Shown: positions 1 to 64,000 of the stretch, piece after piece
Layout of the letters: every line of letters begins with the position of its first letter
Numbering within the stretch: the stretch's first letter is position 1
DNA from: Candidatus Faecousia faecavium
GTDB taxonomy: Bacteria; Bacillota; Clostridia; Oscillospirales; Oscillospiraceae
Assembly: GCA_018712645.1 (NCBI GenBank)
Contig: DVGO01000056.1
Coordinates: 124,001-188,000, forward strand
Direction: 5' to 3'
DNA: 64,000 bases
Program-made: the position numbers and the translations under genes
Notes under the pieces: generated by a model
Database searches by the model: none
Seen by the model: only the letters and a program-made list of their open reading frames with translations
What the model was told of the DNA's origin: nothing

Positions 1-989
1 GCAATGCCCCCTATCAAAGCACACACCGCCAGCAGATAATGCTTTCTTACCAGTTCTTTCAGATTCTGTCGTTTCATAACAAGGCAATACAGCAGGAAAA
101 ACATCCCCAGCAGCAGCAAGCTGCCGGGAGTTTTGGTGATGGATACGGTTTCCAGCATTTCGCTTCCTGCAGCTCCTTTGGTCAACACATCAAAGATCTG
201 TGCCGCCAGCATCCCCGTTTCTTCAAACTGGTCCGAACCACTGTAAATAGGCAGCATGTTTCCTTCCAGGAACGGCAGAAGAAACCACGCATTCAACAGC
301 ACAAATACCACCATCGCCTGAGCAAGGGCCTTCCACACGCTTAGCCTTTTCAAGGCAGGAAGATAAAACATTATACAGCCAAGTCCCATCATTATCAAAA
401 TAACAAAGGACAAAATGTGGGACTGGAGGACACAGGAAACGGAAATCGCCAGTAATAACCACCGGTTTTGCTTTCCTCGCAAAATATCCAGCAGTGCCAG
501 AAGGAACAGCGGCAAAAATGTCAAGGCCAAATACTCTCCCACACTGGCACGGGTATACAAGTCTACCAAACGATACGTGGCCGTGCTATAAAGAATGGCT
601 GCAAAGAAACCAATCTCCTTTGAGTCGGATAACTTTGTATACCCATGGTAAGACAGTCCAACTGTCAAGCAGTTAACCAATACCACAAAAATCCGATATG
701 CATGGTACACCGGCACCCCTACATAGTGCAGCAATGCAGGAACGTACAGAAAAAGATGGGGATAGTAAATAGGCGCTCCATATCCATATCCATCGTACAG
801 TTCCTTATAGATTCGAATAAACCACTCTCCTCGGGAGAATCCATTTGCAATGGATTCTATTCTCTGCAGATGGAACCCCAGATCATGACTGTAGAAAAAT
901 CCTTCCTGTAAAACCGGAAGGGATAACACAAACACAACTGAAATGGCTAAGAACAGAGGTGCTTTATTTTTTGCAATTCTCTCTTTCAT
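1..989 (-). CDS. Polytopic membrane protein, C-terminus outside window
   Basis: The ORF track misses this gene because its stop codon lies beyond the window start. Reading from ATG 989 (AGGAG eight bases upstream) gives about 329 uninterrupted codons, starting MKERIAKNK. A first membrane segment is followed by an external loop with DLGFHLQRIESIANGF and GYGAPIYYPHLFLY, then many hydrophobic segments. The loop pattern resembles the Firmicutes membrane proteins annotated with a 6-pyruvoyl-tetrahydropterin-synthase-related domain, a family of GT-C-like or YfhO-like transmembrane proteins. The substrate is unknown. Its position beside surface polysaccharide genes suggests a role in glycan decoration, which is inference. 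It has its own strong promoter. Confidence 0.75.
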   Translation of the reverse strand, partial: MKERIAKNKAPLFLAISVVFVLSLPVLQEGFFYSHDLGFHLQRIESIANGFSRGEWFIRIYKELYDGYGYGAPIYYPHLFLYVPALLHYVGVPVYHAYRIFVVLVNCLTVGLSYHGYTKLSDSKEIGFFAAILYSTATYRLVDLYTRASVGEYLALTFLPLFLLALLDILRGKQNRWLLLAISVSCVLQSHILSFVILIMMGLGCIMFYLPALKRLSVWKALAQAMVVFVLLNAWFLLPFLEGNMLPIYSGSDQFEETGMLAAQIFDVLTKGAAGSEMLETVSITKTPGSLLLLGMFFLLYCLVMKRQNLKELVRKHYLLAVCALIGGI

Positions 990-1030
990 CTATTTTCTCC
1001 TCTTATCTTTTATAAAGCTATCCAAACATC

Positions 1031-1059
1031 ATTGTATCTTGTACATCATCACCTGTCAA
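1031..1059 (-). promoter_or_regulatory. Sigma-A promoter for the partial membrane protein gene
   Basis: On the minus strand TTGACA (1054-1059) and TACAAT (1031-1036) are separated by exactly 17 bases, about 40 bp upstream of ATG 989. Confidence 0.7.
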
Positions 1060-1344
1060 GCACCGCACACGGTCAGCACATGCTCCCTGTCATACATATG
1101 CTCTGCAGCTGCTCCAATGCGCGACTGATAACTGCGTCCTTCTTAGCATCCAACACGGCGGAGATAGCTAGGATATGCTTTTCTGACGGGTTGTCCGTCC
1201 AAATAGGTACACGACATAGCAGGCACCTAAGCTGCTCCGCGTTTACCGTGCACTTACATGAACCGACATGCCATAAACACGCAACGCGTTGGATTTCCAA
1301 GAATATTCTGATGCGATCTGCTGGCAGGAACGCTGACAACACGC
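1060..1344 (-). other. Gene-poor gap with an unrecognised 89-codon ORF
   Basis: Apart from the promoter at its edge, this gap holds one minus-strand ORF (1073-1342, GTG start) that begins two bases after the stop of the cytidylyltransferase gene. Its product contains CLLCRVPIWTDNPSEKH and is rich in Cys and charged residues. I recognise no family and see no good ribosome binding site. It may be non-coding or a remnant of a longer gene. Confidence 0.3.
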
Positions 1345-1989
1345 TCAGATGTCAATGTTCCAAAGTGCTTCCGCCAAAGCAAAATCCTCAGGGTTATCGA
1401 TATCAACAGCCTCTTTGTAGGAAACCTCTTTCACAAACGGCTTGATGCCTATTCTTCTGTGGTATTTTTCAAACACTTTCTTTGTAAAAACATATACCCC
1501 GGAGGTTTCCTGAAAGATTGGTTTCAGATCCTGGGTCCGAGGAAGATTTTCTGCGTCGAAATTCAGCGGTTTCCCATCCTGCCAGAGATAATCCTGCAGC
1601 TTCACTGCGCAGAAGGCGGAATCGTAGTTCCCGGACTTTACAGCTTCGATGCACTGCTTCATGGTACCGACTGTAATATAGGGCGCTGTGGCGTGGGCAT
1701 ATACATAAATATCCGCAGGATGTTCTGACTGAAATGCCTGAAAAATTTGCGTAAAATTGGACGTAGGTAAATCCAGACACCTGGGACGTTTCACGAAATC
1801 CACACCTTCCGGCAGGAAGGGCACAACGGCTTCGTCGCTGCAAAAAACGCAAATTCTGTCTACCAGCGCCGTTTGCTTCAGGTTATCCAGTTCATGCTGC
1901 AGCAAAGGTTTTCCTCCCAGTAACCTTGTGTTTTTCCCTGGACATCTTTCATTTATTAATTTAATTGGCATTACTGCGATGATACTCAT
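1345..1989 (-). CDS. Acylneuraminate cytidylyltransferase family protein
   Basis: 214 aa from ATG 1989, chosen because GGGGGA lies five bases upstream; the track's start 15 codons earlier lacks such a site. The N-terminal VMPIKLINERCPGKN segment corresponds to the CTP-binding loop of CMP-sugar synthetases (NeuA, KdsB and SpsF relatives), and AVDIDNPEDFALAE is the typical C-terminal metal-binding segment. The family transfers CMP from CTP to an acidic sugar such as a nonulosonic acid. No sialic acid synthase (NeuB) or epimerase is in the window, so the actual sugar is unknown. A cell-surface glycan role fits the neighbouring capsule genes. Confidence 0.8.
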   Translation of the reverse strand: MSIIAVMPIKLINERCPGKNTRLLGGKPLLQHELDNLKQTALVDRICVFCSDEAVVPFLPEGVDFVKRPRCLDLPTSNFTQIFQAFQSEHPADIYVYAHATAPYITVGTMKQCIEAVKSGNYDSAFCAVKLQDYLWQDGKPLNFDAENLPRTQDLKPIFQETSGVYVFTKKVFEKYHRRIGIKPFVKEVSYKEAVDIDNPEDFALAEALWNIDI

Positions 1990-2090
1990 AACGTTCCCCC
2001 ACAACCGCAAACATATTTTGCCTTTTCCGGACATAATGGAAGCATAACCAATTCTTCATGGTTACTTGCAATTTTGGGTGGCAGAGGGGT

Positions 2091-2123
2091 ATAAAAAAGG
2101 TTTGTACCATATTGGCACAAACC
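2091..2123 (-). terminator. Rho-independent terminator
   Basis: Minus-strand hairpin with GGTTTGT/ACAAACC arms and an inner GCC/GGT pairing, followed by TTTTTTAT. It ends transcription of the capsule/LCP gene string. Confidence 0.75.
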
Positions 2124-2359
2124 ATCTATCAAATCTCTCTCGCTTTTTCACTGTCTGCTTGGCACAGGAACATCCAAATCCTAATTGCAGCTTCTATTCA
2201 GGAGCCACAACTCTCACCATTGATATGGAGCTCTTATTTCAATCTTGCATGCCTTTTCAGCGAGCACAATTTTCATTTGACTGCACGGGAAAAGAGCAGG
2301 GAACGTATTTTACAGACCAACGAGAATCTGTCCAGGTTCTCCTGCTCTTTCCGTGCACA
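2124..2359 (-). other. 3' untranslated stretch after the LCP gene
   Basis: 236 bp with no credible gene on either strand. It holds an imperfect long inverted repeat (2283-2300 with 2341-2356, GCACGG.AAAGAGCAGG arms, about 40-nt loop) just after the LCP stop codon, which would form a large stem in the transcript before the real terminator. Confidence 0.4.
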
Positions 2360-3379
2360 TTAGTCGGTGACTGTTTTTTCATAAAACAGAGAAAGGACAA
2401 TCTCCTTCACAGATTCTTCATCTGCGTAAAACTCGATATACTCCTCTCCCTGAACCGCTTCTCCCTCTATGGAGACAATGGGATTGACGGAGCAGACCTC
2501 CAAAAGATTACTCAATTCATCCAGTTGGTTTACGGTACAGTCTGATTCAAAGTCATCATTGACTTTCAGAAGTGTGGAACTGAGAAATCCATTGACCTTT
2601 CGGTTTGCTTCCATCAGCTTTTCATAAAAAGCATTCAAATATTGGCGCTGCCGTTCCATCCGGTGCAGGTTGCTGCTGTCTTCCAACTCCCTGCGGGTGC
2701 GGACATAGAGAAGCGCCTGATCACCATGCAGCGTTACTTCTTTGCCTTTTTCCATCTCCGGATCCAGGTCCGTGAAATCATCCAGCATGGTTACAGTGAC
2801 ACCGCCTACCAGGTCATTGATTTTTCCAACGGCATCCATGGTCAGCGTCATGTAATGGTCAATTTTCACGCCGCCTAAAAAGTTGGAAACCGCCTTGACC
2901 GTATTGATGCAGCTGTCAGAGCCACCGCTCCCGTAGGTGTGGGCCAGAGCCAGCTGCCCTACAAAGCTTCCGGTGCTGGAGCCTCCAAAGCCCAATCTGG
3001 GAATCTCTGTCATTGTATCCCGGTTCAGGTGCAGCAAGTCACAAGTCTGGGCATCTTTATCAATGACCACCAGCAGCAAAAAGTCCGACTGCATTTTGTT
3101 GGTATATGCCAGCACCTGTTCCTCCCGTTCAAACTTATCCAGGCCCATAATCAAGACCGTTTCCAGGTTCTCTTTGGGAAGATACACATCACCCGCATAT
3201 TCCACCGCATCCTCCGGCAAGGTCGGCTGGGTTTGCTCTGTAACGGCGGAAACCGTTGTTGTTTCCGGTTCAGTCTCCGGTTCAGACCCACAGGCTGTAA
3301 AAATAAGCATCATAGAAAAAATGCTCAGGGCAAACATTGCCGCCCTGAGCACCTTTTTCTGTAAATTATGTTGTTTCAT
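2360..3379 (-). CDS. LytR-CpsA-Psr (LCP) family glycopolymer ligase
   Basis: 339 aa. A hydrophobic N-terminus ends in LIFTAC, which reads as a lipobox or membrane anchor, followed by a Thr/Glu/Pro-rich spacer (about residues 32-65). The LCP domain follows: VLIMGLDKF, HLNRDTMTEIP, GGVTVTMLDDF and LLYVRTRRE carry the conserved Arg/Asp residues that bind the polyprenyl-pyrophosphate. LCP enzymes transfer lipid-linked polymers to peptidoglycan outside the membrane. It is last in the capsule gene string, before a terminator, so it probably attaches the polymer made by this locus. Confidence 0.88.
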   Translation of the reverse strand: MKQHNLQKKVLRAAMFALSIFSMMLIFTACGSEPETEPETTTVSAVTEQTQPTLPEDAVEYAGDVYLPKENLETVLIMGLDKFEREEQVLAYTNKMQSDFLLLVVIDKDAQTCDLLHLNRDTMTEIPRLGFGGSSTGSFVGQLALAHTYGSGGSDSCINTVKAVSNFLGGVKIDHYMTLTMDAVGKINDLVGGVTVTMLDDFTDLDPEMEKGKEVTLHGDQALLYVRTRRELEDSSNLHRMERQRQYLNAFYEKLMEANRKVNGFLSSTLLKVNDDFESDCTVNQLDELSNLLEVCSVNPIVSIEGEAVQGEEYIEFYADEESVKEIVLSLFYEKTVTD

Positions 3380-3407
3380 AAATTACAAGTTGAAGTGGCA
3401 ATGCGCT

Positions 3408-3938
3408 TTATTTGTTCTCAGTAACAAAAGCGATGGGGCCAACCACATCGAACGTAACCTTGACTTCGCCATTGGCGCTCACTTCTACCTTTTCGGCATC
3501 GACGATAACCCACTCACCGTCAACAAAGACCATAACCATCAGGAAATCATCAGCAGAAATGCCTTCAGCCTTAAAGGTCAGTTCCTTTTCCTCGCCCTCA
3601 GCCAGTTCCTTGTCCAGGGCAACGTAGAACAGATCTCTAACGACCAGATCGGAAGCCTTTACAGTGGTGTTCATAGCCTTCAGGGTGTCTGCCAGAGTGG
3701 GGACAGCCTCTTCCAGGCTCTTGGCGTCGGTAATGACCTTAGCAGCTTCTTCCACAATCTTCTTGACCTCTGCGGGAGCCTTGCTCAGGTCAGCCAAAGC
3801 GGTAACGGTTACGCCAGCTTCCTTAACGGTGGGTGCGCCCTTCTGTTCCACACTGGGAGTGAAGCCTGCTGCGGAAGCAGGAACAGCCAGCATGGCAACA
3901 ACCAGAAGAACGCAAATCAGTTGAATTGCTTTTTTCAT
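3408..3938 (-). CDS. Secreted protein of unknown function in capsule locus
   Basis: 176 aa with a clear Sec signal peptide (MKKAIQLICVLLVVAMLAVPASAAG, cleavage likely after ASA). The mature part is acidic, Val/Ala/Glu-rich and probably two small beta or alpha-beta modules; it ends in VGPIAFVTENK. There is no cysteine in the mature chain and no anchor motif. I recognise no named family, though the C-terminal pattern resembles small secreted domains of Clostridia that end in a predicted beta strand. Its place between the CpsB phosphatase and the LCP ligase suggests a wall-associated role. The function is open. Confidence 0.75.
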   Translation of the reverse strand: MKKAIQLICVLLVVAMLAVPASAAGFTPSVEQKGAPTVKEAGVTVTALADLSKAPAEVKKIVEEAAKVITDAKSLEEAVPTLADTLKAMNTTVKASDLVVRDLFYVALDKELAEGEEKELTFKAEGISADDFLMVMVFVDGEWVIVDAEKVEVSANGEVKVTFDVVGPIAFVTENK

Positions 3939-4010
3939 GTGTATACCTCGCTTTTTATTAAATTTAATTACGCCATATGCTCCGCAATTCGTATAGAGAT
4001 ACAGCGGTAA

Positions 4011-4715
4011 TTACACAAATTCCAAATGGACACCATCTGTGTCCAACTGCCACAGTCGTATATTCTCCATACCTGTGGCAAGCAAACGCTTGGCATGCTC
4101 CGGCAACAAGTCCCAATTGGGCTTTCTCGTTTTCTGATTATGGCAATCTGTTCCAAGAAAGTGAATCTCGCCATTGGCAAGCATATTCAGTGCCTTGCCT
4201 TTGGTTTTCCAATTTCCAAAAAAGGATACATTGCTCTGCATCAGCACACCATAAGCACGCAATCTCGCCCAAAGATCCGGCGACTGCATGGCCATGTAGC
4301 GCTCAATATGCGCCAGCACAATCTGAAGCTGCCACTGATCATTTAGTTCCAGGACATCTCCTATCATGCGATCTGTCCATCGACAAAACGGCATCTCCAA
4401 AAGCAGGAAATTCGTTCCTACGATCCGCAGATGGCGGATATCCTCAATGCCGCAAATCCCTTCAAAATACTGGACCTCAGCGCCCAACCGCACTTTGGGA
4501 AATTCCCGGCACCAGGCTTCCGATAAACGTTTCCAGGCAGCATACCGTCGGCGCAAGAAATCCACCGGACTATTTTCATCTGCATAATAATGCGGCGTCA
4601 ACATCACAGTGTCCACGCCCTGGCGGGTTTCTTCTTGTAAAAGCCAGATACTTTCCTCTACACTTTTGCTCCCATCATCCATGCCGGGCAGAATATGGGT
4701 GTGAAAATCAATCAT
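4011..4715 (-). CDS. CpsB/CapC-type tyrosine-protein phosphatase (PHP fold)
   Basis: 234 aa, the usual length. It starts directly with the metal-binding motif DFHTHILPGMDDGSKS. Further ligands are in LTPHYY, GAEVQYF, LAHIERY and LGTDCHN, matching the Mn-dependent PHP phosphatase family. It should dephosphorylate the tyrosine tail of the preceding CpsD-type kinase and so control polymer export. The start overlaps the kinase stop by four bases (ATGA), showing translational coupling. Confidence 0.9.
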   Translation of the reverse strand: MIDFHTHILPGMDDGSKSVEESIWLLQEETRQGVDTVMLTPHYYADENSPVDFLRRRYAAWKRLSEAWCREFPKVRLGAEVQYFEGICGIEDIRHLRIVGTNFLLLEMPFCRWTDRMIGDVLELNDQWQLQIVLAHIERYMAMQSPDLWARLRAYGVLMQSNVSFFGNWKTKGKALNMLANGEIHFLGTDCHNQKTRKPNWDLLPEHAKRLLATGMENIRLWQLDTDGVHLEFV

Positions 4716-5461
4716 GTCCCGGCACCACCGGAAGCGTGCTGTTTATAATCCCCGTAGGACTTTCCGTAGTGCTTATACCCCTTTTTCTGGGTGTCGGCAC
4801 CGGTCATAACAAAGCCCAAAATCTTTGCTCCCACAAACCGCAATTGCCGAACGGATTCATCCAGCACGCCACGATCACAGTAATTCTGACGGACAACAAG
4901 AATCATGCCATCCACCAGTTTGGACACCAGAGCAGCATCCGTAACCGCAGAAACAGGTGGTAGGTCTACGATAATCACATCAAAAAAGTCTTTCATCGCG
5001 TCGATGGTTGCCTTCATATTGGCAGATCCAAGTAATTCTGAAGGATTTGGCGGAATATCTCCGGCCGTCGCCACCCACAAGTTGGAGATCAGATCCGTTC
5101 TCTGCAGCACGTCATTACCGCTGCATTGGCCGACCAAAAGATTGGAAATACCCGGTCTCGTTTTCACGCGAAGTCTCTTCGCCAATGTGGGAAGACGCAT
5201 ATCTGCTTCAATCAGCAACACCTTACCGCCGCTTTGGGCCATGGTGTATGCAATATTTACCGATGTAGTGCTTTTTCCTTCCCCTTTCAAGGAACTGGTA
5301 ACACCAATTACCCGGCATCCGGACTCCATCGGCAAACTGAACTCCAGATTGGTACGCAGCAGCTTATAAGCTTCCGCTGCTGCAAAACTCAAGCTATTAC
5401 CCAAAGTCTTTCTGGATTCTTCTGGTGTCATATTATCCCGGTATTTATTTTTGTTTCTCAT
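4712..5461 (-). CDS. CpsD/CapB-type bacterial tyrosine kinase
   Basis: 249 aa. Walker A is GVTSSLKGEGKSTTS, A' is LLIEADMRLP, and Walker B is DVIIVDLPP, all typical of BY-kinases. The C-terminus holds three tyrosines (GYKHYGKSYGDYKQH), the autophosphorylation tail. In Firmicutes the kinase needs a separate Wzz-type membrane activator, which is the gene just upstream (four-base gap). The pair regulates capsule or exopolysaccharide chain length. Confidence 0.9.
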   Translation of the reverse strand: MRNKNKYRDNMTPEESRKTLGNSLSFAAAEAYKLLRTNLEFSLPMESGCRVIGVTSSLKGEGKSTTSVNIAYTMAQSGGKVLLIEADMRLPTLAKRLRVKTRPGISNLLVGQCSGNDVLQRTDLISNLWVATAGDIPPNPSELLGSANMKATIDAMKDFFDVIIVDLPPVSAVTDAALVSKLVDGMILVVRQNYCDRGVLDESVRQLRFVGAKILGFVMTGADTQKKGYKHYGKSYGDYKQHASGGAGT

Positions 5462-5465
5462 TGCT

Positions 5466-6218
5466 TTACCTCACCTTTTTGGCTCGCTGTTCCGCACTTC
5501 GGTAATATTCATTGGAAGAGTGGTTGGACAGCAAATCCGGGATAACCGCCAAAACAGGAATTTCGTAGGTCTGAACCAAATAGTCCGAGTCATGAATCAG
5601 GTCATCCATCAGTTCCAGAACAACAACCAGTCCGCAGCTTACCACAAAGCCCAGCATAAATCCGATCAATGTACTCTTCGTCAGGCTGGGGGATGCCTTT
5701 TTAACCGGCTCCACAGCATAGTCCACAATTCGGGCAGAACTGCCCTCGACAATAGACGCAATCTTTTCAGGAAGCACCTGTGCAATGGTATTGGCCAGCA
5801 ATTCTGCTTCCTTTGGATCGGGGCTGGTCACAGTGATTGAAAATATTTCCGTTCCATTTACAGACTCAGCCGAAATCATTTCCCGAAGCTGCTCATACGT
5901 ATAGGCGACTCCAGTTTTCTCCACAACATCATTTAAAGTTGTTCTGGTATTCAGAATAACAATGTACGTCTCCACCAAGCTCTGGGCTGCGCTCAGTTCC
6001 GCCGCGCTGATACTCAACTTTGTGCTCCCCACAGAAATGTCGTTGCTGTTAACATACATTAGGGCTTCCGCTTCATACAGCGGTGTTTTAAATATCGCTG
6101 TGAATCCCAAAGCACAGCCAGCACAAACGACAGACGCTAAAACAATTGCCCAAGCTCTGCGCCACAACGCCTGCGCCATTTGCAGCAGATCAATCTCTAC
6201 TTCCTCATTACTTGTCAT
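5466..6218 (-). CDS. Wzz-type chain-length determinant / kinase activator
   Basis: 250 aa from ATG 6218. This start has AGGAAGAGG eleven bases upstream, whereas the track's ATG at 6248 has no site. One membrane segment near residue 25-45 (AWAIVLASVVCAGCALGF), a periplasm-like loop with the Wzz pattern, and a second segment (LIGFMLGFVVSCGLVVVLELMDD) near the end. The short cytoplasmic tail is typical of CpsC/CapA proteins that activate the partner kinase. It acts in the membrane in polysaccharide export. Confidence 0.87.
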   Translation of the reverse strand: MTSNEEVEIDLLQMAQALWRRAWAIVLASVVCAGCALGFTAIFKTPLYEAEALMYVNSNDISVGSTKLSISAAELSAAQSLVETYIVILNTRTTLNDVVEKTGVAYTYEQLREMISAESVNGTEIFSITVTSPDPKEAELLANTIAQVLPEKIASIVEGSSARIVDYAVEPVKKASPSLTKSTLIGFMLGFVVSCGLVVVLELMDDLIHDSDYLVQTYEIPVLAVIPDLLSNHSSNEYYRSAEQRAKKVR

Positions 6219-6374
6219 GATGATTTTTTCCTCTTCCTGATACTTCATGCTTACCAGCAGATGATACCATATTCATCCCAGTATTTCAACCCATTTTGCA
6301 AGCATCTAACTAATTTTCTTTTATACTCGAAAGCAATATATATCGAATATCATTCCAGGACTGCACTGTCAATA

Positions 6375-7835
6375 TCACATTGCCCCTTTTCTTTTCAGGA
6401 CGACACCAATCGTCTGAATCAAGATCCGCATATCCAGTCCGGGGGTCCAACCGGTAATATACTTCATGTCCAGCTTGACAACTTCTTCAAAATCCGTAAT
6501 CTTACTTCTGCCGCTGATCTGCCACATTCCAGTAATTCCAGGTCGGAATGCCATCCGTGCCCGATGATGGAGCTCATATTTGTTCCATTCGTCCAGCGTA
6601 GGCGGTCTTGTTCCCACCAGGGACATGTCGCCTTTGAGTACATTCCAGAACTGGGGCAGCTCGTCAATGCTCCAATCCCGGATATAGTTACCGATTCCTT
6701 TTTTGATGGTTCCATCCGGCAGCTGCTTGGCTCCGATAATCCGGGGGTCAAAGTCCAGCTTGAACATCATGCCGTCAGATACCCGGTTTCTCTCCATCAG
6801 CTTCTGCTTTTGGTCATCTGCGTCCAGAACCATACTGCGAATCTTGTACATGGTGAATAGTTTGCCATTGCGTCCCACGCGCTGCTGTTTGAACACAATC
6901 GGCCCCGGAGACTGTATGTACACAATAGGGCCTACGATCAGCAGGGCAAATATTGCCATCACACTGCCCACAAGTCCGCCTGCAATGTCCAATGCACGCT
7001 TGAAAAACGCCTGACGGAAGGTTACGCTTTTGATGACACTGGTCAAAACCGGATAGCCGCCGACCTGTTCCACAATCCGTTCCACACCGGAACTTTCCTC
7101 TTCAAAATCCAACACATTGTGAACCGCAACTCCAGCTTCCGCAATTCGCTCTACGATACTGCGCAATTCCGGAATCCAGGTGGTATTGCGCTTGACAATC
7201 ATCAGCTCATCCACCCAGTTGCGGCATACAAAGTCTTCCATAGTCCGAATGTTGGCAACTACAGGATAATTCCCGACAGACTTCTCTTCTTTGGATTCTC
7301 CATCCAACAGCACAACACCGATGATTTTGGATAAACCATAGCAATTCCGGTTCAGTTTTTCCAGTACAGAAACAATAGAGTCCCGCTCTCCTGCCACCAG
7401 CATTACAGTTCCAGTCCGCGACGTCCCTCTGCTTTTAAGAATATGTTTCCAGCCAAGACGGAATCCATAATTGAGCATCATATAAAATCCGCCTGTCATA
7501 TAGCAAACCAGCCGGGAATACTCTTCGCCTGCTTTAATGGAGAACAGATACCATGTGGTAACCAGGGTGATCAGCACCGCACTTTGGCAGCATTTGACCA
7601 GTTCTTTCCAGTACCCCCGGTAAATCACACCTCGCAGAGATTCCATAAAAAACAGGATAATCAGATCGGTACAAAGCAGAACCAAACTGATCTCCTGATA
7701 CCCCTGCCGCAAGTATGGATTGGCTATTCCATGCCGCACCCAGTATGCAATCACAAAACTTAAGTGCAGAGCAATCAGATCCAGTAATATAAAATCCCAA
7801 TGTTTCATCCAACCGGTGGATCTCTGCCGATACAT
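6375..7835 (-). CDS. Undecaprenyl-phosphate sugar phosphotransferase
   Basis: 486 aa. About five N-terminal membrane helices, a central Rossmann-like domain (VMLVAGERDSIVSVL), and the C-terminal bacterial sugar transferase domain with KRALDIAGG, FKQQRVGRNGKLFTMYKIRSM-type signature, DELPQFWNVL and SLVGTRPP. This is the WbaP/CpsE architecture: it transfers a sugar-1-phosphate to undecaprenyl phosphate, the first step of repeat-unit assembly. First gene of the capsule string, behind a consensus promoter. AAGGGAAG precedes ATG 7835. The sugar specificity cannot be read from the sequence. Confidence 0.92.
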   Translation of the reverse strand: MYRQRSTGWMKHWDFILLDLIALHLSFVIAYWVRHGIANPYLRQGYQEISLVLLCTDLIILFFMESLRGVIYRGYWKELVKCCQSAVLITLVTTWYLFSIKAGEEYSRLVCYMTGGFYMMLNYGFRLGWKHILKSRGTSRTGTVMLVAGERDSIVSVLEKLNRNCYGLSKIIGVVLLDGESKEEKSVGNYPVVANIRTMEDFVCRNWVDELMIVKRNTTWIPELRSIVERIAEAGVAVHNVLDFEEESSGVERIVEQVGGYPVLTSVIKSVTFRQAFFKRALDIAGGLVGSVMAIFALLIVGPIVYIQSPGPIVFKQQRVGRNGKLFTMYKIRSMVLDADDQKQKLMERNRVSDGMMFKLDFDPRIIGAKQLPDGTIKKGIGNYIRDWSIDELPQFWNVLKGDMSLVGTRPPTLDEWNKYELHHRARMAFRPGITGMWQISGRSKITDFEEVVKLDMKYITGWTPGLDMRILIQTIGVVLKRKGAM

Positions 7836-7877
7836 GAAATCTTCCCTTCTCTCTAAAATAGTCTATTTCTTTGTATC

Positions 7878-7906
7878 AGTATACATCAGAATGCAGAATG
7901 TGTCAA
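7878..7906 (-). promoter_or_regulatory. Sigma-A promoter of the capsule gene string
   Basis: TTGACA (7901-7906) and TATACT (7878-7883) with a 17-base spacer on the minus strand, about 40 bp before the phosphotransferase start. Confidence 0.8.
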
Positions 7907-8218
7907 CTTTTTTATAAGTATATTTCCCTATTGCAATATTTTTCTCAATAAAGAATCCATTTTTTATGCAAAAAATCAGATTCGCATTATTGCTGAGTAT
8001 TTTCCCCTTTTCAAGTTTTTTGCTTTTTACAGAGTCTTTGCAAAGTCTTTTCTTTTTTCTTGCATTTCCGTTTTGAAAGCAATCTCAAACCGCAAAATCA
8101 TGCGTATATTGTGATACAGAAAACCTCATTCCAAAACTCTCGTTCTCATCAGAGTTGCCGTCAGCATCTGCACAGAAGCAAATCGATAAAAACTGTTGTG
8201 TTGTAATGTATTCTTTCC
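7907..8218. other. AT-rich divergent intergenic region
   Basis: About 310 bp between two divergent promoters. It is clearly richer in A/T than the neighbouring genes and has no ORF. It may hold regulator sites or UP elements, but I see no clear dyad operator. Confidence 0.5.
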
Positions 8219-8247
8219 TTGACATATTTTTTTCAATGGAATATGAT
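8219..8247 (+). promoter_or_regulatory. Sigma-A promoter for the 499-aa membrane protein
   Basis: TTGACA (8219-8224), 17 bases, TATGAT (8242-8247). The start codon at 8292 follows with AGAGGA nearby. Confidence 0.8.
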
Positions 8248-8291
8248 AGATATCATCAATTTAACAAAACACTACGCAAAAGAGGATTTAC

Positions 8292-9791
8292 ATGAACAAA
8301 CGCAAGCACTTTTTGATTACAATTTGGTACCTGAGCATCTTCGCATTTTTCTGCTTCTGGTTCACCCAAATCCTTCCTCTGGTGGTATATGACACCGATG
8401 ATTGGAACTATATCGGATATGTTCGCTCGGCTCATCCGATCTGGGGCGATTGGAATCCTGCCAAAGTTTTCCCGGAAATCATCATGCCTTTTTTTTCTTC
8501 ACTGGGGCGGTATCTGCTGTACCCGCTCAGCGGCGACTATATTGGCGCATTGACCATTACCCATGCCGCTGTAGTCAGTGGATTTCTCACACTGTATGTC
8601 TGGTGTCTGGCAGGTATGCTGAAGCGTTTATTCCGAATTTCCCGGCTTCATACCGGGCTGACCGTTGTTTTCTTCCTTTTGCTGCATTTTTTGTTTCTTC
8701 GCATCAGTGATACAGACAATTCTTATCTGTTCAACACCGGCGATTTGAACTGTTATTACAATTACCTGATTCCCGGGCTGCTCAACGCCTCCATTGTGAT
8801 GCTCTTAATCGGCAACCCCGCCATGGATGCCTTCCTTCGATCCGGGAACTGGGTACTAAGAGGCTTTTTTCTCTTGCTGCTTTATCTGGCAATCTTCTCC
8901 AATCTGGCATGCAGCGGTATTTTAACTGCGTATGCAGGAAGCTGTATTCTTGTCAGTCTTTGGACGCATCGGAAGCGTTTTTCTCCTGTTTTAATCATAA
9001 AAGAAAACAGCTGGCACCTGGGAATCCTGTTAGCTTGGTTTATCAGCGCCGTCTATGAGATGAACGGCGGACGGGCCCAGGCAGCCGGGAATGGGGGTCT
9101 TCTGCACAATGCGTTGGACACATTCACTGCGTACAGTTACGTATTAACTACCAGCAACCGATATTTCTGGTATTGTGTTTTGGGTCTGTGTTTGACTGCA
9201 GGAATCGTCTTTTTCTTTTCCCGGAAGCACGGCACCGGCGAAGCATCTGTTCGGCAGTGGGTTCCCATTTGGTTTTTTGCTGTTGCCGCACTGCATGTAT
9301 ATACCATACTTCTCTGTGCCAGCGTATGGCCTGAGTATATCTATCGAAGCGAATATCTGTTTGCCCCCCTATTCTACATCATTTTGATTGCTGCACTCGC
9401 TCTTGGGTATCTGTTTTACAAATTCCCCCAATTGGCGCTGGCTGTACCGTTGGTCTTGCTGATTCTCATATCCGAAGTCAATACACCAGGAAAAACCTTC
9501 CGGGAACCCAACATGTCCAACTATGACGGCAGTGTATGCGCCGACATCAGTCGGGATATTCTTCAGCAGGTTCTGGAAGCAGATCGCCAGGGTCTCACCG
9601 AGCTCGATTTGTACATTCCGAAACATGTTGCGGATTTGGAGCAATCGGACAACTGGCCCCATTCTTTAGGCCAGCTGCAATACATTTCCAAATCTCTGTA
9701 TGAGCAAGGTATGATCCATTATCCCATTATCCTTCGTGGCATTCCCTCTGAGGAATTCAATGAAAGGCATCATTTGCCCATCCCGCAATAA
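8292..9791 (+). CDS. GT-C-like polytopic membrane protein
   Basis: 499 aa with about ten to eleven hydrophobic segments. The first external loop carries YDTDDWNYIGYVR, an acidic pair of the kind used by GT-C glycosyltransferases that take polyprenyl-phosphate sugars. The C-terminal 80 residues (DISRDILQQVLEADRQG, LDLYIPKHV) look like a soluble external domain. The layout resembles DUF6056 or GtrV-like proteins, which is inference. It is a single-gene unit, with its own promoter and terminator, divergent from the capsule genes, so it may modify the surface polymer. Confidence 0.7.
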   Translation: MNKRKHFLITIWYLSIFAFFCFWFTQILPLVVYDTDDWNYIGYVRSAHPIWGDWNPAKVFPEIIMPFFSSLGRYLLYPLSGDYIGALTITHAAVVSGFLTLYVWCLAGMLKRLFRISRLHTGLTVVFFLLLHFLFLRISDTDNSYLFNTGDLNCYYNYLIPGLLNASIVMLLIGNPAMDAFLRSGNWVLRGFFLLLLYLAIFSNLACSGILTAYAGSCILVSLWTHRKRFSPVLIIKENSWHLGILLAWFISAVYEMNGGRAQAAGNGGLLHNALDTFTAYSYVLTTSNRYFWYCVLGLCLTAGIVFFFSRKHGTGEASVRQWVPIWFFAVAALHVYTILLCASVWPEYIYRSEYLFAPLFYIILIAALALGYLFYKFPQLALAVPLVLLILISEVNTPGKTFREPNMSNYDGSVCADISRDILQQVLEADRQGLTELDLYIPKHVADLEQSDNWPHSLGQLQYISKSLYEQGMIHYPIILRGIPSEEFNERHHLPIPQ

Positions 9792-9803
9792 CCGAGCAAA
9801 ATA

Positions 9804-9833
9804 CCGGCTGTCCAGTTTTTCCTGGACAGCCGG
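9804..9833. terminator. Bidirectional terminator
   Basis: Perfect 12-bp stem CCGGCTGTCCAG/CTGGACAGCCGG with a six-base loop and TTCTTCTT on the plus side. It lies between two convergent genes and can serve both. Confidence 0.8.
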
Positions 9834-9839
9834 TTCTTC

Positions 9840-11519
9840 TTATCGACCGAATTTGGGGTTATAGTCCTTTCTTCTGCCTGTTTTTCTGATGAGGATAACC
9901 ACCACCAGCATCACAACAGCGCCGGTGAGGAAGGAAATCCCCATCATCAAAAGCACCTTACCAGGCTGCTCCGGAGACGCTTCCGGTGCCTGCACCACTG
10001 TTGGCTCTGTTGCCATAGTGGCAGGCTGGGTGGCTTCCGTGGTGGGCGCAACCGTCACAGCCGTGGTTTCCTCTACCACCTGTTCCTGGGGGAAGGCTGT
10101 CTGCGCATAGTACTGCCGGGCATAGCGGAACAGCCACGCTGTCTTTTCACAGCGCTCTATGTCATCTTCTCCGCCGAACAGAACCACCACCAGATCGTGG
10201 GTGTCTCCAGTCCCATCTGTGACGGGCAGGGCGCTGACCAGGTTCGCACCGGAGCGATTGGTAGTTCCGGTTTTCAAGCCCAGGCAATCCGGGAAGTTGT
10301 ACAGCAGGGCATTGGTGGTTTTGGCATAGGCTACCTTGCCCTCTGGGGTCTGTCCAAAGCTGGGAAGATCCGTTTTGGTCATTCGGGTAATGGTCGTCAG
10401 ATGTTCCCGATGGTTGTTCAGCAGATACTGGGTCAGACGGAACATATCTTCCGCGCTCATCTCGTTCTGGCGCTTGGAAGCTGTGGGAGACTGGGTATAA
10501 TCCGGCAGCCCGTGGGGGTTATAGAAAACCGCAGAAGCCAGCCCCAGTTCCTGGGCCCGCTGATTCATCAGCTGGGTAAAGGCTTCTTCCGACCCAGACA
10601 CCATTTCCGCCAATGCAGTTGCCGCTTCATTGGCAGACACAATCAGCATGGCCCGCAGCAAATCTCCCACCGTAACCTGGGCTCCCAGGGCCAACGTTCC
10701 GTATTTTCCCTTCTTCCGGTAGATGCCATCCTCGGAATTTGCCAGGCGGTAAACATCCTCGGAAACGGTATAAACGCTCTCTTCCGTCAGATTTCCGGCG
10801 TCAATGGCCTCTTTTACCAGAAGATAGGTCATCAGTTTGGTGGTACTGGCAATCTGGGTGGAAACATCCCCATTATACGCATACAGAACACAGCCGGTAT
10901 TGGCATCTCCCAGCACGACACCATGCAGATCCTGAAAGTACCCTTCAGCCTGCTGCTTTTCCAAATCGTAATGATATGCGGCTGTGGTGTCCAATGTCAG
11001 CGTGTCCTGACCTGTATACACCAGGTTCAGGTCAAAATACATGCCCAAATCCGCCATCCGGACATAAATATCCGCCGGTCCTTCTTCAGTGGAAAAATGC
11101 AGATAAGTGGGCAAACGCATTTCCTGATCGTCCAGGTACAACTTGTTGTAGCTGGTGCTGGCGTAAATGCAGTCTCCAACGTCCAATTGGGTAGTCGGCT
11201 CCCCTTCTCCGCCCACTGGAGTGTATTCCTGCCCTTTGCGGATCACAAGCCGGGTACCGGATTCCTCGTCCGGCTCAATGGCAATGGAAAATCCCTTCTC
11301 CGTGCCGGACAATACCGCCGCCAGATCCCGAAGAGACACAAGCAGGTTATTGTCATAGGAGCTTTGGAAGGCTTTCACCACCACAGCTTCCCGGCCATCC
11401 ACAGAAACGGATAAATTGCGGCCATCCAATTGGGCTGCGCTGACGGTCACCATTCCCACGCCTGCCAGGGATACCAGCAAGCAGCATGCCAGAAAAAGGC
11501 TGACTACACGTTTTCCCAT
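9840..11519 (-). CDS. D-alanyl-D-alanine carboxypeptidase with N-terminal stalk domain
   Basis: 559 aa, longer than most DacA proteins. A signal peptide ends near VSAAQ. Residues about 35-180 form a copper-amine-oxidase-N-like stalk (LLVSLRDLAAVLSG). The S11 peptidase domain follows with the catalytic triad motifs STTKLMT (SxxK), SANEAA (SxN) and LKTGTTN (KTG). A Thr/Pro-rich linker then leads to one C-terminal membrane helix and a basic tail (RKTGRRKDYNPKFGR). It trims the terminal D-Ala of peptidoglycan stem peptides outside the membrane, and seems to be anchored by the C-terminal helix. Confidence 0.92.
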   Translation of the reverse strand: MGKRVVSLFLACCLLVSLAGVGMVTVSAAQLDGRNLSVSVDGREAVVVKAFQSSYDNNLLVSLRDLAAVLSGTEKGFSIAIEPDEESGTRLVIRKGQEYTPVGGEGEPTTQLDVGDCIYASTSYNKLYLDDQEMRLPTYLHFSTEEGPADIYVRMADLGMYFDLNLVYTGQDTLTLDTTAAYHYDLEKQQAEGYFQDLHGVVLGDANTGCVLYAYNGDVSTQIASTTKLMTYLLVKEAIDAGNLTEESVYTVSEDVYRLANSEDGIYRKKGKYGTLALGAQVTVGDLLRAMLIVSANEAATALAEMVSGSEEAFTQLMNQRAQELGLASAVFYNPHGLPDYTQSPTASKRQNEMSAEDMFRLTQYLLNNHREHLTTITRMTKTDLPSFGQTPEGKVAYAKTTNALLYNFPDCLGLKTGTTNRSGANLVSALPVTDGTGDTHDLVVVLFGGEDDIERCEKTAWLFRYARQYYAQTAFPQEQVVEETTAVTVAPTTEATQPATMATEPTVVQAPEASPEQPGKVLLMMGISFLTGAVVMLVVVILIRKTGRRKDYNPKFGR

Positions 11520-11549
11520 AGTGTCTCTCCTTACGCAATTATTTGGGAT

Positions 11550-11578
11550 ATCATATCATATTCTGCCCCAAAATGCAA
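11550..11578 (-). promoter_or_regulatory. Sigma-A promoter for the carboxypeptidase
   Basis: TTGCAT (11573-11578) and TATGAT (11550-11555) with a 17-base spacer on the minus strand. Confidence 0.65.
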
Positions 11579-11611
11579 TTCGCCAAAATACGCCAATCTT
11601 CCCCGATTTCT

Positions 11612-11646
11612 TCAAAAAAGGAGCGGTACTGTTTTGCAGTACCGCT
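11612..11646 (-). terminator. Terminator of the Rnf-like operon
   Basis: Minus-strand stem AGCGGTACTG/CAGTACCGCT with a five-base loop, followed by CCTTTTTTG, directly downstream of the 145-aa membrane protein gene. Confidence 0.85.
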
Positions 11647-11687
11647 TCCAAAGATGGACAATATGGAATGAAACGCTTGTCGCTGCA

Positions 11688-12125
11688 TCACAGCAGCATG
11701 CCGGCAAAGCACTGGCCTGCCAGCATCAGTCCCAGGCCGGTGGCGAGAATCGCCAGCTTTCCCTTGGGGCCGGAGGCAATGCGCTGCACCAGGGAGCTGA
11801 AAATCCGCTCCGCGACAGCAAAGATCAGTCCTCCTGCCAGCGCCAGCTGCCAGATCTGCCAGGCAGGGATTTCTCCCGCCACCCAGGGCAGAATGCCGAA
11901 GGTAATGGCAGCCAGAATATCCGCCTGAATCCAGCAGTATTCTGCCTGAGGCGCAAGATAGGCATTCAGAATCAGCGCCAGAACGCTCAGGATCAGAAGA
12001 TTGGGGATGTTCAGCGGAGGCAGTACCACCGCAGGCTGGAAGGTTCTGCACAGCATGTACACCAGCATGGTCAGAGCAACCACGGCGCACAGCAGAATAT
12101 TCAACATTCCGGATTGTTTCTTCAT
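11688..12125 (-). CDS. Small four-cysteine membrane protein of the Rnf-like operon
   Basis: 145 aa with four to five hydrophobic helices. It has four cysteines (about residues 13, 26, 64 and 139), all in or near membrane segments. It begins three bases after rnfG and is the last gene before the terminator, the place where rnfE or rnfA sits in full Rnf operons. It is too short for RnfA/RnfE (about 190-200 aa, six helices) and I do not see their conserved motifs. The four cysteines could hold an intramembrane iron-sulfur cluster, as the RnfA/RnfE pair does. That is inference. No named family recognised. Confidence 0.72.
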   Translation of the reverse strand: MKKQSGMLNILLCAVVALTMLVYMLCRTFQPAVVLPPLNIPNLLILSVLALILNAYLAPQAEYCWIQADILAAITFGILPWVAGEIPAWQIWQLALAGGLIFAVAERIFSSLVQRIASGPKGKLAILATGLGLMLAGQCFAGMLL

Positions 12126-12128
12126 GGC

Positions 12129-12668
12129 TTAACCTCCCCAGGATGTGGCGCCGGAGGAAGTATCCGCGCCGGTGACAAAGCCTACGGCTGCATTCACGCC
12201 TCTGGCAATGGCTTTGGAGGTAACAGTGGCACCAGTCAGAGCGTCCACGCCCTCACCGATCTGGGCATCGCCCTGGGTTCCCAGGAACTGGATCAGAAAA
12301 TCCGTATCCAGCAGCGCCTGTGCGCCCAGTCCCAGGGTTTCCTCCATGTCCCGTACCGTCAGGCCGGTGACTTTACCGCTGTTGTCCACGCCTACCAGCA
12401 GATAGATATCTCCGGCATATCCGGCGGTTTTGGTTTCCAGGACATAGCCGGTTTCTCCCTTGTAAACCGCCACAATGGCTTCATCCTCGCCGGTGTAGAC
12501 TTCCTGAGTAAAGGTGGTGCTTTCCGGCAGCATGAAGCGGATCATTTCCTTCTTCTCCGCAGCGGCAATCTCATTTGCCACCCCGGACAGGCCAAACCGT
12601 GCACCTGCCAGTACTGCGGCAGATACCACAATGGCAGCCAGGGCCGTCAGAATCTGTTTTACTTTCAT
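12129..12668 (-). CDS. rnfG: RnfG-like FMN-binding protein
   Basis: 179 aa, typical RnfG size. One N-terminal membrane helix, then the FMN-binding domain with GLTVRDMEETLGLG and the flavinylation motif DALTGATVTSKAI, in which the second Thr (GATVT) is the expected site for covalent FMN attached by ApbE. The domain faces outward. The start overlaps the rnfD stop by four bases. It should pass electrons on the outer face of the membrane together with RnfD. Confidence 0.9.
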   Translation of the reverse strand: MKVKQILTALAAIVVSAAVLAGARFGLSGVANEIAAAEKKEMIRFMLPESTTFTQEVYTGEDEAIVAVYKGETGYVLETKTAGYAGDIYLLVGVDNSGKVTGLTVRDMEETLGLGAQALLDTDFLIQFLGTQGDAQIGEGVDALTGATVTSKAIARGVNAAVGFVTGADTSSGATSWGG

Positions 12669-13621
12669 GCGGCACCTCCTTTGCTGCCGAAGCGGACAGG
12701 TGCCGTCCAGCGATCCATTGCCCAGGACAGGGCATTCATAATCAAAATGGCATAGGTGACGCCTTCCGGGAACAGGCCGAAGTAACGAAACAGCACCGTC
12801 AATGCGCCACAGCCAATGCCGTAGAGAATCTGTCCCTTGGGGGTAACCGGAGAGGTGGCATAGTCGGTGGCCATGAAGATGGCGCCCAGGATCACGCCGC
12901 CGCCCAGCAGGCTGTACATCATCCAGCCGAAGGCATCATCGGTCTTGTGGAACACCAGGGTCAGCACCGCCACGGTTCCCAGATACGCCACGGGAATCCG
13001 CAGGGAGATCACCTTCCGCCAAACCAGGTAAGCACCCCCCAGCAGCAGTGCCAGGGCAGAAACCTCACCAATGGAGCCGGGGATGTTACCCAGGAACATA
13101 TCCAGCAGGCTCTGCTCCGGCAGAGCGGGCATCACCATGTGGTGCAGAGGGGTTGCGGTGGTTACTGCATCCATGCCGCCGAAGAAGCCGTTGACTGCGG
13201 CGTAGCGCACCATGGAGGTGGGAAAGAGCAGCACCAGCAGAGCTCTTGCCGCCAGGGCAGGGTTAAAGGCGTTCTGGCCCATACCGCCGCAGAAGGCTTT
13301 CACCACCAGGATGGCAAACACGCTGCCAAAGGCGGCAACCCAGTAAGGCACGGTAGCAGGCAGGGTCATTGCCAGCAGCATGCCGGTGACCACTGCGGAG
13401 CCATCCAGCTCCCGATGGTCCCGGAAGAGAAAGCGGTTGGCAGCCAGTTCCGTAATCACAGCCGCCGCAATGGAAACGATGGTCACCACCGCAGCCCGGA
13501 TGCCGAAATGGGCAATACCGAAAACCAGCGCCGGTAGCAGGGCAATATTCACATCCCGCATAATCCGGCGGGTGGAGTCATTTCCCCGAACGTGGGGGGA
13601 AGAAGATACCGTCAAATTCAT
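12665..13621 (-). CDS. rnfD: RnfD-like flavinylated membrane subunit
   Basis: 318 aa from ATG 13621, which overlaps the rnfC stop as ATGA and has GGGAGG nine bases upstream; the track's longer start is wrong. About nine to ten membrane helices. FGSVFAILVVKAFCGGMGQNAFNPA is characteristic of the NqrB/RnfD family, and AVTTATPLHH is the flavin-attachment motif, with T in place of the usual G of SGATPL. It should carry covalent FMN and possibly riboflavin, and moves electrons within or across the membrane. Confidence 0.9.
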   Translation of the reverse strand: MNLTVSSSPHVRGNDSTRRIMRDVNIALLPALVFGIAHFGIRAAVVTIVSIAAAVITELAANRFLFRDHRELDGSAVVTGMLLAMTLPATVPYWVAAFGSVFAILVVKAFCGGMGQNAFNPALAARALLVLLFPTSMVRYAAVNGFFGGMDAVTTATPLHHMVMPALPEQSLLDMFLGNIPGSIGEVSALALLLGGAYLVWRKVISLRIPVAYLGTVAVLTLVFHKTDDAFGWMMYSLLGGGVILGAIFMATDYATSPVTPKGQILYGIGCGALTVLFRYFGLFPEGVTYAILIMNALSWAMDRWTAPVRFGSKGGAA

Positions 13622-14922
13622 TTGCCAGCAGCCTCCCTTACTTTGGATTTTCCCTTGCGGATCACTTCCACCAGAGGAAGTTTCCCCGGGCAGGTATAGG
13701 CACAGCAGCCGCACTCAATGCAGTCCATGACATAGTAGCGGTTCAGCTCTGCGGTATTGTCCCGATACCGGTACAGATACAACGGCTGCAGGTGCATGGG
13801 ACAAACCTGCACACACCGTCCGCAGCGGATGCACAGAGGATTCTCTTTTTCCTGGTTGCGGAACTGAGCCAGGCACAGCACAGAGTTGGTGCCCTTGATG
13901 GTCACCACGGACAGATCATCCTGAGCAAAGCCCATCATGGGGCCGCCGCAGATGACCTTCCACACATCTTCCGTCAGGCCGCCGGCAGCTTCGATCAGTT
14001 CCTGATAAGACGTACCAATGCGGCACAGGAAGTTCTTGGGATTTTTCACAGCCTCGCCGGTTACGGTGACAATTCGCTCGGTCACAGCCTGACCCAGGCA
14101 CACCGCCCGGTAGACCGCATAGAACGTTGCGGCGTTGAACACGGCGCACTGGACGGAGGAAGGCAGCTGTCCCGGAGGAATCTGCCGTCCGGTAACCGCC
14201 TGAATCAACTGCTTTTCCGCACCCTGGGGATAACGGGTAGGCAGAACCTGAATCTCTACATCGTCCTTGCCTGCCAGGGTCTGTTTCAGTGCTTCCACAG
14301 CCTTGGGCTTGTTATCTTCAATCGCCAGCACCACCCGGTCGGGGTTCAGGATTTTGGTGACGATGCGCATGCCTTCCAGTACTTGCTCCGGGCTGGTACG
14401 CAGCAGGATGTCGTCAGCAGTGATGTAAGGCTCACACTCGCAGGCATTGGCAATCAGGGTGTCGATTTTACCCAGGCTGGTCAAAGCCTTCATGTTGGAG
14501 GGGAAGGCTGCGCCGCCGTGGCCTACCACACCGGCTTCCCGGATGATGGCAAGCAGGGTATCCACATCCAAGCCGGAATAATCCGGATGGGGCACCAGGG
14601 TGGTGTCCGGGGTATCCAGGCCGTCGTTTTCAATCACCACGGACAGGATGTCCCGTCCGCTGGGATGGCGGCGAGGTTCCACGGCAATGACCTTGCCGGA
14701 GACAGAGGCATGGACAGGCACACACAGTCCCTGACCGTCGCCAATCTTCTGCCCTTTCTTGACCAGATCTCCCACCTGCACCAGCGGGGTACAGGGGGCG
14801 CCAATGTGCTGCTGCATGGCAATGGCAACAGTCTTGGGCTGAAAAGCGGTGTCCAGCTGGGCGTTGGAGGAAAGCTCCTTCCGTCCCGCCGGATGCAGGC
14901 CGCCAAAGAAAAGATGTTTCAT
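13618..14922 (-). CDS. rnfC: RnfC-like iron-sulfur/NADH-binding subunit
   Basis: 434 aa, the compact Firmicutes form. Residues 1-110 are a biotinyl-lipoyl-like domain (VQVGDLVKKGQKIG), followed by an FMN/NADH-binding domain (VGHGGAAFPSNMK) and a SLBB-like region. Two 4Fe-4S motifs close the protein: CIRCGRCVQVCP and CIECGCCAYTCP. In full Rnf complexes RnfC takes or gives electrons to NADH on the cytosolic side and works with RnfB, which is absent here. Start ATG 14922. Confidence 0.92.
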   Translation of the reverse strand: MKHLFFGGLHPAGRKELSSNAQLDTAFQPKTVAIAMQQHIGAPCTPLVQVGDLVKKGQKIGDGQGLCVPVHASVSGKVIAVEPRRHPSGRDILSVVIENDGLDTPDTTLVPHPDYSGLDVDTLLAIIREAGVVGHGGAAFPSNMKALTSLGKIDTLIANACECEPYITADDILLRTSPEQVLEGMRIVTKILNPDRVVLAIEDNKPKAVEALKQTLAGKDDVEIQVLPTRYPQGAEKQLIQAVTGRQIPPGQLPSSVQCAVFNAATFYAVYRAVCLGQAVTERIVTVTGEAVKNPKNFLCRIGTSYQELIEAAGGLTEDVWKVICGGPMMGFAQDDLSVVTIKGTNSVLCLAQFRNQEKENPLCIRCGRCVQVCPMHLQPLYLYRYRDNTAELNRYYVMDCIECGCCAYTCPGKLPLVEVIRKGKSKVREAAGK

Positions 14923-14942
14923 AGATTCACCTTCTTATTGTA

Positions 14943-15971
14943 TTAGGTTCGGATATAGTCTTCAAAACCGGGACTATAGGTAATGATCCCGTCCTGGGCA
15001 ACCCACATGGCCAGAGCCTGGGTTTTGTCCAGCAGTGCCTGTCCCTGCTCCTGATCCAGCAAAAACAGCGCCGTGGACAGGCAGTCAGCCAGGCCGGAAT
15101 CCGGGCAAAGAATGGTCACAGAGCGCCAGTAGTTTGCCGGCATCCGGGTTTCCGGGTCGATGATGTGGTGATAGGATTTTCCGTCCACCACATAGTAGCG
15201 CTGATAGTCACCGCTGGTGACCACACTGCCGTCAGAAATATTCAGGGTGTGCAGGTAACCTGCATCCCATTTCTCCGGGGACTGGACTCCCACCACCCAC
15301 TGGGCGCCGGTTGCCTTGGGGCCGGTGGCACAGACGTTTCCGCCGATGCTAACCAGCATTCCCTCTTCAATCTGGGCACAGACCTGCTGGGCAGACCAGC
15401 CTTTGGCCACTGCGCCCACATCCAATTGCATGTCCGGGTCCGCCAGGAACACGGTGCCCGCTTCTTCGTCCACGATCACATCGTCCAGATTGCAATGGGC
15501 AGAAGCTTCTTCCAGCGCTGCCTCGTCCGGCAGGGCGGCGTGCTCCGGATCGTCAATCCCTGCCGTCCGGGCATCGTGCCACAGCTTTAGTACGCTGCCC
15601 ATGGCAACATTGACTTTTCCATCGGTCAGGGCGTAGTACTCCTTGCACTCCAGCAGCAGATCCACAATCCGCTGGTCTACCGCCACCGGGGCAACGCCTG
15701 CCTGATCGTTGATGGTTTTCAGGTTGGCAATGCCTTCGTAATCGTTATAGATGTCGAACAGCTGGTGATATTCCAGCAGCTGGTCATGGATTGCCTGGGC
15801 CTTCTCCTGAAATGCTTCCTCCGATTCGGCATACCCCAAAATGGTGGTCACCGTATCAAACAGGGTCAGAAACGTGGCCTGATACTGGGTTGGCCCCTCC
15901 GTTTGGGCGGGGGATGCACAGCCTGTCAGCAGGCAGGCAAGACACACAAAGCAAATCAGGATTCGCCGCAT
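14943..15971 (-). CDS. apbE: ApbE-type FAD:protein FMN transferase (lipoprotein)
   Basis: 342 aa. Signal peptide with lipobox LLTGC. ApbE motifs in order: DVGAVAKGWSAQQV, SIGGNVCATG, the substrate/metal segment HHIIDPETRMPAN, and ADCLSTALFLL. The enzyme cuts FAD and attaches FMN to Thr in the DxxTGATx[TS] motif of exported proteins. The direct targets here are RnfG and RnfD, which follow in the same operon. It is 20 bases upstream of rnfC. Confidence 0.93.
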   Translation of the reverse strand: MRRILICFVCLACLLTGCASPAQTEGPTQYQATFLTLFDTVTTILGYAESEEAFQEKAQAIHDQLLEYHQLFDIYNDYEGIANLKTINDQAGVAPVAVDQRIVDLLLECKEYYALTDGKVNVAMGSVLKLWHDARTAGIDDPEHAALPDEAALEEASAHCNLDDVIVDEEAGTVFLADPDMQLDVGAVAKGWSAQQVCAQIEEGMLVSIGGNVCATGPKATGAQWVVGVQSPEKWDAGYLHTLNISDGSVVTSGDYQRYYVVDGKSYHHIIDPETRMPANYWRSVTILCPDSGLADCLSTALFLLDQEQGQALLDKTQALAMWVAQDGIITYSPGFEDYIRT

Positions 15972-16000
15972 AACTTCACCTTCCGTTAAAAATCAGAGAA

Positions 16001-17089
16001 TTAACCGGCAGCCTTGGCAATCAGGGCCTGGAAGCCGCCCACAGCGATGGTCACAGAGGCAGCCAGATCCGCTTCGGTAACCTTGCTGCTCTCATCCACG
16101 GCAATGCCGCTCACTTCCTCAGCGGTCTTGCCGGTAACGTAAGCAGCAAAGGAAGCAGCCTGCTCGTTCCATTCGTAGGTGCTGCCGGCGTAAGCCTTCA
16201 TGCCGTAAGCTTCGCCCAGCTGGTTCTTGGTCTGGGGAGCAGCAGTCAGGTCGGTGGTAATCTTGCCGGTGGCATCAAAGCTGACCTTGGCCTGCAGGCC
16301 ATCCAGGATGCAGCTGGTGATGGTATCGCCGTTCATGGTCAGGGCGGTGACGTTCACATCCAGCTGAGCGGTGCCGTCCTTTTCGGCCTCAGCATTGACG
16401 CTGCTGTCCAGGCCGTTGAGGGTGCTCAGCACCAGCTTGTCGCCTCTGTGGGCGCCCAGATGGGTGGCAGTCTCGGCAGCCATGGCAATGGCATCCACAT
16501 AGCCGCCAATGTAAATGGTAGCAACAGAAGCCAGGTCGGCGTCGGCAGCCTTACCGGATTCGTTGACAGCGCCGGTCTTCAGCTCCTGGGCAGTCTTGCC
16601 CACGGCGTAATCCGCCAGAGCCTGGGCTTGCTCGTTCCACTCGTAAGCGCTGCCGGCATAGGCCTTCATGCCGTAAGCTTCACCCAGCTCGTTCTTGGTC
16701 TGGGGAGCGGCGGTCAGGTCGGTGGTGATGACACCCTTGGTATCAAATTCCACAGTGGACTTGATTCCGTCGATGGCGCAGGAGTCAATGACACCGTTGT
16801 CATCCACATTAACCGCAACCAGGGTTACATCGTACACAGCGCTGCCGTTCTTATCAGCGGCGGCATCGGTGCTGTCAGCAATGCCCGTAACCACAGCCAG
16901 GCCGGTCTTGACAGCGTCGTCACTGCTTCCGGCGGTGGTAGCCTGAGGAACGGTGCTTTCGGTGCTCTGGGCAGGAGCAGCGGTGGCGATGGGCTGGGTG
17001 GGGCAGACGTGTACATGGGCGCCTGCACAGCCGCCCAGCAGGCTGACGGCCATAACAACAGTCAGCACCATGGCGAGAAACTTCTTCAT
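16001..17089 (-). CDS. Tandem-repeat lipoprotein heading the Rnf-like operon
   Basis: 362 aa. The signal peptide ends in the lipobox LLGGC, and the first mature residues include HVHVC, a possible metal site. After a Thr/Ser-rich linker come two homologous modules (about residues 65-200 and 225-360), each with TTDLTAAPQTKNxLGEAYGMKAYAG and YEWNEQA. The fold resembles a degenerate FMN-binding domain, but no SGAT flavinylation motif is present; that relation is inference. It is first in the operon with ApbE and RnfC/D/G and probably lies on the outer membrane face as a partner or sensor. Start ATG 17089, with GGAGGAATCCCC before it. Confidence 0.82.
   Translation of the reverse strand: MKKFLAMVLTVVMAVSLLGGCAGAHVHVCPTQPIATAAPAQSTESTVPQATTAGSSDDAVKTGLAVVTGIADSTDAAADKNGSAVYDVTLVAVNVDDNGVIDSCAIDGIKSTVEFDTKGVITTDLTAAPQTKNELGEAYGMKAYAGSAYEWNEQAQALADYAVGKTAQELKTGAVNESGKAADADLASVATIYIGGYVDAIAMAAETATHLGAHRGDKLVLSTLNGLDSSVNAEAEKDGTAQLDVNVTALTMNGDTITSCILDGLQAKVSFDATGKITTDLTAAPQTKNQLGEAYGMKAYAGSTYEWNEQAASFAAYVTGKTAEEVSGIAVDESSKVTEADLAASVTIAVGGFQALIAKAAG
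16161..16727 (-). repeat. Near-identical 99-bp direct repeats in the lipoprotein gene
   Basis: 16161-16259 and 16629-16727 are nearly the same at DNA level (offset 468 bp, 156 codons), while the rest of the two modules is more diverged. This points to a module duplication with later gene conversion, or to strong constraint on this segment. Confidence 0.75.
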
Positions 17090-17195
17090 GGGGATTCCTC
17101 CATATCGTTATTTTTATTCCGATATTTTTATATCAGATTAACCTTAACTGTTCATAGATGAAATCTAAATAAATATTAAGATTGTCAAAAATTTT

Positions 17196-18761
17196 TCACA
17201 GATTTTCCATACTCTCCGGTTCTTCCCTCTGTTTCCGTGGAATGGTCACCACAAAGGTTGTGCCAACACCCAAACGGCTGCTGACATCAATCTCTCCTTT
17301 GTGATCCTCTACCACCTGGGCTGCAATGGCAAGGCCCAATCCGGTGCCCTTCCCCTGCTCCTTTGTGGTGAAGAAGGGTTCAAAAATCCGGGAAATCACC
17401 TCCGGCGCAATGCCGGTGCCGGTATCGTTGACCGTAATCTGCACCGTTTCCTCCTGGGCCTGGGTGGAGATGGTCAGAGTTCCGCCCTTGGGCATTGCGT
17501 GAAAACCGTTGAGAATCAGGTTCAGCAGCAGCTGAGACAGCTGGATTTCATTGCCCAGAATGCACATATCCGGACAGTGCAGATCCGTCTGCACCGTGAT
17601 GGTTTTGCTCTGGGCCGGTTTTGCCACATGGAGGGCTTTCTGCACCAGTTCATCCGGAGAAAGGGGGCGAAAGACCGTTTCCGAATTTTTCCGGGACAGG
17701 TCGGAAAGTCGCTGAATCAGGGTTTTGGCTTTCAGAGAAGTATTGTAGATTTCCAGCACATCGTCATAGATATCCTCGTTTTCCGGAGGAAGCTTTTCCA
17801 GGGCCAGCATGCTGTAGCCCATAATGGGGACCAGCAGGTTGTTAAATTCATGGGCAATACTGGAGGTCAGGGTACCCATGATTTCCAGCCGCTGGTGGTG
17901 GGCCAGCTGTTGGGTTTTCTGATTCAGCGCTTCCATGGCGGCATTTTTTTGCTGCAGCAGTTCCAGATCCCGACGTCCCTGCTCGGTTTTCAGAATTGCC
18001 GCTGCTATCGAGGTGCATCCCGCCGCCAGCAGCATGCAGCACAAAAGCCCCATTGCCCCCGGTACCCACAGCATTCCCTCCGGGACGCTTCCCAGGATGC
18101 CGATGGTAAAATAGCCGTTTCCGGACAGTTCTGCCGGAATCACCCCCATCCAGGAATCCTCCCCCATAGTCGCAGAACGGGATTCTTCCTGATTTTCCAG
18201 CGCATCCCATACAGGATCATATTCCTGCTTCCGCGCCAGTTCCACCGCAATTCCGCCATCCCTGGGATGTATCAAGGCGCTGCCGGAGCGGTCCATCAGT
18301 ACCGCCTGATAGCTTTCATCTGCGGGTACACAGTCCCGATAAAAGGAAATCAGATCCAAAAGGATTCCCTTGGCCTCTCCTTCCGAGGAAACCCGCACCA
18401 CCGCCAGGTAGACCTCCCCGTTTTCCCCCAGGCAGGGCAGCACATTCATCCCCGGATTCCATTGGGCCTGGGGCGGCAGCTGATATTGTCTGCCGTCCTG
18501 ATCGGATGAGCTTCCCTGGGTATCCAACTCCATGGGAAATCCCCCGGTCCCCTGCTCCATCTGCGCAGTGTAGGGCATCAGCAGCTGATGAATCCGGCTG
18601 TCCATTTCCCATGCCTGAAGCAGCAGCTTTTCCTGAAACTGCTGCACATTCCGGGCTTTCTGCCCCGCTCCCAGCCAGATTCCCGCAGCCAGCCCCAGCA
18701 GCAGCAACCCGAACCCTAACAAGAAAAAAATCCGGTTCTTCCCGGAAAACACATTCTTCAT
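17196..18761 (-). CDS. Membrane sensor histidine kinase
   Basis: 521 aa from ATG 18761 (AAGGGGG six bases upstream); the track's start is an upstream TTG. First membrane helix near residues 8-30, an external sensor domain of about 200 residues, a second helix (VPGAMGLLCCMLLAAG), a coiled coil, the HisKA box SSIAHEFNNLLVPIMGY, then the ATPase domain with NLILNGFHAMP (N box), DTGTGIAPEV (G1), FEPFFTTKEQG (F) and GTGLGLAI (G2). Divergently transcribed from an OmpR-type regulator, its probable partner. The signal is unknown; it borders the redox operon. Confidence 0.9.
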   Translation of the reverse strand: MKNVFSGKNRIFFLLGFGLLLLGLAAGIWLGAGQKARNVQQFQEKLLLQAWEMDSRIHQLLMPYTAQMEQGTGGFPMELDTQGSSSDQDGRQYQLPPQAQWNPGMNVLPCLGENGEVYLAVVRVSSEGEAKGILLDLISFYRDCVPADESYQAVLMDRSGSALIHPRDGGIAVELARKQEYDPVWDALENQEESRSATMGEDSWMGVIPAELSGNGYFTIGILGSVPEGMLWVPGAMGLLCCMLLAAGCTSIAAAILKTEQGRRDLELLQQKNAAMEALNQKTQQLAHHQRLEIMGTLTSSIAHEFNNLLVPIMGYSMLALEKLPPENEDIYDDVLEIYNTSLKAKTLIQRLSDLSRKNSETVFRPLSPDELVQKALHVAKPAQSKTITVQTDLHCPDMCILGNEIQLSQLLLNLILNGFHAMPKGGTLTISTQAQEETVQITVNDTGTGIAPEVISRIFEPFFTTKEQGKGTGLGLAIAAQVVEDHKGEIDVSSRLGVGTTFVVTIPRKQREEPESMENL

Positions 18762-18772
18762 CCCGATCCCCC

Positions 18773-18801
18773 TTGTCAAATTCAGCCTCTTGCCTTATAC
18801 T
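18773..18801 (+). promoter_or_regulatory. Sigma-A promoter for the response regulator
   Basis: TTGTCA (18773-18778), 17 bases, TATACT (18796-18801). The -35 box overlaps the upstream edge of the kinase gene's ribosome binding region on the other strand. Confidence 0.65.
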
Positions 18802-18846
18802 ATCATCATAACCAAGTTGTGTAAATCTGTAAAGGGGTGAATTCCC

Positions 18847-19530
18847 ATGGAGGATATGGTGCTGATTGTGGATGACGACGAAGCCGTGCGCACCATGCTG
18901 TACAAAGCCATCCGCAGCAACGGAATCGAAGCCCAGCAGGTTTCCAGCGGCGAGCAGGCTCTGCAGTGGGTTTCCCGGAATCGGTGCGATCTGATTATCA
19001 TGGACATCAATATGCCGGGGATGGATGGATTCCAAGTGATCCAGACCCTGCGCAATCGGGGGCTGCGCATCCCCATTATGATCGTCAGCGGCCGTCAGGA
19101 AGACTACGACACCCTTTACGGTCTGGATATCGGAGCGGATGACTATGTGACCAAACCCTTTAATCCGGTGGTCTTGGGAGCCAAGGTCAAAGCGCTGCTT
19201 CGCCGGAGCAAGGCCAGTTCTTTTGGTGACAGCGCGGTCATTGTGGCCGGTCCTTTCCGCTATAACACCATCACCATGCGCTTTTACAAGGACAATCGGG
19301 AAATCTCCCTCTCTTCCAAGGAGCACGCCATGATGAAGCTGTTCCTGGACAACGTCAACCGGGTTTTCTCCAAGGATATGCTCTATACCCTGGTTTGGGG
19401 CGAAGCCATCATTGACGAAAACGCCATTATGGTCTACATCAACCGTCTGCGGCAAAAAATTGAGGAAAATCCCTCCAAGCCCCGCTACATTCAAACTGTC
19501 CGTGGACTGGGTTACCGATTTGTAGTATAA
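18847..19530 (+). CDS. OmpR/PhoB-family response regulator
   Basis: 227 aa. Receiver domain with the acidic pocket VDDDE, phosphorylation site in IIMDINMPGMDG, Thr/Ser switch in IVSGR and DYVTKPF. The C-terminal winged helix has LSSKEHAMMKLF, NAIMVYINRLRQKIE and YIQTVRGLGYRFV. Start ATG 18847 behind AAAGGGGTG. It likely answers to the divergent histidine kinase. A small dyad (GATAT-4-ATATC, 17121-17134) upstream of the redox operon could be a target site; that link is speculative. Confidence 0.93.
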   Translation: MEDMVLIVDDDEAVRTMLYKAIRSNGIEAQQVSSGEQALQWVSRNRCDLIIMDINMPGMDGFQVIQTLRNRGLRIPIMIVSGRQEDYDTLYGLDIGADDYVTKPFNPVVLGAKVKALLRRSKASSFGDSAVIVAGPFRYNTITMRFYKDNREISLSSKEHAMMKLFLDNVNRVFSKDMLYTLVWGEAIIDENAIMVYINRLRQKIEENPSKPRYIQTVRGLGYRFVV

Positions 19531-19535
19531 AAATA

Positions 19536-19585
19536 CTCCCTGCGTCTGCTCCGGAATCCCACCGGAGAATGCGCAGGGAGTTTCT
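19536..19585 (+). terminator. Terminator of the response regulator gene
   Basis: Two-part stem CTCCCTGCG/CGCAGGGAG with inner CTCCGG/CCGGAG, followed by TTTCTTTCTT. Confidence 0.88.
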
Positions 19586-19588
19586 TTC

Positions 19589-19942
19589 TTATAAAAGGAC
19601 TTGCGTCCACTGTTCTTCCCGGAATCCCACCAGCACCGAACCATCCTCGGTGACCACGATGGGCCGCTTGACCAGCATTCCGTCGCTGGACAGCAAGCGC
19701 AGCTGCTCATCCTGGGACATCTGAGGCAGCTTCTCCTTCAGTCCCAGGGCCTTGTACTGCAGGCCGCTGGTGTTGAAAAACTTTTTGACCGGCAGTCCGC
19801 TGACTTCCAGCCACCGGCTCAGTTCTTCATAAGTGGGATTTTCTTCCTTGATATGACGGGCGGTATAAGTCAGGCCATGATCGTCCAGCCACTTTTTTGC
19901 CTTTTTACAGGTGGAACAGGGCGGATATTCCAAAAACAGCAT
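19589..19942 (-). CDS. ArsC/Spx-like thioredoxin-fold protein
   Basis: 117 aa, usual length for the ArsC/YffB/Spx group. The N-terminal motif is PPCSTCKKAKKWL (CxxC), and SSDGMLVKRPIV is the typical second half with the conserved Arg-Pro. It is either an arsenate-reductase-like thiol reductase or an Spx-type regulator. The lack of an Spx-style C-terminal signature makes the YffB/ArsC-like assignment more likely. No arsenic genes are nearby. It follows the GT61 gene by 13 bases on the same strand. Confidence 0.82.
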   Translation of the reverse strand: MLFLEYPPCSTCKKAKKWLDDHGLTYTARHIKEENPTYEELSRWLEVSGLPVKKFFNTSGLQYKALGLKEKLPQMSQDEQLRLLSSDGMLVKRPIVVTEDGSVLVGFREEQWTQVLL

Positions 19943-19955
19943 GGCATTTTCTCCT

Positions 19956-21236
19956 TTACTGCCATTTCAGCAGCCGTTTTACAAACTGCTTGAAATAGTG
20001 AATTTCCAAATAGTGGTGCCACAGGAAGGGTCTGCGTCCGTCCAGATAATCGGCAAAGAAGCTGTGCCCCGCCTTGTAGCCTTCATACAGCGAATCCGCG
20101 AAAGGGCCATACCAGTCGTCCTGGAACCAGTTGTACTGGTACAGATCCCAATAGGACTTCATATACCGGACGAAGCACTTTTTGTAGTGTTTCTTGGTCA
20201 GGTATTGTGCATCCGGCGGCTGATAACCCTGATCTTTGGCAAACCGTTCCAGTTCCGGGGTCCAGCCCATAATGAACGGGCCAACAAAATCGATTGGGTA
20301 CAGCGGGATATTGGCATCAATATAGGTCACCTGAAGCTGACGCATCCGGTTGACATCGGTCTGATTGTCGTCGCTGATGGCCAGCCGCTCCACAATCTCC
20401 ACTTTTTGTCCGGAATTGGCAAAGAGCATATTGTGAGGCAAGGAGCCGGACAAGCTTGCCACCACTTTGCTGTGGCGGATGTAATGAACCATCCGGCTCA
20501 GGGGCACCTTCTCCGGGTAGAGGACGGTGTAGCCATTTTTCTCGAAGAAATTGTCCAAGGCATCGAAACCAAATTCAAACTGCAGGCCCTTTTTGAACTG
20601 GCTGCGGCTATAGTAGATTTTTTCCGGAGTTTCCCAGCTGGGGTCCGGCACCACATTGTCCGCCACCGCGTCAAATACCTTCACCAGCTTAGGGGTATAG
20701 GCCTGACGCATATGGATACCCAATTCCGGGACGATCACCTCCCGGTAGGTGGTGGGGCGGTTGATGATTTCCAGCTTGTCCCAGATTTTCAGTAGTTCCA
20801 GAAACTCCCGGTAATTTCCCCGGATTTCCCGCTGCTCTCCTTCGTCCAGGAAAAACACATATTTGTCTACCGTCGGGTCATTTTCCAGGAAGTACCACAG
20901 CCGGGTCACACCTTCAATGAGGAAATGCCCCCAGTGGTTGACCAGATATCCGCAATAGACCACTTTTTCATCCCGATATTCGGCATTTTCAAAGGGGTAG
21001 CTTCCCTCTACCCGGTCAGGGATGGCAGACAAATCCACATACTTGCCCTGCTGATCCACCACGCCGCCCTTTCCGAACAGCAGGCCATACGCCGCCTTTC
21101 TGCGCAGCGGCAGAATGGTTGCTCTGCTTCCCTGCCAGATTTCCGGATTTTCCCGGACCTCTACCGGGAATTCACACCATTTTCGCAGTGCCTCCGCCTT
21201 TTTCGGGCGCAGATACTGATAGTCAATTTTCTCCAT
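19956..21236 (-). CDS. Glycosyltransferase family 61-like protein
   Basis: 426 aa from ATG 21236 (AAGGAGA eight bases upstream); it overlaps the rfbC stop by 14 bases. The middle has the GT61/DUF563 pattern: NHWGHFLIEGVTRLWYF, PTTYREVIVPEL, EKIYYSRSQ, and SGSLPHNMLFA. The C-terminal 100 residues are aromatic-rich (YWDLYQYNWFQDDWYG). It is probably cytosolic or membrane-associated and adds a sugar to a surface polymer, using precursors made by the rfb genes next to it. Confidence 0.8.
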   Translation of the reverse strand: MEKIDYQYLRPKKAEALRKWCEFPVEVRENPEIWQGSRATILPLRRKAAYGLLFGKGGVVDQQGKYVDLSAIPDRVEGSYPFENAEYRDEKVVYCGYLVNHWGHFLIEGVTRLWYFLENDPTVDKYVFFLDEGEQREIRGNYREFLELLKIWDKLEIINRPTTYREVIVPELGIHMRQAYTPKLVKVFDAVADNVVPDPSWETPEKIYYSRSQFKKGLQFEFGFDALDNFFEKNGYTVLYPEKVPLSRMVHYIRHSKVVASLSGSLPHNMLFANSGQKVEIVERLAISDDNQTDVNRMRQLQVTYIDANIPLYPIDFVGPFIMGWTPELERFAKDQGYQPPDAQYLTKKHYKKCFVRYMKSYWDLYQYNWFQDDWYGPFADSLYEGYKAGHSFFADYLDGRRPFLWHHYLEIHYFKQFVKRLLKWQ

Positions 21237-21840
21237 GCAACTTCTCTCCTTGCTCCGCCAGAGGCTTGAGCTGCTGATCCTTCTGACTGAGCAGCAGCGG
21301 TGTGCCATCGGCCAGCATATAGCTCTGGGCACTGGCGCTGCCGCAGTACGCTCCCACTACCTCCGGCCACTGCACCCCAATATCCGGGTCGTTCCAGGCA
21401 ATGCCCACCTCGTCCTCCGGGTGGTAAAAATCCGTTACTTTGTAGCAGAATTCCGCCACATCTGACAAGACCAGAAATCCGTGGGCAAACCCCTCCGGAA
21501 CGTAAAACTGCTTCTTATTTTCCTCAGACAATTCCACGCCATACCACTTTCCGTAGCTGTCCGAACCAGGGCGCAGATCCACCGCCACATCAAACACCCG
21601 GCCCCGGATCACCCGCACCAGCTTGCCCTGAGGATGCTGCTTCTGGGTATGCAGGCCCCGCAGCACTCCCTTTCGGGAGCGGCTCTGATTGTCCTGAACG
21701 AACACCATATTCAGTCCGTGCTCGGCCATATCCTGCTGATTGTAGGTTTCCATAAAATAGCCCCGGTCGTCACCATGCACCGCTGGCTCAATGACATACA
21801 GTCCCGCAATGGGACAGGGCGAAACCTTGATCTGACTCAT
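21223..21840 (-). CDS. rfbC: dTDP-4-dehydrorhamnose 3,5-epimerase
   Basis: 205 aa from ATG 21840, where AAGAGGGAAG gives a better site than the track's longer start. RmlC motifs: AVHGDDRGYFMETYN, FVQDNQSRSRKGVLRGLHTQ with the catalytic His, KQFYVPEGFAHGFLVLSD with the active-site region, and GIAWNDPDIGVQWP. Third step of dTDP-L-rhamnose synthesis. RfbA is encoded upstream, but the rfbB between them is a remnant and rfbD is not in the window. Confidence 0.93.
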   Translation of the reverse strand: MSQIKVSPCPIAGLYVIEPAVHGDDRGYFMETYNQQDMAEHGLNMVFVQDNQSRSRKGVLRGLHTQKQHPQGKLVRVIRGRVFDVAVDLRPGSDSYGKWYGVELSEENKKQFYVPEGFAHGFLVLSDVAEFCYKVTDFYHPEDEVGIAWNDPDIGVQWPEVVGAYCGSASAQSYMLADGTPLLLSQKDQQLKPLAEQGEKLHGEN

Positions 21841-21851
21841 AAACTTCCCTC

Positions 21852-22020
21852 TTATTTCCAGTTTGGATACACTTTCTCGTGGTAATGCTGATATTCTCCG
21901 GGGAGAATGGTCTGCCACCGCTGGCAATGATTCCGGTACCGGGGATACTTCCAATATCCGGCAGATAAAACCTCATTCGATGAATCCGGCGCTGCCGGTG
22001 ATAAAACGGGCTGAGTGCTC
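21852..22020 (-). pseudogene. Collapsed rfbB (dTDP-glucose 4,6-dehydratase) remnant
   Basis: Between rfbA and rfbC, 169 bp read as two ends of an RfbB. One frame gives HSARFITGSAGFIE, then a stop, matching the N-terminal Rossmann motif (ITGGAGFIG). Another frame, ending at TAA 21852-21854, gives RWQTILPGEYQHYHEKVYPNWK, matching the usual RfbB C-terminus (WW..IL.GEYQ.YYEKMY). About 850-900 bp of the middle is missing. The order rfbA-rfbB-rfbC is the common one, which supports the reading. Confidence 0.7.
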
Positions 22021-22021
22021 C

Positions 22022-22927
22022 TCAGTTCTCCGTATTTTTCTTAAAGCTTGTAAATTTATCCTCGGCGACCTGGAGCAAATGATTGCCGTAAGGAGATTTT
22101 CCGTAAGCCTGAGCAGATTCCAGCAGCTCTTCTGTGGAAATCCATCCAAACCGGAAAGCAATCTCCTCCGGCGCGGAAATTTTGACACCCTGCCGGCGCT
22201 CTACGATGTGGACAAACTCTGCCGCCTCCAGCAAACTTTCCATGGTTCCGGTATCCAGCCAGGCAAAGCCCCGGCCCAGAAGCTTTACATCCAGAACATC
22301 CCGCTGCAGGTACAGATCATTCAGCGTAGTAATTTCCAATTCCCCTCTGGGGGATTTTTCAACCTGTTTTGCCATCCGGGATACCCCCTTGGGGTAAAAA
22401 TAAAGGCCGGTAATGGCATAGTTGCTCTTAGGATTGGCAGGCTTTTCCTCTACGGAGATTACCTTCTCGTTTTCGTCAAACTCCACCACCCCGAACCGCT
22501 CCGGGTCCCGGACATAGTAGCCGAAAATGGTGGCCCGTCCAGCTTCCGCTTTTTCCCTGGCCTGGGCCAGAATTTCAGAAAAGCCATTTCCGTAGAAGAT
22601 ATTGTCCCCCAAAATCATGGCGCAGGCATCTTCGCCAATGAATTCTTCCCCAATGAGAAAAGCCTGTGCCAATCCGTCCGGAGATTCCTGCACCGCGTAG
22701 GTCAGGTGTATGCCGAAATGGCTGCCATCTCCCAGCAAATCCTGAAACCTGGGGGTATCGGTGGGGGTGGAGATAATCAGAATATCCCGGATGCCCGCCA
22801 GCATCAGCGTGGACAGGGGGTAGTAAATCATGGGTTTGTCGTAAACCGGAAGCAGCTGCTTGGAAGTAACCTTTGTCAGTGGATAGAGCCGGGTTCCGGA
22901 ACCGCCGGCAAGAATAATGCCTTTCAT
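22022..22927 (-). CDS. rfbA: Glucose-1-phosphate thymidylyltransferase
   Basis: 301 aa, the usual RmlA length. Nucleotide-binding motif [13 protein letters not shown], then [39 protein letters not shown] and [13 protein letters not shown]. It makes dTDP-glucose from dTTP and glucose-1-phosphate, the first step towards dTDP-rhamnose. First gene of the rfbA-(rfbB remnant)-rfbC-GT61-ArsC string. Start ATG 22927 with GGAGG nearby. Confidence 0.95.
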
Positions 22928-22975
22928 AGCCTGCCTCCTCCAAAAAAGAGAAAATCCTGTATCCTTGTTGCCATT

Positions 22976-23004
22976 ATTCTACCATGGGGAGAAAGAAATG
23001 TAAA
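22976..23004 (-). promoter_or_regulatory. Sigma-A promoter for rfbA
   Basis: TTTACA (22999-23004), 17 bases, TAGAAT (22976-22981) on the minus strand, about 50 bp before rfbA. Confidence 0.6.
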
Positions 23005-23033
23005 CCGCTATTTCGGTATGTGTCAAACTCTCA

Positions 23034-23062
23034 AAAGGCCTGCCACGAGATGGCAGGCCTTT
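23034..23062 (-). terminator. Terminator of the glycosyltransferase gene
   Basis: Stem AAAGGCCTGCCA/TGGCAGGCCTTT with a five-base loop just after the stop codon at 23065; T-run TTTTGAGAGTTT on the minus strand. Confidence 0.82.
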
Positions 23063-23064
23063 GA

Positions 23065-24000
23065 TTACTTTGGTGCAATTTTCATCATTCGCAAAATCTT
23101 TCGGAACCCCCGAACCATAACGTCCTTTGTGCAAAGGTAATAATAGCGCAGTTTACAGCGATACAGCAGGGAATCCCAAAAACCCAGCGGAAACGTATCT
23201 CCGCCTGGTTTCAAGCCATATTTCAGCATGACGTTCAATTTTTCTACTTCGAAAATATATGGCGGTTTCGTACAATTTCTGGTTCCAAAGTGGACTAACC
23301 GTCCCTGTTCTACCTTGGGATGCCAATGTGTTGCATAAGTACATTTCCCGGTAAAAATATCGAACTCCATTTGGGTAGCTTCCCAGGGATGGCCATAGTT
23401 TTTCGGATCTGCTTCCATGGCATGTAAGCCGTGGACCGCCATTGCCAAGCAGAGCACGGTTTCATCCGCACGGGGCGCACAAAAATCAGGCCATCGAAAT
23501 GAATCATAAATTTGGGAAATATGTTGGCATTCTTTGTACAATGCATTACAGCTTTCCCCTCTGCGTATGAAATACAGTCCTCCGCAAATATCCGGTTTCC
23601 AATGGGCGCGCCCACAATATTCCCCAATCTCTTCTGCCTGAAACAACCCACTTTCCGACTCTATCGGATAGTTGGTTCCACATCCTGTAAAATCATCTGC
23701 TTCGGCGAAGTAATCCCAGTATTCGTTCAAATCTGCATAGGCCAGGCAATCTGCATCAATAAAAATCGTTTCATCAAAGGGAGCTTTCACCAGCAATTCA
23801 AATTTGTCCCAAAAGGAATACAGAGGCTGTTCCAGAATCACTACCTGGTCAAACTGCTTTGTATAATCGTTTTCCCGGTCACACATAATCGCAAAGGGCA
23901 GAGGATTCCTGGAATACAACCGATAGGATTTCAGCAGATTCAATGCCAGCTTATAATACATTTCTTTACCGGTAGCAATTGTAATAAATCCTCGTGTCAT
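23065..24000 (-). CDS. GT-A-fold glycosyltransferase (GT8-like)
   Basis: 311 aa from ATG 24000 (GGAAGGA eight bases upstream). The track's start at 24081 runs through a consensus promoter and must be wrong. MTRGFITIATGKEMYYKLALNLL is a nucleotide-sugar glycosyltransferase N-terminus, and IFIDADCLAYADLNEYW holds the DxD metal motif. ICGGLYFIRRGES and HWHPKVEQGRLVHFG continue the GT8-like pattern. It is a single-gene unit between its own promoter and terminator, next to the rfb genes, so it probably builds a surface glycan. Donor and acceptor are unknown. Confidence 0.8.
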   Translation of the reverse strand: MTRGFITIATGKEMYYKLALNLLKSYRLYSRNPLPFAIMCDRENDYTKQFDQVVILEQPLYSFWDKFELLVKAPFDETIFIDADCLAYADLNEYWDYFAEADDFTGCGTNYPIESESGLFQAEEIGEYCGRAHWKPDICGGLYFIRRGESCNALYKECQHISQIYDSFRWPDFCAPRADETVLCLAMAVHGLHAMEADPKNYGHPWEATQMEFDIFTGKCTYATHWHPKVEQGRLVHFGTRNCTKPPYIFEVEKLNVMLKYGLKPGGDTFPLGFWDSLLYRCKLRYYYLCTKDVMVRGFRKILRMMKIAPK

Positions 24001-24033
24001 ATACATCGTCCTTCCCGCAGCGCTGTTTTTCCT

Positions 24034-24062
24034 ATTATAATCTGCATCAATATACTTGTCAA
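24034..24062 (-). promoter_or_regulatory. Perfect consensus sigma-A promoter for the glycosyltransferase
   Basis: TTGACA (24057-24062), 17 bases, TATAAT (24034-24039). The expected start is near 24027, placing the coding start at 24000. Confidence 0.88.
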
Positions 24063-24089
24063 GGATTGGTAACTTTCCCACAGTAATGG

Positions 24090-24118
24090 TTGCATTCTAC
24101 CCTTTTCACAGATATAAT
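24090..24118 (+). promoter_or_regulatory. Sigma-A promoter for the LysR gene
   Basis: TTGCAT (24090-24095), 17 bases, TATAAT (24113-24118), back to back with the glycosyltransferase promoter. Confidence 0.78.
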
Positions 24119-24153
24119 GAGACAAAGGAAGAAAGGAAGGCTGCAAATTACTT

Positions 24154-25047
24154 ATGGATCTTCGCAGTTTGAATATTTTTATCGAAGCGGCGGAGCTGGG
24201 AAGCTTTACCCGAACCGGGGAAAAGCTGGGTTACTCCCAGCCCACCATTTCCTTTCAGATCAAGCTTTTGGAAAAGGAACTGGGGGTGCAGCTGTTTGAC
24301 CGGATCGGACATACGGTCAGCCTGACCGATGCCGGACGGGATCTGCTTCCCTATGCCCAGAGCATCTGCCATCTGTCGGACGAGATGGTGCTGGGAACCG
24401 CTTCCCGGCAGGAACCCAAAGGACTTCTCCGTCTGGGTGCTCCCGACTCCCTGTGCGGCCCCCTGATTGCCGGGCATTTCCGGCAGTTCAGCAGCACCTA
24501 TCCCCAAATCTGCCTGGAAATTTCCACCGGCGACACCGGGCAGCTGCTGGACTTTCTGGATCACAATCTGGTGGATATGATCTGCACCATTGACGATCGG
24601 GTGTACGACACCAACTATGTCATTGCCAGCGAAGAAGAGATCCAGGTGCATTTTGTGGCATCTCCGGATCACCCCCTTGCCTCACAAGCGCAGGTGCCGC
24701 TGGAAGAACTGGTGCGCTTCCCCTTTCTGCTGACGGAGCGGGGGATGAGCTACCGCAGAATGATGGACGAAAAACTGGCCCGCAATTCTGTGCAGCTGCG
24801 TCCCATTCTGGAAACCGGGCGGGCAGATCTGATCTGCGCTCTGGCAGAAGAGAATGCCGGTATTGCCTTCCTTCCGGACTATGTCACCGAGGACAGCGTC
24901 CGGGCCGGGCGATTGGTTCGGCTGAATGTCCCCCAATGCCAAATCGTGGTGTGGAAACAGCTGCTCTATCGCCGGGAAAAATGGGTGTCCCTGCAAATGC
25001 GGGCCATGATCGACCATCTGTCCAAAATCACCCTGAGTCAGAAATAA
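24154..25047 (+). CDS. LysR-family transcriptional regulator
   Basis: 297 aa, typical length. N-terminal winged helix: LNIFIEAAELGSFTRTGEKL and YSQPTISFQIKLLEKELG with the recognition helix. The effector domain starts near residue 90 (GLLRLGAPDSLCGPLI) and has the family pattern ELVRFPFLLTE and AGIAFLPDYV. The effector is unknown. It is followed by a VanX-like gene after an 11-base gap, so the two form a unit, and it is divergent from the glycosyltransferase, which it might also control. Confidence 0.93.
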   Translation: MDLRSLNIFIEAAELGSFTRTGEKLGYSQPTISFQIKLLEKELGVQLFDRIGHTVSLTDAGRDLLPYAQSICHLSDEMVLGTASRQEPKGLLRLGAPDSLCGPLIAGHFRQFSSTYPQICLEISTGDTGQLLDFLDHNLVDMICTIDDRVYDTNYVIASEEEIQVHFVASPDHPLASQAQVPLEELVRFPFLLTERGMSYRRMMDEKLARNSVQLRPILETGRADLICALAEENAGIAFLPDYVTEDSVRAGRLVRLNVPQCQIVVWKQLLYRREKWVSLQMRAMIDHLSKITLSQK

Positions 25048-25058
25048 GGGAGCATTTT

Positions 25059-25757
25059 ATGAGACATCTTATTTTACTTCTGACAGTTCTTCTCCTGTTC
25101 AGCGGGTGCAACCGCCCTGCTGCATCCCCTGCCCAGCCCACGGAAACTACCCCAGGTTTTACCGTCCAGGAAACCACTGCCCCGCCTGCAACCGTCCCCA
25201 CCGAACCGGAGGACGACGCCCTGGTTCGGGTGAAGGATTACCTGCCGGAAGCACAGCAGGAGCTGATGTACGCAACCCGGGAGAATTTCACCGGAGAACA
25301 GATTTACAGCTTTTACGAGGCCTATCTGCGCTACGGTACAGTAAAAAAGCTCCAGAAGGTATCTCAGGAACTATCCCAGATGGGGCTGAATCTTAAAATC
25401 TGGGACGGATTTCGCCCGGTAAGCGCCCAATTCCGTCTGTGGGAAGTTTGCCCCGATCCGGCCTATGTTGCAAACCCGGAAACGGGCTTTAGTTCCCACA
25501 GCCGGGGGAATACGGTGGATTTGACCCTGGTGGACGAAACCGGTCAGGAACTGGAAATGCCCACAGGCTTTGACGATTTTTCCGCTCTGGCAGACCGGGA
25601 TTACTCCGACTGTACCGCTGTGGCCAGGGAAAACGCCCAGCTTTTGCAGGACGTGATGGAACGCGGCGGTTTTACCGGTTACTTTGGAGAATGGTGGCAC
25701 TTTTCCGATACCCAAGACTATCCGGTGGAGGAAACTTTTGAACCCCCGGCGGGATAA
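25059..25757 (+). CDS. VanX/VanY-like M15 D-Ala-D-Ala peptidase (lipoprotein)
   Basis: 232 aa from ATG 25059 (AAGGGAG upstream); the track's start lies inside the LysR gene in another frame. Lipobox LLFSGC, Thr/Pro-rich spacer to about residue 48, then the M15 domain: KIWDGFRPVSAQ, the zinc site SSHSRGNTVDLTLVD (His and Asp), and GEWWHF (Glu and His). M15D enzymes split D-Ala-D-Ala or trim peptidoglycan stems. As a surface lipoprotein it more likely acts in wall recycling than in vancomycin resistance; no vanHA genes are near. Confidence 0.87.
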   Translation: MRHLILLLTVLLLFSGCNRPAASPAQPTETTPGFTVQETTAPPATVPTEPEDDALVRVKDYLPEAQQELMYATRENFTGEQIYSFYEAYLRYGTVKKLQKVSQELSQMGLNLKIWDGFRPVSAQFRLWEVCPDPAYVANPETGFSSHSRGNTVDLTLVDETGQELEMPTGFDDFSALADRDYSDCTAVARENAQLLQDVMERGGFTGYFGEWWHFSDTQDYPVEETFEPPAG

Positions 25758-25763
25758 TGCAAA

Positions 25764-25797
25764 AGCGGTCTGCGAGTTTCTTCGCAGACCGTTTTCT
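25764..25797 (+). terminator. Terminator between convergent genes
   Basis: Stem CGGTCTGCGA/TCGCAGACCG followed by TTTTCTTAT. It lies between the stop codons of the VanX-like and peptidase E-like genes and may work both ways. Confidence 0.83.
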
Positions 25798-26528
25798 TAT
25801 CCAAATTCCGCCATGTCCAGCACCTGACCATCCCGGGTCAGCGGGTCCATTTCCCCGTTTCGCAGGATATAGCTTTCCCCGCACAGCAGCAGGCCCTGTT
25901 CGTCCTGGTAAAAATAGCTGCCATCCGGCAGGGCGTAGAAAGTTTTTCCGAAGCTATCAGCGTAGGTAATGTCCTCAAACAGCCTGCGTCCGTCCAGAAT
26001 GGCATCCCACACCTTCTGATAGTGGGGCAGAATATTGACCTCCGTCAGTCCTAATCCCGGTACAAACCGGGGAAAGTCCGGCGAAGATTCTCCCGGCTCC
26101 TCAGGCTGGACGTACACTTCCCGGGCCAGGTTCATGGAGCCTGCGCTGATGCCCATAACGGTGCCGGAGAAATCTTTCAGCAGATTTCCCAGCCCGATTT
26201 CCCGGAAAAAGCTGTTCTGAGTGGGCACATGACCTCCCGCCAGAACAATCAGATCCGCCTGGGCAATCAGATTTCGGGCCTGACGGGCATTTCGTCCGTC
26301 CAGCACCTGATAGCCAGAAAAGGGCATATCCGCCAGAGAGAAAGCTGCCGCGGTATCCGCACCAAAATGACAGGTCATGTGATGATCCTCCGGGTCAGAG
26401 CAAATGAACAGCGCCCGAGGCTCCGGCGGCAAAGCGGAGCGCAGCCGCTCCACAAAATCGTTGGCGCCGCTGAGGATAGCCCGGTCCGCCCCCTCCACGT
26501 AAGGGCTGCTGGTGATGAATACCTTCAT
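25797..26528 (-). CDS. Peptidase E-like (S51) protein
   Basis: 243 aa. The nucleophile elbow is GISAGSMNLA, with the LIVLAGGHVPTQ segment before it and GLGLTEVNILPHYQ carrying the catalytic His. This is the class I glutamine-amidotransferase-like fold of the S51 family (dipeptidase E, cyanophycinase). Peptidase E cleaves Asp-X dipeptides in the cytosol. There is no signal peptide, in agreement. It is 24 bases after the RluA-type gene on the same strand. Confidence 0.85.
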   Translation of the reverse strand: MKVFITSSPYVEGADRAILSGANDFVERLRSALPPEPRALFICSDPEDHHMTCHFGADTAAAFSLADMPFSGYQVLDGRNARQARNLIAQADLIVLAGGHVPTQNSFFREIGLGNLLKDFSGTVMGISAGSMNLAREVYVQPEEPGESSPDFPRFVPGLGLTEVNILPHYQKVWDAILDGRRLFEDITYADSFGKTFYALPDGSYFYQDEQGLLLCGESYILRNGEMDPLTRDGQVLDMAEFG

Positions 26529-26552
26529 ACAATCTCTCCCTGCATTCTGGAT

Positions 26553-27518
26553 TTATAACCGAAAATCCGGGAAATACTCCCCTACAAAGTCCACTTTTTC
26601 CACCTGGAAGGACTTTCCGTTCAGATATTCCAGCGCGCCTGCCTCGGTGGTAAAGCAGAAAGTCAGTTTGTAGGAGTACAGTGCCTGGTAACTGCGGTCG
26701 TAACGCTTATCCAGTTTGCCGTACTTCCCATCTCCCAGCAGCGGATGTCCGGCATGGGCAAATTGCGCCCGGATCTGGTGGGTTCGGCCGGTAATCAGCT
26801 CACATTCCACCAGGCTCAGTCCGTTCCGGCTGGCAAGGACTTTGTAGTTGGTCTGGCAGGTTTTGGCCCCAGGCTTGGGGCTGTCGCTGACGAATACCCG
26901 GTTCTTCTTTTCATCCTTGAACAAAAAGCCTTTCAAGCTGCCTTCTTTGACTTTCGGCGTTCCTTCCACAATGGCCAGATACCGTTTGTCCAGTTCCCGG
27001 TCTTTGATTTTCTGATTCATCACCCGCAGGGCTTCCGCGGTTTTCGCCGCAATGACAATGCCGCCGGTATTGCGGTCAATCCGGTTGCATAGCGCCGGAG
27101 TAAAGGCGTTCTCTTCCCGGGGCCGCCACTCCCTCTTCTGGTAGAGGTAAGCCTGGATATGGTCAATCAGCGTCCGTCCATATTCTGCGCCGTCATGGGG
27201 ATGCACCGCAAGCCCCGGGCGCTTATCCACCAGCAGAATATGGTCATCTTCGTAGACAATGTTCAGCTTGGGCGTTGCCACTGTCAGGTAAGCATTTTCT
27301 TCCCTGGGTTTGTCGAAAAATTCATCGTTGATATACAGCTGAAGCACATCCCCTGCCTGAAGCCGGGTATCCCGCTCCACACGCTTTCCGCCCAATTTGA
27401 TTCGTTTCAGACGGATATATTTCTGAGCCAGGGAAGCCGGCAGCAGCGGAACGGCTTTGGCGAGAAAACGGTCCAGACGCTGTCCCGCGTCGTTGGGGCC
27501 AATTGTCAGTTCTTTCAT
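26553..27518 (-). CDS. RluA-family 23S rRNA pseudouridine synthase
   Basis: 321 aa. An N-terminal S4 domain (QRLDRFLAKAVPLLPASLAQKYIRLKRIKLGGKRV pattern) is followed by the synthase domain with the catalytic Asp in NRIDRNTGGIVIAAKT, and GRTHQIRAQFAHAGHPLLGD. This is the RluC/RluD type that modifies 23S rRNA uridines. The exact position cannot be read from sequence. Start ATG 27518 overlaps the hprK stop by four bases, so the two are translationally coupled. Confidence 0.93.
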   Translation of the reverse strand: MKELTIGPNDAGQRLDRFLAKAVPLLPASLAQKYIRLKRIKLGGKRVERDTRLQAGDVLQLYINDEFFDKPREENAYLTVATPKLNIVYEDDHILLVDKRPGLAVHPHDGAEYGRTLIDHIQAYLYQKREWRPREENAFTPALCNRIDRNTGGIVIAAKTAEALRVMNQKIKDRELDKRYLAIVEGTPKVKEGSLKGFLFKDEKKNRVFVSDSPKPGAKTCQTNYKVLASRNGLSLVECELITGRTHQIRAQFAHAGHPLLGDGKYGKLDKRYDRSYQALYSYKLTFCFTTEAGALEYLNGKSFQVEKVDFVGEYFPDFRL

Positions 27519-28462
27519 GGATTCCTTCCTGTATGTTCTTCAAAATGTCGGTTCATCTGATCCGTGAACTCCTGGGCTGCGTTGTAGCCCATCTTCTTCT
27601 GACGGTTATTCATAGCGGCAACCTCCAGAATCACCGCCAGGTTACGGCCCGGGGTGATGGGGATGGTATACTTGGGAATTTTCACTCCCAGAATTTCCGT
27701 ATACTGTTCATCCAGTCCCAGACGGTCGTAGGCCTGATTCTTATTCCAGGCAACGATATCCACCACCAGGTTGATTTCGTTTTCCAGCTTGATGGCACCC
27801 ATACCAAACAGCTTTGCCACATTGATGATGCCGATACCACGCAGCTCGATATAGTTGCGAATCAGTTCCGGCGCCGTTCCCACCAGAGAGTTGGTGGAGA
27901 CTTTGCGGATTTCCACAGCATCGTCGGCAATCAGCCGGTGTCCGCGTTTCAGAAGCTCTACGGCGGCTTCGCTTTTTCCGATACCGCTGTCACCAGTCAG
28001 CAAAATTCCTTCACCGTAAACTTCCGCCAACACACCATGCCGGGTAATGCGGGGTGCCAGAGCCGCTTTCAGATAGGTGATAATGGTAGAAACAATGGTG
28101 CTGGTGGGCTCGGTGGTGCTCAAAATGGTGACATTGTGCTTTTTCGCCATGGTCAGCATTTCCGGATGGGGGGTAATTCCCCGGGCGATTATCAGCGCGG
28201 GAAATTTGTAAGAAAACAGCCGGTCATAAATGGCAGAGCGTTCCCAGGAAGCAAGCTTCGTCACATAGCTCATTTCCACATTTCCCATGACCTGCAAACG
28301 CATGGGTTCATAGTGGTCAAAATATCCCGCCAACTGCAAACCAGGACGGGCCATATCCTCCACTGTAATCCGGATGGAAGCAAAGTCCGTGGAGGCATAG
28401 ACAATATCCAGATGAAATTCCTTGACCAGTTGGCTCAGCAGTACGCTGTATGTATCCGTCAT
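27515..28462 (-). CDS. hprK: HPr kinase/phosphorylase
   Basis: 315 aa from ATG 28462 (GGGGTG upstream; the track adds three codons from a GTG). Walker A is GDSGIGKSEAAVELL, next HRLIADDAVEI, and the signature ELRGIGIINVAKLFG. The N-terminal domain (1-130) is the Mur-ligase-like fold. The enzyme phosphorylates Ser46 of HPr and controls carbon catabolite repression in Firmicutes. It has its own consensus promoter, divergent from rpmB. Confidence 0.95.
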   Translation of the reverse strand: MTDTYSVLLSQLVKEFHLDIVYASTDFASIRITVEDMARPGLQLAGYFDHYEPMRLQVMGNVEMSYVTKLASWERSAIYDRLFSYKFPALIIARGITPHPEMLTMAKKHNVTILSTTEPTSTIVSTIITYLKAALAPRITRHGVLAEVYGEGILLTGDSGIGKSEAAVELLKRGHRLIADDAVEIRKVSTNSLVGTAPELIRNYIELRGIGIINVAKLFGMGAIKLENEINLVVDIVAWNKNQAYDRLGLDEQYTEILGVKIPKYTIPITPGRNLAVILEVAAMNNRQKKMGYNAAQEFTDQMNRHFEEHTGRNP

Positions 28463-28496
28463 GGCGCACACCCCACAAGTTCGAGTTACTCAGAAC

Positions 28497-28525
28497 ATTA
28501 TACCCGCCGCAAAAAGGAATATCAA
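28497..28525 (-). promoter_or_regulatory. Sigma-A promoter for hprK
   Basis: TTGATA (28520-28525), 17 bases, TATAAT (28497-28502) on the minus strand, 35 bp before hprK. Confidence 0.8.
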
Positions 28526-28563
28526 TAGATTTCGAAAAAATCAAAAAAATTTGAAAAAAACCC

Positions 28564-28592
28564 TTGCTTTTTTGGCGAAAGTTTGATATCAT
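28564..28592 (+). promoter_or_regulatory. Sigma-A promoter for rpmB
   Basis: TTGCTT (28564-28569), 17 bases, TATCAT (28587-28592). A small CGCCT/AGGCG hairpin lies in the leader (28600-28614). Confidence 0.65.
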
Positions 28593-28657
28593 ATCAAAGC
28601 GCCTTTGGTAGGCGTAGTTTGTTGAGTAAACATCCGGATGGGAGGTGCAATGAAGAA

Positions 28658-28846
28658 ATGGCTAAGTGTGATTTTTGTGGCAAGGGCGTAACCTTTGGTA
28701 TTAAGGTCTCCCACTCCCACAGACGTTCCAATCGTGCATGGAAGCCCAACGTCAAGCGCGTTAAGGCTGTCGTTAACGGAACTCCCTGCCATGTGTACGC
28801 TTGTACCAGATGCCTCCGCTCCAATAAGGTCGAGCGTGCCATCTGA
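28658..28846 (+). CDS. rpmB: Ribosomal protein bL28
   Basis: 62 aa from ATG 28658 (GGGAGGTG eleven bases upstream); the track's extra 25 residues are leader sequence. MAKCDFCGKGVTFG starts the protein, and CTRCLRSNKV closes it, giving the zinc-binding CxxC...CxxC form. A single gene with its own promoter and terminator, as often seen in Bacillota. Confidence 0.95.
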   Translation: MAKCDFCGKGVTFGIKVSHSHRRSNRAWKPNVKRVKAVVNGTPCHVYACTRCLRSNKVERAI

Positions 28847-28864
28847 TTTCCCGGGCATATAATT

Positions 28865-28894
28865 ACGTTGCTGACTTCTCAGCAGCGTTTTTAT
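28865..28894 (+). terminator. Terminator of rpmB
   Basis: Stem ACGTTGCTGA/TCAGCAGCGT with a CTTC tetraloop and TTTTATTTT. Confidence 0.88.
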
Positions 28895-28948
28895 TTTGTC
28901 CGGCAGAATTTCCGCTCCACGAATTTGGCACAATTTGGCCCGAAAAAG

Positions 28949-29614
28949 TCACATTTCTTCCTGCCGATTGCCCCGAATGGTCTTCAGATAATTGTATACC
29001 GTAAAATTGGTAACTCCCAGCCGCTTTGCCACATACTCCACGGCTCCTTTTACGTCAAAGAGTCCTTTCTGCTCCAGCTTTTTCACAACTGCCAGTTTGT
29101 CTTCCTTCTGCATATAGGCTGCCGGTTTGTCCATCCGTTCCAGTTCCCTGCGTACCATGGATTCCACAATCTCGTTAATATCCCGGCAGGACCGCTCTGA
29201 AAATACATTGTCAATCCCGGCATCTGAAAATTCCGTGAGATTCCCCAAAAGCTTTGATGCAACCACATAATCCGTCAAATCCTGGTTGATGCACACACTC
29301 CCCAAAACACGCTGGGATTCATCCCGGATAAACAGGGTAGAATTGCGCAGGACCCTGCCGTCCGGCAGCGTGGTTCGGTAGTTGATCTGATCCGGCACAT
29401 CGTTTCCGTAGTTGTCCAGTAACTGTAAAAGCACATCCGTTGGGGATCCTCCGACCTTACGGTTGGTTACGTTTCCAAAAACCCCTACAATAGAATGATC
29501 TGCACGGCCCAGGTCATGCACAATCACCTCATAGCGCTGTCCTAAAACCTGAGACAGTCCCTCTGCCAGCTGCATTGCAGCCTGCAGCCCTGGGTGCAAA
29601 TTTTCCGTCTGCAT
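28949..29614 (-). CDS. YheO-type PAS/HTH transcriptional regulator
   Basis: 221 aa from ATG 29614 (AAAAGGA nine bases upstream; the track start crosses the promoter). N-terminal PAS-like domain (GQRYEVIVHDLG, DHSIVGVFGNVTNRKVG, RNSTLFIRDES, GSVCINQDLT) and a C-terminal helix-turn-helix (GAVEYVAKRLGVTNFTVYNYLKTIR). This matches the YheO-like PAS/HTH_22 family, which often sits beside amino acid catabolism genes. Here it is downstream of a cysteine desulfidase gene but has its own promoter. It may sense cysteine or a related compound; that is inference. Confidence 0.88.
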   Translation of the reverse strand: MQTENLHPGLQAAMQLAEGLSQVLGQRYEVIVHDLGRADHSIVGVFGNVTNRKVGGSPTDVLLQLLDNYGNDVPDQINYRTTLPDGRVLRNSTLFIRDESQRVLGSVCINQDLTDYVVASKLLGNLTEFSDAGIDNVFSERSCRDINEIVESMVRRELERMDKPAAYMQKEDKLAVVKKLEQKGLFDVKGAVEYVAKRLGVTNFTVYNYLKTIRGNRQEEM

Positions 29615-29691
29615 CAAACCAGTCCTTTTTGCCAGCTTTCTTTTCCTCTGCCGTTCTCCACCGGCGGAAGATTGTCCGTCGTCGTGAGAGT

Positions 29692-29720
29692 AATATAGCA
29701 TTTAACCTGTAGGAAGTCAA
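29692..29720 (-). promoter_or_regulatory. Sigma-A promoter for the YheO-type regulator
   Basis: TTGACT (29715-29720), 17 bases, TATATT (29692-29697) on the minus strand. Confidence 0.7.
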
Positions 29721-29769
29721 TATCGCATCCTGAATTTTACCTGAAACCGCTGACCAAGCCAAGAATCCA

Positions 29770-29811
29770 ATAAGAAACGCCGCCGAGCAGGGAACCCCTG
29801 TACGGCGGCGC
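29770..29811 (-). terminator. Terminator of the cysteine desulfidase gene
   Basis: Stem CGCCGCCG/CGGCGGCG extended by GCAGGG/CCCTGT, followed by TTTCTTATT on the minus strand. Confidence 0.85.
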
Positions 29812-29842
29812 TTATGCAGTTTTTATAAAGCCGATTTTCCTT

Positions 29843-31126
29843 TCAGCACTGGGATTGGGTCATCATGCGAATGATTTCCCGGTCCGTCTGTTTCATACCT
29901 ACCCGGCCCAGGTGGCTGAAATTGTAAATGCTGTTTTCCACGCCCTTTACTACCAATCCATCACCGCCATAGAACTGATGCCCGTTGCGATACATCTCAA
30001 ATCCCAAAATTCCCGCGTCCACGGATACGGCGATTTTTGCGGCGCAGGAGGACTTGGCTCCGTCACAGACAATTCCGGATGTTATGGCCAGTGCATTGAC
30101 AATGGTATGGCTGACGGTAGCGGTGTCACCCGTAAGCAGGTAGGCAATTCCCGCCCCTGCTCCGGCACCGGCACTGACAGCGCCGCAGTAAGCAGACAAC
30201 CGGCCGATTCCCTGCTTTGCATGCAGAGTGATCAAATTGGATACCAGGAGTGCTCTAAGGAGCTTTTCTTTCGGAAGATTCTCTTCCTTGGCGTATTCTA
30301 TCACAGGCAAGGAAGCGGTCAGGCCCTGGTTGCCACTGCCGGAGGCAATGATGACAGGCAGCTCACAGCCGTTCATTCTGGCATCGGATGCGGCTGCTGC
30401 CCGGGCCTTAGCCCGGATTTTCACATTGTTTCCATAGACATGGATCAGCGTCTGGCCAATGGCCGCACCATACTTTCCCGTCATTCCCTCATCAGCAATG
30501 GCACTGTTATAGGCAATCTGCCGTTCCAGAATCTGGCCAACCTCTTCAAGATCACAGGAATCGGCAAAGTCGCAAATATCCTTCACATTCAGAAGGCTGT
30601 AATCCGGGGCATTTTCATCTACAATATCCAGGATTTCCTTATCCTTCAGAACCGTACCGTCCTTCTCAATGTGTACCAGGTTTGTGTGCTCGTTCACCGC
30701 CCGAACGGAGGCATACGCCTCACCGTGGTGCACCGTGACCGTCACATCCAGGACATACCCCGAATCCGCCGGAGCGACGGTTATAGGGGTTGTGTTCAGG
30801 TAATCTCTCAGACGCTCCTTTGCTTCCTCGCTGACATGGGCAATCACTTCCAGCTGAGCCCTTTCATCTCCGCCAAGAATGCCGATGGCCGCAGCAGCAG
30901 CGATGCCTTTGCTGCCATTGGTATTGGGAACCACAACGCTCTTTACGTTTTTAATAATGTTGCCGCTGGCTGTAATTTTCACCCGATCCGGAAGGGCGCC
31001 CAGTACGCTTCTTGCCATGGCAGCGCAATAGGCAATGGCAATGGGTTCCGTGCAGCCCATGGCCGGTATCAATTCCCGATGCAAAATCCGGACATAGGTC
31101 TGGTATACGATACTGTTTTTTTCCAT
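29843..31126 (-). CDS. L-cysteine desulfidase (CyuA/YhaM, UPF0597 family)
   Basis: 427 aa, full length. The N-terminal motif PAMGCTEPIAIAYC is the family hallmark; VVPNTNGSKGIA and SGSGNQGLTASLPV bind substrate and support the fold, and IVCDGAKSSCAAKIA supplies two more cysteines for the labile 4Fe-4S cluster. It converts L-cysteine to pyruvate, ammonia and sulfide, or acts on a related beta-substituted amino acid. Sulfide release fits an anaerobic gut lifestyle. AAGGAAAC precedes ATG 31126. Confidence 0.9.
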   Translation of the reverse strand: MEKNSIVYQTYVRILHRELIPAMGCTEPIAIAYCAAMARSVLGALPDRVKITASGNIIKNVKSVVVPNTNGSKGIAAAAAIGILGGDERAQLEVIAHVSEEAKERLRDYLNTTPITVAPADSGYVLDVTVTVHHGEAYASVRAVNEHTNLVHIEKDGTVLKDKEILDIVDENAPDYSLLNVKDICDFADSCDLEEVGQILERQIAYNSAIADEGMTGKYGAAIGQTLIHVYGNNVKIRAKARAAAASDARMNGCELPVIIASGSGNQGLTASLPVIEYAKEENLPKEKLLRALLVSNLITLHAKQGIGRLSAYCGAVSAGAGAGAGIAYLLTGDTATVSHTIVNALAITSGIVCDGAKSSCAAKIAVSVDAGILGFEMYRNGHQFYGGDGLVVKGVENSIYNFSHLGRVGMKQTDREIIRMMTQSQC

Positions 31127-31153
31127 GGAAACCTGTTTCCTTTCTTGATATCA

Positions 31154-31191
31154 TCTGAAAAGTACCGATGAGTTAACTCACCGGTACTTTT
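31154..31191 (-). terminator. Terminator or attenuator before the desulfidase gene
   Basis: Long stem AAAAGTACCG/CGGTACTTTT with inner GAGTT/AACTC, then TTTTCAG on the minus strand. Only about 30 bp separate it from the next start codon and no promoter fits in between, so partial read-through is likely. Confidence 0.65.
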
Positions 31192-31206
31192 CCTTATTTA
31201 GCAGCC

Positions 31207-32181
31207 TTAGGCAAATTCCCTCTGGGCTTCCAGGGTATACTGCACATAGAAGGCAGCGCCGTTGAGCATGCTATCCTCGTCCAGATTAAACTTGTCCGAG
31301 TGCAGCTCGTACACACAATCATTCTCCGGCGTGCGGCAGCCTACAAAGGCATAGACGCCGGGGGTTCGTTCCAGGAAATAGGAGAAGTCCTCTCCTCCGG
31401 GCGTTCCTGGGAACTGGATCAGATGCTCTTTGCCGATGCTGTTTTCCACTGCCCGCTGAGAAATCTGGCTGCAGCGATCATCGGTAATGGTGGCCGGAAT
31501 ATCGATGTAATAATCGAACTCGTAGGTTGCCCGGTAGGCTTCACATGTCCCCTTGATGATCCGCTCGATGATTCCGGGCAGCTGCTTTTGCAGCTTGGGG
31601 TTGAAGGTTCTCACCGTTCCCGTGAGCTCTGCAGATTCCGCAATGATATTGGGCAGTGTGCCGCAGTGGAAGGTGCAGATGCTTACCACCACTGTATCAT
31701 TGGGCTTTACTTCCCGACTGGTGATGCTTTGCAGTGCATCCACCACCTTGGCACCCACATAAATGGGGTCTACTGCGCTTTCCGGCATAGCCCCATGACC
31801 GGATTTGCCAATGATTTTAATCTTCATAAAGCCGGCAGAGGTATATCGGGGGCCGGGGTCAACAGAGATGGTTCCGGCAGGCAGTTTGGGGAAAATATGC
31901 ATGCCCGCAATCAGCATAATGCAGAACATCATGTTGGCAGTGGCCGTCAGGCCCTCCGGAATAGAGCGGAACATATTGAACAAGGACACGGGAGTCCGTT
32001 CCACTGCATGGTAGCTGTCTGCCACGACGCGGGTCACGCCGTCTACGGTTTCCCGGTCATAGGCACCCGGGACCACAAAGTAGGAAATGATGGTGCACAG
32101 TACCACCATAACCAGCAGCGGGATAAAGGGGTGCATTGCTTTGCCCTGGGTCAGGGCTTTCTTTTCTTTTTTGATCTTCAT
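31207..32181 (-). pseudogene. In-frame chimera: YfcC-type transporter N-terminus fused to M20 amidohydrolase C-terminus
   Basis: 324 aa. Residues 1-93 (HPFIPLLVMVVLCTIISYFVVPGAYDRE, then SLFNMFRSIPEGLTATANMMFCIMLIAG) are the start of a YfcC/C4-dicarboxylate-type carrier with two membrane helices. From MHIFPKLPAGTISVDPG on, the chain is the dimerisation domain and C-terminus of an M20D aminoacylase or hippurate-hydrolase-like enzyme (GKSGHGAMPESAVDPI, GTPGGEDFSYFLE, YELHSDKFNLDE). The M20 catalytic HxD and EE residues are missing, and so are most transporter helices. A deletion of about 1.6 kb joined two neighbouring genes in frame. It is probably non-functional although it keeps a start site (GGAGAAAGACAATG). 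Confidence 0.75.
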
Positions 32182-32293
32182 TGTCTTTCTCCTTTCAAAT
32201 TTCCGTTTGTCCTATTTCTGTTTGATGAAGCCCCTCCACCTCCCGTGAATTCATAATCCATTGTTAAAAGATAGTTGCTGTTATTTGACAATT

Positions 32294-33436
32294 CTATCTT
32301 TGAAACGACATGCCCAGTTTGATCAGGCGATACATCCGATCCGCTGCGTTGAGAAACAGAGAATCCGCACGGGCCAGCGCGTCTTCCTGAGAGGATGCAG
32401 CCCCCATACAGGAGATGGCGGCCACAATACCGCAATCATAGATTTCTTCAGCACCTTCTCCCATGCAGCCTACTACGGCCACTGCCGGCACGCCCTGTCT
32501 GGCACAGTGCTGACCGATGCCTGAGAGCACCTTTCCTTTCGTACTCTGATAATCCATCCTGCCTTCTCCGGTAACCACCAAATCCACATCTGCAATCAGC
32601 TGGTCAAAGTTCACCAAAGAAAGCACAGTCTCAATGCCGGAGCGGATTTCTACGTTGGAAAACGCCAGCAGCGGCACGGACAGTCCTCCGGCTGCGCCGC
32701 TGCCCTGCAAATCCCGCAAATGCTTGCCGCAGGCTGTTTCCACTACCTGGACGTAATTTTTCATTCCCGCTTCCAGCCGTGCCTGTTCCTCCGGACCGGC
32801 GCCTTTTTGTCTGCCGTAAACATATGTAGCGCCATCCGGCCCCAGCAGAGGATTCTTCACATCACACATTAGGATGAGATTGGCGTCTTTCAGCTGAGGG
32901 AGCATCTGGGTTGTATCAATGGATGCGACCTTCTCCAGCCCCGCACCATCAGGGCTGACGCTGTTGCCACTGGAATCCAGGAATCGGATTCCCAGAGCCA
33001 TAGCAGCGCCAATGCCGCCGTCGTTGGTAGCGCTGCCGCCCAACAGCAGATAAATATTGCGATACCCTTGCAGCAGGATATGCCGAAGCAGCTGCCCTGT
33101 TCCGATAGACGAGGCGTGAAGAACATCCAGCTTCCGGCCCTGAATCAGGGGCAAACCTGAAGCCTGTGCCATCTCCAAAATGGCGGTGGTATCGTTCAGA
33201 ATGCCATAGCGAGCATCTACCTCTGCACCCAAAGGGCCTGTAACCCGGCAGCTGGCATAATGGCCTCCCAGTGCATGAATCAGCGATTCCACCGTGCCTT
33301 CCCCGCCATCGCCGATGGGTAAGTCCACCATCTGGCAGTCAGGAAAATGCTTTCTGGTTGCCTCGTGCAGAAGCTCGATTGCGTGGAAAGAGGACATGGA
33401 ACCTTTAAATGAATCCGGTGCAAACAGGATTTTCAT
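32294..33436 (-). CDS. Glycerate 2-kinase (GarK/GlxK family)
   Basis: 380 aa from ATG 33436 (AGGCGGAG eight bases upstream). Family motifs: ILFAPDSFKGSMSSFHA, LPIGDGGEGTVESL, LLLGGSATNDGGIGAAMALG, CDVKNPLLGPDGAT with GRQKGA, and VTGEGRMDYQSTKGK. It phosphorylates D-glycerate to 2-phosphoglycerate, feeding glycolysis. The regulator remnant upstream is of the CdaR type that controls such genes in other bacteria. The downstream chimeric gene is on the same transcript. Confidence 0.93.
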   Translation of the reverse strand: MKILFAPDSFKGSMSSFHAIELLHEATRKHFPDCQMVDLPIGDGGEGTVESLIHALGGHYASCRVTGPLGAEVDARYGILNDTTAILEMAQASGLPLIQGRKLDVLHASSIGTGQLLRHILLQGYRNIYLLLGGSATNDGGIGAAMALGIRFLDSSGNSVSPDGAGLEKVASIDTTQMLPQLKDANLILMCDVKNPLLGPDGATYVYGRQKGAGPEEQARLEAGMKNYVQVVETACGKHLRDLQGSGAAGGLSVPLLAFSNVEIRSGIETVLSLVNFDQLIADVDLVVTGEGRMDYQSTKGKVLSGIGQHCARQGVPAVAVVGCMGEGAEEIYDCGIVAAISCMGAASSQEDALARADSLFLNAADRMYRLIKLGMSFQR

Positions 33437-33480
33437 ATGGTTTCTCCGCCTTTCGTGATTTTGCATAACAAGTTTCTTTG

Positions 33481-33510
33481 ATAATACCGAATCCTTTGGT
33501 AAAAAAACAA
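33481..33510 (-). promoter_or_regulatory. Possible promoter for glycerate kinase
   Basis: TTGTTT (33505-33510), 18 bases, TATTAT (33481-33486) on the minus strand, about 45 bp before the start codon. Weaker than the other promoters. Confidence 0.45.
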
Positions 33511-33584
33511 CATTTTCCATCCTAAATTTTTTGCCATTTCTTGTTTTGACGATACAATGTTGTTTTATTTGCCGGGATAGTGTG

Positions 33585-33630
33585 CAAAAAATACCGCAGA
33601 GATTTATGCAGATCGCACAAATCCCTGCGG
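33585..33630 (-). terminator. Terminator after the regulator remnant
   Basis: Stem CCGCAG/CTGCGG with GATTT/AAATC inside, followed by TATTTTTTG on the minus strand. Confidence 0.8.
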
Positions 33631-33637
33631 ATAAGTC

Positions 33638-33868
33638 TTATGGATACTCCTCTAGATAATGGTACAGACAGGTCATCAGCAGCTTGTCGTTGCCTGACTG
33701 GAAAGGGTTGATTCCCAGTGCGGTGCGGAGTTTGTTAATCCGGAAAACCAATGTGTTTTTGCCAGATTGGGATTGATCATGCCCTCGCCTCCATATTCCT
33801 GCGTCCTGTTTCAGCAGCTCACCAACTTGCCTTTCGCTGATTATAACAATTCGTGCCCGCAGGTGCAA
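33638..33868 (-). pseudogene. Remnant of a CdaR/PucR-type regulator
   Basis: The last 40 residues, NTLVFRINKLRTALGINP and NDKLLMTCLYHYLEE, match the C-terminal helix-turn-helix of sugar-diacid regulators (HRNTLxYRLxKI...LGL). The expected lead-in NLAKT lies just upstream in another frame, so a small deletion and frameshift removed the ALFIHR segment. The other 300 or so residues are gone. It sits directly upstream of glycerate kinase, which CdaR-type proteins regulate in other bacteria. Confidence 0.65.
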
Positions 33869-33908
33869 GTGGGAACTTTTTTACAGCTGGATGCCTTTGC
33901 CCCAACGA

Positions 33909-33938
33909 AAAAAGCCGAACCATATGGTTCGGCTTTTT
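33909..33938. terminator. Symmetric bidirectional terminator
   Basis: AAAAAGCCGAACC-ATAT-GGTTCGGCTTTTT, a perfect 13-bp stem usable on both strands. Confidence 0.82.
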
Positions 33939-34000
33939 ACACAGCTTTGCGTCAGAGCTCTTTCAGAGGGCTTGCCATTTCTGGTGGAGATATTTTCAGA

Positions 34001-34031
34001 AAAAAAGACCCGAAGAATCAAGCTTCGGGTC
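34001..34031 (-). terminator. Original terminator of tRNA-Thr, now cut off by the element
   Basis: Stem GACCCGAAG/CTTCGGGTC with a T-run on the minus side, ending one base before the left attachment repeat. In the uninserted chromosome it would follow tRNA-Thr directly. Confidence 0.75.
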
Positions 34032-34079
34032 TTTTGGAGCTGCTAGCCAGATTTGAACTGGCGACCTCATCCTTACCAA
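34032..34079. repeat. Left attachment repeat (48 bp, partial tRNA-Thr copy)
   Basis: Identical to 40940-40987. It carries tRNA-Thr from the anticodon loop to the CCA end plus four T, then diverges (ACAAT against GGATG). Confidence 0.9.
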
Positions 34080-34219
34080 AACAATATAGCCTGTTGTGTT
34101 CTAACTTTTCTTGTTGTATAATCCTGTATTATAAAAGGTTTTATATTTGTTTTCAAAACTTTTTGCTGTGAAATGCTGTTGCCTGTTGTAGCTTGTTGTG
34201 TGGTGGTTTCTGTTGTAGG

Positions 34220-34241
34220 TAGTGGTTTTGTAGTGGTTTTT
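34220..34241 (+). repeat. Left arm-type integrase site
   Basis: Two direct copies of TAGTGGTTTTG/T with an 11-bp period, about 140 bp inside the left attachment repeat. The same motif pair is found at the right end (40856-40880). Confidence 0.6.
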
Positions 34242-34251
34242 TAAGGGTATG

Positions 34252-34283
34252 AGAAAAGCCGCCCAGCAAACGCCAGACGGCTT
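34252..34283 (-). terminator. Terminator of the element's minus-strand operon
   Basis: Stem of about 12 bp (AAGCCGTC/GGCGGCTT plus TGGC/GCTG) with loop GTTT, then TTTTCTC on the minus strand. Confidence 0.8.
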
Positions 34284-34324
34284 CCCTAAAGGAGAAAATC
34301 TGCACCAAATGTGCAAAGGAAGGA

Positions 34325-34585
34325 TTATTCTTTTTTGGCTCTCTGTTCGTGGAAAGCCTTGTGTGCTGCGTTCAGCCGTTCACGCCGTTCCTGTTCCCAC
34401 ATTGCATTATAAAACGCATTCAAGGCACGCTCTGCCGATCTCCGGTCAGCTTGATATATTCGCTGCTGGTTCTTTTTGCGTTGCTGGTAACAGGCAGCAG
34501 CTCCGGTGCATTCCGGTTTCGTACACATCAAACAAACAGCGGCATCCCTGCGGCTGGCTTCTTCCTCTGTCAGCTTGTCAGCCAT
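34325..34585 (-). CDS. Small element protein with cysteine cluster
   Basis: 86 aa (MADKLTEEEASRR start). A cysteine motif CLMCTKPECTGAAAC could bind zinc. The rest is highly charged (Arg, Glu, Gln) and helical. The start overlaps the end of the upstream 111-aa gene, so it is coupled. ATG 34591 is an alternative start. No family recognised; last gene of the element operon. Confidence 0.65.
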   Translation of the reverse strand: MADKLTEEEASRRDAAVCLMCTKPECTGAAACYQQRKKNQQRIYQADRRSAERALNAFYNAMWEQERRERLNAAHKAFHEQRAKKE

Positions 34586-34913
34586 AGGCATCACCGTCCA
34601 GAATGCGCTGGATTTCGGTTGCTACCTTCTGGATATGTTCAGCTCGTTCTGCTTCTGTTCTAAATTTCAAAGGCTTCCGCAAGGGTTCGTCCAGACCTTC
34701 ACCCACACCGATTTCCGCTAGCTGCATCAGCAGGGCAGCATATATCTTGCCGCTTCCATAGCCCATAAACCGGGCATACATATCCTGCTGATCTTCCGTC
34801 AAATCGGAATACCGCTTACCATACCGCATAGCAGCCGCCACCGGAGCGAATGCTTGGGTTTCCTGTGCGACCTTTTCAAGCTGTGCCAGCTTCCTTTTGG
34901 ATATTCCTGCCAT
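34578..34913 (-). CDS. Small helical element protein, unknown
   Basis: 111 aa. Basic N-terminus (MAGISKRKLAQLEKVAQE), a Tyr/Gly-rich middle (RFMGYGSGKIYAALL) and a charged helical C-terminus (RTEAERAEHIQKVATEIQRIL). No membrane segment and no known motif. Overlaps its downstream neighbour by eight bases. Confidence 0.65.
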   Translation of the reverse strand: MAGISKRKLAQLEKVAQETQAFAPVAAAMRYGKRYSDLTEDQQDMYARFMGYGSGKIYAALLMQLAEIGVGEGLDEPLRKPLKFRTEAERAEHIQKVATEIQRILDGDAYG

Positions 34914-34917
34914 AGCC

Positions 34918-35133
34918 TCAGCCCCTTTCGTCAGCGGTTGCCGTCTGGACAGCGTGCAGTAATGTTTCCATTGCCGGGTTATCCTTCACAGAAAAGGATA
35001 CAGAGGCATCCTGTGCGGCGATGTTAAACGCCATCAAACTGTTTACGGTCTTTGTGCTGCCATCCGGATATAGCACCTTCACCACGGAAGGGCTGTTACG
35101 CTCCAATTCTGCAAGCCGTTTCTTAAAGTCCAT
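34918..35133 (-). CDS. Small element protein, unknown
   Basis: 71 aa from ATG 35133 (GGAGG upstream); the track's longer start is in the neighbour. MDFKKRLAELERNSPS begins the chain, followed by VLYPDGSTKTVNSLMAFN. The first 12 residues resemble the starts of two other small proteins of this element (RLxxLE/IERN). Overlaps the 85-aa gene by 11 bases. Confidence 0.6.
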   Translation of the reverse strand: MDFKKRLAELERNSPSVVKVLYPDGSTKTVNSLMAFNIAAQDASVSFSVKDNPAMETLLHAVQTATADERG

Positions 35134-35380
35134 AGTTTTCCTCCATCTGCCGGGCGATCTCTTGCAGGCTGGGTTCGGCTGGGTCAATAACGCCCAGCCT
35201 TACCAGATATTCACGAATGACACGGTTGCCGCCCAGAGCCATAGCTTCATAGCAAGCCCTGTCCATAGGTGTTAGAGCTTCCCACTTTTGGCAGAAGGCA
35301 TCAAAGGAAAGCGGCTGCTGTGTCCGATGCAATTCTTCCAAAGCCCGGAGGCGGTTTATAAAGCCCCTCATATCAGCCAT
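35123..35380 (-). CDS. Small element protein, unknown
   Basis: 85 aa. INRLRALEELHRTQQPLSFDAFCQKWEAL resembles the start of the 88-aa protein encoded at 36402-36668 (HRLATIERNQPEETFFTLCKRW), so the two may be diverged paralogs. Helical and soluble. Overlaps both neighbours. Confidence 0.62.
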   Translation of the reverse strand: MADMRGFINRLRALEELHRTQQPLSFDAFCQKWEALTPMDRACYEAMALGGNRVIREYLVRLGVIDPAEPSLQEIARQMEENYGL

Positions 35381-35948
35381 TCATAATCTGGGCAAGCTCG
35401 GAATTTTCACCCATAAACTGCTCGTAAAACTCCGGTCTTTTATGCCAACTCACACTCTTATTTGCAACATAGGGAACATTCTTCACCGTCTGGATTAAGT
35501 TGGCGTTTGGATATGCGACGGCACGCTTAATTCTAATACCGTTCTGGTCTGCATAATCAGCGATCAGCCGCTGCATTGTGTAATTTCCAGCGTGCTTATC
35601 AAACATCTTTTCAAGGTCAGTATCACGCAGCTTCACACCTACAGACAGCAGCTGTGCATCGTCCGTCAATGCTCCACCGTTAAGATGGTTTTCTGCTTCC
35701 AGCTCGGCAATATAGGCGGCGGTCAGCTTTTCAACCTCGATTTTTGCAAGGTCTGCGGCATCGTTGATCTGTCGCCGTAAATCTCTACGCTGCGGCTCTA
35801 AAACCTTGTTGATATGCTCCACAGAATACTTGCGGCGGTTGCTGATCTTTTCTTCTACGCCATCAAGTGCGGTCTGGGCTTCAATGCGTGCGGCAATGGC
35901 CTTCTTCACGATTTCATTTACAGCGGAAAAATATTCTCTTTTATTCAT
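35373..35948 (-). CDS. Coiled-coil element protein, unknown
   Basis: 191 aa from ATG 35948 (AAAGGA nine bases upstream; the track's first codon is a TTG). Residues 10-100 are strongly helical and charged (LEPQRRDLRRQINDAADLAKIEVEKL), probably a coiled coil. The C-terminal part, SVSWHKRPEFYEQFMGENSE, is more globular. It could be a scaffold- or remodelling-type protein as found in satellites, but there is no specific evidence. Confidence 0.68.
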   Translation of the reverse strand: MNKREYFSAVNEIVKKAIAARIEAQTALDGVEEKISNRRKYSVEHINKVLEPQRRDLRRQINDAADLAKIEVEKLTAAYIAELEAENHLNGGALTDDAQLLSVGVKLRDTDLEKMFDKHAGNYTMQRLIADYADQNGIRIKRAVAYPNANLIQTVKNVPYVANKSVSWHKRPEFYEQFMGENSELAQIMNG

Positions 35949-35969
35949 AATCAATAGTCCTTTCTAAAA

Positions 35970-36338
35970 TCAAAATTTGTCAGCGTTCTGGGCTGCTTCC
36001 AAAGCATCCAGACGGGTTAGAATGTTGGCGGCTTCGATGTAACGCAAGCCGTGGCGTAACAGGCTGTCAGCGGCTGATACTCGCACCGTGGCGGCTGTTT
36101 CTGTGCTGTCCAGCACCTCACACAGGGTATCAACTGCCAGCGTTAGCCGGGCTGATATGGCATCGCACGCCTCCGACAGAACGGCGGCTTTTGCCTTTTC
36201 GTACTGCTCCCGGAAGGCATCGTCATTCAGCCGATTTCTGATCGTTGCTTCCGACACATCGGCAATTTTGGCAGCTTTTCGCACACTTCCTGCTGCAAGC
36301 AATGCACCCAGAATTTTCTCGTCGTTCAGTTTCTGCAA
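35970..36338 (-). CDS. HTH protein, small-terminase-like
   Basis: 122 aa with a TTG start at 36338 (AAGGGGG eight bases upstream). The N-terminal helix-turn-helix reads LLAAGSVRKAAKIADVSEATIRNRLND; the rest is helical (VSAADSLLRHGLRYIEAANIL). This is the type of DNA-binding protein called phBC6A51-like or small terminase-like in phages and satellites. In phage-inducible islands a TerS redirects packaging. The assignment is by pattern, not proof; a regulator is the main alternative. Confidence 0.68.
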   Translation of the reverse strand: MQKLNDEKILGALLAAGSVRKAAKIADVSEATIRNRLNDDAFREQYEKAKAAVLSEACDAISARLTLAVDTLCEVLDSTETAATVRVSAADSLLRHGLRYIEAANILTRLDALEAAQNADKF

Positions 36339-36401
36339 GCGTTACACCCCCTTTATTCGTGGTAAATTTCAAAAATAACCTTCGGATAGCATCAAATAGT
36401 T

Positions 36402-36668
36402 TCATTCTTCATCCCCTGCCAGCTTTAGAAAATATTTAATTTCTTCGGTTGTCCATTTTGCAAAGGGGAAGCGTGCATCCTCTGGTTTTCCATATTGCAA
36501 GCCCAAAGTGCAAGCATATTCAGCCGCCACAAAAGGCACATCCATCTTTTCGGCAATAGCTTTCCTGCTCTCTGGCACATCACGCCAACGCTTGCAGAGG
36601 GTGAAAAAGGTTTCCTCTGGCTGGTTGCGTTCAATCGTTGCTAATCGGTGTAGCAAGGTCTTATTCAT
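36402..36668 (-). CDS. Small element protein, unknown
   Basis: 88 aa (MNKTLLHRLATIERNQPEETFF). Two segments (FFTLCKRWRDVPESRKAIAEKM, PFAKWTTEEIKYFLKLA) suggest a small helical domain. Possible paralog of the 85-aa protein of this element. Overlaps the upstream 53-aa gene by eight bases. Confidence 0.62.
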   Translation of the reverse strand: MNKTLLHRLATIERNQPEETFFTLCKRWRDVPESRKAIAEKMDVPFVAAEYACTLGLQYGKPEDARFPFAKWTTEEIKYFLKLAGDEE

Positions 36669-36822
36669 CCGTTGCGTTCTCCTTTTCGTTCAGTTTCTTC
36701 TCCAATTCTTTAATCCGTCTGGCTTGACGGTTGATTACTTTCCGCTGGCGGTCTTTGTCCTGCTCAAGGCGTAGGATTTTTTCATTCAGCAAATCAATCA
36801 GCTGTGCGTTATAATCGGTCAT
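36661..36822 (-). CDS. 53-aa coiled-coil protein (below ORF track limit)
   Basis: 53 aa, start ATG 36822 behind GAAGGTG, stop TAA at 36661-36663. MTDYNAQLIDLLNEKILRLEQ then KDRQRKVINRQARRIKELE is a continuous heptad-type helix, a leucine-zipper-like coiled coil. It is first after the candidate origin, and its stop overlaps the next start. Confidence 0.62.
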   Translation of the reverse strand: MTDYNAQLIDLLNEKILRLEQDKDRQRKVINRQARRIKELEKKLNEKENATDE

Positions 36823-36847
36823 TATTTCACCTTCTTTCGTGGAATTG

Positions 36848-37005
36848 GTACAGGTAGTACAGAGAAAACGCCATTTTGAAAAACTTTCCTGTGTACCACT
36901 ATGTATATATCTTTCTTTTTTTGGGGTTTAGGGGAATGTACTGTACTAACCGTACTAAAACCTAAAAACACATTGATATTAAAGGCTTTTTTGTAGTACA
37001 GTACA
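36848..37005. other. Candidate replication origin with iteron-like repeats
   Basis: The 200-bp gap after the VapE gene carries repeated AGTAC/GTACT words: AGTAC at 36856, three GTACT at 36938, 36943 and 36952, and two AGTAC at 36995 and 37000 in the opposite orientation. The inner copies form a perfect inverted pair GTACTGTACT/AGTACAGTAC around an AT-rich stretch of about 47 bp. This resembles island origins, which lie next to the replication gene. Confidence 0.55.
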
Positions 37006-37022
37006 CCCCTTTTCTGCTGTCA

Positions 37023-38495
37023 TTATGCTGTGCTTTTCTGTGCTATCTTGAGATCGTTAGCCCAATTATACCGGGGTAACACTCTTACACGCTGCTGCCG
37101 CCCTGCCATCATCCTTCTTTCTGCGGTGATACCGATGCGGTCAAGTGCCTTTCCGATCTGCTCGACAGAGTATGTACGCAAGCATTCGTGTTCCAGCTTA
37201 AAATCCGTAACCGTGGAATATGCCCATACAAAGGTTGAGCCGTCCTTGTTTGCCTTGCTGATAATATCCTCGATTTCCGGTTGAGCCTTCAGCGGCTTTT
37301 CGTGTTCCGTGTTCCTTCGTGCCAGCTCGTCCTGCTCCTGCCGTGTCAGCCGGAAGCCTTGCAGATTTCCAGCCGCCTGTGCTTCAATCTGTTTCCAAAG
37401 CTGAAGGGCATCCAGAGCCGCCAGAGCTTCCAAATCAATACCCTTTACAGGGACAGTCCAAAAACGTCGTGATCCTGTTGGGTCTATGAGAAATTGCGTT
37501 GTGTTACAGGTTGCGATTAAAGATGTACGGCGGCACAGGGTCTGGTCTGTCCGTCCATAGGGAAGCCGGTATTCGTCAATCTCTGCCGTGATAAATGCCT
37601 TCAGCCGTTCCAGATCGCTGCGAAGCGTGGTTTCGATTTCGCCCCATTCACAAATCCAGCAGCTAGTGCAGCGGCGAATTGTGTCTTTGTCCCGGCTGTC
37701 CAGATACTGACCTAGCTTGACTAGCTCCGGTAACACTCCGATTTTCCGTACAAAGCTGGTTTTGCCGATACCCTGTTTTCCTTGCAGGACTAGCAGCCCA
37801 TCAGCTCCGAAGGGGTGTTTCGTGTCGTTGTGTGCCATACTGTAGCATTGCCAGAGCCATTTATGCAGCAGGGCTTTGGATAGCTCGTCATCCTCGATAC
37901 AGAGGATTTTATAAAGCTGCTCCACACGGTCTACACCGTCCCACGCTGGGGCATTCTTCAGCATAACCTCTACAGGGTTATACCGATGTTTGCCAGCCAG
38001 AACGCCCAGCAGGTCAGCCACAAGCCCCCTGTCGCATTGGTATTTCCGTTTTAGCTGATCGTGGACAATAATGTGCAGATCGCTTTTGACGGTTTCCGGA
38101 TTAAAACTAGGGTCTACGCCGTCCACCTCGACAGAATGGGAAATACAGTTATAAGCTATTTCGATGGCATTGTCATCCAGCCACATTTCCAGCTTATCAA
38201 CGGTCAGCTGTGGCTTCGTCTGTCGCTCTGGTTTGGCTTTTTCTTCTGGTATATCCTCTGCCTCCGGTTCATCTACAAGGCTTTCTCCACGCTCTACAAT
38301 GCTTCTGGCGGCATCCGCTAGCACATTAAGAGGTATTCCGTCTTGAAGATGTTTTTGTATTTGTGCCGTGTCCATTCCGTTTAGAATTAAAAAATCCAAA
38401 TCGGACAGCGGCTGCTCTGTTTGTGTTGCCTCCAATTCCTGACCGCCTTGCCGTCCTCCTACCGACAGGGCTGTGCGGTGCAGGGTTTCTGTCAT
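37023..38495 (-). CDS. VapE/D5-type replication protein (virulence-associated E family)
   Basis: 490 aa from ATG 38495 (GGAGGTG eight bases upstream). The N-terminal 110 residues are a linker-like region; the P-loop ATPase domain has LQGKQGIGKTSFVRKIG (Walker A), WICEWGEIETT (Walker B region) and the family hallmark NTTQFLIDPTGSRRFWTVP. These proteins are superfamily 3-like helicases or primase-helicases of phages and islands. It should start replication of the element at the repeats just downstream. Start overlaps the excisionase-like stop by four bases. Confidence 0.9.
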   Translation of the reverse strand: MTETLHRTALSVGGRQGGQELEATQTEQPLSDLDFLILNGMDTAQIQKHLQDGIPLNVLADAARSIVERGESLVDEPEAEDIPEEKAKPERQTKPQLTVDKLEMWLDDNAIEIAYNCISHSVEVDGVDPSFNPETVKSDLHIIVHDQLKRKYQCDRGLVADLLGVLAGKHRYNPVEVMLKNAPAWDGVDRVEQLYKILCIEDDELSKALLHKWLWQCYSMAHNDTKHPFGADGLLVLQGKQGIGKTSFVRKIGVLPELVKLGQYLDSRDKDTIRRCTSCWICEWGEIETTLRSDLERLKAFITAEIDEYRLPYGRTDQTLCRRTSLIATCNTTQFLIDPTGSRRFWTVPVKGIDLEALAALDALQLWKQIEAQAAGNLQGFRLTRQEQDELARRNTEHEKPLKAQPEIEDIISKANKDGSTFVWAYSTVTDFKLEHECLRTYSVEQIGKALDRIGITAERRMMAGRQQRVRVLPRYNWANDLKIAQKSTA

Positions 38496-38677
38496 TGGGC
38501 AGCACCTCCGTGTGTGATCTGCTCCAATAGTGCAGGAATGTGAATATAGTAGGTTGTTCCGCTGCGGATATGGGGAATAGTGCCTTCCTTGCATCCCTTA
38601 CGCAGGAAATACTGGGATAGCCCGGTTGTCCTGCTTGCTAGTGCAATCTTTTGATATGGGGTTGTATTGGTCTGCAT
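38492..38677 (-). CDS. Excisionase/AlpA-like HTH protein
   Basis: 61 aa. IALASRTTGLSQYFLRKGCKEGTIPHIRSG is a winged-helix DNA-binding pattern of the MerR/Xis type (HTH_17), where TTYYIHIPALLEQ closes the domain. Candidates are excisionase or AlpA-type activator; with an integrase in the element, excision control is the simplest reading. Confidence 0.75.
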   Translation of the reverse strand: MQTNTTPYQKIALASRTTGLSQYFLRKGCKEGTIPHIRSGTTYYIHIPALLEQITHGGAAQ

Positions 38678-38679
38678 TG

Positions 38680-38868
38680 TTACATCTCCTTTCTTGCTTC
38701 GACCATTCTGTCAATCGTCCGGAAGATATGTTCCTTCTGATCGTTGGGCAGCTCTCTCCGGAGCTTCCGGGACAGGTTGCCATCATTCACGCCTAACGCC
38801 TCAGCCAATTCCCACAGCTTGAAGCCGTGAACTGCTACGGCATTTCGTATATCTTGATTTGCCTTCAC
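38680..38868 (-). CDS. Cro-like HTH regulator
   Basis: 62 aa with a GTG start at 38868 (AGAGGTG before it). FKLWELAEALGVNDGNLSRKLRRELP is a lambda-type helix-turn-helix. First gene of the leftward operon, divergent from the CI-like repressor, so it takes the Cro position in the switch. Confidence 0.75.
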   Translation of the reverse strand: MKANQDIRNAVAVHGFKLWELAEALGVNDGNLSRKLRRELPNDQKEHIFRTIDRMVEARKEM

Positions 38869-38896
38869 TTTTTTTCACCTCTTTTCAATTTTGGTG

Positions 38897-38925
38897 TTGA
38901 TTTTTGTTGCTGTTTTTGTTACAAT
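38897..38925 (+). promoter_or_regulatory. Rightward promoter (repressor, integrase)
   Basis: TTGATT (38897-38902), 17 bases, TACAAT (38920-38925). The -10 box is the left arm of the operator dyad. Confidence 0.68.
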
Positions 38926-38935
38926 GTCATTGTAA
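38919..38935. promoter_or_regulatory. Dyad operator shared by both switch promoters
   Basis: Perfect palindrome TTACAATG-T-CATTGTAA, flanked by an outer GTTAC/GTAAC pair, with further GGTAACA words at 38936 and 38962. The likely binding site of the CI- and Cro-like proteins. Confidence 0.72.
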
Positions 38936-38957
38936 GGTAACACTTTAGGAAAGTCAA
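38929..38957 (-). promoter_or_regulatory. Leftward promoter (Cro-like operon)
   Basis: TTGACT (38952-38957), 17 bases, TACAAT (38929-38934) on the minus strand. The -10 box is the right arm of the same dyad. Confidence 0.75.
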
Positions 38958-38996
38958 TACCCGGTAACATACTGTAAACAAAGGAGAAAAAGCATT

Positions 38997-39632
38997 ATGG
39001 AATGTAACACAATCGGAGAAAGAATTGCACACTTGCGGAAGGTAAAGGGGATTTCGCAGGGGGATTTAGCAAAAGCAATGTATGTCAAGCGTGAAGTGGT
39101 AACGCATTGGGAAGTCGGAGATCGTGACCTTAAAACAGAATACACTATCAAACTTGCGGATTATTTTGGAGTAACCTGTGATTATCTGCTCCGAGGCATA
39201 CCATCCGAAAATGTGGATGTAGCTAAAGCAACAGGGCTAAATAATAAGTCCATTGAAAATATCAAGATGCTAGCAAGGCTTTCCACGGAATGCAATCATC
39301 CTAATTTAGGGATTGCCTTAAATAATTTTATCGGCAGCGTTCATTTTGTGTATTTTCTTTCGCAATATATGAATTATCGGAATAAAACAGGGCAACTTGC
39401 ATATCGCCTGGAAGCGTTCAAAGAATGGCTAATCCAGCACGAAGCGAAGCCTCCAAGGGATCTGCTGAAGTATGCTGCTGAAGTAAAACTTGAAAATCCG
39501 ACATCCCCAGCAGCAGATGTAATGCGTTGCGATGCAGAACTTAAATTTGCTTTATTCTGTTTGCATAACAGCATAGATAGCTATGTGGAGGACATAAGAG
39601 AGGAGCTGCTAGAAAATGGCATCAATCCGTGA
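38997..39632 (+). CDS. CI-like XRE-family repressor
   Basis: 211 aa. N-terminal helix-turn-helix: IGERIAHLRKVKGISQGDLAKAMYVKREVVTHWEVG, with IKLADYFGVTCDYLLRGIP. The C-terminal 140 residues are helical and carry no S24 peptidase motif, so it is not a LexA-type self-cleaving repressor. Derepression may instead need a protein partner, as in islands induced by helper phages; this is inference. AAAGGAG lies ten bases before ATG 38997. Its end overlaps the integrase start by 17 bases. Confidence 0.85.
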   Translation: MECNTIGERIAHLRKVKGISQGDLAKAMYVKREVVTHWEVGDRDLKTEYTIKLADYFGVTCDYLLRGIPSENVDVAKATGLNNKSIENIKMLARLSTECNHPNLGIALNNFIGSVHFVYFLSQYMNYRNKTGQLAYRLEAFKEWLIQHEAKPPRDLLKYAAEVKLENPTSPAADVMRCDAELKFALFCLHNSIDSYVEDIREELLENGINP

Positions 39633-40806
39633 AATGGAAACAAAGACAGGCATCTGCTACGAAGTAGGTGTTAGCCGTGGCAGAGGTAAAAGCAAAGTAT
39701 ACCGCCGCTTTTATCCGGAAGCAGGATGGAGTAAAAGAACCATCGACAGGGAGCTAAACAAATTCGTCCGTGATCTTGAAAAAGAGGTTGAAGCCGGGCA
39801 GACCGTTTCCAGAGAAGAACGCAAAGAAAAAGAGCTTGAAGCAATGCGTGAAGCCGCAAAGGTTCAAACTCTAAAGCAATATGGCGAAAAGGTCTTTATG
39901 CCTACCAAAAAGGTAACGATCAGCGAAAACACACGAAGCAGTTTTCAAGGCTGTCTGGACAGGCGTATTTATCCTGCATTGGGTGATCTGCGGCTTCCGG
40001 ATATTACATCGGCTAATATTTCCGCTTTCCTTCTGTCCGTACAGGCTGAAGGCAAGAGCCACGGCACAGTTATCAAGTATTACACCATCTTAAAGAGCCT
40101 TTTCAAAATGGCATATATGAACGATGAAATACCACGCAATCCGATGGACAAAGTAGAACGCCCAAAGCCTCGCAAGGATGAAGCCAGAAAAATGGAGGTT
40201 GAAGCCTATACAGAGGAAGAAACGGCATATATTCTGGAATGCCTAGAAAAAGAGCCGTTAAAGTGGCGTGTCCTTATGGAGCTTATGATCGACACAGGTA
40301 TTCGCCGGGGAGAATGCTGCGGCTTGAAATGGTCAAATGTGGATTTCCAAAGCAACACTATCACCATAGAGCATAACCTGTGCTATACTCCGGAAAAAGG
40401 TGTATATCTGGACACTCCCTAAAACGGCAAGGTTCGCACCATCAATGTAGCTCCGGAAGTTATGGCTCTGCTGAAGCAGCTCCGGGCAAATGAAGGCGTG
40501 ATAAAATTCAGCCCTTATGTATTCACACAGGACGGTACAGCAGAGCCGATGCATCCCCAAAGCCCCACACGGTATATGCAGAAATTCTCTGCCCGGTATG
40601 GCATACAGGAGCTGCACCCCCACAAACTGCGGCACAGCTTCGCCAGCATCGCAATCACAAACGGTGCAGATATTGCCAGCGTGTCGGAAATTCTGGGACA
40701 CTCCGACAAAGCCGTCACTTTGAGAATGTACACCCACGCCGATCAAGCTAGTATGACTAGGGCAAGTAATATCTTCCGTGAAGCCATCAAACGGAAACAG
40801 GCATAA
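39616..40806 (+). pseudogene. Tyrosine integrase interrupted by one in-frame TAA
   Basis: 396 codons in a single frame, broken only by TAA at 40420-40422 (ACT CCC TAA AAC GGC; most likely AAA Lys before). N-terminal arm domain (residues 1-90), core-binding domain (EKVFMPTKKVTISENTRSSF), then the catalytic domain with the first Arg in DTGIRRGECCGLKW before the stop, and HPHKLRHSFAS, ILGHSDKAVTLRMYTHAD with HxLR and the Tyr nucleophile after it. The front piece alone cannot work. Start ATG 39616 (GAGGAG upstream), directly next to the tRNA target. Confidence 0.85.
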
Positions 40807-40812
40807 AAAAAG

Positions 40813-40845
40813 CCGGGCAGGTTCAGCACCTGTCCGGTCAATTTT
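40813..40845 (+). terminator. Terminator of the integrase transcript
   Basis: Stem CCGGGCAGG/CCTGTCCGG followed by TCAATTTTT. Confidence 0.78.
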
Positions 40846-40855
40846 TCGGTCTATG

Positions 40856-40880
40856 TAGTGGTTTTTGTAGTGGTTTTTTT
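40856..40880 (+). repeat. Right arm-type integrase site
   Basis: Two direct copies of TAGTGGTTTTT with a 12-bp period, about 60 bp inside the right attachment repeat; matches the left pair at 34220-34241. Confidence 0.6.
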
Positions 40881-40898
40881 GGCTGGCAAGTTTTCCGC

Positions 40899-40939
40899 AA
40901 AAAAGCAAAAGCCCCAAAACCGTTGTGGTTCTAGGGCTT
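40899..40939 (-). terminator. Element-supplied terminator for tRNA-Thr
   Basis: Stem AGCCC/GGGCT with AACC/GGTT inside and T-runs on both sides (CTTTTGCTTTTTT on the minus strand), directly after the tRNA 3' end. Confidence 0.7.
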
Positions 40940-41018
<79 letters not shown>

Positions 41019-41058
41019 ATTTTTACTTTGTTTTCGCCGTCTCCCTGACAGCTTGGTC

Positions 41059-41087
41059 ATTATACAATGGACTTGCCAAAATGTCAA
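41059..41087 (-). promoter_or_regulatory. Consensus promoter of tRNA-Thr
   Basis: TTGACA (41082-41087), 17 bases, TATAAT (41059-41064) on the minus strand, 40 bp before the tRNA. Confidence 0.9.
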
Positions 41088-41129
41088 GTGTTTTTTCTAA
41101 AAATTTCAAAATTCTTTTTTGGCTTTTTC

Positions 41130-41167
41130 TACGGATAAAGCGCCTGCCACACAGCTGCGGCAGGCGC
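41130..41167 (-). terminator. Terminator of the ribosomal protein operon
   Basis: Stem GCGCCTGCC/GGCAGGCGC with a ten-base loop, followed by TTTATCC on the minus strand, just after rplQ. Confidence 0.75.
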
Positions 41168-41192
41168 CTGATCTGCGTAGAAATTACCGCAA

Positions 41193-41534
41193 TTACACCA
41201 GCTCGATGATAGCCATCTCAGCGGCGTCACCGCGACGGGCGCCGGTACGGGTTACTCTGGTGTAGCCGCCGTTACGGTCAGCGTACTTCGGAGCAATCTC
41301 CTTGAACAGCTTGTTGGCCACATCTTCCTTGGTGATGTAGGACAGAGCGCGGCGGTAAGCTGCCAGGTTGCCCTTCTTGCCCAGGGTGATCATCTTCTCA
41401 ACCACAGGCTGTACTTCCTTGGCACGATAGAAGGTGGTTTCCATCTTGCCGTTTTCCAGCAGGTCGGTTACCTGCTGACGCAGCAGGGCTTTTCTCTGTG
41501 CGCTGGTCTTACCCAGCTTACGAGTGCCGAACAT
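41193..41534 (-). CDS. rplQ: Ribosomal protein bL17
   Basis: 113 aa, the short bacterial form. [19 protein letters not shown] and the closing [24 protein letters not shown] are diagnostic. Last gene of the operon, 35 bases after rpoA, before a terminator. Confidence 0.97.
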
Positions 41535-41569
41535 GAACGTTTCCTCCTTTTTTGAAAGGTTAAACTCTA

Positions 41570-42529
41570 TTAGTTGTTGCTGCCAGATTCTTCGCTGGCC
41601 AGGGACAGGCCCATCATCTCCAGCTTCTTCTGAACCTCATCCAGGGACTTCTTGCCCATGTTGCGGACCTTCATCATATCTTCGCCGGTCTTGTTAATCA
41701 GGTCGGCAACGGTGTTGATGTTGGCACGCTTCAGGCAGTTGAAGCTCCGGACAGACAGATCCAGCTCATCAATGGTCATGGACAGCTTGGCGTCGGGGCG
41801 ATCAGCAGTCTTTTCCACAACAGTGGAAGAGGTGCTGACAGTATCAGACAGGTTGGTAAACACAGTCAGATGATCGGAAAGGATCTTCGCACCCAGAGAC
41901 ACAGCGTCCTTGGCAGTAATGGTGGAATCCGTCCAGACCTCAAGGGTCAGCTTGTCAAAGTCGGTCTTGTCACCAACTCGAGTAGGCTCCACAGTATAAT
42001 TCACCTTGATAACAGGAGAATAAATGGAGTCAATGGGAATCACGCCAATCACGGTCTGAGGGGTCTTGTTCCGGTCAGAGGAAACATAACCACGACCTTG
42101 AGACAGGGTGATCTCCATGTTGAAAGTGGCATCTTCGCCCAGGGTGCAGATGTGCAGCTCCGGGTTCAGAATCTCAACCTCAGCATCCGCTTTGATATCG
42201 CCGGCAGTGACCTCACAGGGGCCAACCGCGTCGATGTGCACAGTCTTGATACCGGCGCTGTGCAGCTTGGGAGTGATCCGCTTGACATTCAGGATGATCT
42301 CCGTCACATCCTCGGTAACACCGGGAATGGTGGAGAACTCATGCTGAACGCCCTGGATCTTCACGGAAGTTGCAGCATAGCCGGGCAGGCTGCTGAGCAG
42401 GATACGGCGCAGGGAGTTGCCCAGCGTCATACCATAGCCACGCTCCAGAGGCTCTACGACATACTTGCCGTAAGAGGGATCCTCGGGCTGATCAAAACAG
42501 GTGATGCGAGGCTTTTCAATTTCTACCAT
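41570..42529 (-). CDS. rpoA: RNA polymerase alpha subunit
   Basis: 319 aa. The N-terminal domain (residues 1-230) has [21 protein letters not shown] for dimer formation. The C-terminal DNA-binding domain has [20 protein letters not shown] and [16 protein letters not shown]. It lies between rpsD and rplQ, the standard place. The 80-bp gap before it holds a strong hairpin. Confidence 0.97.
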
Positions 42530-42552
42530 GAATCAAAACCCTCCTTAATAGT

Positions 42553-42573
42553 GTGGGGAGGAGCTCTCCCCAC
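42553..42573 (-). other. Hairpin between rpsD and rpoA
   Basis: Perfect stem GTGGGGAG/CTCCCCAC with a five-base loop and no T-run, so probably an RNA processing or stability element rather than a terminator. Confidence 0.5.
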
Positions 42574-42609
42574 CAGACAAACATGCGTACAGACAGGGGG
42601 GAAGGATCA

Positions 42610-43206
42610 TTACTTGGAGTACAACTCGACGATGAGGTGCACTGCGATATCGAAGTCGATATCGGCCATGGTAGGCATGGCAATTACCTTACCCTGGAGG
42701 GTGTTCTTATCACGGTCCAGCCACTTGGGGGCAGCAACGAATGCATCGTCTTCCTTCAGCTTCTTGAAGAAGTTGTTGGAAACGCTCTTTTCGGAGACAG
42801 CAACCACATCACCGGGCTTCACCAGGAAGCTGGGGATGTTGACACGGTTGCCGTTGACAGTGAAGTGACCATGGTTCACCAGCTGGCGAGCCTGACGACG
42901 GGAGTTAGCGAAGCCCAGACGGTACACAACGTTGTCCAGACGGCGCTCCACATAGGTCATCAGCACTTCACCGGTGTTGCCTTCGGCACGGGCAGCCTTG
43001 TCGTAGTAGTTACGGAACTGCTTTTCCTGAATGCCGTAGACAAATTTGACCTTCTGCTTCTCGGTCAGCTGAGTAGCATACTCAGACTTCTTTGCTCTTC
43101 TCTGACCGCCGGGGTTCTTGTTGGAAGTCTTGTTGTAACCCATTGCGGCAGGAGAAACGCCCAGCGTTCTGCAACGCTTCAGCACGGGCTGCATATTCTT
43201 AGCCAT
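42610..43206 (-). CDS. rpsD: Ribosomal protein uS4
   Basis: 198 aa. The S4 RNA-binding domain is clear (ERRLDNVVYRLGFANSRRQARQLVNHGHFTVNG). The N-terminus has only one cysteine (KRCRTLG), so this is the zinc-free form. In model bacteria S4 represses its own operon. Confidence 0.96.
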   Translation of the reverse strand: MAKNMQPVLKRCRTLGVSPAAMGYNKTSNKNPGGQRRAKKSEYATQLTEKQKVKFVYGIQEKQFRNYYDKAARAEGNTGEVLMTYVERRLDNVVYRLGFANSRRQARQLVNHGHFTVNGNRVNIPSFLVKPGDVVAVSEKSVSNNFFKKLKEDDAFVAAPKWLDRDKNTLQGKVIAMPTMADIDFDIAVHLIVELYSK

Positions 43207-43232
43207 AACGCAAAAATCCTCCTATTGCTTTC

Positions 43233-43631
43233 TCAGACACGACGTCTCTTGGGGGGACGGCAGCCATTGTGGGGAATGGGGGTGACGTCCTTAATCATAA
43301 CAACTTCCAGGCCAGCGGTCTGCAGGGCGCGGATCGCAGCTTCACGTCCCTGACCGGGACCCTTCACATAAACCTCAACAGTCTTCAGGCCATGCTCCAT
43401 CGCAGCCTTGGCAGCGGTTTCCGCAGCAGTCTGGGCAGCGAAGGGAGTGGACTTACGGGAGCCACGGAAGCCCAGTCCGCCGGAGGAAGCCCAGCTCAGG
43501 GCGTTGCCTTCCAGATCGGTGATGGTCACCATGGTGTTGTTGAAAGAGGAACGGATATGTGCCGCACCCTTTTCAACGTTCTTGCGCTCACGACGGCGCT
43601 TAACAACCTTCTTAGTAGCCTTTGCAGCCAT
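43233..43631 (-). CDS. rpsK: Ribosomal protein uS11
   Basis: 132 aa. [20 protein letters not shown] and [20 protein letters not shown], ending [18 protein letters not shown], are diagnostic. Basic N-terminus. Confidence 0.97.
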
Positions 43632-43645
43632 TTACATATCCCTCC

Positions 43646-44014
43646 TTACTTCTTCTTGTTGGCGATGGTCTTCTTGGGACCCTTACGGGTACGAGCGTTG
43701 GTCTTGGTACGCTGGCCGTGGACAGGCAGGCCACGACGATGACGCAGACCACGATAGCAGCCGATTTCGCTGAGCCGCTTGATGTTCATAGCAGTCTCAC
43801 GGCGCAGATCGCCTTCGATGATATAGTGATGCTCGATTGCATCACGCAGCTGGGCTTCCTGCTCCTCGGTCAGATCCTTAACACGGGTATCGGGGTTGAT
43901 ACCGGTGGTCTTCAGAACCTCAGCCGCACGAGCGGGGCCGATGCCATAGATATAGGTCAGAGCAACTTCGATCCGCTTGTCGCGGGGAAGATCAATACCA
44001 GAAATACGTGCCAT
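43646..44014 (-). CDS. rpsM: Ribosomal protein uS13
   Basis: 122 aa. [26 protein letters not shown] at the start and [22 protein letters not shown] at the end are typical. First of the alpha-type set after rpmJ. Confidence 0.97.
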
Positions 44015-44033
44015 ATTCGTTCAGCACCTCCTA

Positions 44034-44147
44034 TTAGCCTTGTCTCTGCTTGTGCTTGGGGTTTTCGCAAATTACCATTACGCGACCCTTGCGCTTGATG
44101 ATCTTACACTTTTCGCACATGGGTTTAACGGACGGTCTTACCTTCAT
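44034..44147 (-). CDS. rpmJ: Ribosomal protein bL36 (below ORF track limit)
   Basis: 37 aa, start ATG 44147, stop TAA at 44034. [19 protein letters not shown] then [13 protein letters not shown] contains the C-x2-C, Cys and His zinc ligands, so it is the zinc form. Confidence 0.96.
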
Positions 44148-44185
44148 ACTGTTTAACCTCCATATGAGAACGGTCTTCTCTGATT

Positions 44186-44404
44186 TTACTTGCTTCTCCA
44201 GGTGATCCGGCCTTGGGTCAGATCATACGGAGACATTTGAACGGTTACTTTGTCACCGGGCAAGATCTTGATGAAATTCATTCTGAGCTTGCCGGAAATA
44301 TGTGCCAGAATGGTGTGTCCGTTGCCGATGTCAACCTTGAACATAGCATTCGGCAGTGCATCGGTAACGATGCCCTCAATCTCGATTACGTCGTCCTTAG
44401 CCAA
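44186..44404 (-). CDS. infA: Translation initiation factor IF-1, TTG start
   Basis: 72 aa from TTG 44404: the GGGAGGG site lies eight bases upstream, and only this start gives the usual length and the [12 protein letters not shown]-terminus. The rest is the OB fold: [24 protein letters not shown] and [20 protein letters not shown]. The track's longer ORF is upstream sequence in frame. A rare start codon may limit translation. Confidence 0.95.
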
Positions 44405-44408
44405 GTTA

Positions 44409-44717
44409 TTACCCTCCCAGGTTGTTCGCTTGCAGTTGTCTGGCGAGAAACGCCAGATCTCTTCGTAATTCGCTGTTGAGCACTTTGTCGCCGGCAAGAA
44501 GCTTGGCGGCAACTCTGGTCTCAGAGCGAAGGACTTTATGCGTGTGTTTGCGTTTCTTACGCTTGGGTTTTTCCAGTGTCCGATCCTTTCCGTTGGCAAG
44601 GAAGAGGTGAGTTTCGTCCTGTGCAATCACATAGAACAGTTCCCCCTGATCCCGTCCCGCAACGGAAACGACCACGTCCGAAACAGAAAAGCTTGTGTCC
44701 GGTATCGCTGGGTCCAT
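44409..44717 (-). CDS. KOW-domain RNA-binding protein
   Basis: 102 aa. The N-terminal KOW-type segment reads [32 protein letters not shown], followed by a very basic stretch ([12 protein letters not shown]). It resembles eukaryotic and archaeal L14e/L27e in its KOW motif. The gene is conserved between map and infA in Clostridia. Probably a ribosome-associated protein; its role is not established. The infA ribosome binding site lies inside its last codons. Confidence 0.85.
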
Positions 44718-44720
44718 AGC

Positions 44721-45476
44721 TCAAAGTCCTCCGTTGACGGTGAGTATTTCCGGCTCGCCGTCGGTGATGAGTACAGTATTTTCATAGTGTGCCGAGAGCT
44801 TGCCGTCGGCGGTCACTGTGGTCCAGCCATCTTTGAGAATGCGCACTTCGTAAGTACCCACATTCACCATCGGCTCCACCGCAATGGTCATACCGGGCAG
44901 CAGTCTGGGCCCACGGCCGGGATTTCCGAAGTTCGGAACTTCCGGCTCCTCATGCAGCTTTCGTCCCACGCCGTGACCTACGAAGGAACGAACCACCGCA
45001 AAACCGTTAGACTCCACATACGTCTGAATGGCGTGGGAGATATCTTGTACGCGCTTGCCCTTGGTGGCAAACTTCATTCCTTCATAGAAGGACTGGGTCG
45101 TCACATCAATGAGCTTCTGCGCTTCGGTGCTGATGGCACCACAGGCAAAGGTCTGGGCACAATCTCCATGAAATCCCTTATAGTACGCGCCAACGTCCAC
45201 GGACACAATGTCCCCTTCCTTCAGGATGTAACCACCCGGAATTCCGTGAATCACCGTGCTGTTGACACTGATGCAGGCACTTGCAGGGAAGCCGTTGTAA
45301 TTCAGGAACGACGGTTTTGCGCCCTGACTTACAATATAATCGTGAACGGCATGATCTATCGCCTTCGTCGAAACGCCGGGTCTTACCAATTCCCCTGCCA
45401 AAGCACGGGCTGCCGCGGTAATTCTACAGGCCTGACGCATCGCTTCCAGCTCATGTTCATTTTTGATTGCGATCAT
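44721..45476 (-). CDS. map: Methionine aminopeptidase, type I
   Basis: 251 aa. Metal ligands lie in SVDVGAYYKGFHGDCAQTF (two Asp), SFVGHGVGRKLHEEP (His), AVEPMVNVG (Glu) and SAHYENTVLIT (Glu). It removes the N-terminal Met of new proteins. Start overlaps the adk stop by four bases. Confidence 0.96.
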   Translation of the reverse strand: MIAIKNEHELEAMRQACRITAAARALAGELVRPGVSTKAIDHAVHDYIVSQGAKPSFLNYNGFPASACISVNSTVIHGIPGGYILKEGDIVSVDVGAYYKGFHGDCAQTFACGAISTEAQKLIDVTTQSFYEGMKFATKGKRVQDISHAIQTYVESNGFAVVRSFVGHGVGRKLHEEPEVPNFGNPGRGPRLLPGMTIAVEPMVNVGTYEVRILKDGWTTVTADGKLSAHYENTVLITDGEPEILTVNGGL

Positions 45477-46111
45477 ACCTTTGCACCTATTGCCTTGAGG
45501 ATATCCTCATTTGCCCCCTCGATGCTCTGGCTGCCGTTTACCGTACGCAGACGGCCCAGCTTGGCATAGAAGTCCTTGAGAACTTCTGTGGAAGCGTGGT
45601 ACACCTCCAGACGGTGGCGCACGGTTTCAGGCTTGTCATCCTTACGGACTACCAGCTCGCCGCCGCACAAATCGCAGACGCCTTCGCTCTTGGGGGGATT
45701 GGCGATCACATGGTAGCTTGCGCCACACTTGGCACAAACCCGACGACCGGTCATCCGGCCTTCGATCTCCGCGTCGTCAACCTCAATGGACACCACATGG
45801 TCGATTTTCACGCCCTTTGCTTCCAAGGCCTCCGCCTGGGCCAGTGTGCGGGGCACACCGTCCAGGATGAAGCCGTTTTGGCAGTCGGGCTGGGCCACCC
45901 GGTCCGCGACGATGCCGAGAATCAGCTCGTCGGGAACCAGGCTTCCCTCGTCCATGTACTGTTTTGCTTTTTTACCCAGCTCCGTACCATTGGCCATGGC
46001 CTCACGGAGCATGTTCCCGGTAGAGATGGCGGGAATGGAGAGCTTCTGAACCAGCAGCTCTGCCTGGGTTCCCTTTCCGGCGCCGGGCGCGCCCAGTAGA
46101 ATGAGATTCAT
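45473..46111 (-). CDS. adk: Adenylate kinase, zinc-lid form
   Basis: 212 aa. P-loop GAPGAGKGTQAELL, ISTGNMLREAMANGT (AMP-binding), FILDGVPRTLAQAE, and a lid with four cysteines (CAKCGASYH, CDLCGGEL) for structural zinc. It balances ATP, ADP and AMP. Standard place between secY and map. Confidence 0.97.
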   Translation of the reverse strand: MNLILLGAPGAGKGTQAELLVQKLSIPAISTGNMLREAMANGTELGKKAKQYMDEGSLVPDELILGIVADRVAQPDCQNGFILDGVPRTLAQAEALEAKGVKIDHVVSIEVDDAEIEGRMTGRRVCAKCGASYHVIANPPKSEGVCDLCGGELVVRKDDKPETVRHRLEVYHASTEVLKDFYAKLGRLRTVNGSQSIEGANEDILKAIGAKV

Positions 46112-46130
46112 CCTGCCATTACCTCCTGCA

Positions 46131-47408
46131 TTAGTCCAGGAAGCCCTTGTAGTGCCGCATCAGCATCTGTGCTTCCAGAGCCTTCACCGTCTCCAGGGCA
46201 ACGCCCACAACGATGATGACGGAAGTACCGCCGATGGCCAGGTGACGAACACCCTCCATCAGGTTGCCGGCCACGATGGGCAGCAGAGCAACAATGCCGA
46301 GATATACAGCGCCAAAGACAACGATCTTGTTGATAACCTTCTGAATGAAGTCAGCGGTGGGCTTGCCGGGACGGAAGCCGGGAATGAAGCCGCCGTTCTT
46401 CTTCAGGTTGTTGGAGATCTCCACGGGATCGTACTGAATGGTGGAGTAGAACCAGCTGAAGAAGAAGATCATCAGGAAGTAGGTGAATGCATAGATCCAG
46501 CTGCTGGAGCTCCACACATGGGTGTACCACCAGCCCTCGGTCCAACCAGGAACGAAAGCGCAGACGGTAGCAGGCAGGCTGCAGATGGACTGTGCGAAAA
46601 TGACAGGCATAACACCGGACATACTCACTTTGATGGGCAGGTTGGTGTTCTGACCACCGTAGACCTTACGGCCCACAACGCGCTTGGCATACTGGATGGG
46701 GATCCGGCGCTCAGCATCATTGATGAAGATGATGAACAGCACCAGAGCAGCCATACCGATCAGCACAATGATGATCTGCCACCAGGTCATTGCCAGCAGG
46801 TTGCCCACCATAGCGGGAATGCCGGAAATGATGTTGGCAAACAGGATCATGGAGATGCCGTTGCCGATGCCAAACTCGGTGATCTGCTCGCCCAGCCACA
46901 TAACCATAGCAGAGCCAGCGGTGAAGGCCAGGACGATAACCAGGCCAGGCAGGAAACCAGCTTCCACAATGGACAGGCCATAGGATGCCTCATAGTTGGT
47001 CAGCATGGTGTAGTAGGCATAGCCCATCAGCAGGCCCAGACCAACGGTGGTGTAGCGGGTAATCCGTGCGATCTTCTTCTTACCTTCCTCGCCGCCGTCC
47101 TTAGCCAGACGCTCCAGATAAGGAATGGCAATGGTCAGCAGCTGGATGATAATGGAAGCATTGATGTAGGGCTGAATGCCCAGAGCGAATACCGTTGCCT
47201 GGGAGAAGGCACTGCCGGACATGGCATTGTACAGACCCAGGATGGTATTGGACAGAACGCTGTCAAAGTAGTTTGCCAGGGTTCCCACATCAATGAAGGG
47301 AACGGGGATAACGTTGCCGATCCGGTAGATCAGCAGAATAAACAGGGTGAAGATGATCTTTTTGCGCAGTTCCGGGATTGACCAAGCATTGCGAAGTGTC
47401 TGTAACAC
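46131..47408 (-). CDS. secY: Protein translocase subunit SecY, GTG start
   Basis: 425 aa, ten membrane helices. The start codon is GTG 47408, directly after the rplO stop, with GAGGTG six bases upstream. Typical segments include IPVPFIDVGTLANYF at the first loop, FALGIQPYINASIIIQLL and FAQSICSLPATV. It forms the channel of the Sec translocon. Confidence 0.97.
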   Translation of the reverse strand: MLQTLRNAWSIPELRKKIIFTLFILLIYRIGNVIPVPFIDVGTLANYFDSVLSNTILGLYNAMSGSAFSQATVFALGIQPYINASIIIQLLTIAIPYLERLAKDGGEEGKKKIARITRYTTVGLGLLMGYAYYTMLTNYEASYGLSIVEAGFLPGLVIVLAFTAGSAMVMWLGEQITEFGIGNGISMILFANIISGIPAMVGNLLAMTWWQIIIVLIGMAALVLFIIFINDAERRIPIQYAKRVVGRKVYGGQNTNLPIKVSMSGVMPVIFAQSICSLPATVCAFVPGWTEGWWYTHVWSSSSWIYAFTYFLMIFFFSWFYSTIQYDPVEISNNLKKNGGFIPGFRPGKPTADFIQKVINKIVVFGAVYLGIVALLPIVAGNLMEGVRHLAIGGTSVIIVVGVALETVKALEAQMLMRHYKGFLD

Positions 47409-47849
47409 TTAGACCACCTCGGCCTTTCCGCCTGCCTGCTCGATCTTTTCCTTAGCAGACTCAGAGAAAGCCGCAGCTTTGACAGTCACCTTCTTGGTCA
47501 GGCTGCCGTTGGCCAGCACCTTCAGGCCGTAGGGACATGCAGAAATGATACCAGCCTCGATCAGAGCGGCAGCATCCACGGTAGCACCGTCTTCGAACTT
47601 GTTCAGCACAGCCAGGTTGACGGCAGTCAGAGGCTTTGCGAACACGTTGTTGAAACCGCGCTTGGGGATGCGGCGAACCAGAGACATCTGGCCGCCTTCG
47701 AAGCCCACACGGACCTTGCCGCCGGAACGGGCCTTCTGACCCTTGTGACCACGGCCACCGGTCTTGCCGTTGCCGGTGCCGACACCGCGGCCCTTACGCT
47801 TGCCCACATGGGTGGAGCCAGCAACAGGAGAAAGTTCATGAATCTTCAT
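47409..47849 (-). CDS. rplO: Ribosomal protein uL15
   Basis: 146 aa. [29 protein letters not shown] is the long basic N-terminal extension; the C-terminal domain has [27 protein letters not shown]. Ends exactly where secY begins. Confidence 0.97.
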
Positions 47850-47863
47850 AACGCTTTCCCTCC

Positions 47864-48046
47864 TTATTCAACTTCGGTAACCTGCAGCAGATAGCCGATC
47901 TTGGCAATCTTGCCGCGGGTCTGGGTGTTGTCGGGCTGGATGGAGACCTGGCCGATCTTGCGCAGACCCAGGGACTGAGCAGTGGCGATGTGCTTCTCCA
48001 GACGACCGTTCAGGCTCTTAACAAGCTTAATCTTCAGGTTTGCCAT
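47864..48046 (-). CDS. rpmD: Ribosomal protein uL30
   Basis: 60 aa from ATG 48046; the track's extra 46 residues are upstream sequence. [30 protein letters not shown] is diagnostic of the short bacterial L30. Confidence 0.96.
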
Positions 48047-48060
48047 GTTAATTGCCCTCC

Positions 48061-48567
48061 TTAACCAACGATTTCTTCTACGCTCTTGCCCCGGACGGCA
48101 GCAACCTGCTCGGGGGAACGCAGGGAAGTCAGGCCAGCCATGGTGGCCTTCACAACGTTCTGGGGATTGTTGGAACGCAGGCACTTAGCGCAGATGTTCT
48201 TGATACCCACAGCCTCCATAACGGCACGGACAGCGCCGCCGGCGATAACACCGGTACCTTCGGGAGCGGGCTTCATCAGAACGGTGCCGGCGCCGAAGAT
48301 GCCGATCACATCATGAGGGATGGTGTCGCCTGCCAGGGAGATCTTGACCATGTTCTTCTTGGCATCGGCGATGCCCTTCAGAATGGCCTCGGAAACTTCG
48401 GCAGCCTTACCCAGGCCGTAGCCTACGGTACCCTTGCCATCACCAACAACAACCAGAGCGGAGAACTTCATGACACGGCCGCCCTTAACGGTCTTGGAAA
48501 CCCGGTTCAGGTAAACGACCTTTTCAATGAGCTCGGAAGCTTCATTGTTTGCCTTATTGTAAGCCAT
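48061..48567 (-). CDS. rpsE: Ribosomal protein uS5
   Basis: 168 aa. [28 protein letters not shown] (dsRNA-binding fold) and [21 protein letters not shown] are typical. It acts in decoding accuracy. Confidence 0.97.
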
Positions 48568-48585
48568 TTCTTTTCCTCCTTACTC

Positions 48586-48945
48586 TTAGAACTTGAGGCC
48601 GCCCTCGCGGGCGCCTTCAGCCAGGGCTGCAACACGGCCGTGGAACACATAGCCGCCGCGGTCGAACACGACCTCTTCGATGCCCTTTGCCTTGGCACGC
48701 TCGGCCACAACCAGGCCGATCTTCTTGGCAGCTTCGCAGTTGCCGCAGGTGCCCTCAAATTCCTTCTCCAGCGTATTGGCGGAAACCAGGGTCACGCCGT
48801 TGACGTCGTCAATGATCTGGGCGTAGATGTTCGCATTGGAACGGAACACGTTCAGACGGGGACGTTCAGGAGTGCCGGAGATCTTGCCACGAACGCGGAC
48901 ATGCCGCTTCAGGCGCATTGCATTCTTATTGACCTTGCTAACCAT
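48586..48945 (-). CDS. rplR: Ribosomal protein uL18
   Basis: 119 aa. [37 protein letters not shown] and [28 protein letters not shown] are diagnostic. Binds 5S rRNA. Confidence 0.97.
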
Positions 48946-48960
48946 TTCGGCACACCTCCA

Positions 48961-49506
48961 TTACTTCTTGCCACCGGTCTTACCAACCTTACGGCGGATG
49001 ACCTCAGTGGTGTACTTGATGCCCTTGCCCTTGTAGGGTTCGGGGGGACGCTTGCCACGGACTTCGGCAGCGAACTGGCCGACGACCTGCTTGTCGATGC
49101 CGTGGATGATGATCTTGTTGGGAGCGGGAACCTCGATGGAGATACCGGGAATCTCGTCCACGATGACTTCGTGGGAGAAGCCCAGACGCATAACCAGCTG
49201 GTTGCCCTTCTTCTCTGCACGGTAGCCAACACCGTTGACTTCCAGTTCCTTGGCGTAGCCCTTCTCAACACCCTCTACCATGTTGTGCAGCAGGGTACGG
49301 GTCAGGCCGTGCAGGGACTTGTGCAGATGCTCTTCGTCGGGACGCTCAACAGTCAGAACGTTGCCCTCAACCTTCAGGATCATGTCGGGATGGAAGGTGT
49401 AGGTCAGGGTGCCCTTGGGGCCCTTTACGGTGACCACATTGCCCTCGGCAACGTCAACCGTAACATTTGCCGGAATGATAACCGGCTTCTTACCAATTCT
49501 AGACAT
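48961..49506 (-). CDS. rplF: Ribosomal protein uL6
   Basis: 181 aa. [17 protein letters not shown] starts the first of two alpha-beta domains, and [32 protein letters not shown] ends the protein. Standard place between rpsH and rplR. Confidence 0.97.
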
Positions 49507-49520
49507 TTACGAAATCCTCC

Positions 49521-49919
49521 TTACCAGACGAAAGCCAGGACTTCGCCGCCGATGTGCAGCTCGCGAGCCTTCTTGTCGGTCATAACGCCCTTGGAAGTGG
49601 AGACGATGGCGATACCCAGGCCCTTCAGAACCTTGGGCAGCTCGTCGGCACCAGCGTAAACTCTCAGACCGGGCTTGGAAACACGGCGCAGACCAGTCAG
49701 AACAGGCTGCTTCTTGGCCAGGTACTTCAGGGTGATGTGAATGGTACCCTGATTGCCGTTGTCCACCAGAGAGTAGGACTTGATGTAGCCCTCATCCAGC
49801 AGAATCTGGGCAATGGCCTTCTTCAGGTTGGAAGCGGGGACATCCACAGTGTCGTGCTTTGCAGAGTTAGCGTTCCGCACGCGGGTCAGCATATCTGCTA
49901 CGGGATCGGTGATTTGCAT
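49521..49919 (-). CDS. rpsH: Ribosomal protein uS8
   Basis: 132 aa. [28 protein letters not shown] and [31 protein letters not shown] are diagnostic. In E. coli S8 represses the spc operon. The structured gap just upstream could bear on such control. Confidence 0.97.
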
Positions 49920-50053
49920 GTTTATATCCTCCTAATAGAAGTTACGGGCTTAACCCGTTGAATACCCGGAGGTATCCGGGGAATGCGCTTTGCCCGCAGG
50001 CAGAGCCATCTTCCCAGGACTCTCCGAATCTGTTTCACATTATAGACTCGACC
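49920..50053 (-). other. Structured gap between rpsZ and rpsH
   Basis: 134 bp in an operon where most gaps are about 15 bp. The transcript would form three successive hairpins: GCTCTGCC/GGGCAAAGC, CCCGGA/TCCGGG and ACGGG/CCCGT, the last close to the rpsH site. No ORF. Confidence 0.55.
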
Positions 50054-50239
50054 TTACCAGCTGGCCTTGCGGACACCGGGGATCTGGCCCTTGTAGGCCA
50101 GCTCACGGAAGCAGATACGGCAAACACCGTAATCGCGCAGGTAAGCATGGGGTCTGCCGCAGATCTTGCAGCGGTTGTAGCGGCGGCTGGAGAACTTAGC
50201 CTCAGCCTGCTGCTTCAGGATCATAGACTTCTTTGCCAT
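50054..50239 (-). CDS. rpsZ: Ribosomal protein uS14, zinc type
   Basis: 61 aa. [32 protein letters not shown] holds the CxxC...CxxC zinc site of the type Z S14 common in Gram-positives. Confidence 0.97.
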
Positions 50240-50257
50240 TTGCTAAATCCTCCTAAA

Positions 50258-50800
50258 TCAAGCGGTGAAGGGAGCACCCAGCTGGGTCAGCAGCTCTTTG
50301 GCTTCCTCGTCGGTGGTAGCGGTGGTGCAGATGCAGATGTCCATACCACGGATCTTGTCCACCTTGTCGTACTCGATCTCAGGGAAGATCAGCTGCTCCT
50401 TCAGACCGAAGGCATAGTTGCCGCGGCCGTCAAAGGAGTTGGGGTTGATGCCGCGGAAGTCGCGGACACGAGGCAGGGCCACGCTGAACAGGCGGTCCAG
50501 GAACTCGTACATCTTGTCGCCGCGCAGGGTAACCTTCACGCCGACGGTTTCACCTTCACGAACCTTGAAGTTTGCAACGGACTTGCGAGCCTTGCAGGTG
50601 ATAGGCTTCTGGCCGGTGATGGTGGCGATATCCTTGCAGATGGCCTCGATCTCCTTGGCGTTGTTCTTGCTTTCGCCGCAGCCAACGTTCACGATAACCT
50701 TATCCAGCTTGGGGATCTGCATCACGCTCTTGTAGCCGAACTTCTTGTTCAGAGCAGGAGCGATCTCAGCAACATATCTTTCTTTCATTCTGCTAGCCAT
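50258..50800 (-). CDS. rplE: Ribosomal protein uL5
   Basis: 180 aa from ATG 50800 (AAAGGAG eight bases upstream). [39 protein letters not shown] and the C-terminal [18 protein letters not shown] are diagnostic. Binds 5S rRNA. Confidence 0.97.
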
Positions 50801-50816
50801 GATTTACGCTCCTTTC

Positions 50817-51122
50817 TCAGATTTCAGCGCCGCACTTGCAGCAGACGCGGACTTTCTTGCCATCGACGATCTTGTGGGCAACCCGGACCCCCTTGCCGCA
50901 CTTGTCGCAGAACAGAGCGACCTTGCAAGCGCGGATGGGGGTCTCCTTCTTTACGATGCCACCGGTCTCGCCCTGACGGCGGGGCTTGGTGTGGCAGGTA
51001 GCGACGTTGACCTTCTCGACGATAACCTTGTTCTCGGCGGGCATAGCCACCAGGACCTTGCCCTTGACGCCCTTGTCCTTGCCGGACAGGACGATAACGG
51101 TATCATTCTTTTTAATGTTCAT
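50817..51122 (-). CDS. rplX: Ribosomal protein uL24
   Basis: 101 aa. KOW motif: KKNDTVIVLSGKDKGVKGKVLVAMP. The C-terminus has CDKCGKGVRVAHKIVDGKKVRVCCKCGAEI, four cysteines that could bind zinc. Confidence 0.96.
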   Translation of the reverse strand: MNIKKNDTVIVLSGKDKGVKGKVLVAMPAENKVIVEKVNVATCHTKPRRQGETGGIVKKETPIRACKVALFCDKCGKGVRVAHKIVDGKKVRVCCKCGAEI

Positions 51123-51137
51123 TCCTTCGGTTCCCCC

Positions 51138-51506
51138 TTAGATGACTTCGGGTGCCAGGGAGAGGATCTTCATGTAATCTCTCTCACGCAGCTCACGGGC
51201 CACCGGTCCAAAGATACGGGTACCACGGGGATTCTTGTCGTCCTTGATGATAACGGCAGCGTTCTCATCAAAGCGGACATAGCTGCCGTCCTCACGGCGG
51301 ACGCCCCGCTTGGTACGGACGATGACAGCCTTCACGACTTCGCCCTTCTTCACAGTGCCGCCGGGAGTGGCCTTACGGACGGAAGCAACGATCACATCGC
51401 CGATGTTGCCGTACTTCCGCTTGGAGCCGCCCAGGACACGAATGCAGTGGATTTCTTTAGCGCCGGTGTTGTCGGCAACCTTCAGATAGCTTTCTTCCTG
51501 AATCAT
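51138..51506 (-). CDS. rplN: Ribosomal protein uL14
   Basis: 122 aa. [27 protein letters not shown] and [27 protein letters not shown] are diagnostic. Confidence 0.98.
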
Positions 51507-51521
51507 GAGTTTCCGACCTCC

Positions 51522-51782
51522 TTACTTCGCCTTTTCAATGATTCGGACCAGTCTCCAGCGCTTGTCCTTGGACAGGGGACGGGTCTCCATGACCTCCACG
51601 GTATCGCCGATGCCGCACTCGTTGTTCTCGTCGTGGGCCTTCAGCTTGTAGGTCCGCTTCATGGTCTTCTTATACAGAGGATGCTGAACGCTGTCCTCAA
51701 TTGCAACCACAATGGTCTTGTCCATCTTGTCGGAGACGACCTGACCGATTCTGGTTTTACGGAATGCTCTATTCTCAGTCAT
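51522..51782 (-). CDS. rpsQ: Ribosomal protein uS17
   Basis: 86 aa. [42 protein letters not shown] and [21 protein letters not shown] are diagnostic (OB fold). Confidence 0.97.
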
Positions 51783-51795
51783 TTACGTATCCTCC

Positions 51796-51990
51796 TCAGA
51801 CGTTGGTCTTCTCGCGAATAATGGTCTTGACACGGGCAATGTCCTTCTTGGTAGCAGCGATCTGCATGGGATTGTCCAGCTGATTGGTTGCGTGCTGCAT
51901 CCGCAGCATGAACAGATCCTTCTTCAGCTCATCGAGCTTCTTGGTCAGCTCTTCCACAGACAGGTTTTTGATTTCCTTTGCCTTCATCAT
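51796..51990 (-). CDS. rpmC: Ribosomal protein uL29
   Basis: 64 aa. EIKNLSVEELTKKLDELKKDLFMLRMQHATNQLDNP is diagnostic. ATG 51990 shares one base with the rplP stop (TAATG); a second ATG follows at once. Confidence 0.96.
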   Translation of the reverse strand: MMKAKEIKNLSVEELTKKLDELKKDLFMLRMQHATNQLDNPMQIAATKKDIARVKTIIREKTNV

Positions 51991-52421
51991 TATTCACCAC
52001 CAATCTCAGTTTCAACTTCCTTGGTGATGATCCGGGTCTTGATGGGCAGCTTGTGCTGTGCCAGACGCAGAGCCTCGCGGGCGACTTCCTCAGAAACGCC
52101 GCCGATCTCAAACATCACCTTCTGATTCTTAACGACTGCGACCCAGCCTTCGGGAGCGCCCTTACCGGAACCCATACGGGTACCCAGGCCCTTCTTGGAA
52201 TAAGGCTTGTCGGGGAAGATCTTGATCCAGACCTTACCGCCACGCTTGGTGTAACGGGTCATGGCGATACGGGCAGCCTCGATCTGGTTGCCGGTGATCC
52301 AGCCGGGCTCCAGAGCCTGGATGCCGAATTCGCCGTAAGCAACCTTATTGCCGCGGGAGGCAGCGCCGGTCATACGGCCACGCTGCACCTTGCGGTACTT
52401 TACTCTTTTGGGCATCAGCAT
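51990..52421 (-). CDS. rplP: Ribosomal protein uL16
   Basis: 143 aa. [27 protein letters not shown] and [20 protein letters not shown] are diagnostic. Overlaps the rpsC stop by one base. Confidence 0.98.
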
Positions 52422-53185
52422 TAGCGGTTGCCTCCTTCTCTACGGGTATTGGGTCTGTCGCCATTGCGGCGGTCGCCACGGCGCTCGCCGTTACGACGGT
52501 CGCGGCGCTCACGACGCTCACGGGGAGCGGGTTCGGGAGCAGCGGCGCGCAGAGTGGTGTTCAGGACTTCGCCCTTGTAGATCCAGACCTTCACGCCGAT
52601 GCGGCCGTAGGTGGTGGCAGCCTCAGCGAAGCCGTACTCGATGTCGGCACGGATGGTCTGCAGGGGGATGGTGCCTTCGTGATAGGACTCGGAGCGGGCG
52701 ATTTCAGCGCCGCCCAGACGGCCGGAGCAGGTAACCTTGATGCCCTTGGCACCCAGGCGAGTGGCCTGCTGCATAGCCTTCTTCATAGCACGACGGAAGG
52801 AGATACGCTTCTCCAGCTGCTGTGCAATGTTCTCAGCAACCAGCTGAGCGTTCAGGTCAGGGCTGCGAACCTCAACGATGTTCAGGTTCACGCTCTTGCC
52901 CAAACGAGCTTCCATATCCTTGCGCAGGTTCTCGATCTCAGCACCAGCCTTGCCGATCACCACGCCGGGACGGGAGCAGTTGATGTTGATCTTGACCTTG
53001 CCGTTGGAACGCTCGATCTCGATCTTAGCCACGCCAGCGGCGTACAGCTTGTTCTTCAGATACTTACGGATGTTGTAATCTTCGACCACCAGATCGCCGA
53101 CCTTCTCCTCCCGGGCGTACCAGCGGGAGTCCCAGTCCTTGATTACACCAACGCGCAGTCCATGGGGATTAACTTTCTGTCCCAT
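52421..53185 (-). CDS. rpsC: Ribosomal protein uS3 with charged tail
   Basis: 254 aa. KH domain: [23 protein letters not shown]. The C-terminal domain ends near [13 protein letters not shown]. After that come about 38 extra residues built of Arg, Glu, Asn, Gly ([18 protein letters not shown]), a low-complexity tail not present in most S3 proteins. Confidence 0.96.
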
Positions 53186-53198
53186 AGCTACCTCCTGA

Positions 53199-53534
53199 TT
53201 AAGCCTTCTCGCTCACACCGATGGTGATGTGAGTGGTTCTCTTGTTGATCCGAACGAAACCACGACGGGATGCGATGCGGCCGCGCTTCAGAATGGGGCC
53301 GGGGTTGGCAATCACAGTGGAAACGTACAGGTTGTCAGCGTTCATGCCGTGGTTGTGCTCAGCGTTGGCAACAGCGCTCTTGAGCAGCTTGGCCATAGGC
53401 TCGCAAGCTGCCTTGGAGGTCTGGCCCAGGTAAACAGCGGCGGACTTGACGTCCTGGCCACGGATCATATCACAAACCAGCTTGACCTTACGAGGAGACA
53501 TACGGACAAATTTAACATGTGCAAATGCTTCCAT
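53199..53534 (-). CDS. rplV: Ribosomal protein uL22
   Basis: 111 aa. [23 protein letters not shown] and the C-terminal [19 protein letters not shown] are diagnostic. Lines the peptide exit tunnel. Confidence 0.97.
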
Positions 53535-53546
53535 TTTCGTACCTCC

Positions 53547-53825
53547 TTACTTGCTGTTAGCGGTCTTGCTGCCGGAGTGACCCCGGAAGGTCCGGGTGGG
53601 AACGAACTCGCCCAACTTGTGGCCGACCATATCTTCGGTGATATAGACGGGAACATGCTTGCGGCCGTCATGGACAGCGATGGTGTGACCGACGAAGGAG
53701 GGGAAGATGGTGGAAGATCTGGACCAGGTCTTCAGAACCTTCTTGTCACCGGCCTTGTTCAGCTCCTCAACACGCTTGTACAGCTCAGGAGCTACGAAAG
53801 GGCCCTTCTTGATACTTCTGCTCAT
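53547..53825 (-). CDS. rpsS: Ribosomal protein uS19
   Basis: 92 aa. [23 protein letters not shown] and [36 protein letters not shown] are diagnostic. Confidence 0.98.
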
Positions 53826-53837
53826 TTCATTTCCTCC

Positions 53838-54674
53838 TTACTTGCTGTTTCTGCGCTTGACGATGAACTTATTGGAAGCCTTCTTCGTCTTGCGAGTCTT
53901 GTAACCCAGTGCGGGCTTGCCCCAGGGAGTAACCGGGCCGGGACGGCCAACGGGAGCGCGGCCCTCACCACCACCGTGGGGGTGGTCATTGGGGTTCATA
54001 ACGGAACCACGAACGGTGGGACGGATGCCCATGTGGCGCTTACGGCCAGCCTTACCGATGTGGACGTTCTCGTGGTCCAGGTTGCCAACCTGACCGATGC
54101 AGGCGGTGCAGTTGGTACGGACGTAACGAACTTCGCCGGAGGGCAGACGAACCTGAGCCAGCTCGCCTTCCTTAGCCATCAGCTGAGCGGCAGCACCAGC
54201 GGAGCGAACCAGCTGAGCGCCGTGGCCGGGCTGCAGCTCCACGTTGTGGATCACAGTACCGACAGGGATGTTGGCGATGGGCAGGCAGTTGCCGGGCTTG
54301 ATGTCAGCCTCAGCGGAAGCGATAACCTGGTCACCAGCCTTCAGGCCGTAGGGAGCCAGGATGTAGGACAGGGTGTTGTCCTCGTAACGGATCAGAGCGA
54401 TATAAGCGGAGCGGTTGGGATCGTACTCAATCCGCTCGACGGTAGCGCTCATGTCGGTCTTCAGGCGCTTGAAGTCGATTACACGATACTTGCGCTTGTT
54501 GCCGCCGCCATGATGACGGACGGTGATATGACCGTAGCTGTTGCGACCAGCATGCTTCTTCAGGGTCTCAACCAGGCTACGCTCAGGTTTTGCCTTCTTG
54601 TCCACGCCGTCAAAGCCGGAAACAGTCATGTTACGGCGAGCGGGGGTGTAAGGCTTAAAAGTCTTAATTGCCAT
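53838..54674 (-). CDS. rplB: Ribosomal protein uL2
   Basis: 278 aa. [18 protein letters not shown] and [23 protein letters not shown]-type segment (here [20 protein letters not shown]) are diagnostic; the latter His-rich loop is near the peptidyl transferase centre. Confidence 0.98.
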
Positions 54675-54703
54675 GTGCGTTTCTCTCCTTTATTGAGATT
54701 GGT

Positions 54704-54997
54704 TTAGACCATGCCCTCGAAGAACTCGATGGTCTTGGAATCAGCGGTCAGGGTGACAATGGCCTTCTTGTACTCAGCGCGCTTGCCAGCGGGGTAAGCA
54801 CCGGTGCGCTTGACCTTGCCCTGCATACGAATGGTGTTGACCTTAGCGACCTTAACGCCGAAAGCCAGCTCAACAGCTTCCTTGATCTGGGTCTTGTTGG
54901 CGTTGACGTCCACCATGAAAACGTACTTCTTATCAGCCACAGCCTCCATGGACTGCTCGGTGATGACAGGTCTTCTGATGATATCGTAAGCGTTCAT
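54704..54997 (-). CDS. rplW: Ribosomal protein uL23
   Basis: 97 aa. [39 protein letters not shown] is diagnostic. ATG shares one base with the rplD stop. Docking site for trigger factor and SRP at the tunnel exit. Confidence 0.97.
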
Positions 54998-55620
54998 TAT
55001 GCGAATACCTCCTCGATCTTCCGCAGAGCTGCCTGATCGACAACCAGCTTGTTCGCATTGACAACGTCATACACGTTCAGCAGGTTTGCGAAGGTGACCT
55101 CGCAGCCGGGGATGTTGCGGCCGGACTTGACCACGTTCTGATCGGCGGCAGCAGTGACAACCAGAGTCTTGGTGTCGCAGCCCACAGCCTTCAGGAAGGC
55201 GGCGAAAGCGGCGGTCTTGGGAGCGTCCATCTTGATGGAGTCGATAACCACCAGGTTGGTCTCAGCAACCTTGGCGCTGAGCACGCTCTTCAGAGCCAGA
55301 CGCTTGGACTTCTTGTTCAGCGTGTAGCTGTAATCCCGGGGCTTGGGAGCGAACACGATACCGCCGTGGGTCCACTGAGGAGCACGGGTGCTGCCCTGAC
55401 GGGCCCGGCCGGTGCCCTTCTGACGCCAGGGCTTACGGCCGCCGCCGGAAACCTCTGCGCGGGTCAGAGCGCTCTGAGTGCCCTGACGCTTGTTGGCCAG
55501 GTGATTCTTAACTGCGTCGTGAACAACGGACGCATTGGGGGTGATGCCGAACACAGCTTCGGAGAGTTCGATCTCGCCAACCAGCTTGCCGGACATATCA
55601 TAAACATTCGTCTTAAGCAT
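54997..55620 (-). CDS. rplD: Ribosomal protein uL4
   Basis: 207 aa. [49 protein letters not shown] is the conserved loop that reaches the exit tunnel. In E. coli L4 controls the S10 operon through its leader. Confidence 0.98.
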
Positions 55621-55639
55621 GATTTAAGATCTCCTTTCC

Positions 55640-56359
55640 TTAGCCTCTTGCGGAAGCCTTCTGGGGGTTTCTGCCGGAAGCCTTCTGCGGGTTCTTGCTG
55701 ATGCCAGCCTCAACGTTCTTAACCTTGTTGTTCTTGACAGTGTTGCGGATGTAGACCAGACCGCCCTTGGGGCCGGGGATGGCGCCGCGGATAACGATCA
55801 TGTTCAGCTCAGCGTCCACTTTCACAACATCCAGGTTCTCGATGGTAACCTGCTCGTTGCCCATCTGACCAGCGCCGATCTTGCCAGGGAAGATACGGGA
55901 CTGATGAGAGGAAGCACCCATGGAACCAGCGTGACGATGGACAGGGCCGCCGCCGTGGGTCATGGGAGTACGGCCGGCGCCGTGACGCTTGATAACGCCC
56001 TGGTAGCCATGGCCCTTAGAAATGCCGGTTACGTCGATCTTGTCGCCGGCAGCGAAGGTGTCAGCCTTGACAACGTCGCCAACGTTCATGTCGGCAGCGC
56101 CTTCCAGCTTGAACTCCTTCAGGTACTTCTTAGCCTCAACGCCGGCCTTCTTCAGGTGGCCAGCCTCAGGCTTGGTCAGCTTGGACTCCTTGATGTCTTC
56201 AAAGCCCAGCTGGACGGCAGTGTAGCCGTCGGTGTCAACGGTCTTCTTCTGAGTGACGACGCAGGGACCTGCTTCCACAACGGTAACAGGGATGACCTTG
56301 CCGCTCTCATCGAAGATCTGGGTCATACCCACTTTTTTGCCGATGATTGCTTTCTGCAT
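55640..56359 (-). CDS. rplC: Ribosomal protein uL3 with duplicated tail
   Basis: 239 aa. [29 protein letters not shown] at the start and [23 protein letters not shown] in the middle are diagnostic. Beyond the usual end there are about 30 residues, including the repeated words [17 protein letters not shown]. Confidence 0.96.
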
Positions 56360-56478
56360 GGTTGGTTTTCTCCTTTTTTAATAGGTTATTGGTCGACTGC
56401 TCCATTGGGTGAGCTGCCGACATGACCCGTCCGCCCGATGCCAGACAGTGCGGGCTGCTGTAATGCGTTGTTACGTGA
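56360..56478 (-). other. Structured gap between rpsJ and rplC
   Basis: 119 bp without an ORF. In the transcript GCCCG/CGGGC and GCTC/GGAGC pairs form two hairpins, the second near the rplC site (AAAAAAGGAG). Confidence 0.45.
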
Positions 56479-56787
56479 TTACAGCTTTATCTCAATCTCA
56501 ACACCAGCGGGGAGATCCAGGCTCATCAGGGCCTCAATGGTCTTCTGGTTGGGGTTGAGGATATCGATCAGTCTCTTGTGGGTTCTGCGCTCGAACTGCT
56601 CACGGCTGTCCTTGTACTTGTGCACAGCGCGAAGGATGGTAACAACTTCCTTCTTGGTGGGCAGAGGGATGGGGCCGGAAACCTGGGCGCCGTTGCGCTT
56701 TGCGGTCTCCACGATCTTTGCCGCGCTGGAGTCGATCAGCTGGTGATCATAAGCCTTCAGCCGAATGCGGATCATCTGGTTTGCCAT
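56479..56787 (-). CDS. rpsJ: Ribosomal protein uS10
   Basis: 102 aa. [30 protein letters not shown] and [17 protein letters not shown] are diagnostic. First gene of the operon; AAGGAGG lies nine bases before ATG 56787. S10 (NusE) also takes part in transcription antitermination. Confidence 0.98.
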
Positions 56788-57062
56788 GGTTTGTTTTCCT
56801 CCTTGAAATAACGTACTCAGTTTGCGTAGTGTCTGGGTACGGTCGAACTACTTTGTCCGCGCCGCCGTGCGTATCATTCTAAGCCATGAAAAATGGCCGA
56901 CCGAGGCCGACCCTTCTTCCCATGCCCAGCGATATACGCTTGACGCAAGAAGCAGTTCAGCCGCCCGATGACCGGACATACTCCGCGGAAGTTACCGTCT
57001 TTCGACGCAATCTCCCGCATCATCGCAGTGCATATGCATACTTTCCCTGCACATGCTCAAAT
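56788..57062 (-). promoter_or_regulatory. Long 5' leader of the S10 operon
   Basis: About 270 nt between the predicted start and rpsJ with no ORF of note. A GGTCGGCC direct repeat, followed by ATTTTT (around 56890-56915), could act in an attenuator. Leader-based control by L4 is known in E. coli; here it is only a possibility. Confidence 0.45.
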
Positions 57063-57091
57063 ATGATACCATCAAAAGAAGAAATTGTCAA
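57063..57091 (-). promoter_or_regulatory. Promoter of the S10-spc-alpha operon
   Basis: TTGACA (57086-57091), 17 bases, TATCAT (57063-57068) on the minus strand. Confidence 0.85.
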
Positions 57092-57169
57092 GCATAATTT
57101 TAGAGAAAATCACAAACTTTCCAGAATAATTTCGTTTAATCTGCTAATCTGCGAAAAAATTCCGGCATC

Positions 57170-57208
57170 CTGACAAAGAACCGGGAAGCACTTTCGCGCT
57201 TCCCGGTT
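57170..57208 (-). terminator. Terminator after rsgA
   Basis: Stem AACCGGGAAGC/GCTTCCCGGTT, then TTCTTTGTC on the minus strand. It separates the prkC string from the ribosomal operon. Confidence 0.82.
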
Positions 57209-57212
57209 TGGG

Positions 57213-58097
57213 TCATTTCAGTTCCCAGAGTTTGATCTGGCTGTTTTTTTCGTAGAGCTTCAAATAGCTGTCGTATCGGGTCGGCTCAATCTTGCCTTCC
57301 TCCCAGGCCCGGCGCACAGCGCACTCCGGTTCTTTCCGGTGGGTGCAGTCGTCAAAGCGGCACTTTCCGATATAGGGACCAAAGTCCGGGAAAGCATACT
57401 GAAGATTCTCTTTCAGAATCACGTCCATCTGGTCTGTGTCAAAGGAAGAAAATCCCGGGGTATCCGCCACATAGGTATTGTTTCCCAGAGGGTACAGCTC
57501 CACATGGCGGGTGGTATGCCGTCCCCGGCCCAGCTTCTGGGAGACTTCTCCGGTAGCCAGGTTCAGCTCCGGGCAGAGCCGGTTGAGAATACTGCTTTTT
57601 CCCACGCCGGAATTTCCGGTAAAGGCGGTAAGCTTGCCCTGCAGCAGCTGCCGCAGCTGCTGCACTCCTTCCCCGGTTTCTGCGCTGGTGCGGATCACCG
57701 GAAATCCGGCATTTTCATAGATCCGCACCAAATTCTCTCCCGGGTCCAGGTCACACTTGTTCACACACAGGTACACCGGAACGTCCTGATCTCCGGCAAT
57801 GGCCGCTACCCGGTCAATGAGAAACGGCTCCGTCACCGGATTGACATTGGCGGCGAACACCACCAGCGCATCCACATTGGCTACCGCCGGGCGGATGAAG
57901 CTGTTCTTCCTGGGCAGGATTTTCTCCACCATGCCCTTGCCCCGCTCCACAGTGATCTCCACCAGGTCTCCGGTCAGAGGGCTGTTTCCTTCCTTGCGCA
58001 GGATTCCCCGGGCGCGGCAGGTCACGATCTCTTCCGGGGTCTGTACGTCATAGAATCCGCTGATCGAGCGGAGGATTCGTCCTTGTCTTCTCTCCAT
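57213..58097 (-). CDS. rsgA: Ribosome small subunit-dependent GTPase A
   Basis: 294 aa from ATG 58097, which shares bases with the prkC stop (TGATG); the track's first codon is TTG. N-terminal OB fold, then a circularly permuted GTPase: VNKCDLDPGE (G4) before TGNSGVGKSSILN (G1) and VADTPGFSSFD (G3). The C-terminal zinc site is KCRFDDCTHRKEPECAV. It helps 30S maturation. The rsgA-prkC-prpC order is common in Firmicutes. Confidence 0.95.
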   Translation of the reverse strand: MERRQGRILRSISGFYDVQTPEEIVTCRARGILRKEGNSPLTGDLVEITVERGKGMVEKILPRKNSFIRPAVANVDALVVFAANVNPVTEPFLIDRVAAIAGDQDVPVYLCVNKCDLDPGENLVRIYENAGFPVIRTSAETGEGVQQLRQLLQGKLTAFTGNSGVGKSSILNRLCPELNLATGEVSQKLGRGRHTTRHVELYPLGNNTYVADTPGFSSFDTDQMDVILKENLQYAFPDFGPYIGKCRFDDCTHRKEPECAVRRAWEEGKIEPTRYDSYLKLYEKNSQIKLWELK

Positions 58098-60190
58098 CAA
58101 CTGAACGGCACACTTTCTGTCCGAATATACTCGCCATCGGCATACAGATCAAAGGACTGGGTACCGGTACCTTTCAGGTTGACATAGGTACTGGCCACTC
58201 CGGGAGGCACCAGCTTGGATGCCACCACTTCATCGCTGCCTTTGGGTCGGACCTCCAGGCGATATTCCTTATCCCGCTCCGGTACCTTGAAGGAAATGGT
58301 AATTTCCGTTTCTTCTGTGGTTGGCGCAGTGGTAGATTCTGTGGTTTCCTGGGTATTTTCCGTGGGCGCTGTGGTTTCCTTCGGCCCTTCGGAATAGTGA
58401 ATGATGATCTCCGAGGTAACGTCCGTCTTGGTATCCTTGGCGACGGACTGGTAAATAACCTCGTTTTTGGGCTTCTGGCTTTCCATCGGTTCGTAACGCA
58501 CCTTGGTAAAGCCCAGCTGATCCATCAGTTCTTTCACCCGATCCAGTTCCATGCCCACCACGTTAGGCATGGGTTCCATCACCACATCCGGCCCGGTGCT
58601 GATATAGATGTACACCGTCTGTCCCACCGTCACCTCAGCGCCGGCAATTGGGTCTGTCCGGATGACAATGCCTTCTTCATAAACATCGCTGGATTCTTTC
58701 TTTGTCAAAGGCGCAAAGCCCTGATTTTCCAGCAGATTATAGGCATCCTCTCCGCTGGCACCCACCAGGTTATCCATCGTCTTGGTTTCCGGTTCCGGGC
58801 CCATGCTTACGGTGATCCACAGATCAGAACCACGCTGAACCTTTTCTCCGCCTTCCGGCTGCTGGCGAATGATTTGTCCTGCCGGGTAGGTGTCATCGTA
58901 TTCCTGCGGCAAGGTACGGATGTTGAAATCTGCGTACTTTTCCGCAAAGCCCGCTCCGTAGGTCTCCCCTTCCAGATAGGGCACTTCCACAATATCCTTT
59001 TCCTTGTTCAGCAGTGCTCCGTTAAACAGCGCTACCAGGAATACCACAATGGCAATTACGGCAACGGCGCTGCAGATCACAATAGCTGTGGTAGCCACCC
59101 GGCTGCGCTCTTCCTCTTTCTTCCGTTCCTCGGCTTTGCGCCGCTGCTGTGCCCGACGGATGCTTTGGTTTTCTACATTGACAACCACGCCGGTGGTTCG
59201 TTTGGGAGCGGTCTGACTGCTCTGGTGCAGGCGGATGCTGTCGGTGGTAGCCCGGGTGCCGGTTTTGGCCTGCACCTTTTTCTCCGCCGTGGTTCTGGGC
59301 TGTGTGTTTAAGGGAATGGCCTGGGTGCTGTCATCCCGCAGGAAGCGGTATTGGAAGAGAATCGCCGGGTTTTTCCGGAATTCTTCCATGTCCTGGAGCA
59401 TTTCCGTAGCGGATGCATACCGGTCCCGAACTTCCAGAGCCATGCCCTTCATAATAATCTGTTCCAATCCCCCGGGAATGTTGGGATTTAAGGTAGATGG
59501 CATGGGTGCGCCACCGTTGATGTGCTGGATAGCCACCGCCACTGCAGACTCCCCGTCATAGGGCGGCCGTCCGGTCATCATCTCATACATGACCACGCTC
59601 AAAGAGTAAATGTCCGAGCGGTTGTCCGTATGCCCGCCTTTTGCCTGTTCCGGGGAGATATAATGTACAGAACCCAGCGCTTCCTTGGTCAGGGTATTGC
59701 TTTTGTTCATCACCCGGGCAATGCCGAAGTCCATGACCTTGACCGAGCCGTTTTTCAGCACCATAACATTGTGGGGCTTGATATCCCGGTGGACGATGCC
59801 CCGGCTGTGGGCATGCTCCAGGCCCTTGGCAATCTGCATGGAAAAGTGCAGGGTTTCCTTCCAGTTCAGCACACCTTTTTTCTCCATGTACTGCTTCAGG
59901 GAAATTCCGTCAATCAGCTCCATGACGATGTAGTTTGCACTTTCCGAGGTGGAAACGTCGTAGACCTGCACAATGTTGGGATGGCTGAGCATAGCCACGG
60001 CCTCTCCCTCTGCGTGGAAGCGGCGGCGGAACTCTTCATCCCGGGCAAATTCATCTTTTAATATCTTAATCGCAACCAGCCGGTTCAGGCGATGGCAGCG
60101 AGCTTTATATACGACAGCCATGCCGCCGGTACCGATCACTTCCAGGATCTCGTACCGGTTGTCCAGCAGCCGTCCAATATATTGATCCAT
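58097..60190 (-). CDS. prkC: PASTA-domain Ser/Thr protein kinase
   Basis: 697 aa from ATG 60190. A TTG two codons earlier (60196) has a better distance to AAAGGAG and may be the true start. Kinase domain: VIGTGGMAVVYKA, VAIKILK, GIVHRDIKPHNVMV, KVMDFGIARV and the activation loop. A basic linker, one membrane helix (IVICSAVAVIAIVVFLVALF), then three PASTA domains (VPYLEGETYG, MDNLVGASGED, MPNVVGMELDR starts) and a Thr-rich linker to a small C-terminal beta domain. It senses muropeptides or lipid II and controls growth and wall synthesis. Confidence 0.95.
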   Translation of the reverse strand: MDQYIGRLLDNRYEILEVIGTGGMAVVYKARCHRLNRLVAIKILKDEFARDEEFRRRFHAEGEAVAMLSHPNIVQVYDVSTSESANYIVMELIDGISLKQYMEKKGVLNWKETLHFSMQIAKGLEHAHSRGIVHRDIKPHNVMVLKNGSVKVMDFGIARVMNKSNTLTKEALGSVHYISPEQAKGGHTDNRSDIYSLSVVMYEMMTGRPPYDGESAVAVAIQHINGGAPMPSTLNPNIPGGLEQIIMKGMALEVRDRYASATEMLQDMEEFRKNPAILFQYRFLRDDSTQAIPLNTQPRTTAEKKVQAKTGTRATTDSIRLHQSSQTAPKRTTGVVVNVENQSIRRAQQRRKAEERKKEEERSRVATTAIVICSAVAVIAIVVFLVALFNGALLNKEKDIVEVPYLEGETYGAGFAEKYADFNIRTLPQEYDDTYPAGQIIRQQPEGGEKVQRGSDLWITVSMGPEPETKTMDNLVGASGEDAYNLLENQGFAPLTKKESSDVYEEGIVIRTDPIAGAEVTVGQTVYIYISTGPDVVMEPMPNVVGMELDRVKELMDQLGFTKVRYEPMESQKPKNEVIYQSVAKDTKTDVTSEIIIHYSEGPKETTAPTENTQETTESTTAPTTEETEITISFKVPERDKEYRLEVRPKGSDEVVASKLVPPGVASTYVNLKGTGTQSFDLYADGEYIRTESVPFS

Positions 60191-60221
60191 AAACAAGAGT
60201 AGCTCCTTTCGCGGCTATCGT

Positions 60222-60953
60222 CTAAATCAGCACCAGAATACTGGTCACGTTGTCCGGCGCGCCCCGGTTTTTGGCAATGTTCAGCAGCCGCTTGCAGCAG
60301 TGCTGTTTGTTGACGCCGTGTACAACTTCAAACAAAATTTCCTGATCGTCCATCAGGTTGCTCAGGCCATCGGAACACAGCAGCAGGAAGTCTCCCTTGC
60401 TCAAGTCCCGGTGGAAAATATCGCAGGTAACCATCTGCTCCGTACCGATGGCCCGGGTGATGAAATTCTTGCCCGGGTAGCCCTTGGCAACTTCCGGGGT
60501 GATCTCTCCCCGGTCCACCATCATCTGCACCAGGGAATGATCCTTGGTAATCTGCTGGATGCCTCCCCGGTTAATGCCGTAGGCCCGGCTGTCACCCACA
60601 TTGACAATGGTTGCCCGCTTTCCGTGAACCAGCACGGCAACCAGGGTAGTACCCATTCCGTCAAACTCTTCAAACTGTGCCGACTGGTCATATACCGTGA
60701 AATTGGCCAGCTTCACCGCACTGCGCAGCATTTGGTCAATTTTTTCTGCATCCATTCCCGGCACCCAGCAGCGGCGGATTTCTTCCGTGAAAACCTCTGC
60801 CGCAAGGGTACTGGCAATGTTGCCGGATTTGGCGCCGCCCATACCGTCGCAGACCACACACAGCAGCGTGCTGCGGTCAAGCTGTTCAATTTGATAGGCG
60901 TCCTGATTTTGCTTTCGGACGCAGCCTGGATCAGTCAATCCCCAGCTTTGCAT
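60222..60953 (-). CDS. prpC: PP2C-family protein phosphatase
   Basis: 243 aa from ATG 60953 (AAAGGAG ten bases upstream); the track's earlier start has no site. PPM motifs: KQNQDAYQI, VVCDGMGGAKSGNIAS (metal Asp), NVGDSRAYGINRGG, LCSDGLSNLMDDQE and GAPDNVTSILV. It removes phosphates placed by the neighbouring PrkC, as a kinase/phosphatase pair. Confidence 0.94.
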   Translation of the reverse strand: MQSWGLTDPGCVRKQNQDAYQIEQLDRSTLLCVVCDGMGGAKSGNIASTLAAEVFTEEIRRCWVPGMDAEKIDQMLRSAVKLANFTVYDQSAQFEEFDGMGTTLVAVLVHGKRATIVNVGDSRAYGINRGGIQQITKDHSLVQMMVDRGEITPEVAKGYPGKNFITRAIGTEQMVTCDIFHRDLSKGDFLLLCSDGLSNLMDDQEILFEVVHGVNKQHCCKRLLNIAKNRGAPDNVTSILVLI

Positions 60954-61039
60954 ACCTCTGGCTCCTTTCGGATCTCTCTGACATAGGGGCAGAGTGCTCT
61001 GCCCGGGTTGGAGCATTTTTCTGCTCCCGGATAGAACCG

Positions 61040-62068
61040 TTATTGGTTCTGTTTTGTGTACTTTCTTCTCAGCTGCCCGCAGGAAGCGTCAATATCGCCG
61101 CCCAAGGTTCTTCGGACAGTGGCCGTGACACCGCCGTCTTCCAAGGTCTTCTGGAAAGCCGCCACCGCCGCCCGGGTGCTGGGCTTCAAGGGGCTTTCTT
61201 CCACATGGTTCAGCGGAATCAGATTGAAATGTGCCGGCAAGCCCTTCAGCCGCCGCAGCAGCTCCTGGGCGTGTTCCGGCTTGTCATTCACACCGCCAAT
61301 CATGGCGTATTCAAAGGAAATCCGCCGGTTGGTACTTTGGTAATACCTGCGGCAGGCATCCAGCAGTTCCTGGGTCGGATAAGCCTTGTTCACCGGCATG
61401 ATCTGGTTCCGGATCTCATTATTGGGAGCGTGAAGAGAAACAGACAGGGTCAGCTGCAGTTTCCGCTTCGCCAGCTCGTCAATTTTCGGCACCAGGCCGC
61501 AGGTGGACAGGCTGATGTGGCGCATGGAGATGTTCATCCCATCGGGACTGTTCACCAGCTCCAGAAAGCGCATCACATTGTCAAAATTATCCAGTGGCTC
61601 TCCAATGCCCATCAGCACAATGTGGGAAATGGGCAGTCCGGAGTCCACCTGGGTAAACAGAACCTGATCCAGCATTTCAAAGGGCTCCAGCCGCCGCACC
61701 AGGCCGCCCAGGGTGGAAGCGCAGAAAGCGCAGCCCATACGGCAGCCCACTTCCGTGGAGATGCAGACGGTATTGCCGTAGTGGTAGCGCATCAGCACCG
61801 TTTCCACACAGTTTCCGTCGGACAGCTGCCACAGATATTTGATGGTGCCGTCCCGCTGGGATTCCTGCTTGCGCAGCACCTGGGGGGCATGGATGGGATA
61901 ACTTTCTGCCAGGCGGTCCCGCAGGGACTTAGGCAGGTTGGTCATTTCTTCATAGGAGCGGACGCCCTTATGCAGCCAGGTGTAGACCTGTTTGGCCCGG
62001 AAGGCAGGCTGTCCCAGTTCTTTCAGGATTGCCGCCAGTTCCGGCTGGGTCAGGGATTTCAGATTCAT
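61040..62068 (-). CDS. rlmN: Dual-specificity 23S rRNA/tRNA methyltransferase RlmN
   Basis: 342 aa. Radical SAM motif in STEVGCRMGCAFCASTLGG (CxxxCxxC), GIGEPLDNFDNVMRF, and RHISLSTCGLVP. N-terminal HhH-like domain (FRAKQVYTWLHKGV). It methylates A2503 of 23S rRNA and A37 of tRNAs at C2. Overlaps the rsmB stop by four bases. Confidence 0.96.
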   Translation of the reverse strand: MNLKSLTQPELAAILKELGQPAFRAKQVYTWLHKGVRSYEEMTNLPKSLRDRLAESYPIHAPQVLRKQESQRDGTIKYLWQLSDGNCVETVLMRYHYGNTVCISTEVGCRMGCAFCASTLGGLVRRLEPFEMLDQVLFTQVDSGLPISHIVLMGIGEPLDNFDNVMRFLELVNSPDGMNISMRHISLSTCGLVPKIDELAKRKLQLTLSVSLHAPNNEIRNQIMPVNKAYPTQELLDACRRYYQSTNRRISFEYAMIGGVNDKPEHAQELLRRLKGLPAHFNLIPLNHVEESPLKPSTRAAVAAFQKTLEDGGVTATVRRTLGGDIDASCGQLRRKYTKQNQ

Positions 62069-63372
62069 GCTTTCCTCCGCAGACGGCAGATGAAAAAGCC
62101 GTCAGTGTCATATTCTCCCGGAATTAAGGTCAGCATTCCGGTTTCGTTTTTTGGAAATACCTCAGGCAGCATCAGCTTCTCCAGGGAAAAGTCCGGGTGC
62201 TCCGCCAGAAATGCCTGCACTACATCCTCGTTTTCCCGTTTCAGCACGGTGCAGGTGGAATACAGCAGTACGCCGCCGGGCTTTACATAAGATGCCTGGT
62301 TTGCCAGGATCTTTCCTTGCAGCTGGGGCAGATTTTCCAGTTCTTTCAGGTTTTTGTACCGAATATCCGGCTTCTTCCGGATGATTCCCAGTCCGGAACA
62401 GGGCACATCGGCAATCACCGTATCCATAGCCCCTACCCAGGAAGCCACCGGTTCCGATGCATCCTGCACCCGGGCTGTCAGATTGTTCAATCCCAGGCGG
62501 GACGCGCCATTTTCAATCAAGGCAGTTTTGTGAGGGTGAATATCACAGGAGGTGATTTCTCCCTTTCCCTCCATAGCAATGGCCGCCGCAAAGCTTTTGC
62601 CTCCAGGGGCAGCGCAGCAGTCCAGTACCCGTGCGCCATCTTTGGGCAGCTGGGCACACAGAACGCTCAGCTTCGCCGCTGGGTCCTGTACATAGTACAT
62701 GCCTTCCCGGAAGGAGGGCAGGTTTTCCAGATTCCCGGTACCGGACAAGATGAGACAATCCGTCATCCATTGATGGGGCACCGCAGAAACCTTCTCCTGC
62801 TCCAGCCGCTTTAGAAGCCCTTCGGTGGTGGTGTGCAGGGTATTGACCTGCACCACCGTCTGGGGAGCTGCATTGTCCGCAATCAGCATGCCTTCCAGTT
62901 TCCCTTTTGGCAGATTGGCTTTCAGCAGAGAAATCAATTCCTCCGGATGGCTGTAGCGGTCGGCATAGGATACCGGCTCTTCCAGCTGGGCAGCCGATGC
63001 CCGGCGGAGCACTCCGTTGACTAGTCCCGCGGCCTTGGGATTTTTGCAGTATTTCTTGGTCAGGGATACGGATTCGTTGACTGCGGCAGCATCCGGGATT
63101 TTGTCCAGTTCCCGAATCTGATACAGTCCCAGGTGGAGAATATCCCGCACCACCGGGTGCAGGTCTTTCAGTCTGCCCTTCAGCAGCTGCTTCAGATAAA
63201 AGTCCAGCTTTCCCCGGTTTTGCTGAACGCCGTAGCAAAGCCGGGTTGCCAGGGCTGCATCCCGGCTGTCCAAGCGGTCCCGGCGAATATACTCTTTCAG
63301 CACGCCATTGGACCAGGCCCCTTCTCTGCGGCAGGCAATCAGCGCATTCAGCGCCGTTTCCCGGGCGCCCAT
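62065..63372 (-). CDS. rsmB: 16S rRNA m5C967 methyltransferase RsmB
   Basis: 435 aa. N-terminal NusB-like RNA-binding domain (residues 1-140), then the SAM domain: VLDCCAAPGGKSFAAAIAM (motif I), ADVPCSGLGIIRKKPDIRY with the catalytic Cys, and LLYSTCTVLKRENEDVV with the second Cys. Start shares one base with the fmt stop. Also called Sun/Fmu. Confidence 0.95.
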   Translation of the reverse strand: MGARETALNALIACRREGAWSNGVLKEYIRRDRLDSRDAALATRLCYGVQQNRGKLDFYLKQLLKGRLKDLHPVVRDILHLGLYQIRELDKIPDAAAVNESVSLTKKYCKNPKAAGLVNGVLRRASAAQLEEPVSYADRYSHPEELISLLKANLPKGKLEGMLIADNAAPQTVVQVNTLHTTTEGLLKRLEQEKVSAVPHQWMTDCLILSGTGNLENLPSFREGMYYVQDPAAKLSVLCAQLPKDGARVLDCCAAPGGKSFAAAIAMEGKGEITSCDIHPHKTALIENGASRLGLNNLTARVQDASEPVASWVGAMDTVIADVPCSGLGIIRKKPDIRYKNLKELENLPQLQGKILANQASYVKPGGVLLYSTCTVLKRENEDVVQAFLAEHPDFSLEKLMLPEVFPKNETGMLTLIPGEYDTDGFFICRLRRKA

Positions 63373-64000
63373 TACAGCTGCAGGGGATGTCCCCGGAAGT
63401 AGTCCGGTGCCGACATCCGTTTGCCGCCTTCAGCCTGCAAGGACAAAATTTCCACAGCCCCTTCGCCGCAGGCTACCAGCAGGCCGGTTTTGCTCAGGCC
63501 CAGAATCTGTCCAGGTTCACCGGAGCCTTCTGCCACCCGAGTGGCATGGACTTTGAACAGTTTCCCCTGAATCTCCGTGGTGGCTACCGGCCAGGGGTGC
63601 AGACCCCGAACATGGTTGTGCACCTGCCAGGCGGTTTTTGTCCAATCGATGGGGCTCATGGATTTGTCCAGCATAGGCGCATAGCTGACCTGGCTGGCAT
63701 CCTGGGCTGTCCCTTCCACTTCTCCCTGGGCAAAGCGGCTCAGGGTCTTGCTCAGCAGATCCGCTCCCAGCACTGCCAGGCGATCCAGCAGTTCTCCGGC
63801 GGTTTCATTTTCTCCAATGGGAGTCCGGGATACGTCAATGATATCACCGGCATCCATTTCCCGGGTCAGATACATGGCGGTAACGCCGGTTTCCTCCAAA
63901 CCGTCCAACACCGCCCACTGATAGGGCGCAGAACCCCGGTACTTGGGCAGGATGCTGGCGTGGATGTTGATGCAGCCCCGCTTCGGCACATCCAGCACCT
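63372..64000 (-). CDS. fmt: Methionyl-tRNA formyltransferase, N-terminus outside window
   Basis: The gene enters from the right edge; about the first 100 residues are missing, so the track's Met is internal. The visible part holds GCINIHASILPKYRGSAPYQWAV with the catalytic Asn and His, MDAGDIIDV with the catalytic Asp, and the C-terminal OB-like domain (HPWPVATTEIQGKLFKVHA). It formylates initiator Met-tRNA. fmt and rsmB next to each other is a common arrangement. Confidence 0.95.
   Translation of the reverse strand, partial: VLDVPKRGCINIHASILPKYRGSAPYQWAVLDGLEETGVTAMYLTREMDAGDIIDVSRTPIGENETAGELLDRLAVLGADLLSKTLSRFAQGEVEGTAQDASQVSYAPMLDKSMSPIDWTKTAWQVHNHVRGLHPWPVATTEIQGKLFKVHATRVAEGSGEPGQILGLSKTGLLVACGEGAVEILSLQAEGGKRMSAPDYFRGHPLQL

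Follow-up and report, generated by a model that had tools for sequence, protein, structure and literature searches.

A small membrane protein with remote similarity to RnfA accompanies a partial set of Rnf genes in gut Oscillospiraceae

Current understanding of Rnf is that of an ion pump with two paths. In the full complex (RnfCDGEAB), RnfC and the flavins of RnfD make up one path, which links NAD with the outer FMN of RnfG, and RnfB together with the RnfA/E cluster makes up the other (PMC12174285). One-way systems that resemble NQR and RNF and contain a single transmembrane path have been proposed to pass electrons from NAD(P)H to extracytosolic flavin; in these, RnfD/NqrB is fused to the NAD domain of NqrF and only two subunits are apparent (Meheust et al. 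2021; PMC8238504). Gram-positive extracellular electron transfer loci encode Ndh2, EetA, EetB, PplA and FmnB. In Listeria, EetB (PF07456) exports FAD for ApbE, and in 572 genomes of Clostridia, eetB has Rnf genes in its vicinity (PMC9973259). A literature search, with subscription papers mostly outside its scope, did not bring up any RnfC-D-G set described as having an additional subunit of the kind analyzed here.

In the window (the whole stretch of DNA that was analyzed, 64,000 nucleotides), part of Rnf is encoded in a minus-strand operon with the order, in the direction of transcription, lipoprotein, apbE, rnfC, rnfD, rnfG and a short membrane protein gene denoted X ('M145'), followed by a strong terminator. 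The first gene (16001..17089) encodes a lipoprotein with a lipobox and two tandem ~150-aa repeats, which occupies the PplA position; the second is apbE (14943..15971; PF02424, 2.5e-65), encoding a lipoprotein FAD:protein FMN transferase. The rnfC-type subunit (13618..14922; TIGR01945, 1.8e-146, along with Pfam domains) contains an NADH/FMN domain and two CxxCxxCxxxCP cluster motifs; the rnfD-type subunit (12665..13636; PF03116, 2e-110; TIGR01946, 1e-86) carries the FMN-threonine motif TTATPL; and the 179-aa rnfG-type FMN-binding subunit (12129..12668; PF04205, 2.6e-16; TIGR01947, 4.9e-20) carries the flavinylation motif DALTGATVT. The operon thus shares with the RNF complex RnfC, RnfD and RnfG, with the cofactor motifs of all three intact (TGAT in RnfG, ATPL in RnfD), but lacks rnfA, rnfE and rnfB, which are also missing from the related X loci examined, and encodes only the RnfC/RnfD/RnfG path. 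In this retention of a single transmembrane path of the two, it resembles the NQR/RNF-like systems. In contrast to the latter, a separate RnfC brings NADH, the 323-aa RnfD matches PF03116 only, with no fused NqrF NAD domain (PF00175), and there is an extra subunit, X.

The X gene (11688..12125, minus strand) starts with ATG, downstream of a ribosome-binding site (GGGGAGG) that overlaps the final codons of rnfG, and an intrinsic terminator with a 10-bp stem, a 5-nt loop and a T-run (11622..11646, minus strand) lies immediately 3' of it. Because the reading frame is kept at 27-44% identity in homologs from many genomes, X is a real gene. A sequence-only reading of this region had described a 145-aa protein with four to five hydrophobic helices and four cysteines at the end of the rnfC-rnfD-rnfG cluster, and this description is borne out by the ORF, by the cysteines at positions 13, 26, 64 and 139 and by the place of X as the last gene before the terminator. 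The AlphaFold2 model, built from 26 homologs (mean pLDDT 82), predicts five helices, at residues 7-29, 40-57, 65-82, 88-116 and 122-144. The conserved residues are Pro31, Pro36, Pro80, Arg115, Gly119, Ala136 and Gln138. Against Pfam and NCBIfam, X has no family match above the cut-off, and searches of PDB sequences with X profiles gave chance matches only (RnfD at E=0.98, homoserine kinase at 0.08).

The gene is confined to one bacterial family. Of 60 relatives, 14 carry X, which was also detected in 25 named loci, mostly titled as Oscillospiraceae MAGs from animal guts; a profile search of the family yielded matches in 22 of 301 genomes, one of which is really RnfA. In total, 51 distinct sequences were collected from nine genera, all in the Oscillospiraceae, and a search of 391 genomes spanning the class turned up no true member outside the family. 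On every contig long enough to show it, the gene order lipoprotein-apbE-rnfC-rnfD-rnfG-X is preserved, and this holds in all nine genera. The RnfD proteins of the X loci form a separate clade with 100/100 support, distinct from that of the RNF complex; the lone sequence labeled 'canonical' inside this clade is the copy from the window itself, retrieved as L003. In the class-wide RnfD sample of 390 genomes, the X-locus RnfD scored 580 bits against at most 413 elsewhere, and the search revealed no second lineage and no intermediate. Judged from its sequences and gene neighborhoods, X accompanies a putative half-sized Rnf complex in Oscillospiraceae gut bacteria as a conserved partner specific to this lineage.

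Each of two genomes from other families (G554 and G511) has two high-scoring RnfD genes, possibly representing further partial or duplicate Rnf sets.

In the sequence-only reading, the four cysteines were proposed to bind one iron-sulfur cluster of the RnfA/RnfE type, such that X would replace this pair as the transmembrane electron path. In the window protein, the cysteines are indeed placed close to helix ends, and the operon lacks both rnfA and rnfE. However, the alignment of homologs shows that the four cysteines are not invariant: among the 51 X sequences, Cys13 is present in 4, Cys26 in 5, Cys64 in 31 and Cys139 in 27, and no sequence other than the window protein and its three near-identical copies has the complete set. 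In ten of the 51 homologs, all four are missing, and the total number of cysteines per homolog ranges from 1 to 9. Moreover, in the AlphaFold2 model, C13 and C26 belong to the same continuous helix (7-29), 13 residues apart, which at 1.5 Å per residue would put them about 20 Å from each other, a predicted spacing that rules out a single cluster held by all four cysteines. There is also no RnfB in the locus from which such a cluster could receive electrons, and no RnfB exceeds the cut-off anywhere in two carrier genomes that are nearly complete. The proposal thus fails on both conservation and geometry, and we consider it extremely improbable. Given that its cysteines are not conserved, X probably holds no iron-sulfur cluster. 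Indeed, no histidine, acidic residue or cysteine is conserved across the 51 sequences, so there is no apparent redox or heme ligand; a cytochrome reading of X was likewise rejected, the best histidine column being at most 53% conserved.

The other part of that early proposal, that X stands in the position of RnfA/RnfE, gains support from profile comparison, from genome searches in both directions and from membrane topology. As rnfE and rnfA do, X follows rnfG. The hhalign comparison of X with RnfA (PF02508, RnfA/NqrE) gave a score of 36.4 (probability ~70%), with the confident part limited to the C-terminal 58 columns; in a block-shuffle control for RnfA, the mean score was 16.8 (sd 3.7, maximum 32.1), and none of the 200 shuffles reached 36.4. 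The score against RnfE (18.9) was matched by 11 of 200 shuffles, and that against RnfD was 24.2. With a combined RnfA and RnfE profile, 134 columns were aligned with X, yet 2 of the 200 shuffles scored higher than the real profile. In whole-genome searches of the family and the class, where off-family matches were counted below 1e-3, the X profiles produced only three matches to non-members, one of them an antisense ORF and the other two RnfA proteins (G166, 3.3e-4; G508, 3.5e-4). In the reverse direction, the sole match of PF02508 in the genome G001 is X itself, over the last 52 model positions (E=0.19, 12 bits versus a cut-off of 23.8). None of the X members exceeds the PF02508 cut-off, and only one of 27 appears at all, at E=0.49; X is not a member of PF02508 by the usual criteria.

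The predicted topology is compatible with this similarity. RnfA has six helices in an N-out/C-out arrangement, with positive loops 1, 3 and 5, and its topology and that of RnfE are mutually inverted (PMC12174285). In X, loops 2 and 4 are positive, and this charge pattern predicts an N-in/C-out orientation, which is that of RnfA helices 2-6. Compared to RnfA (~190 aa), X is shorter, lacks helix 1 and has no RnfE or RnfB partner in its locus. The cluster cysteines of RnfA (C26 and C113) and RnfE (C25 and C108) are 100% conserved. In X, the first helix, which carries Cys26 in RnfA, is missing, and Cys113 aligns to Ala73, a site occupied by Ala, Leu or Val across the X family. A Foldseek search with the X model against 350,542 PDB chains returned nothing significant, with RnfA/NqrD chains at ranks 3, 6, 9, 14 and 28, and no intermediate between full-length RnfA and X was found. 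Taken as a whole, these comparisons make it likely, although not proven, that X is remotely related to RnfA by common descent. The same data have to be weighed against the possibility that X is an unrelated, lineage-specific small subunit that stabilizes or docks an RnfC-D-G export complex and resembles RnfA by chance. The lack of any family-level match, the lack of a significant fold match and the profile score, which is marginal in the N-terminal half, all fit that explanation. Against it, the whole-genome matches point to RnfA in both directions, the topology and the C-terminal register agree with RnfA, and the shuffled profiles fall short of the X-RnfA score, so we regard chance resemblance as unlikely, while granting it more weight than any other alternative discussed here.

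The operon is not the only Rnf locus in its genome. The same assembly contains a complete canonical rnfC-D-G-E-A-B operon on another contig (L017:4220-9230; G000 contig C67), so the window operon is a second, partial Rnf set, and its earlier description as lacking RnfA and RnfE is accurate for the operon but not for the genome. RnfA/RnfE genes (PF02508 over the cut-off) are present elsewhere in the genome in 28 of 33 X carriers, which is what would be expected if RnfC-D-G-X joined RnfA, RnfE and RnfB encoded at a distance and X modified an alternative full Rnf pump. However, two carriers, G001 (99% complete) and G281 (95%), possess the operon and have no RnfA/RnfE and no RnfB over the cut-off genome-wide, so the half-complex need not borrow these subunits and, at least in these two organisms, must work alone. 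The distinct clade of the operon's RnfD also argues against assembly into the full pump. We therefore consider this explanation quite improbable, even though subunits may be shared with a full RnfA/E pair in most carriers, given that 28 of the 33 own one.

The lipoprotein and apbE connect the X loci with extracellular electron transfer. In almost all of the Clostridia loci examined (L159-L178), a gene of this lipoprotein family, with its tandem ~150-aa repeats, stands next to apbE, and within this set, the loci L160-L165 additionally encode an Ndh2-like flavoprotein, a UbiA prenyltransferase, a NusG_II protein and PF07456. By its gene content, this arrangement corresponds to that of extracellular electron transfer in Gram-positive bacteria. 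The X loci share with it the lipoprotein followed by ApbE and, often, upstream genes for NusG_II (EetA-like) and PF07456 (EetB): one or both are directly upstream of the lipoprotein in 14 X loci (L019, L030, L060, L062, L067, L070, L072, L073, L078, L079, L084 and L089-L091). In the window itself, neither gene is present upstream of the operon. The X loci differ in that the Ndh2 and quinone genes are absent, with rnfC-D-G-X present instead, and in that the lipoprotein does not contain the usual [ST]GA[ST] flavinylation motif (canonical SGAT). The lipoprotein profile matches PDB 2kzx at 1.3e-5, and 2kzx has SGATI where the lipoprotein family has ASVTI, which suggests that Thr191 and Thr347 may be non-canonical flavinylation sites; a Foldseek search with the lipoprotein model gave nothing usable. 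One locus (L085:9073-11121) has an operon lipoprotein of 683 aa, about twice the usual length, which contains 15 cysteines.

The neighborhood also brings up a role for X in cofactor supply, either as an exporter of FAD that resembles EetB and serves ApbE or as an NqrM-like iron-sulfur maturation factor. The size of X, the adjoining apbE and the occurrence of EetB in loci of this kind (PMC9973259) would be in line with such a role. Yet, a true EetB (PF07456) is already encoded upstream in the 14 X loci, none of 27 X members matches PF07456, and the hhalign score for EetB is 20.6 (P 2.5%) compared to 36.4 for RnfA, so that EetB or another transporter was rejected as the identity of X. NqrM was rejected as well, there being no NqrM-type match in Pfam or NCBIfam and no conserved cysteine. 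Cofactor supply by X is, accordingly, very unlikely.

What remains is a picture of a conserved, lineage-restricted half-Rnf with an RnfA-like subunit stripped of redox ligands, that is, a predicted variant of a known system. The explanation to which we lean, by a little over even chances, is that the operon encodes half of Rnf, repurposed for the one-way export of electrons, in which X is a structural subunit derived from RnfA and free of any cluster. Under this model, electrons from NADH would enter the FMN and the two [4Fe-4S] clusters of RnfC, pass via the RnfD flavins to the FMN bound covalently to RnfG on the outer side of the membrane, and then reach the surface lipoprotein, the product of the first gene of the operon, which is probably flavinylated by the adjoining ApbE and would hand them on to an extracellular acceptor. 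This route is proposed because the lipoprotein-apbE pair and the EetA/EetB genes are common to extracellular electron transfer loci. In its descent from RnfA, X would have lost the first helix and both cluster cysteines while keeping helices 2-6 and their orientation, and its role would be structural rather than redox: X would fill the RnfA/E site and hold the RnfG helix beside RnfD. The direction of electron flow, the lipoprotein as acceptor and the structural role of X are inferred, with function read from gene order. On a more specific and more tentative version, to which we give somewhat less than even chances, rnfC-D-G-X would stand in place of Ndh2 and quinone, such that a hybrid exporter composed of RnfC-D-G and a cluster-less RnfA remnant replaces the Ndh2/quinone step and NADH is oxidized directly to a surface flavo-lipoprotein without RnfA, RnfE or RnfB.

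If this model is true, a natural complex reduced to the NADH-side path and devoid of the intramembrane iron-sulfur centre would offer a direct test both of which half of Rnf pumps ions and of how RnfG chooses its partner. Gut Oscillospiraceae would then have a quinone-independent route to dump NADH electrons outside the cell, with this disposal of NADH linked to the machinery of flavin-based extracellular electron transfer.

Immediately upstream of the operon, the window encodes a sensor kinase on the minus strand, followed farther out by a divergently oriented gene for an OmpR-type response regulator (17196-19530); regulation of the operon by this pair is possible.
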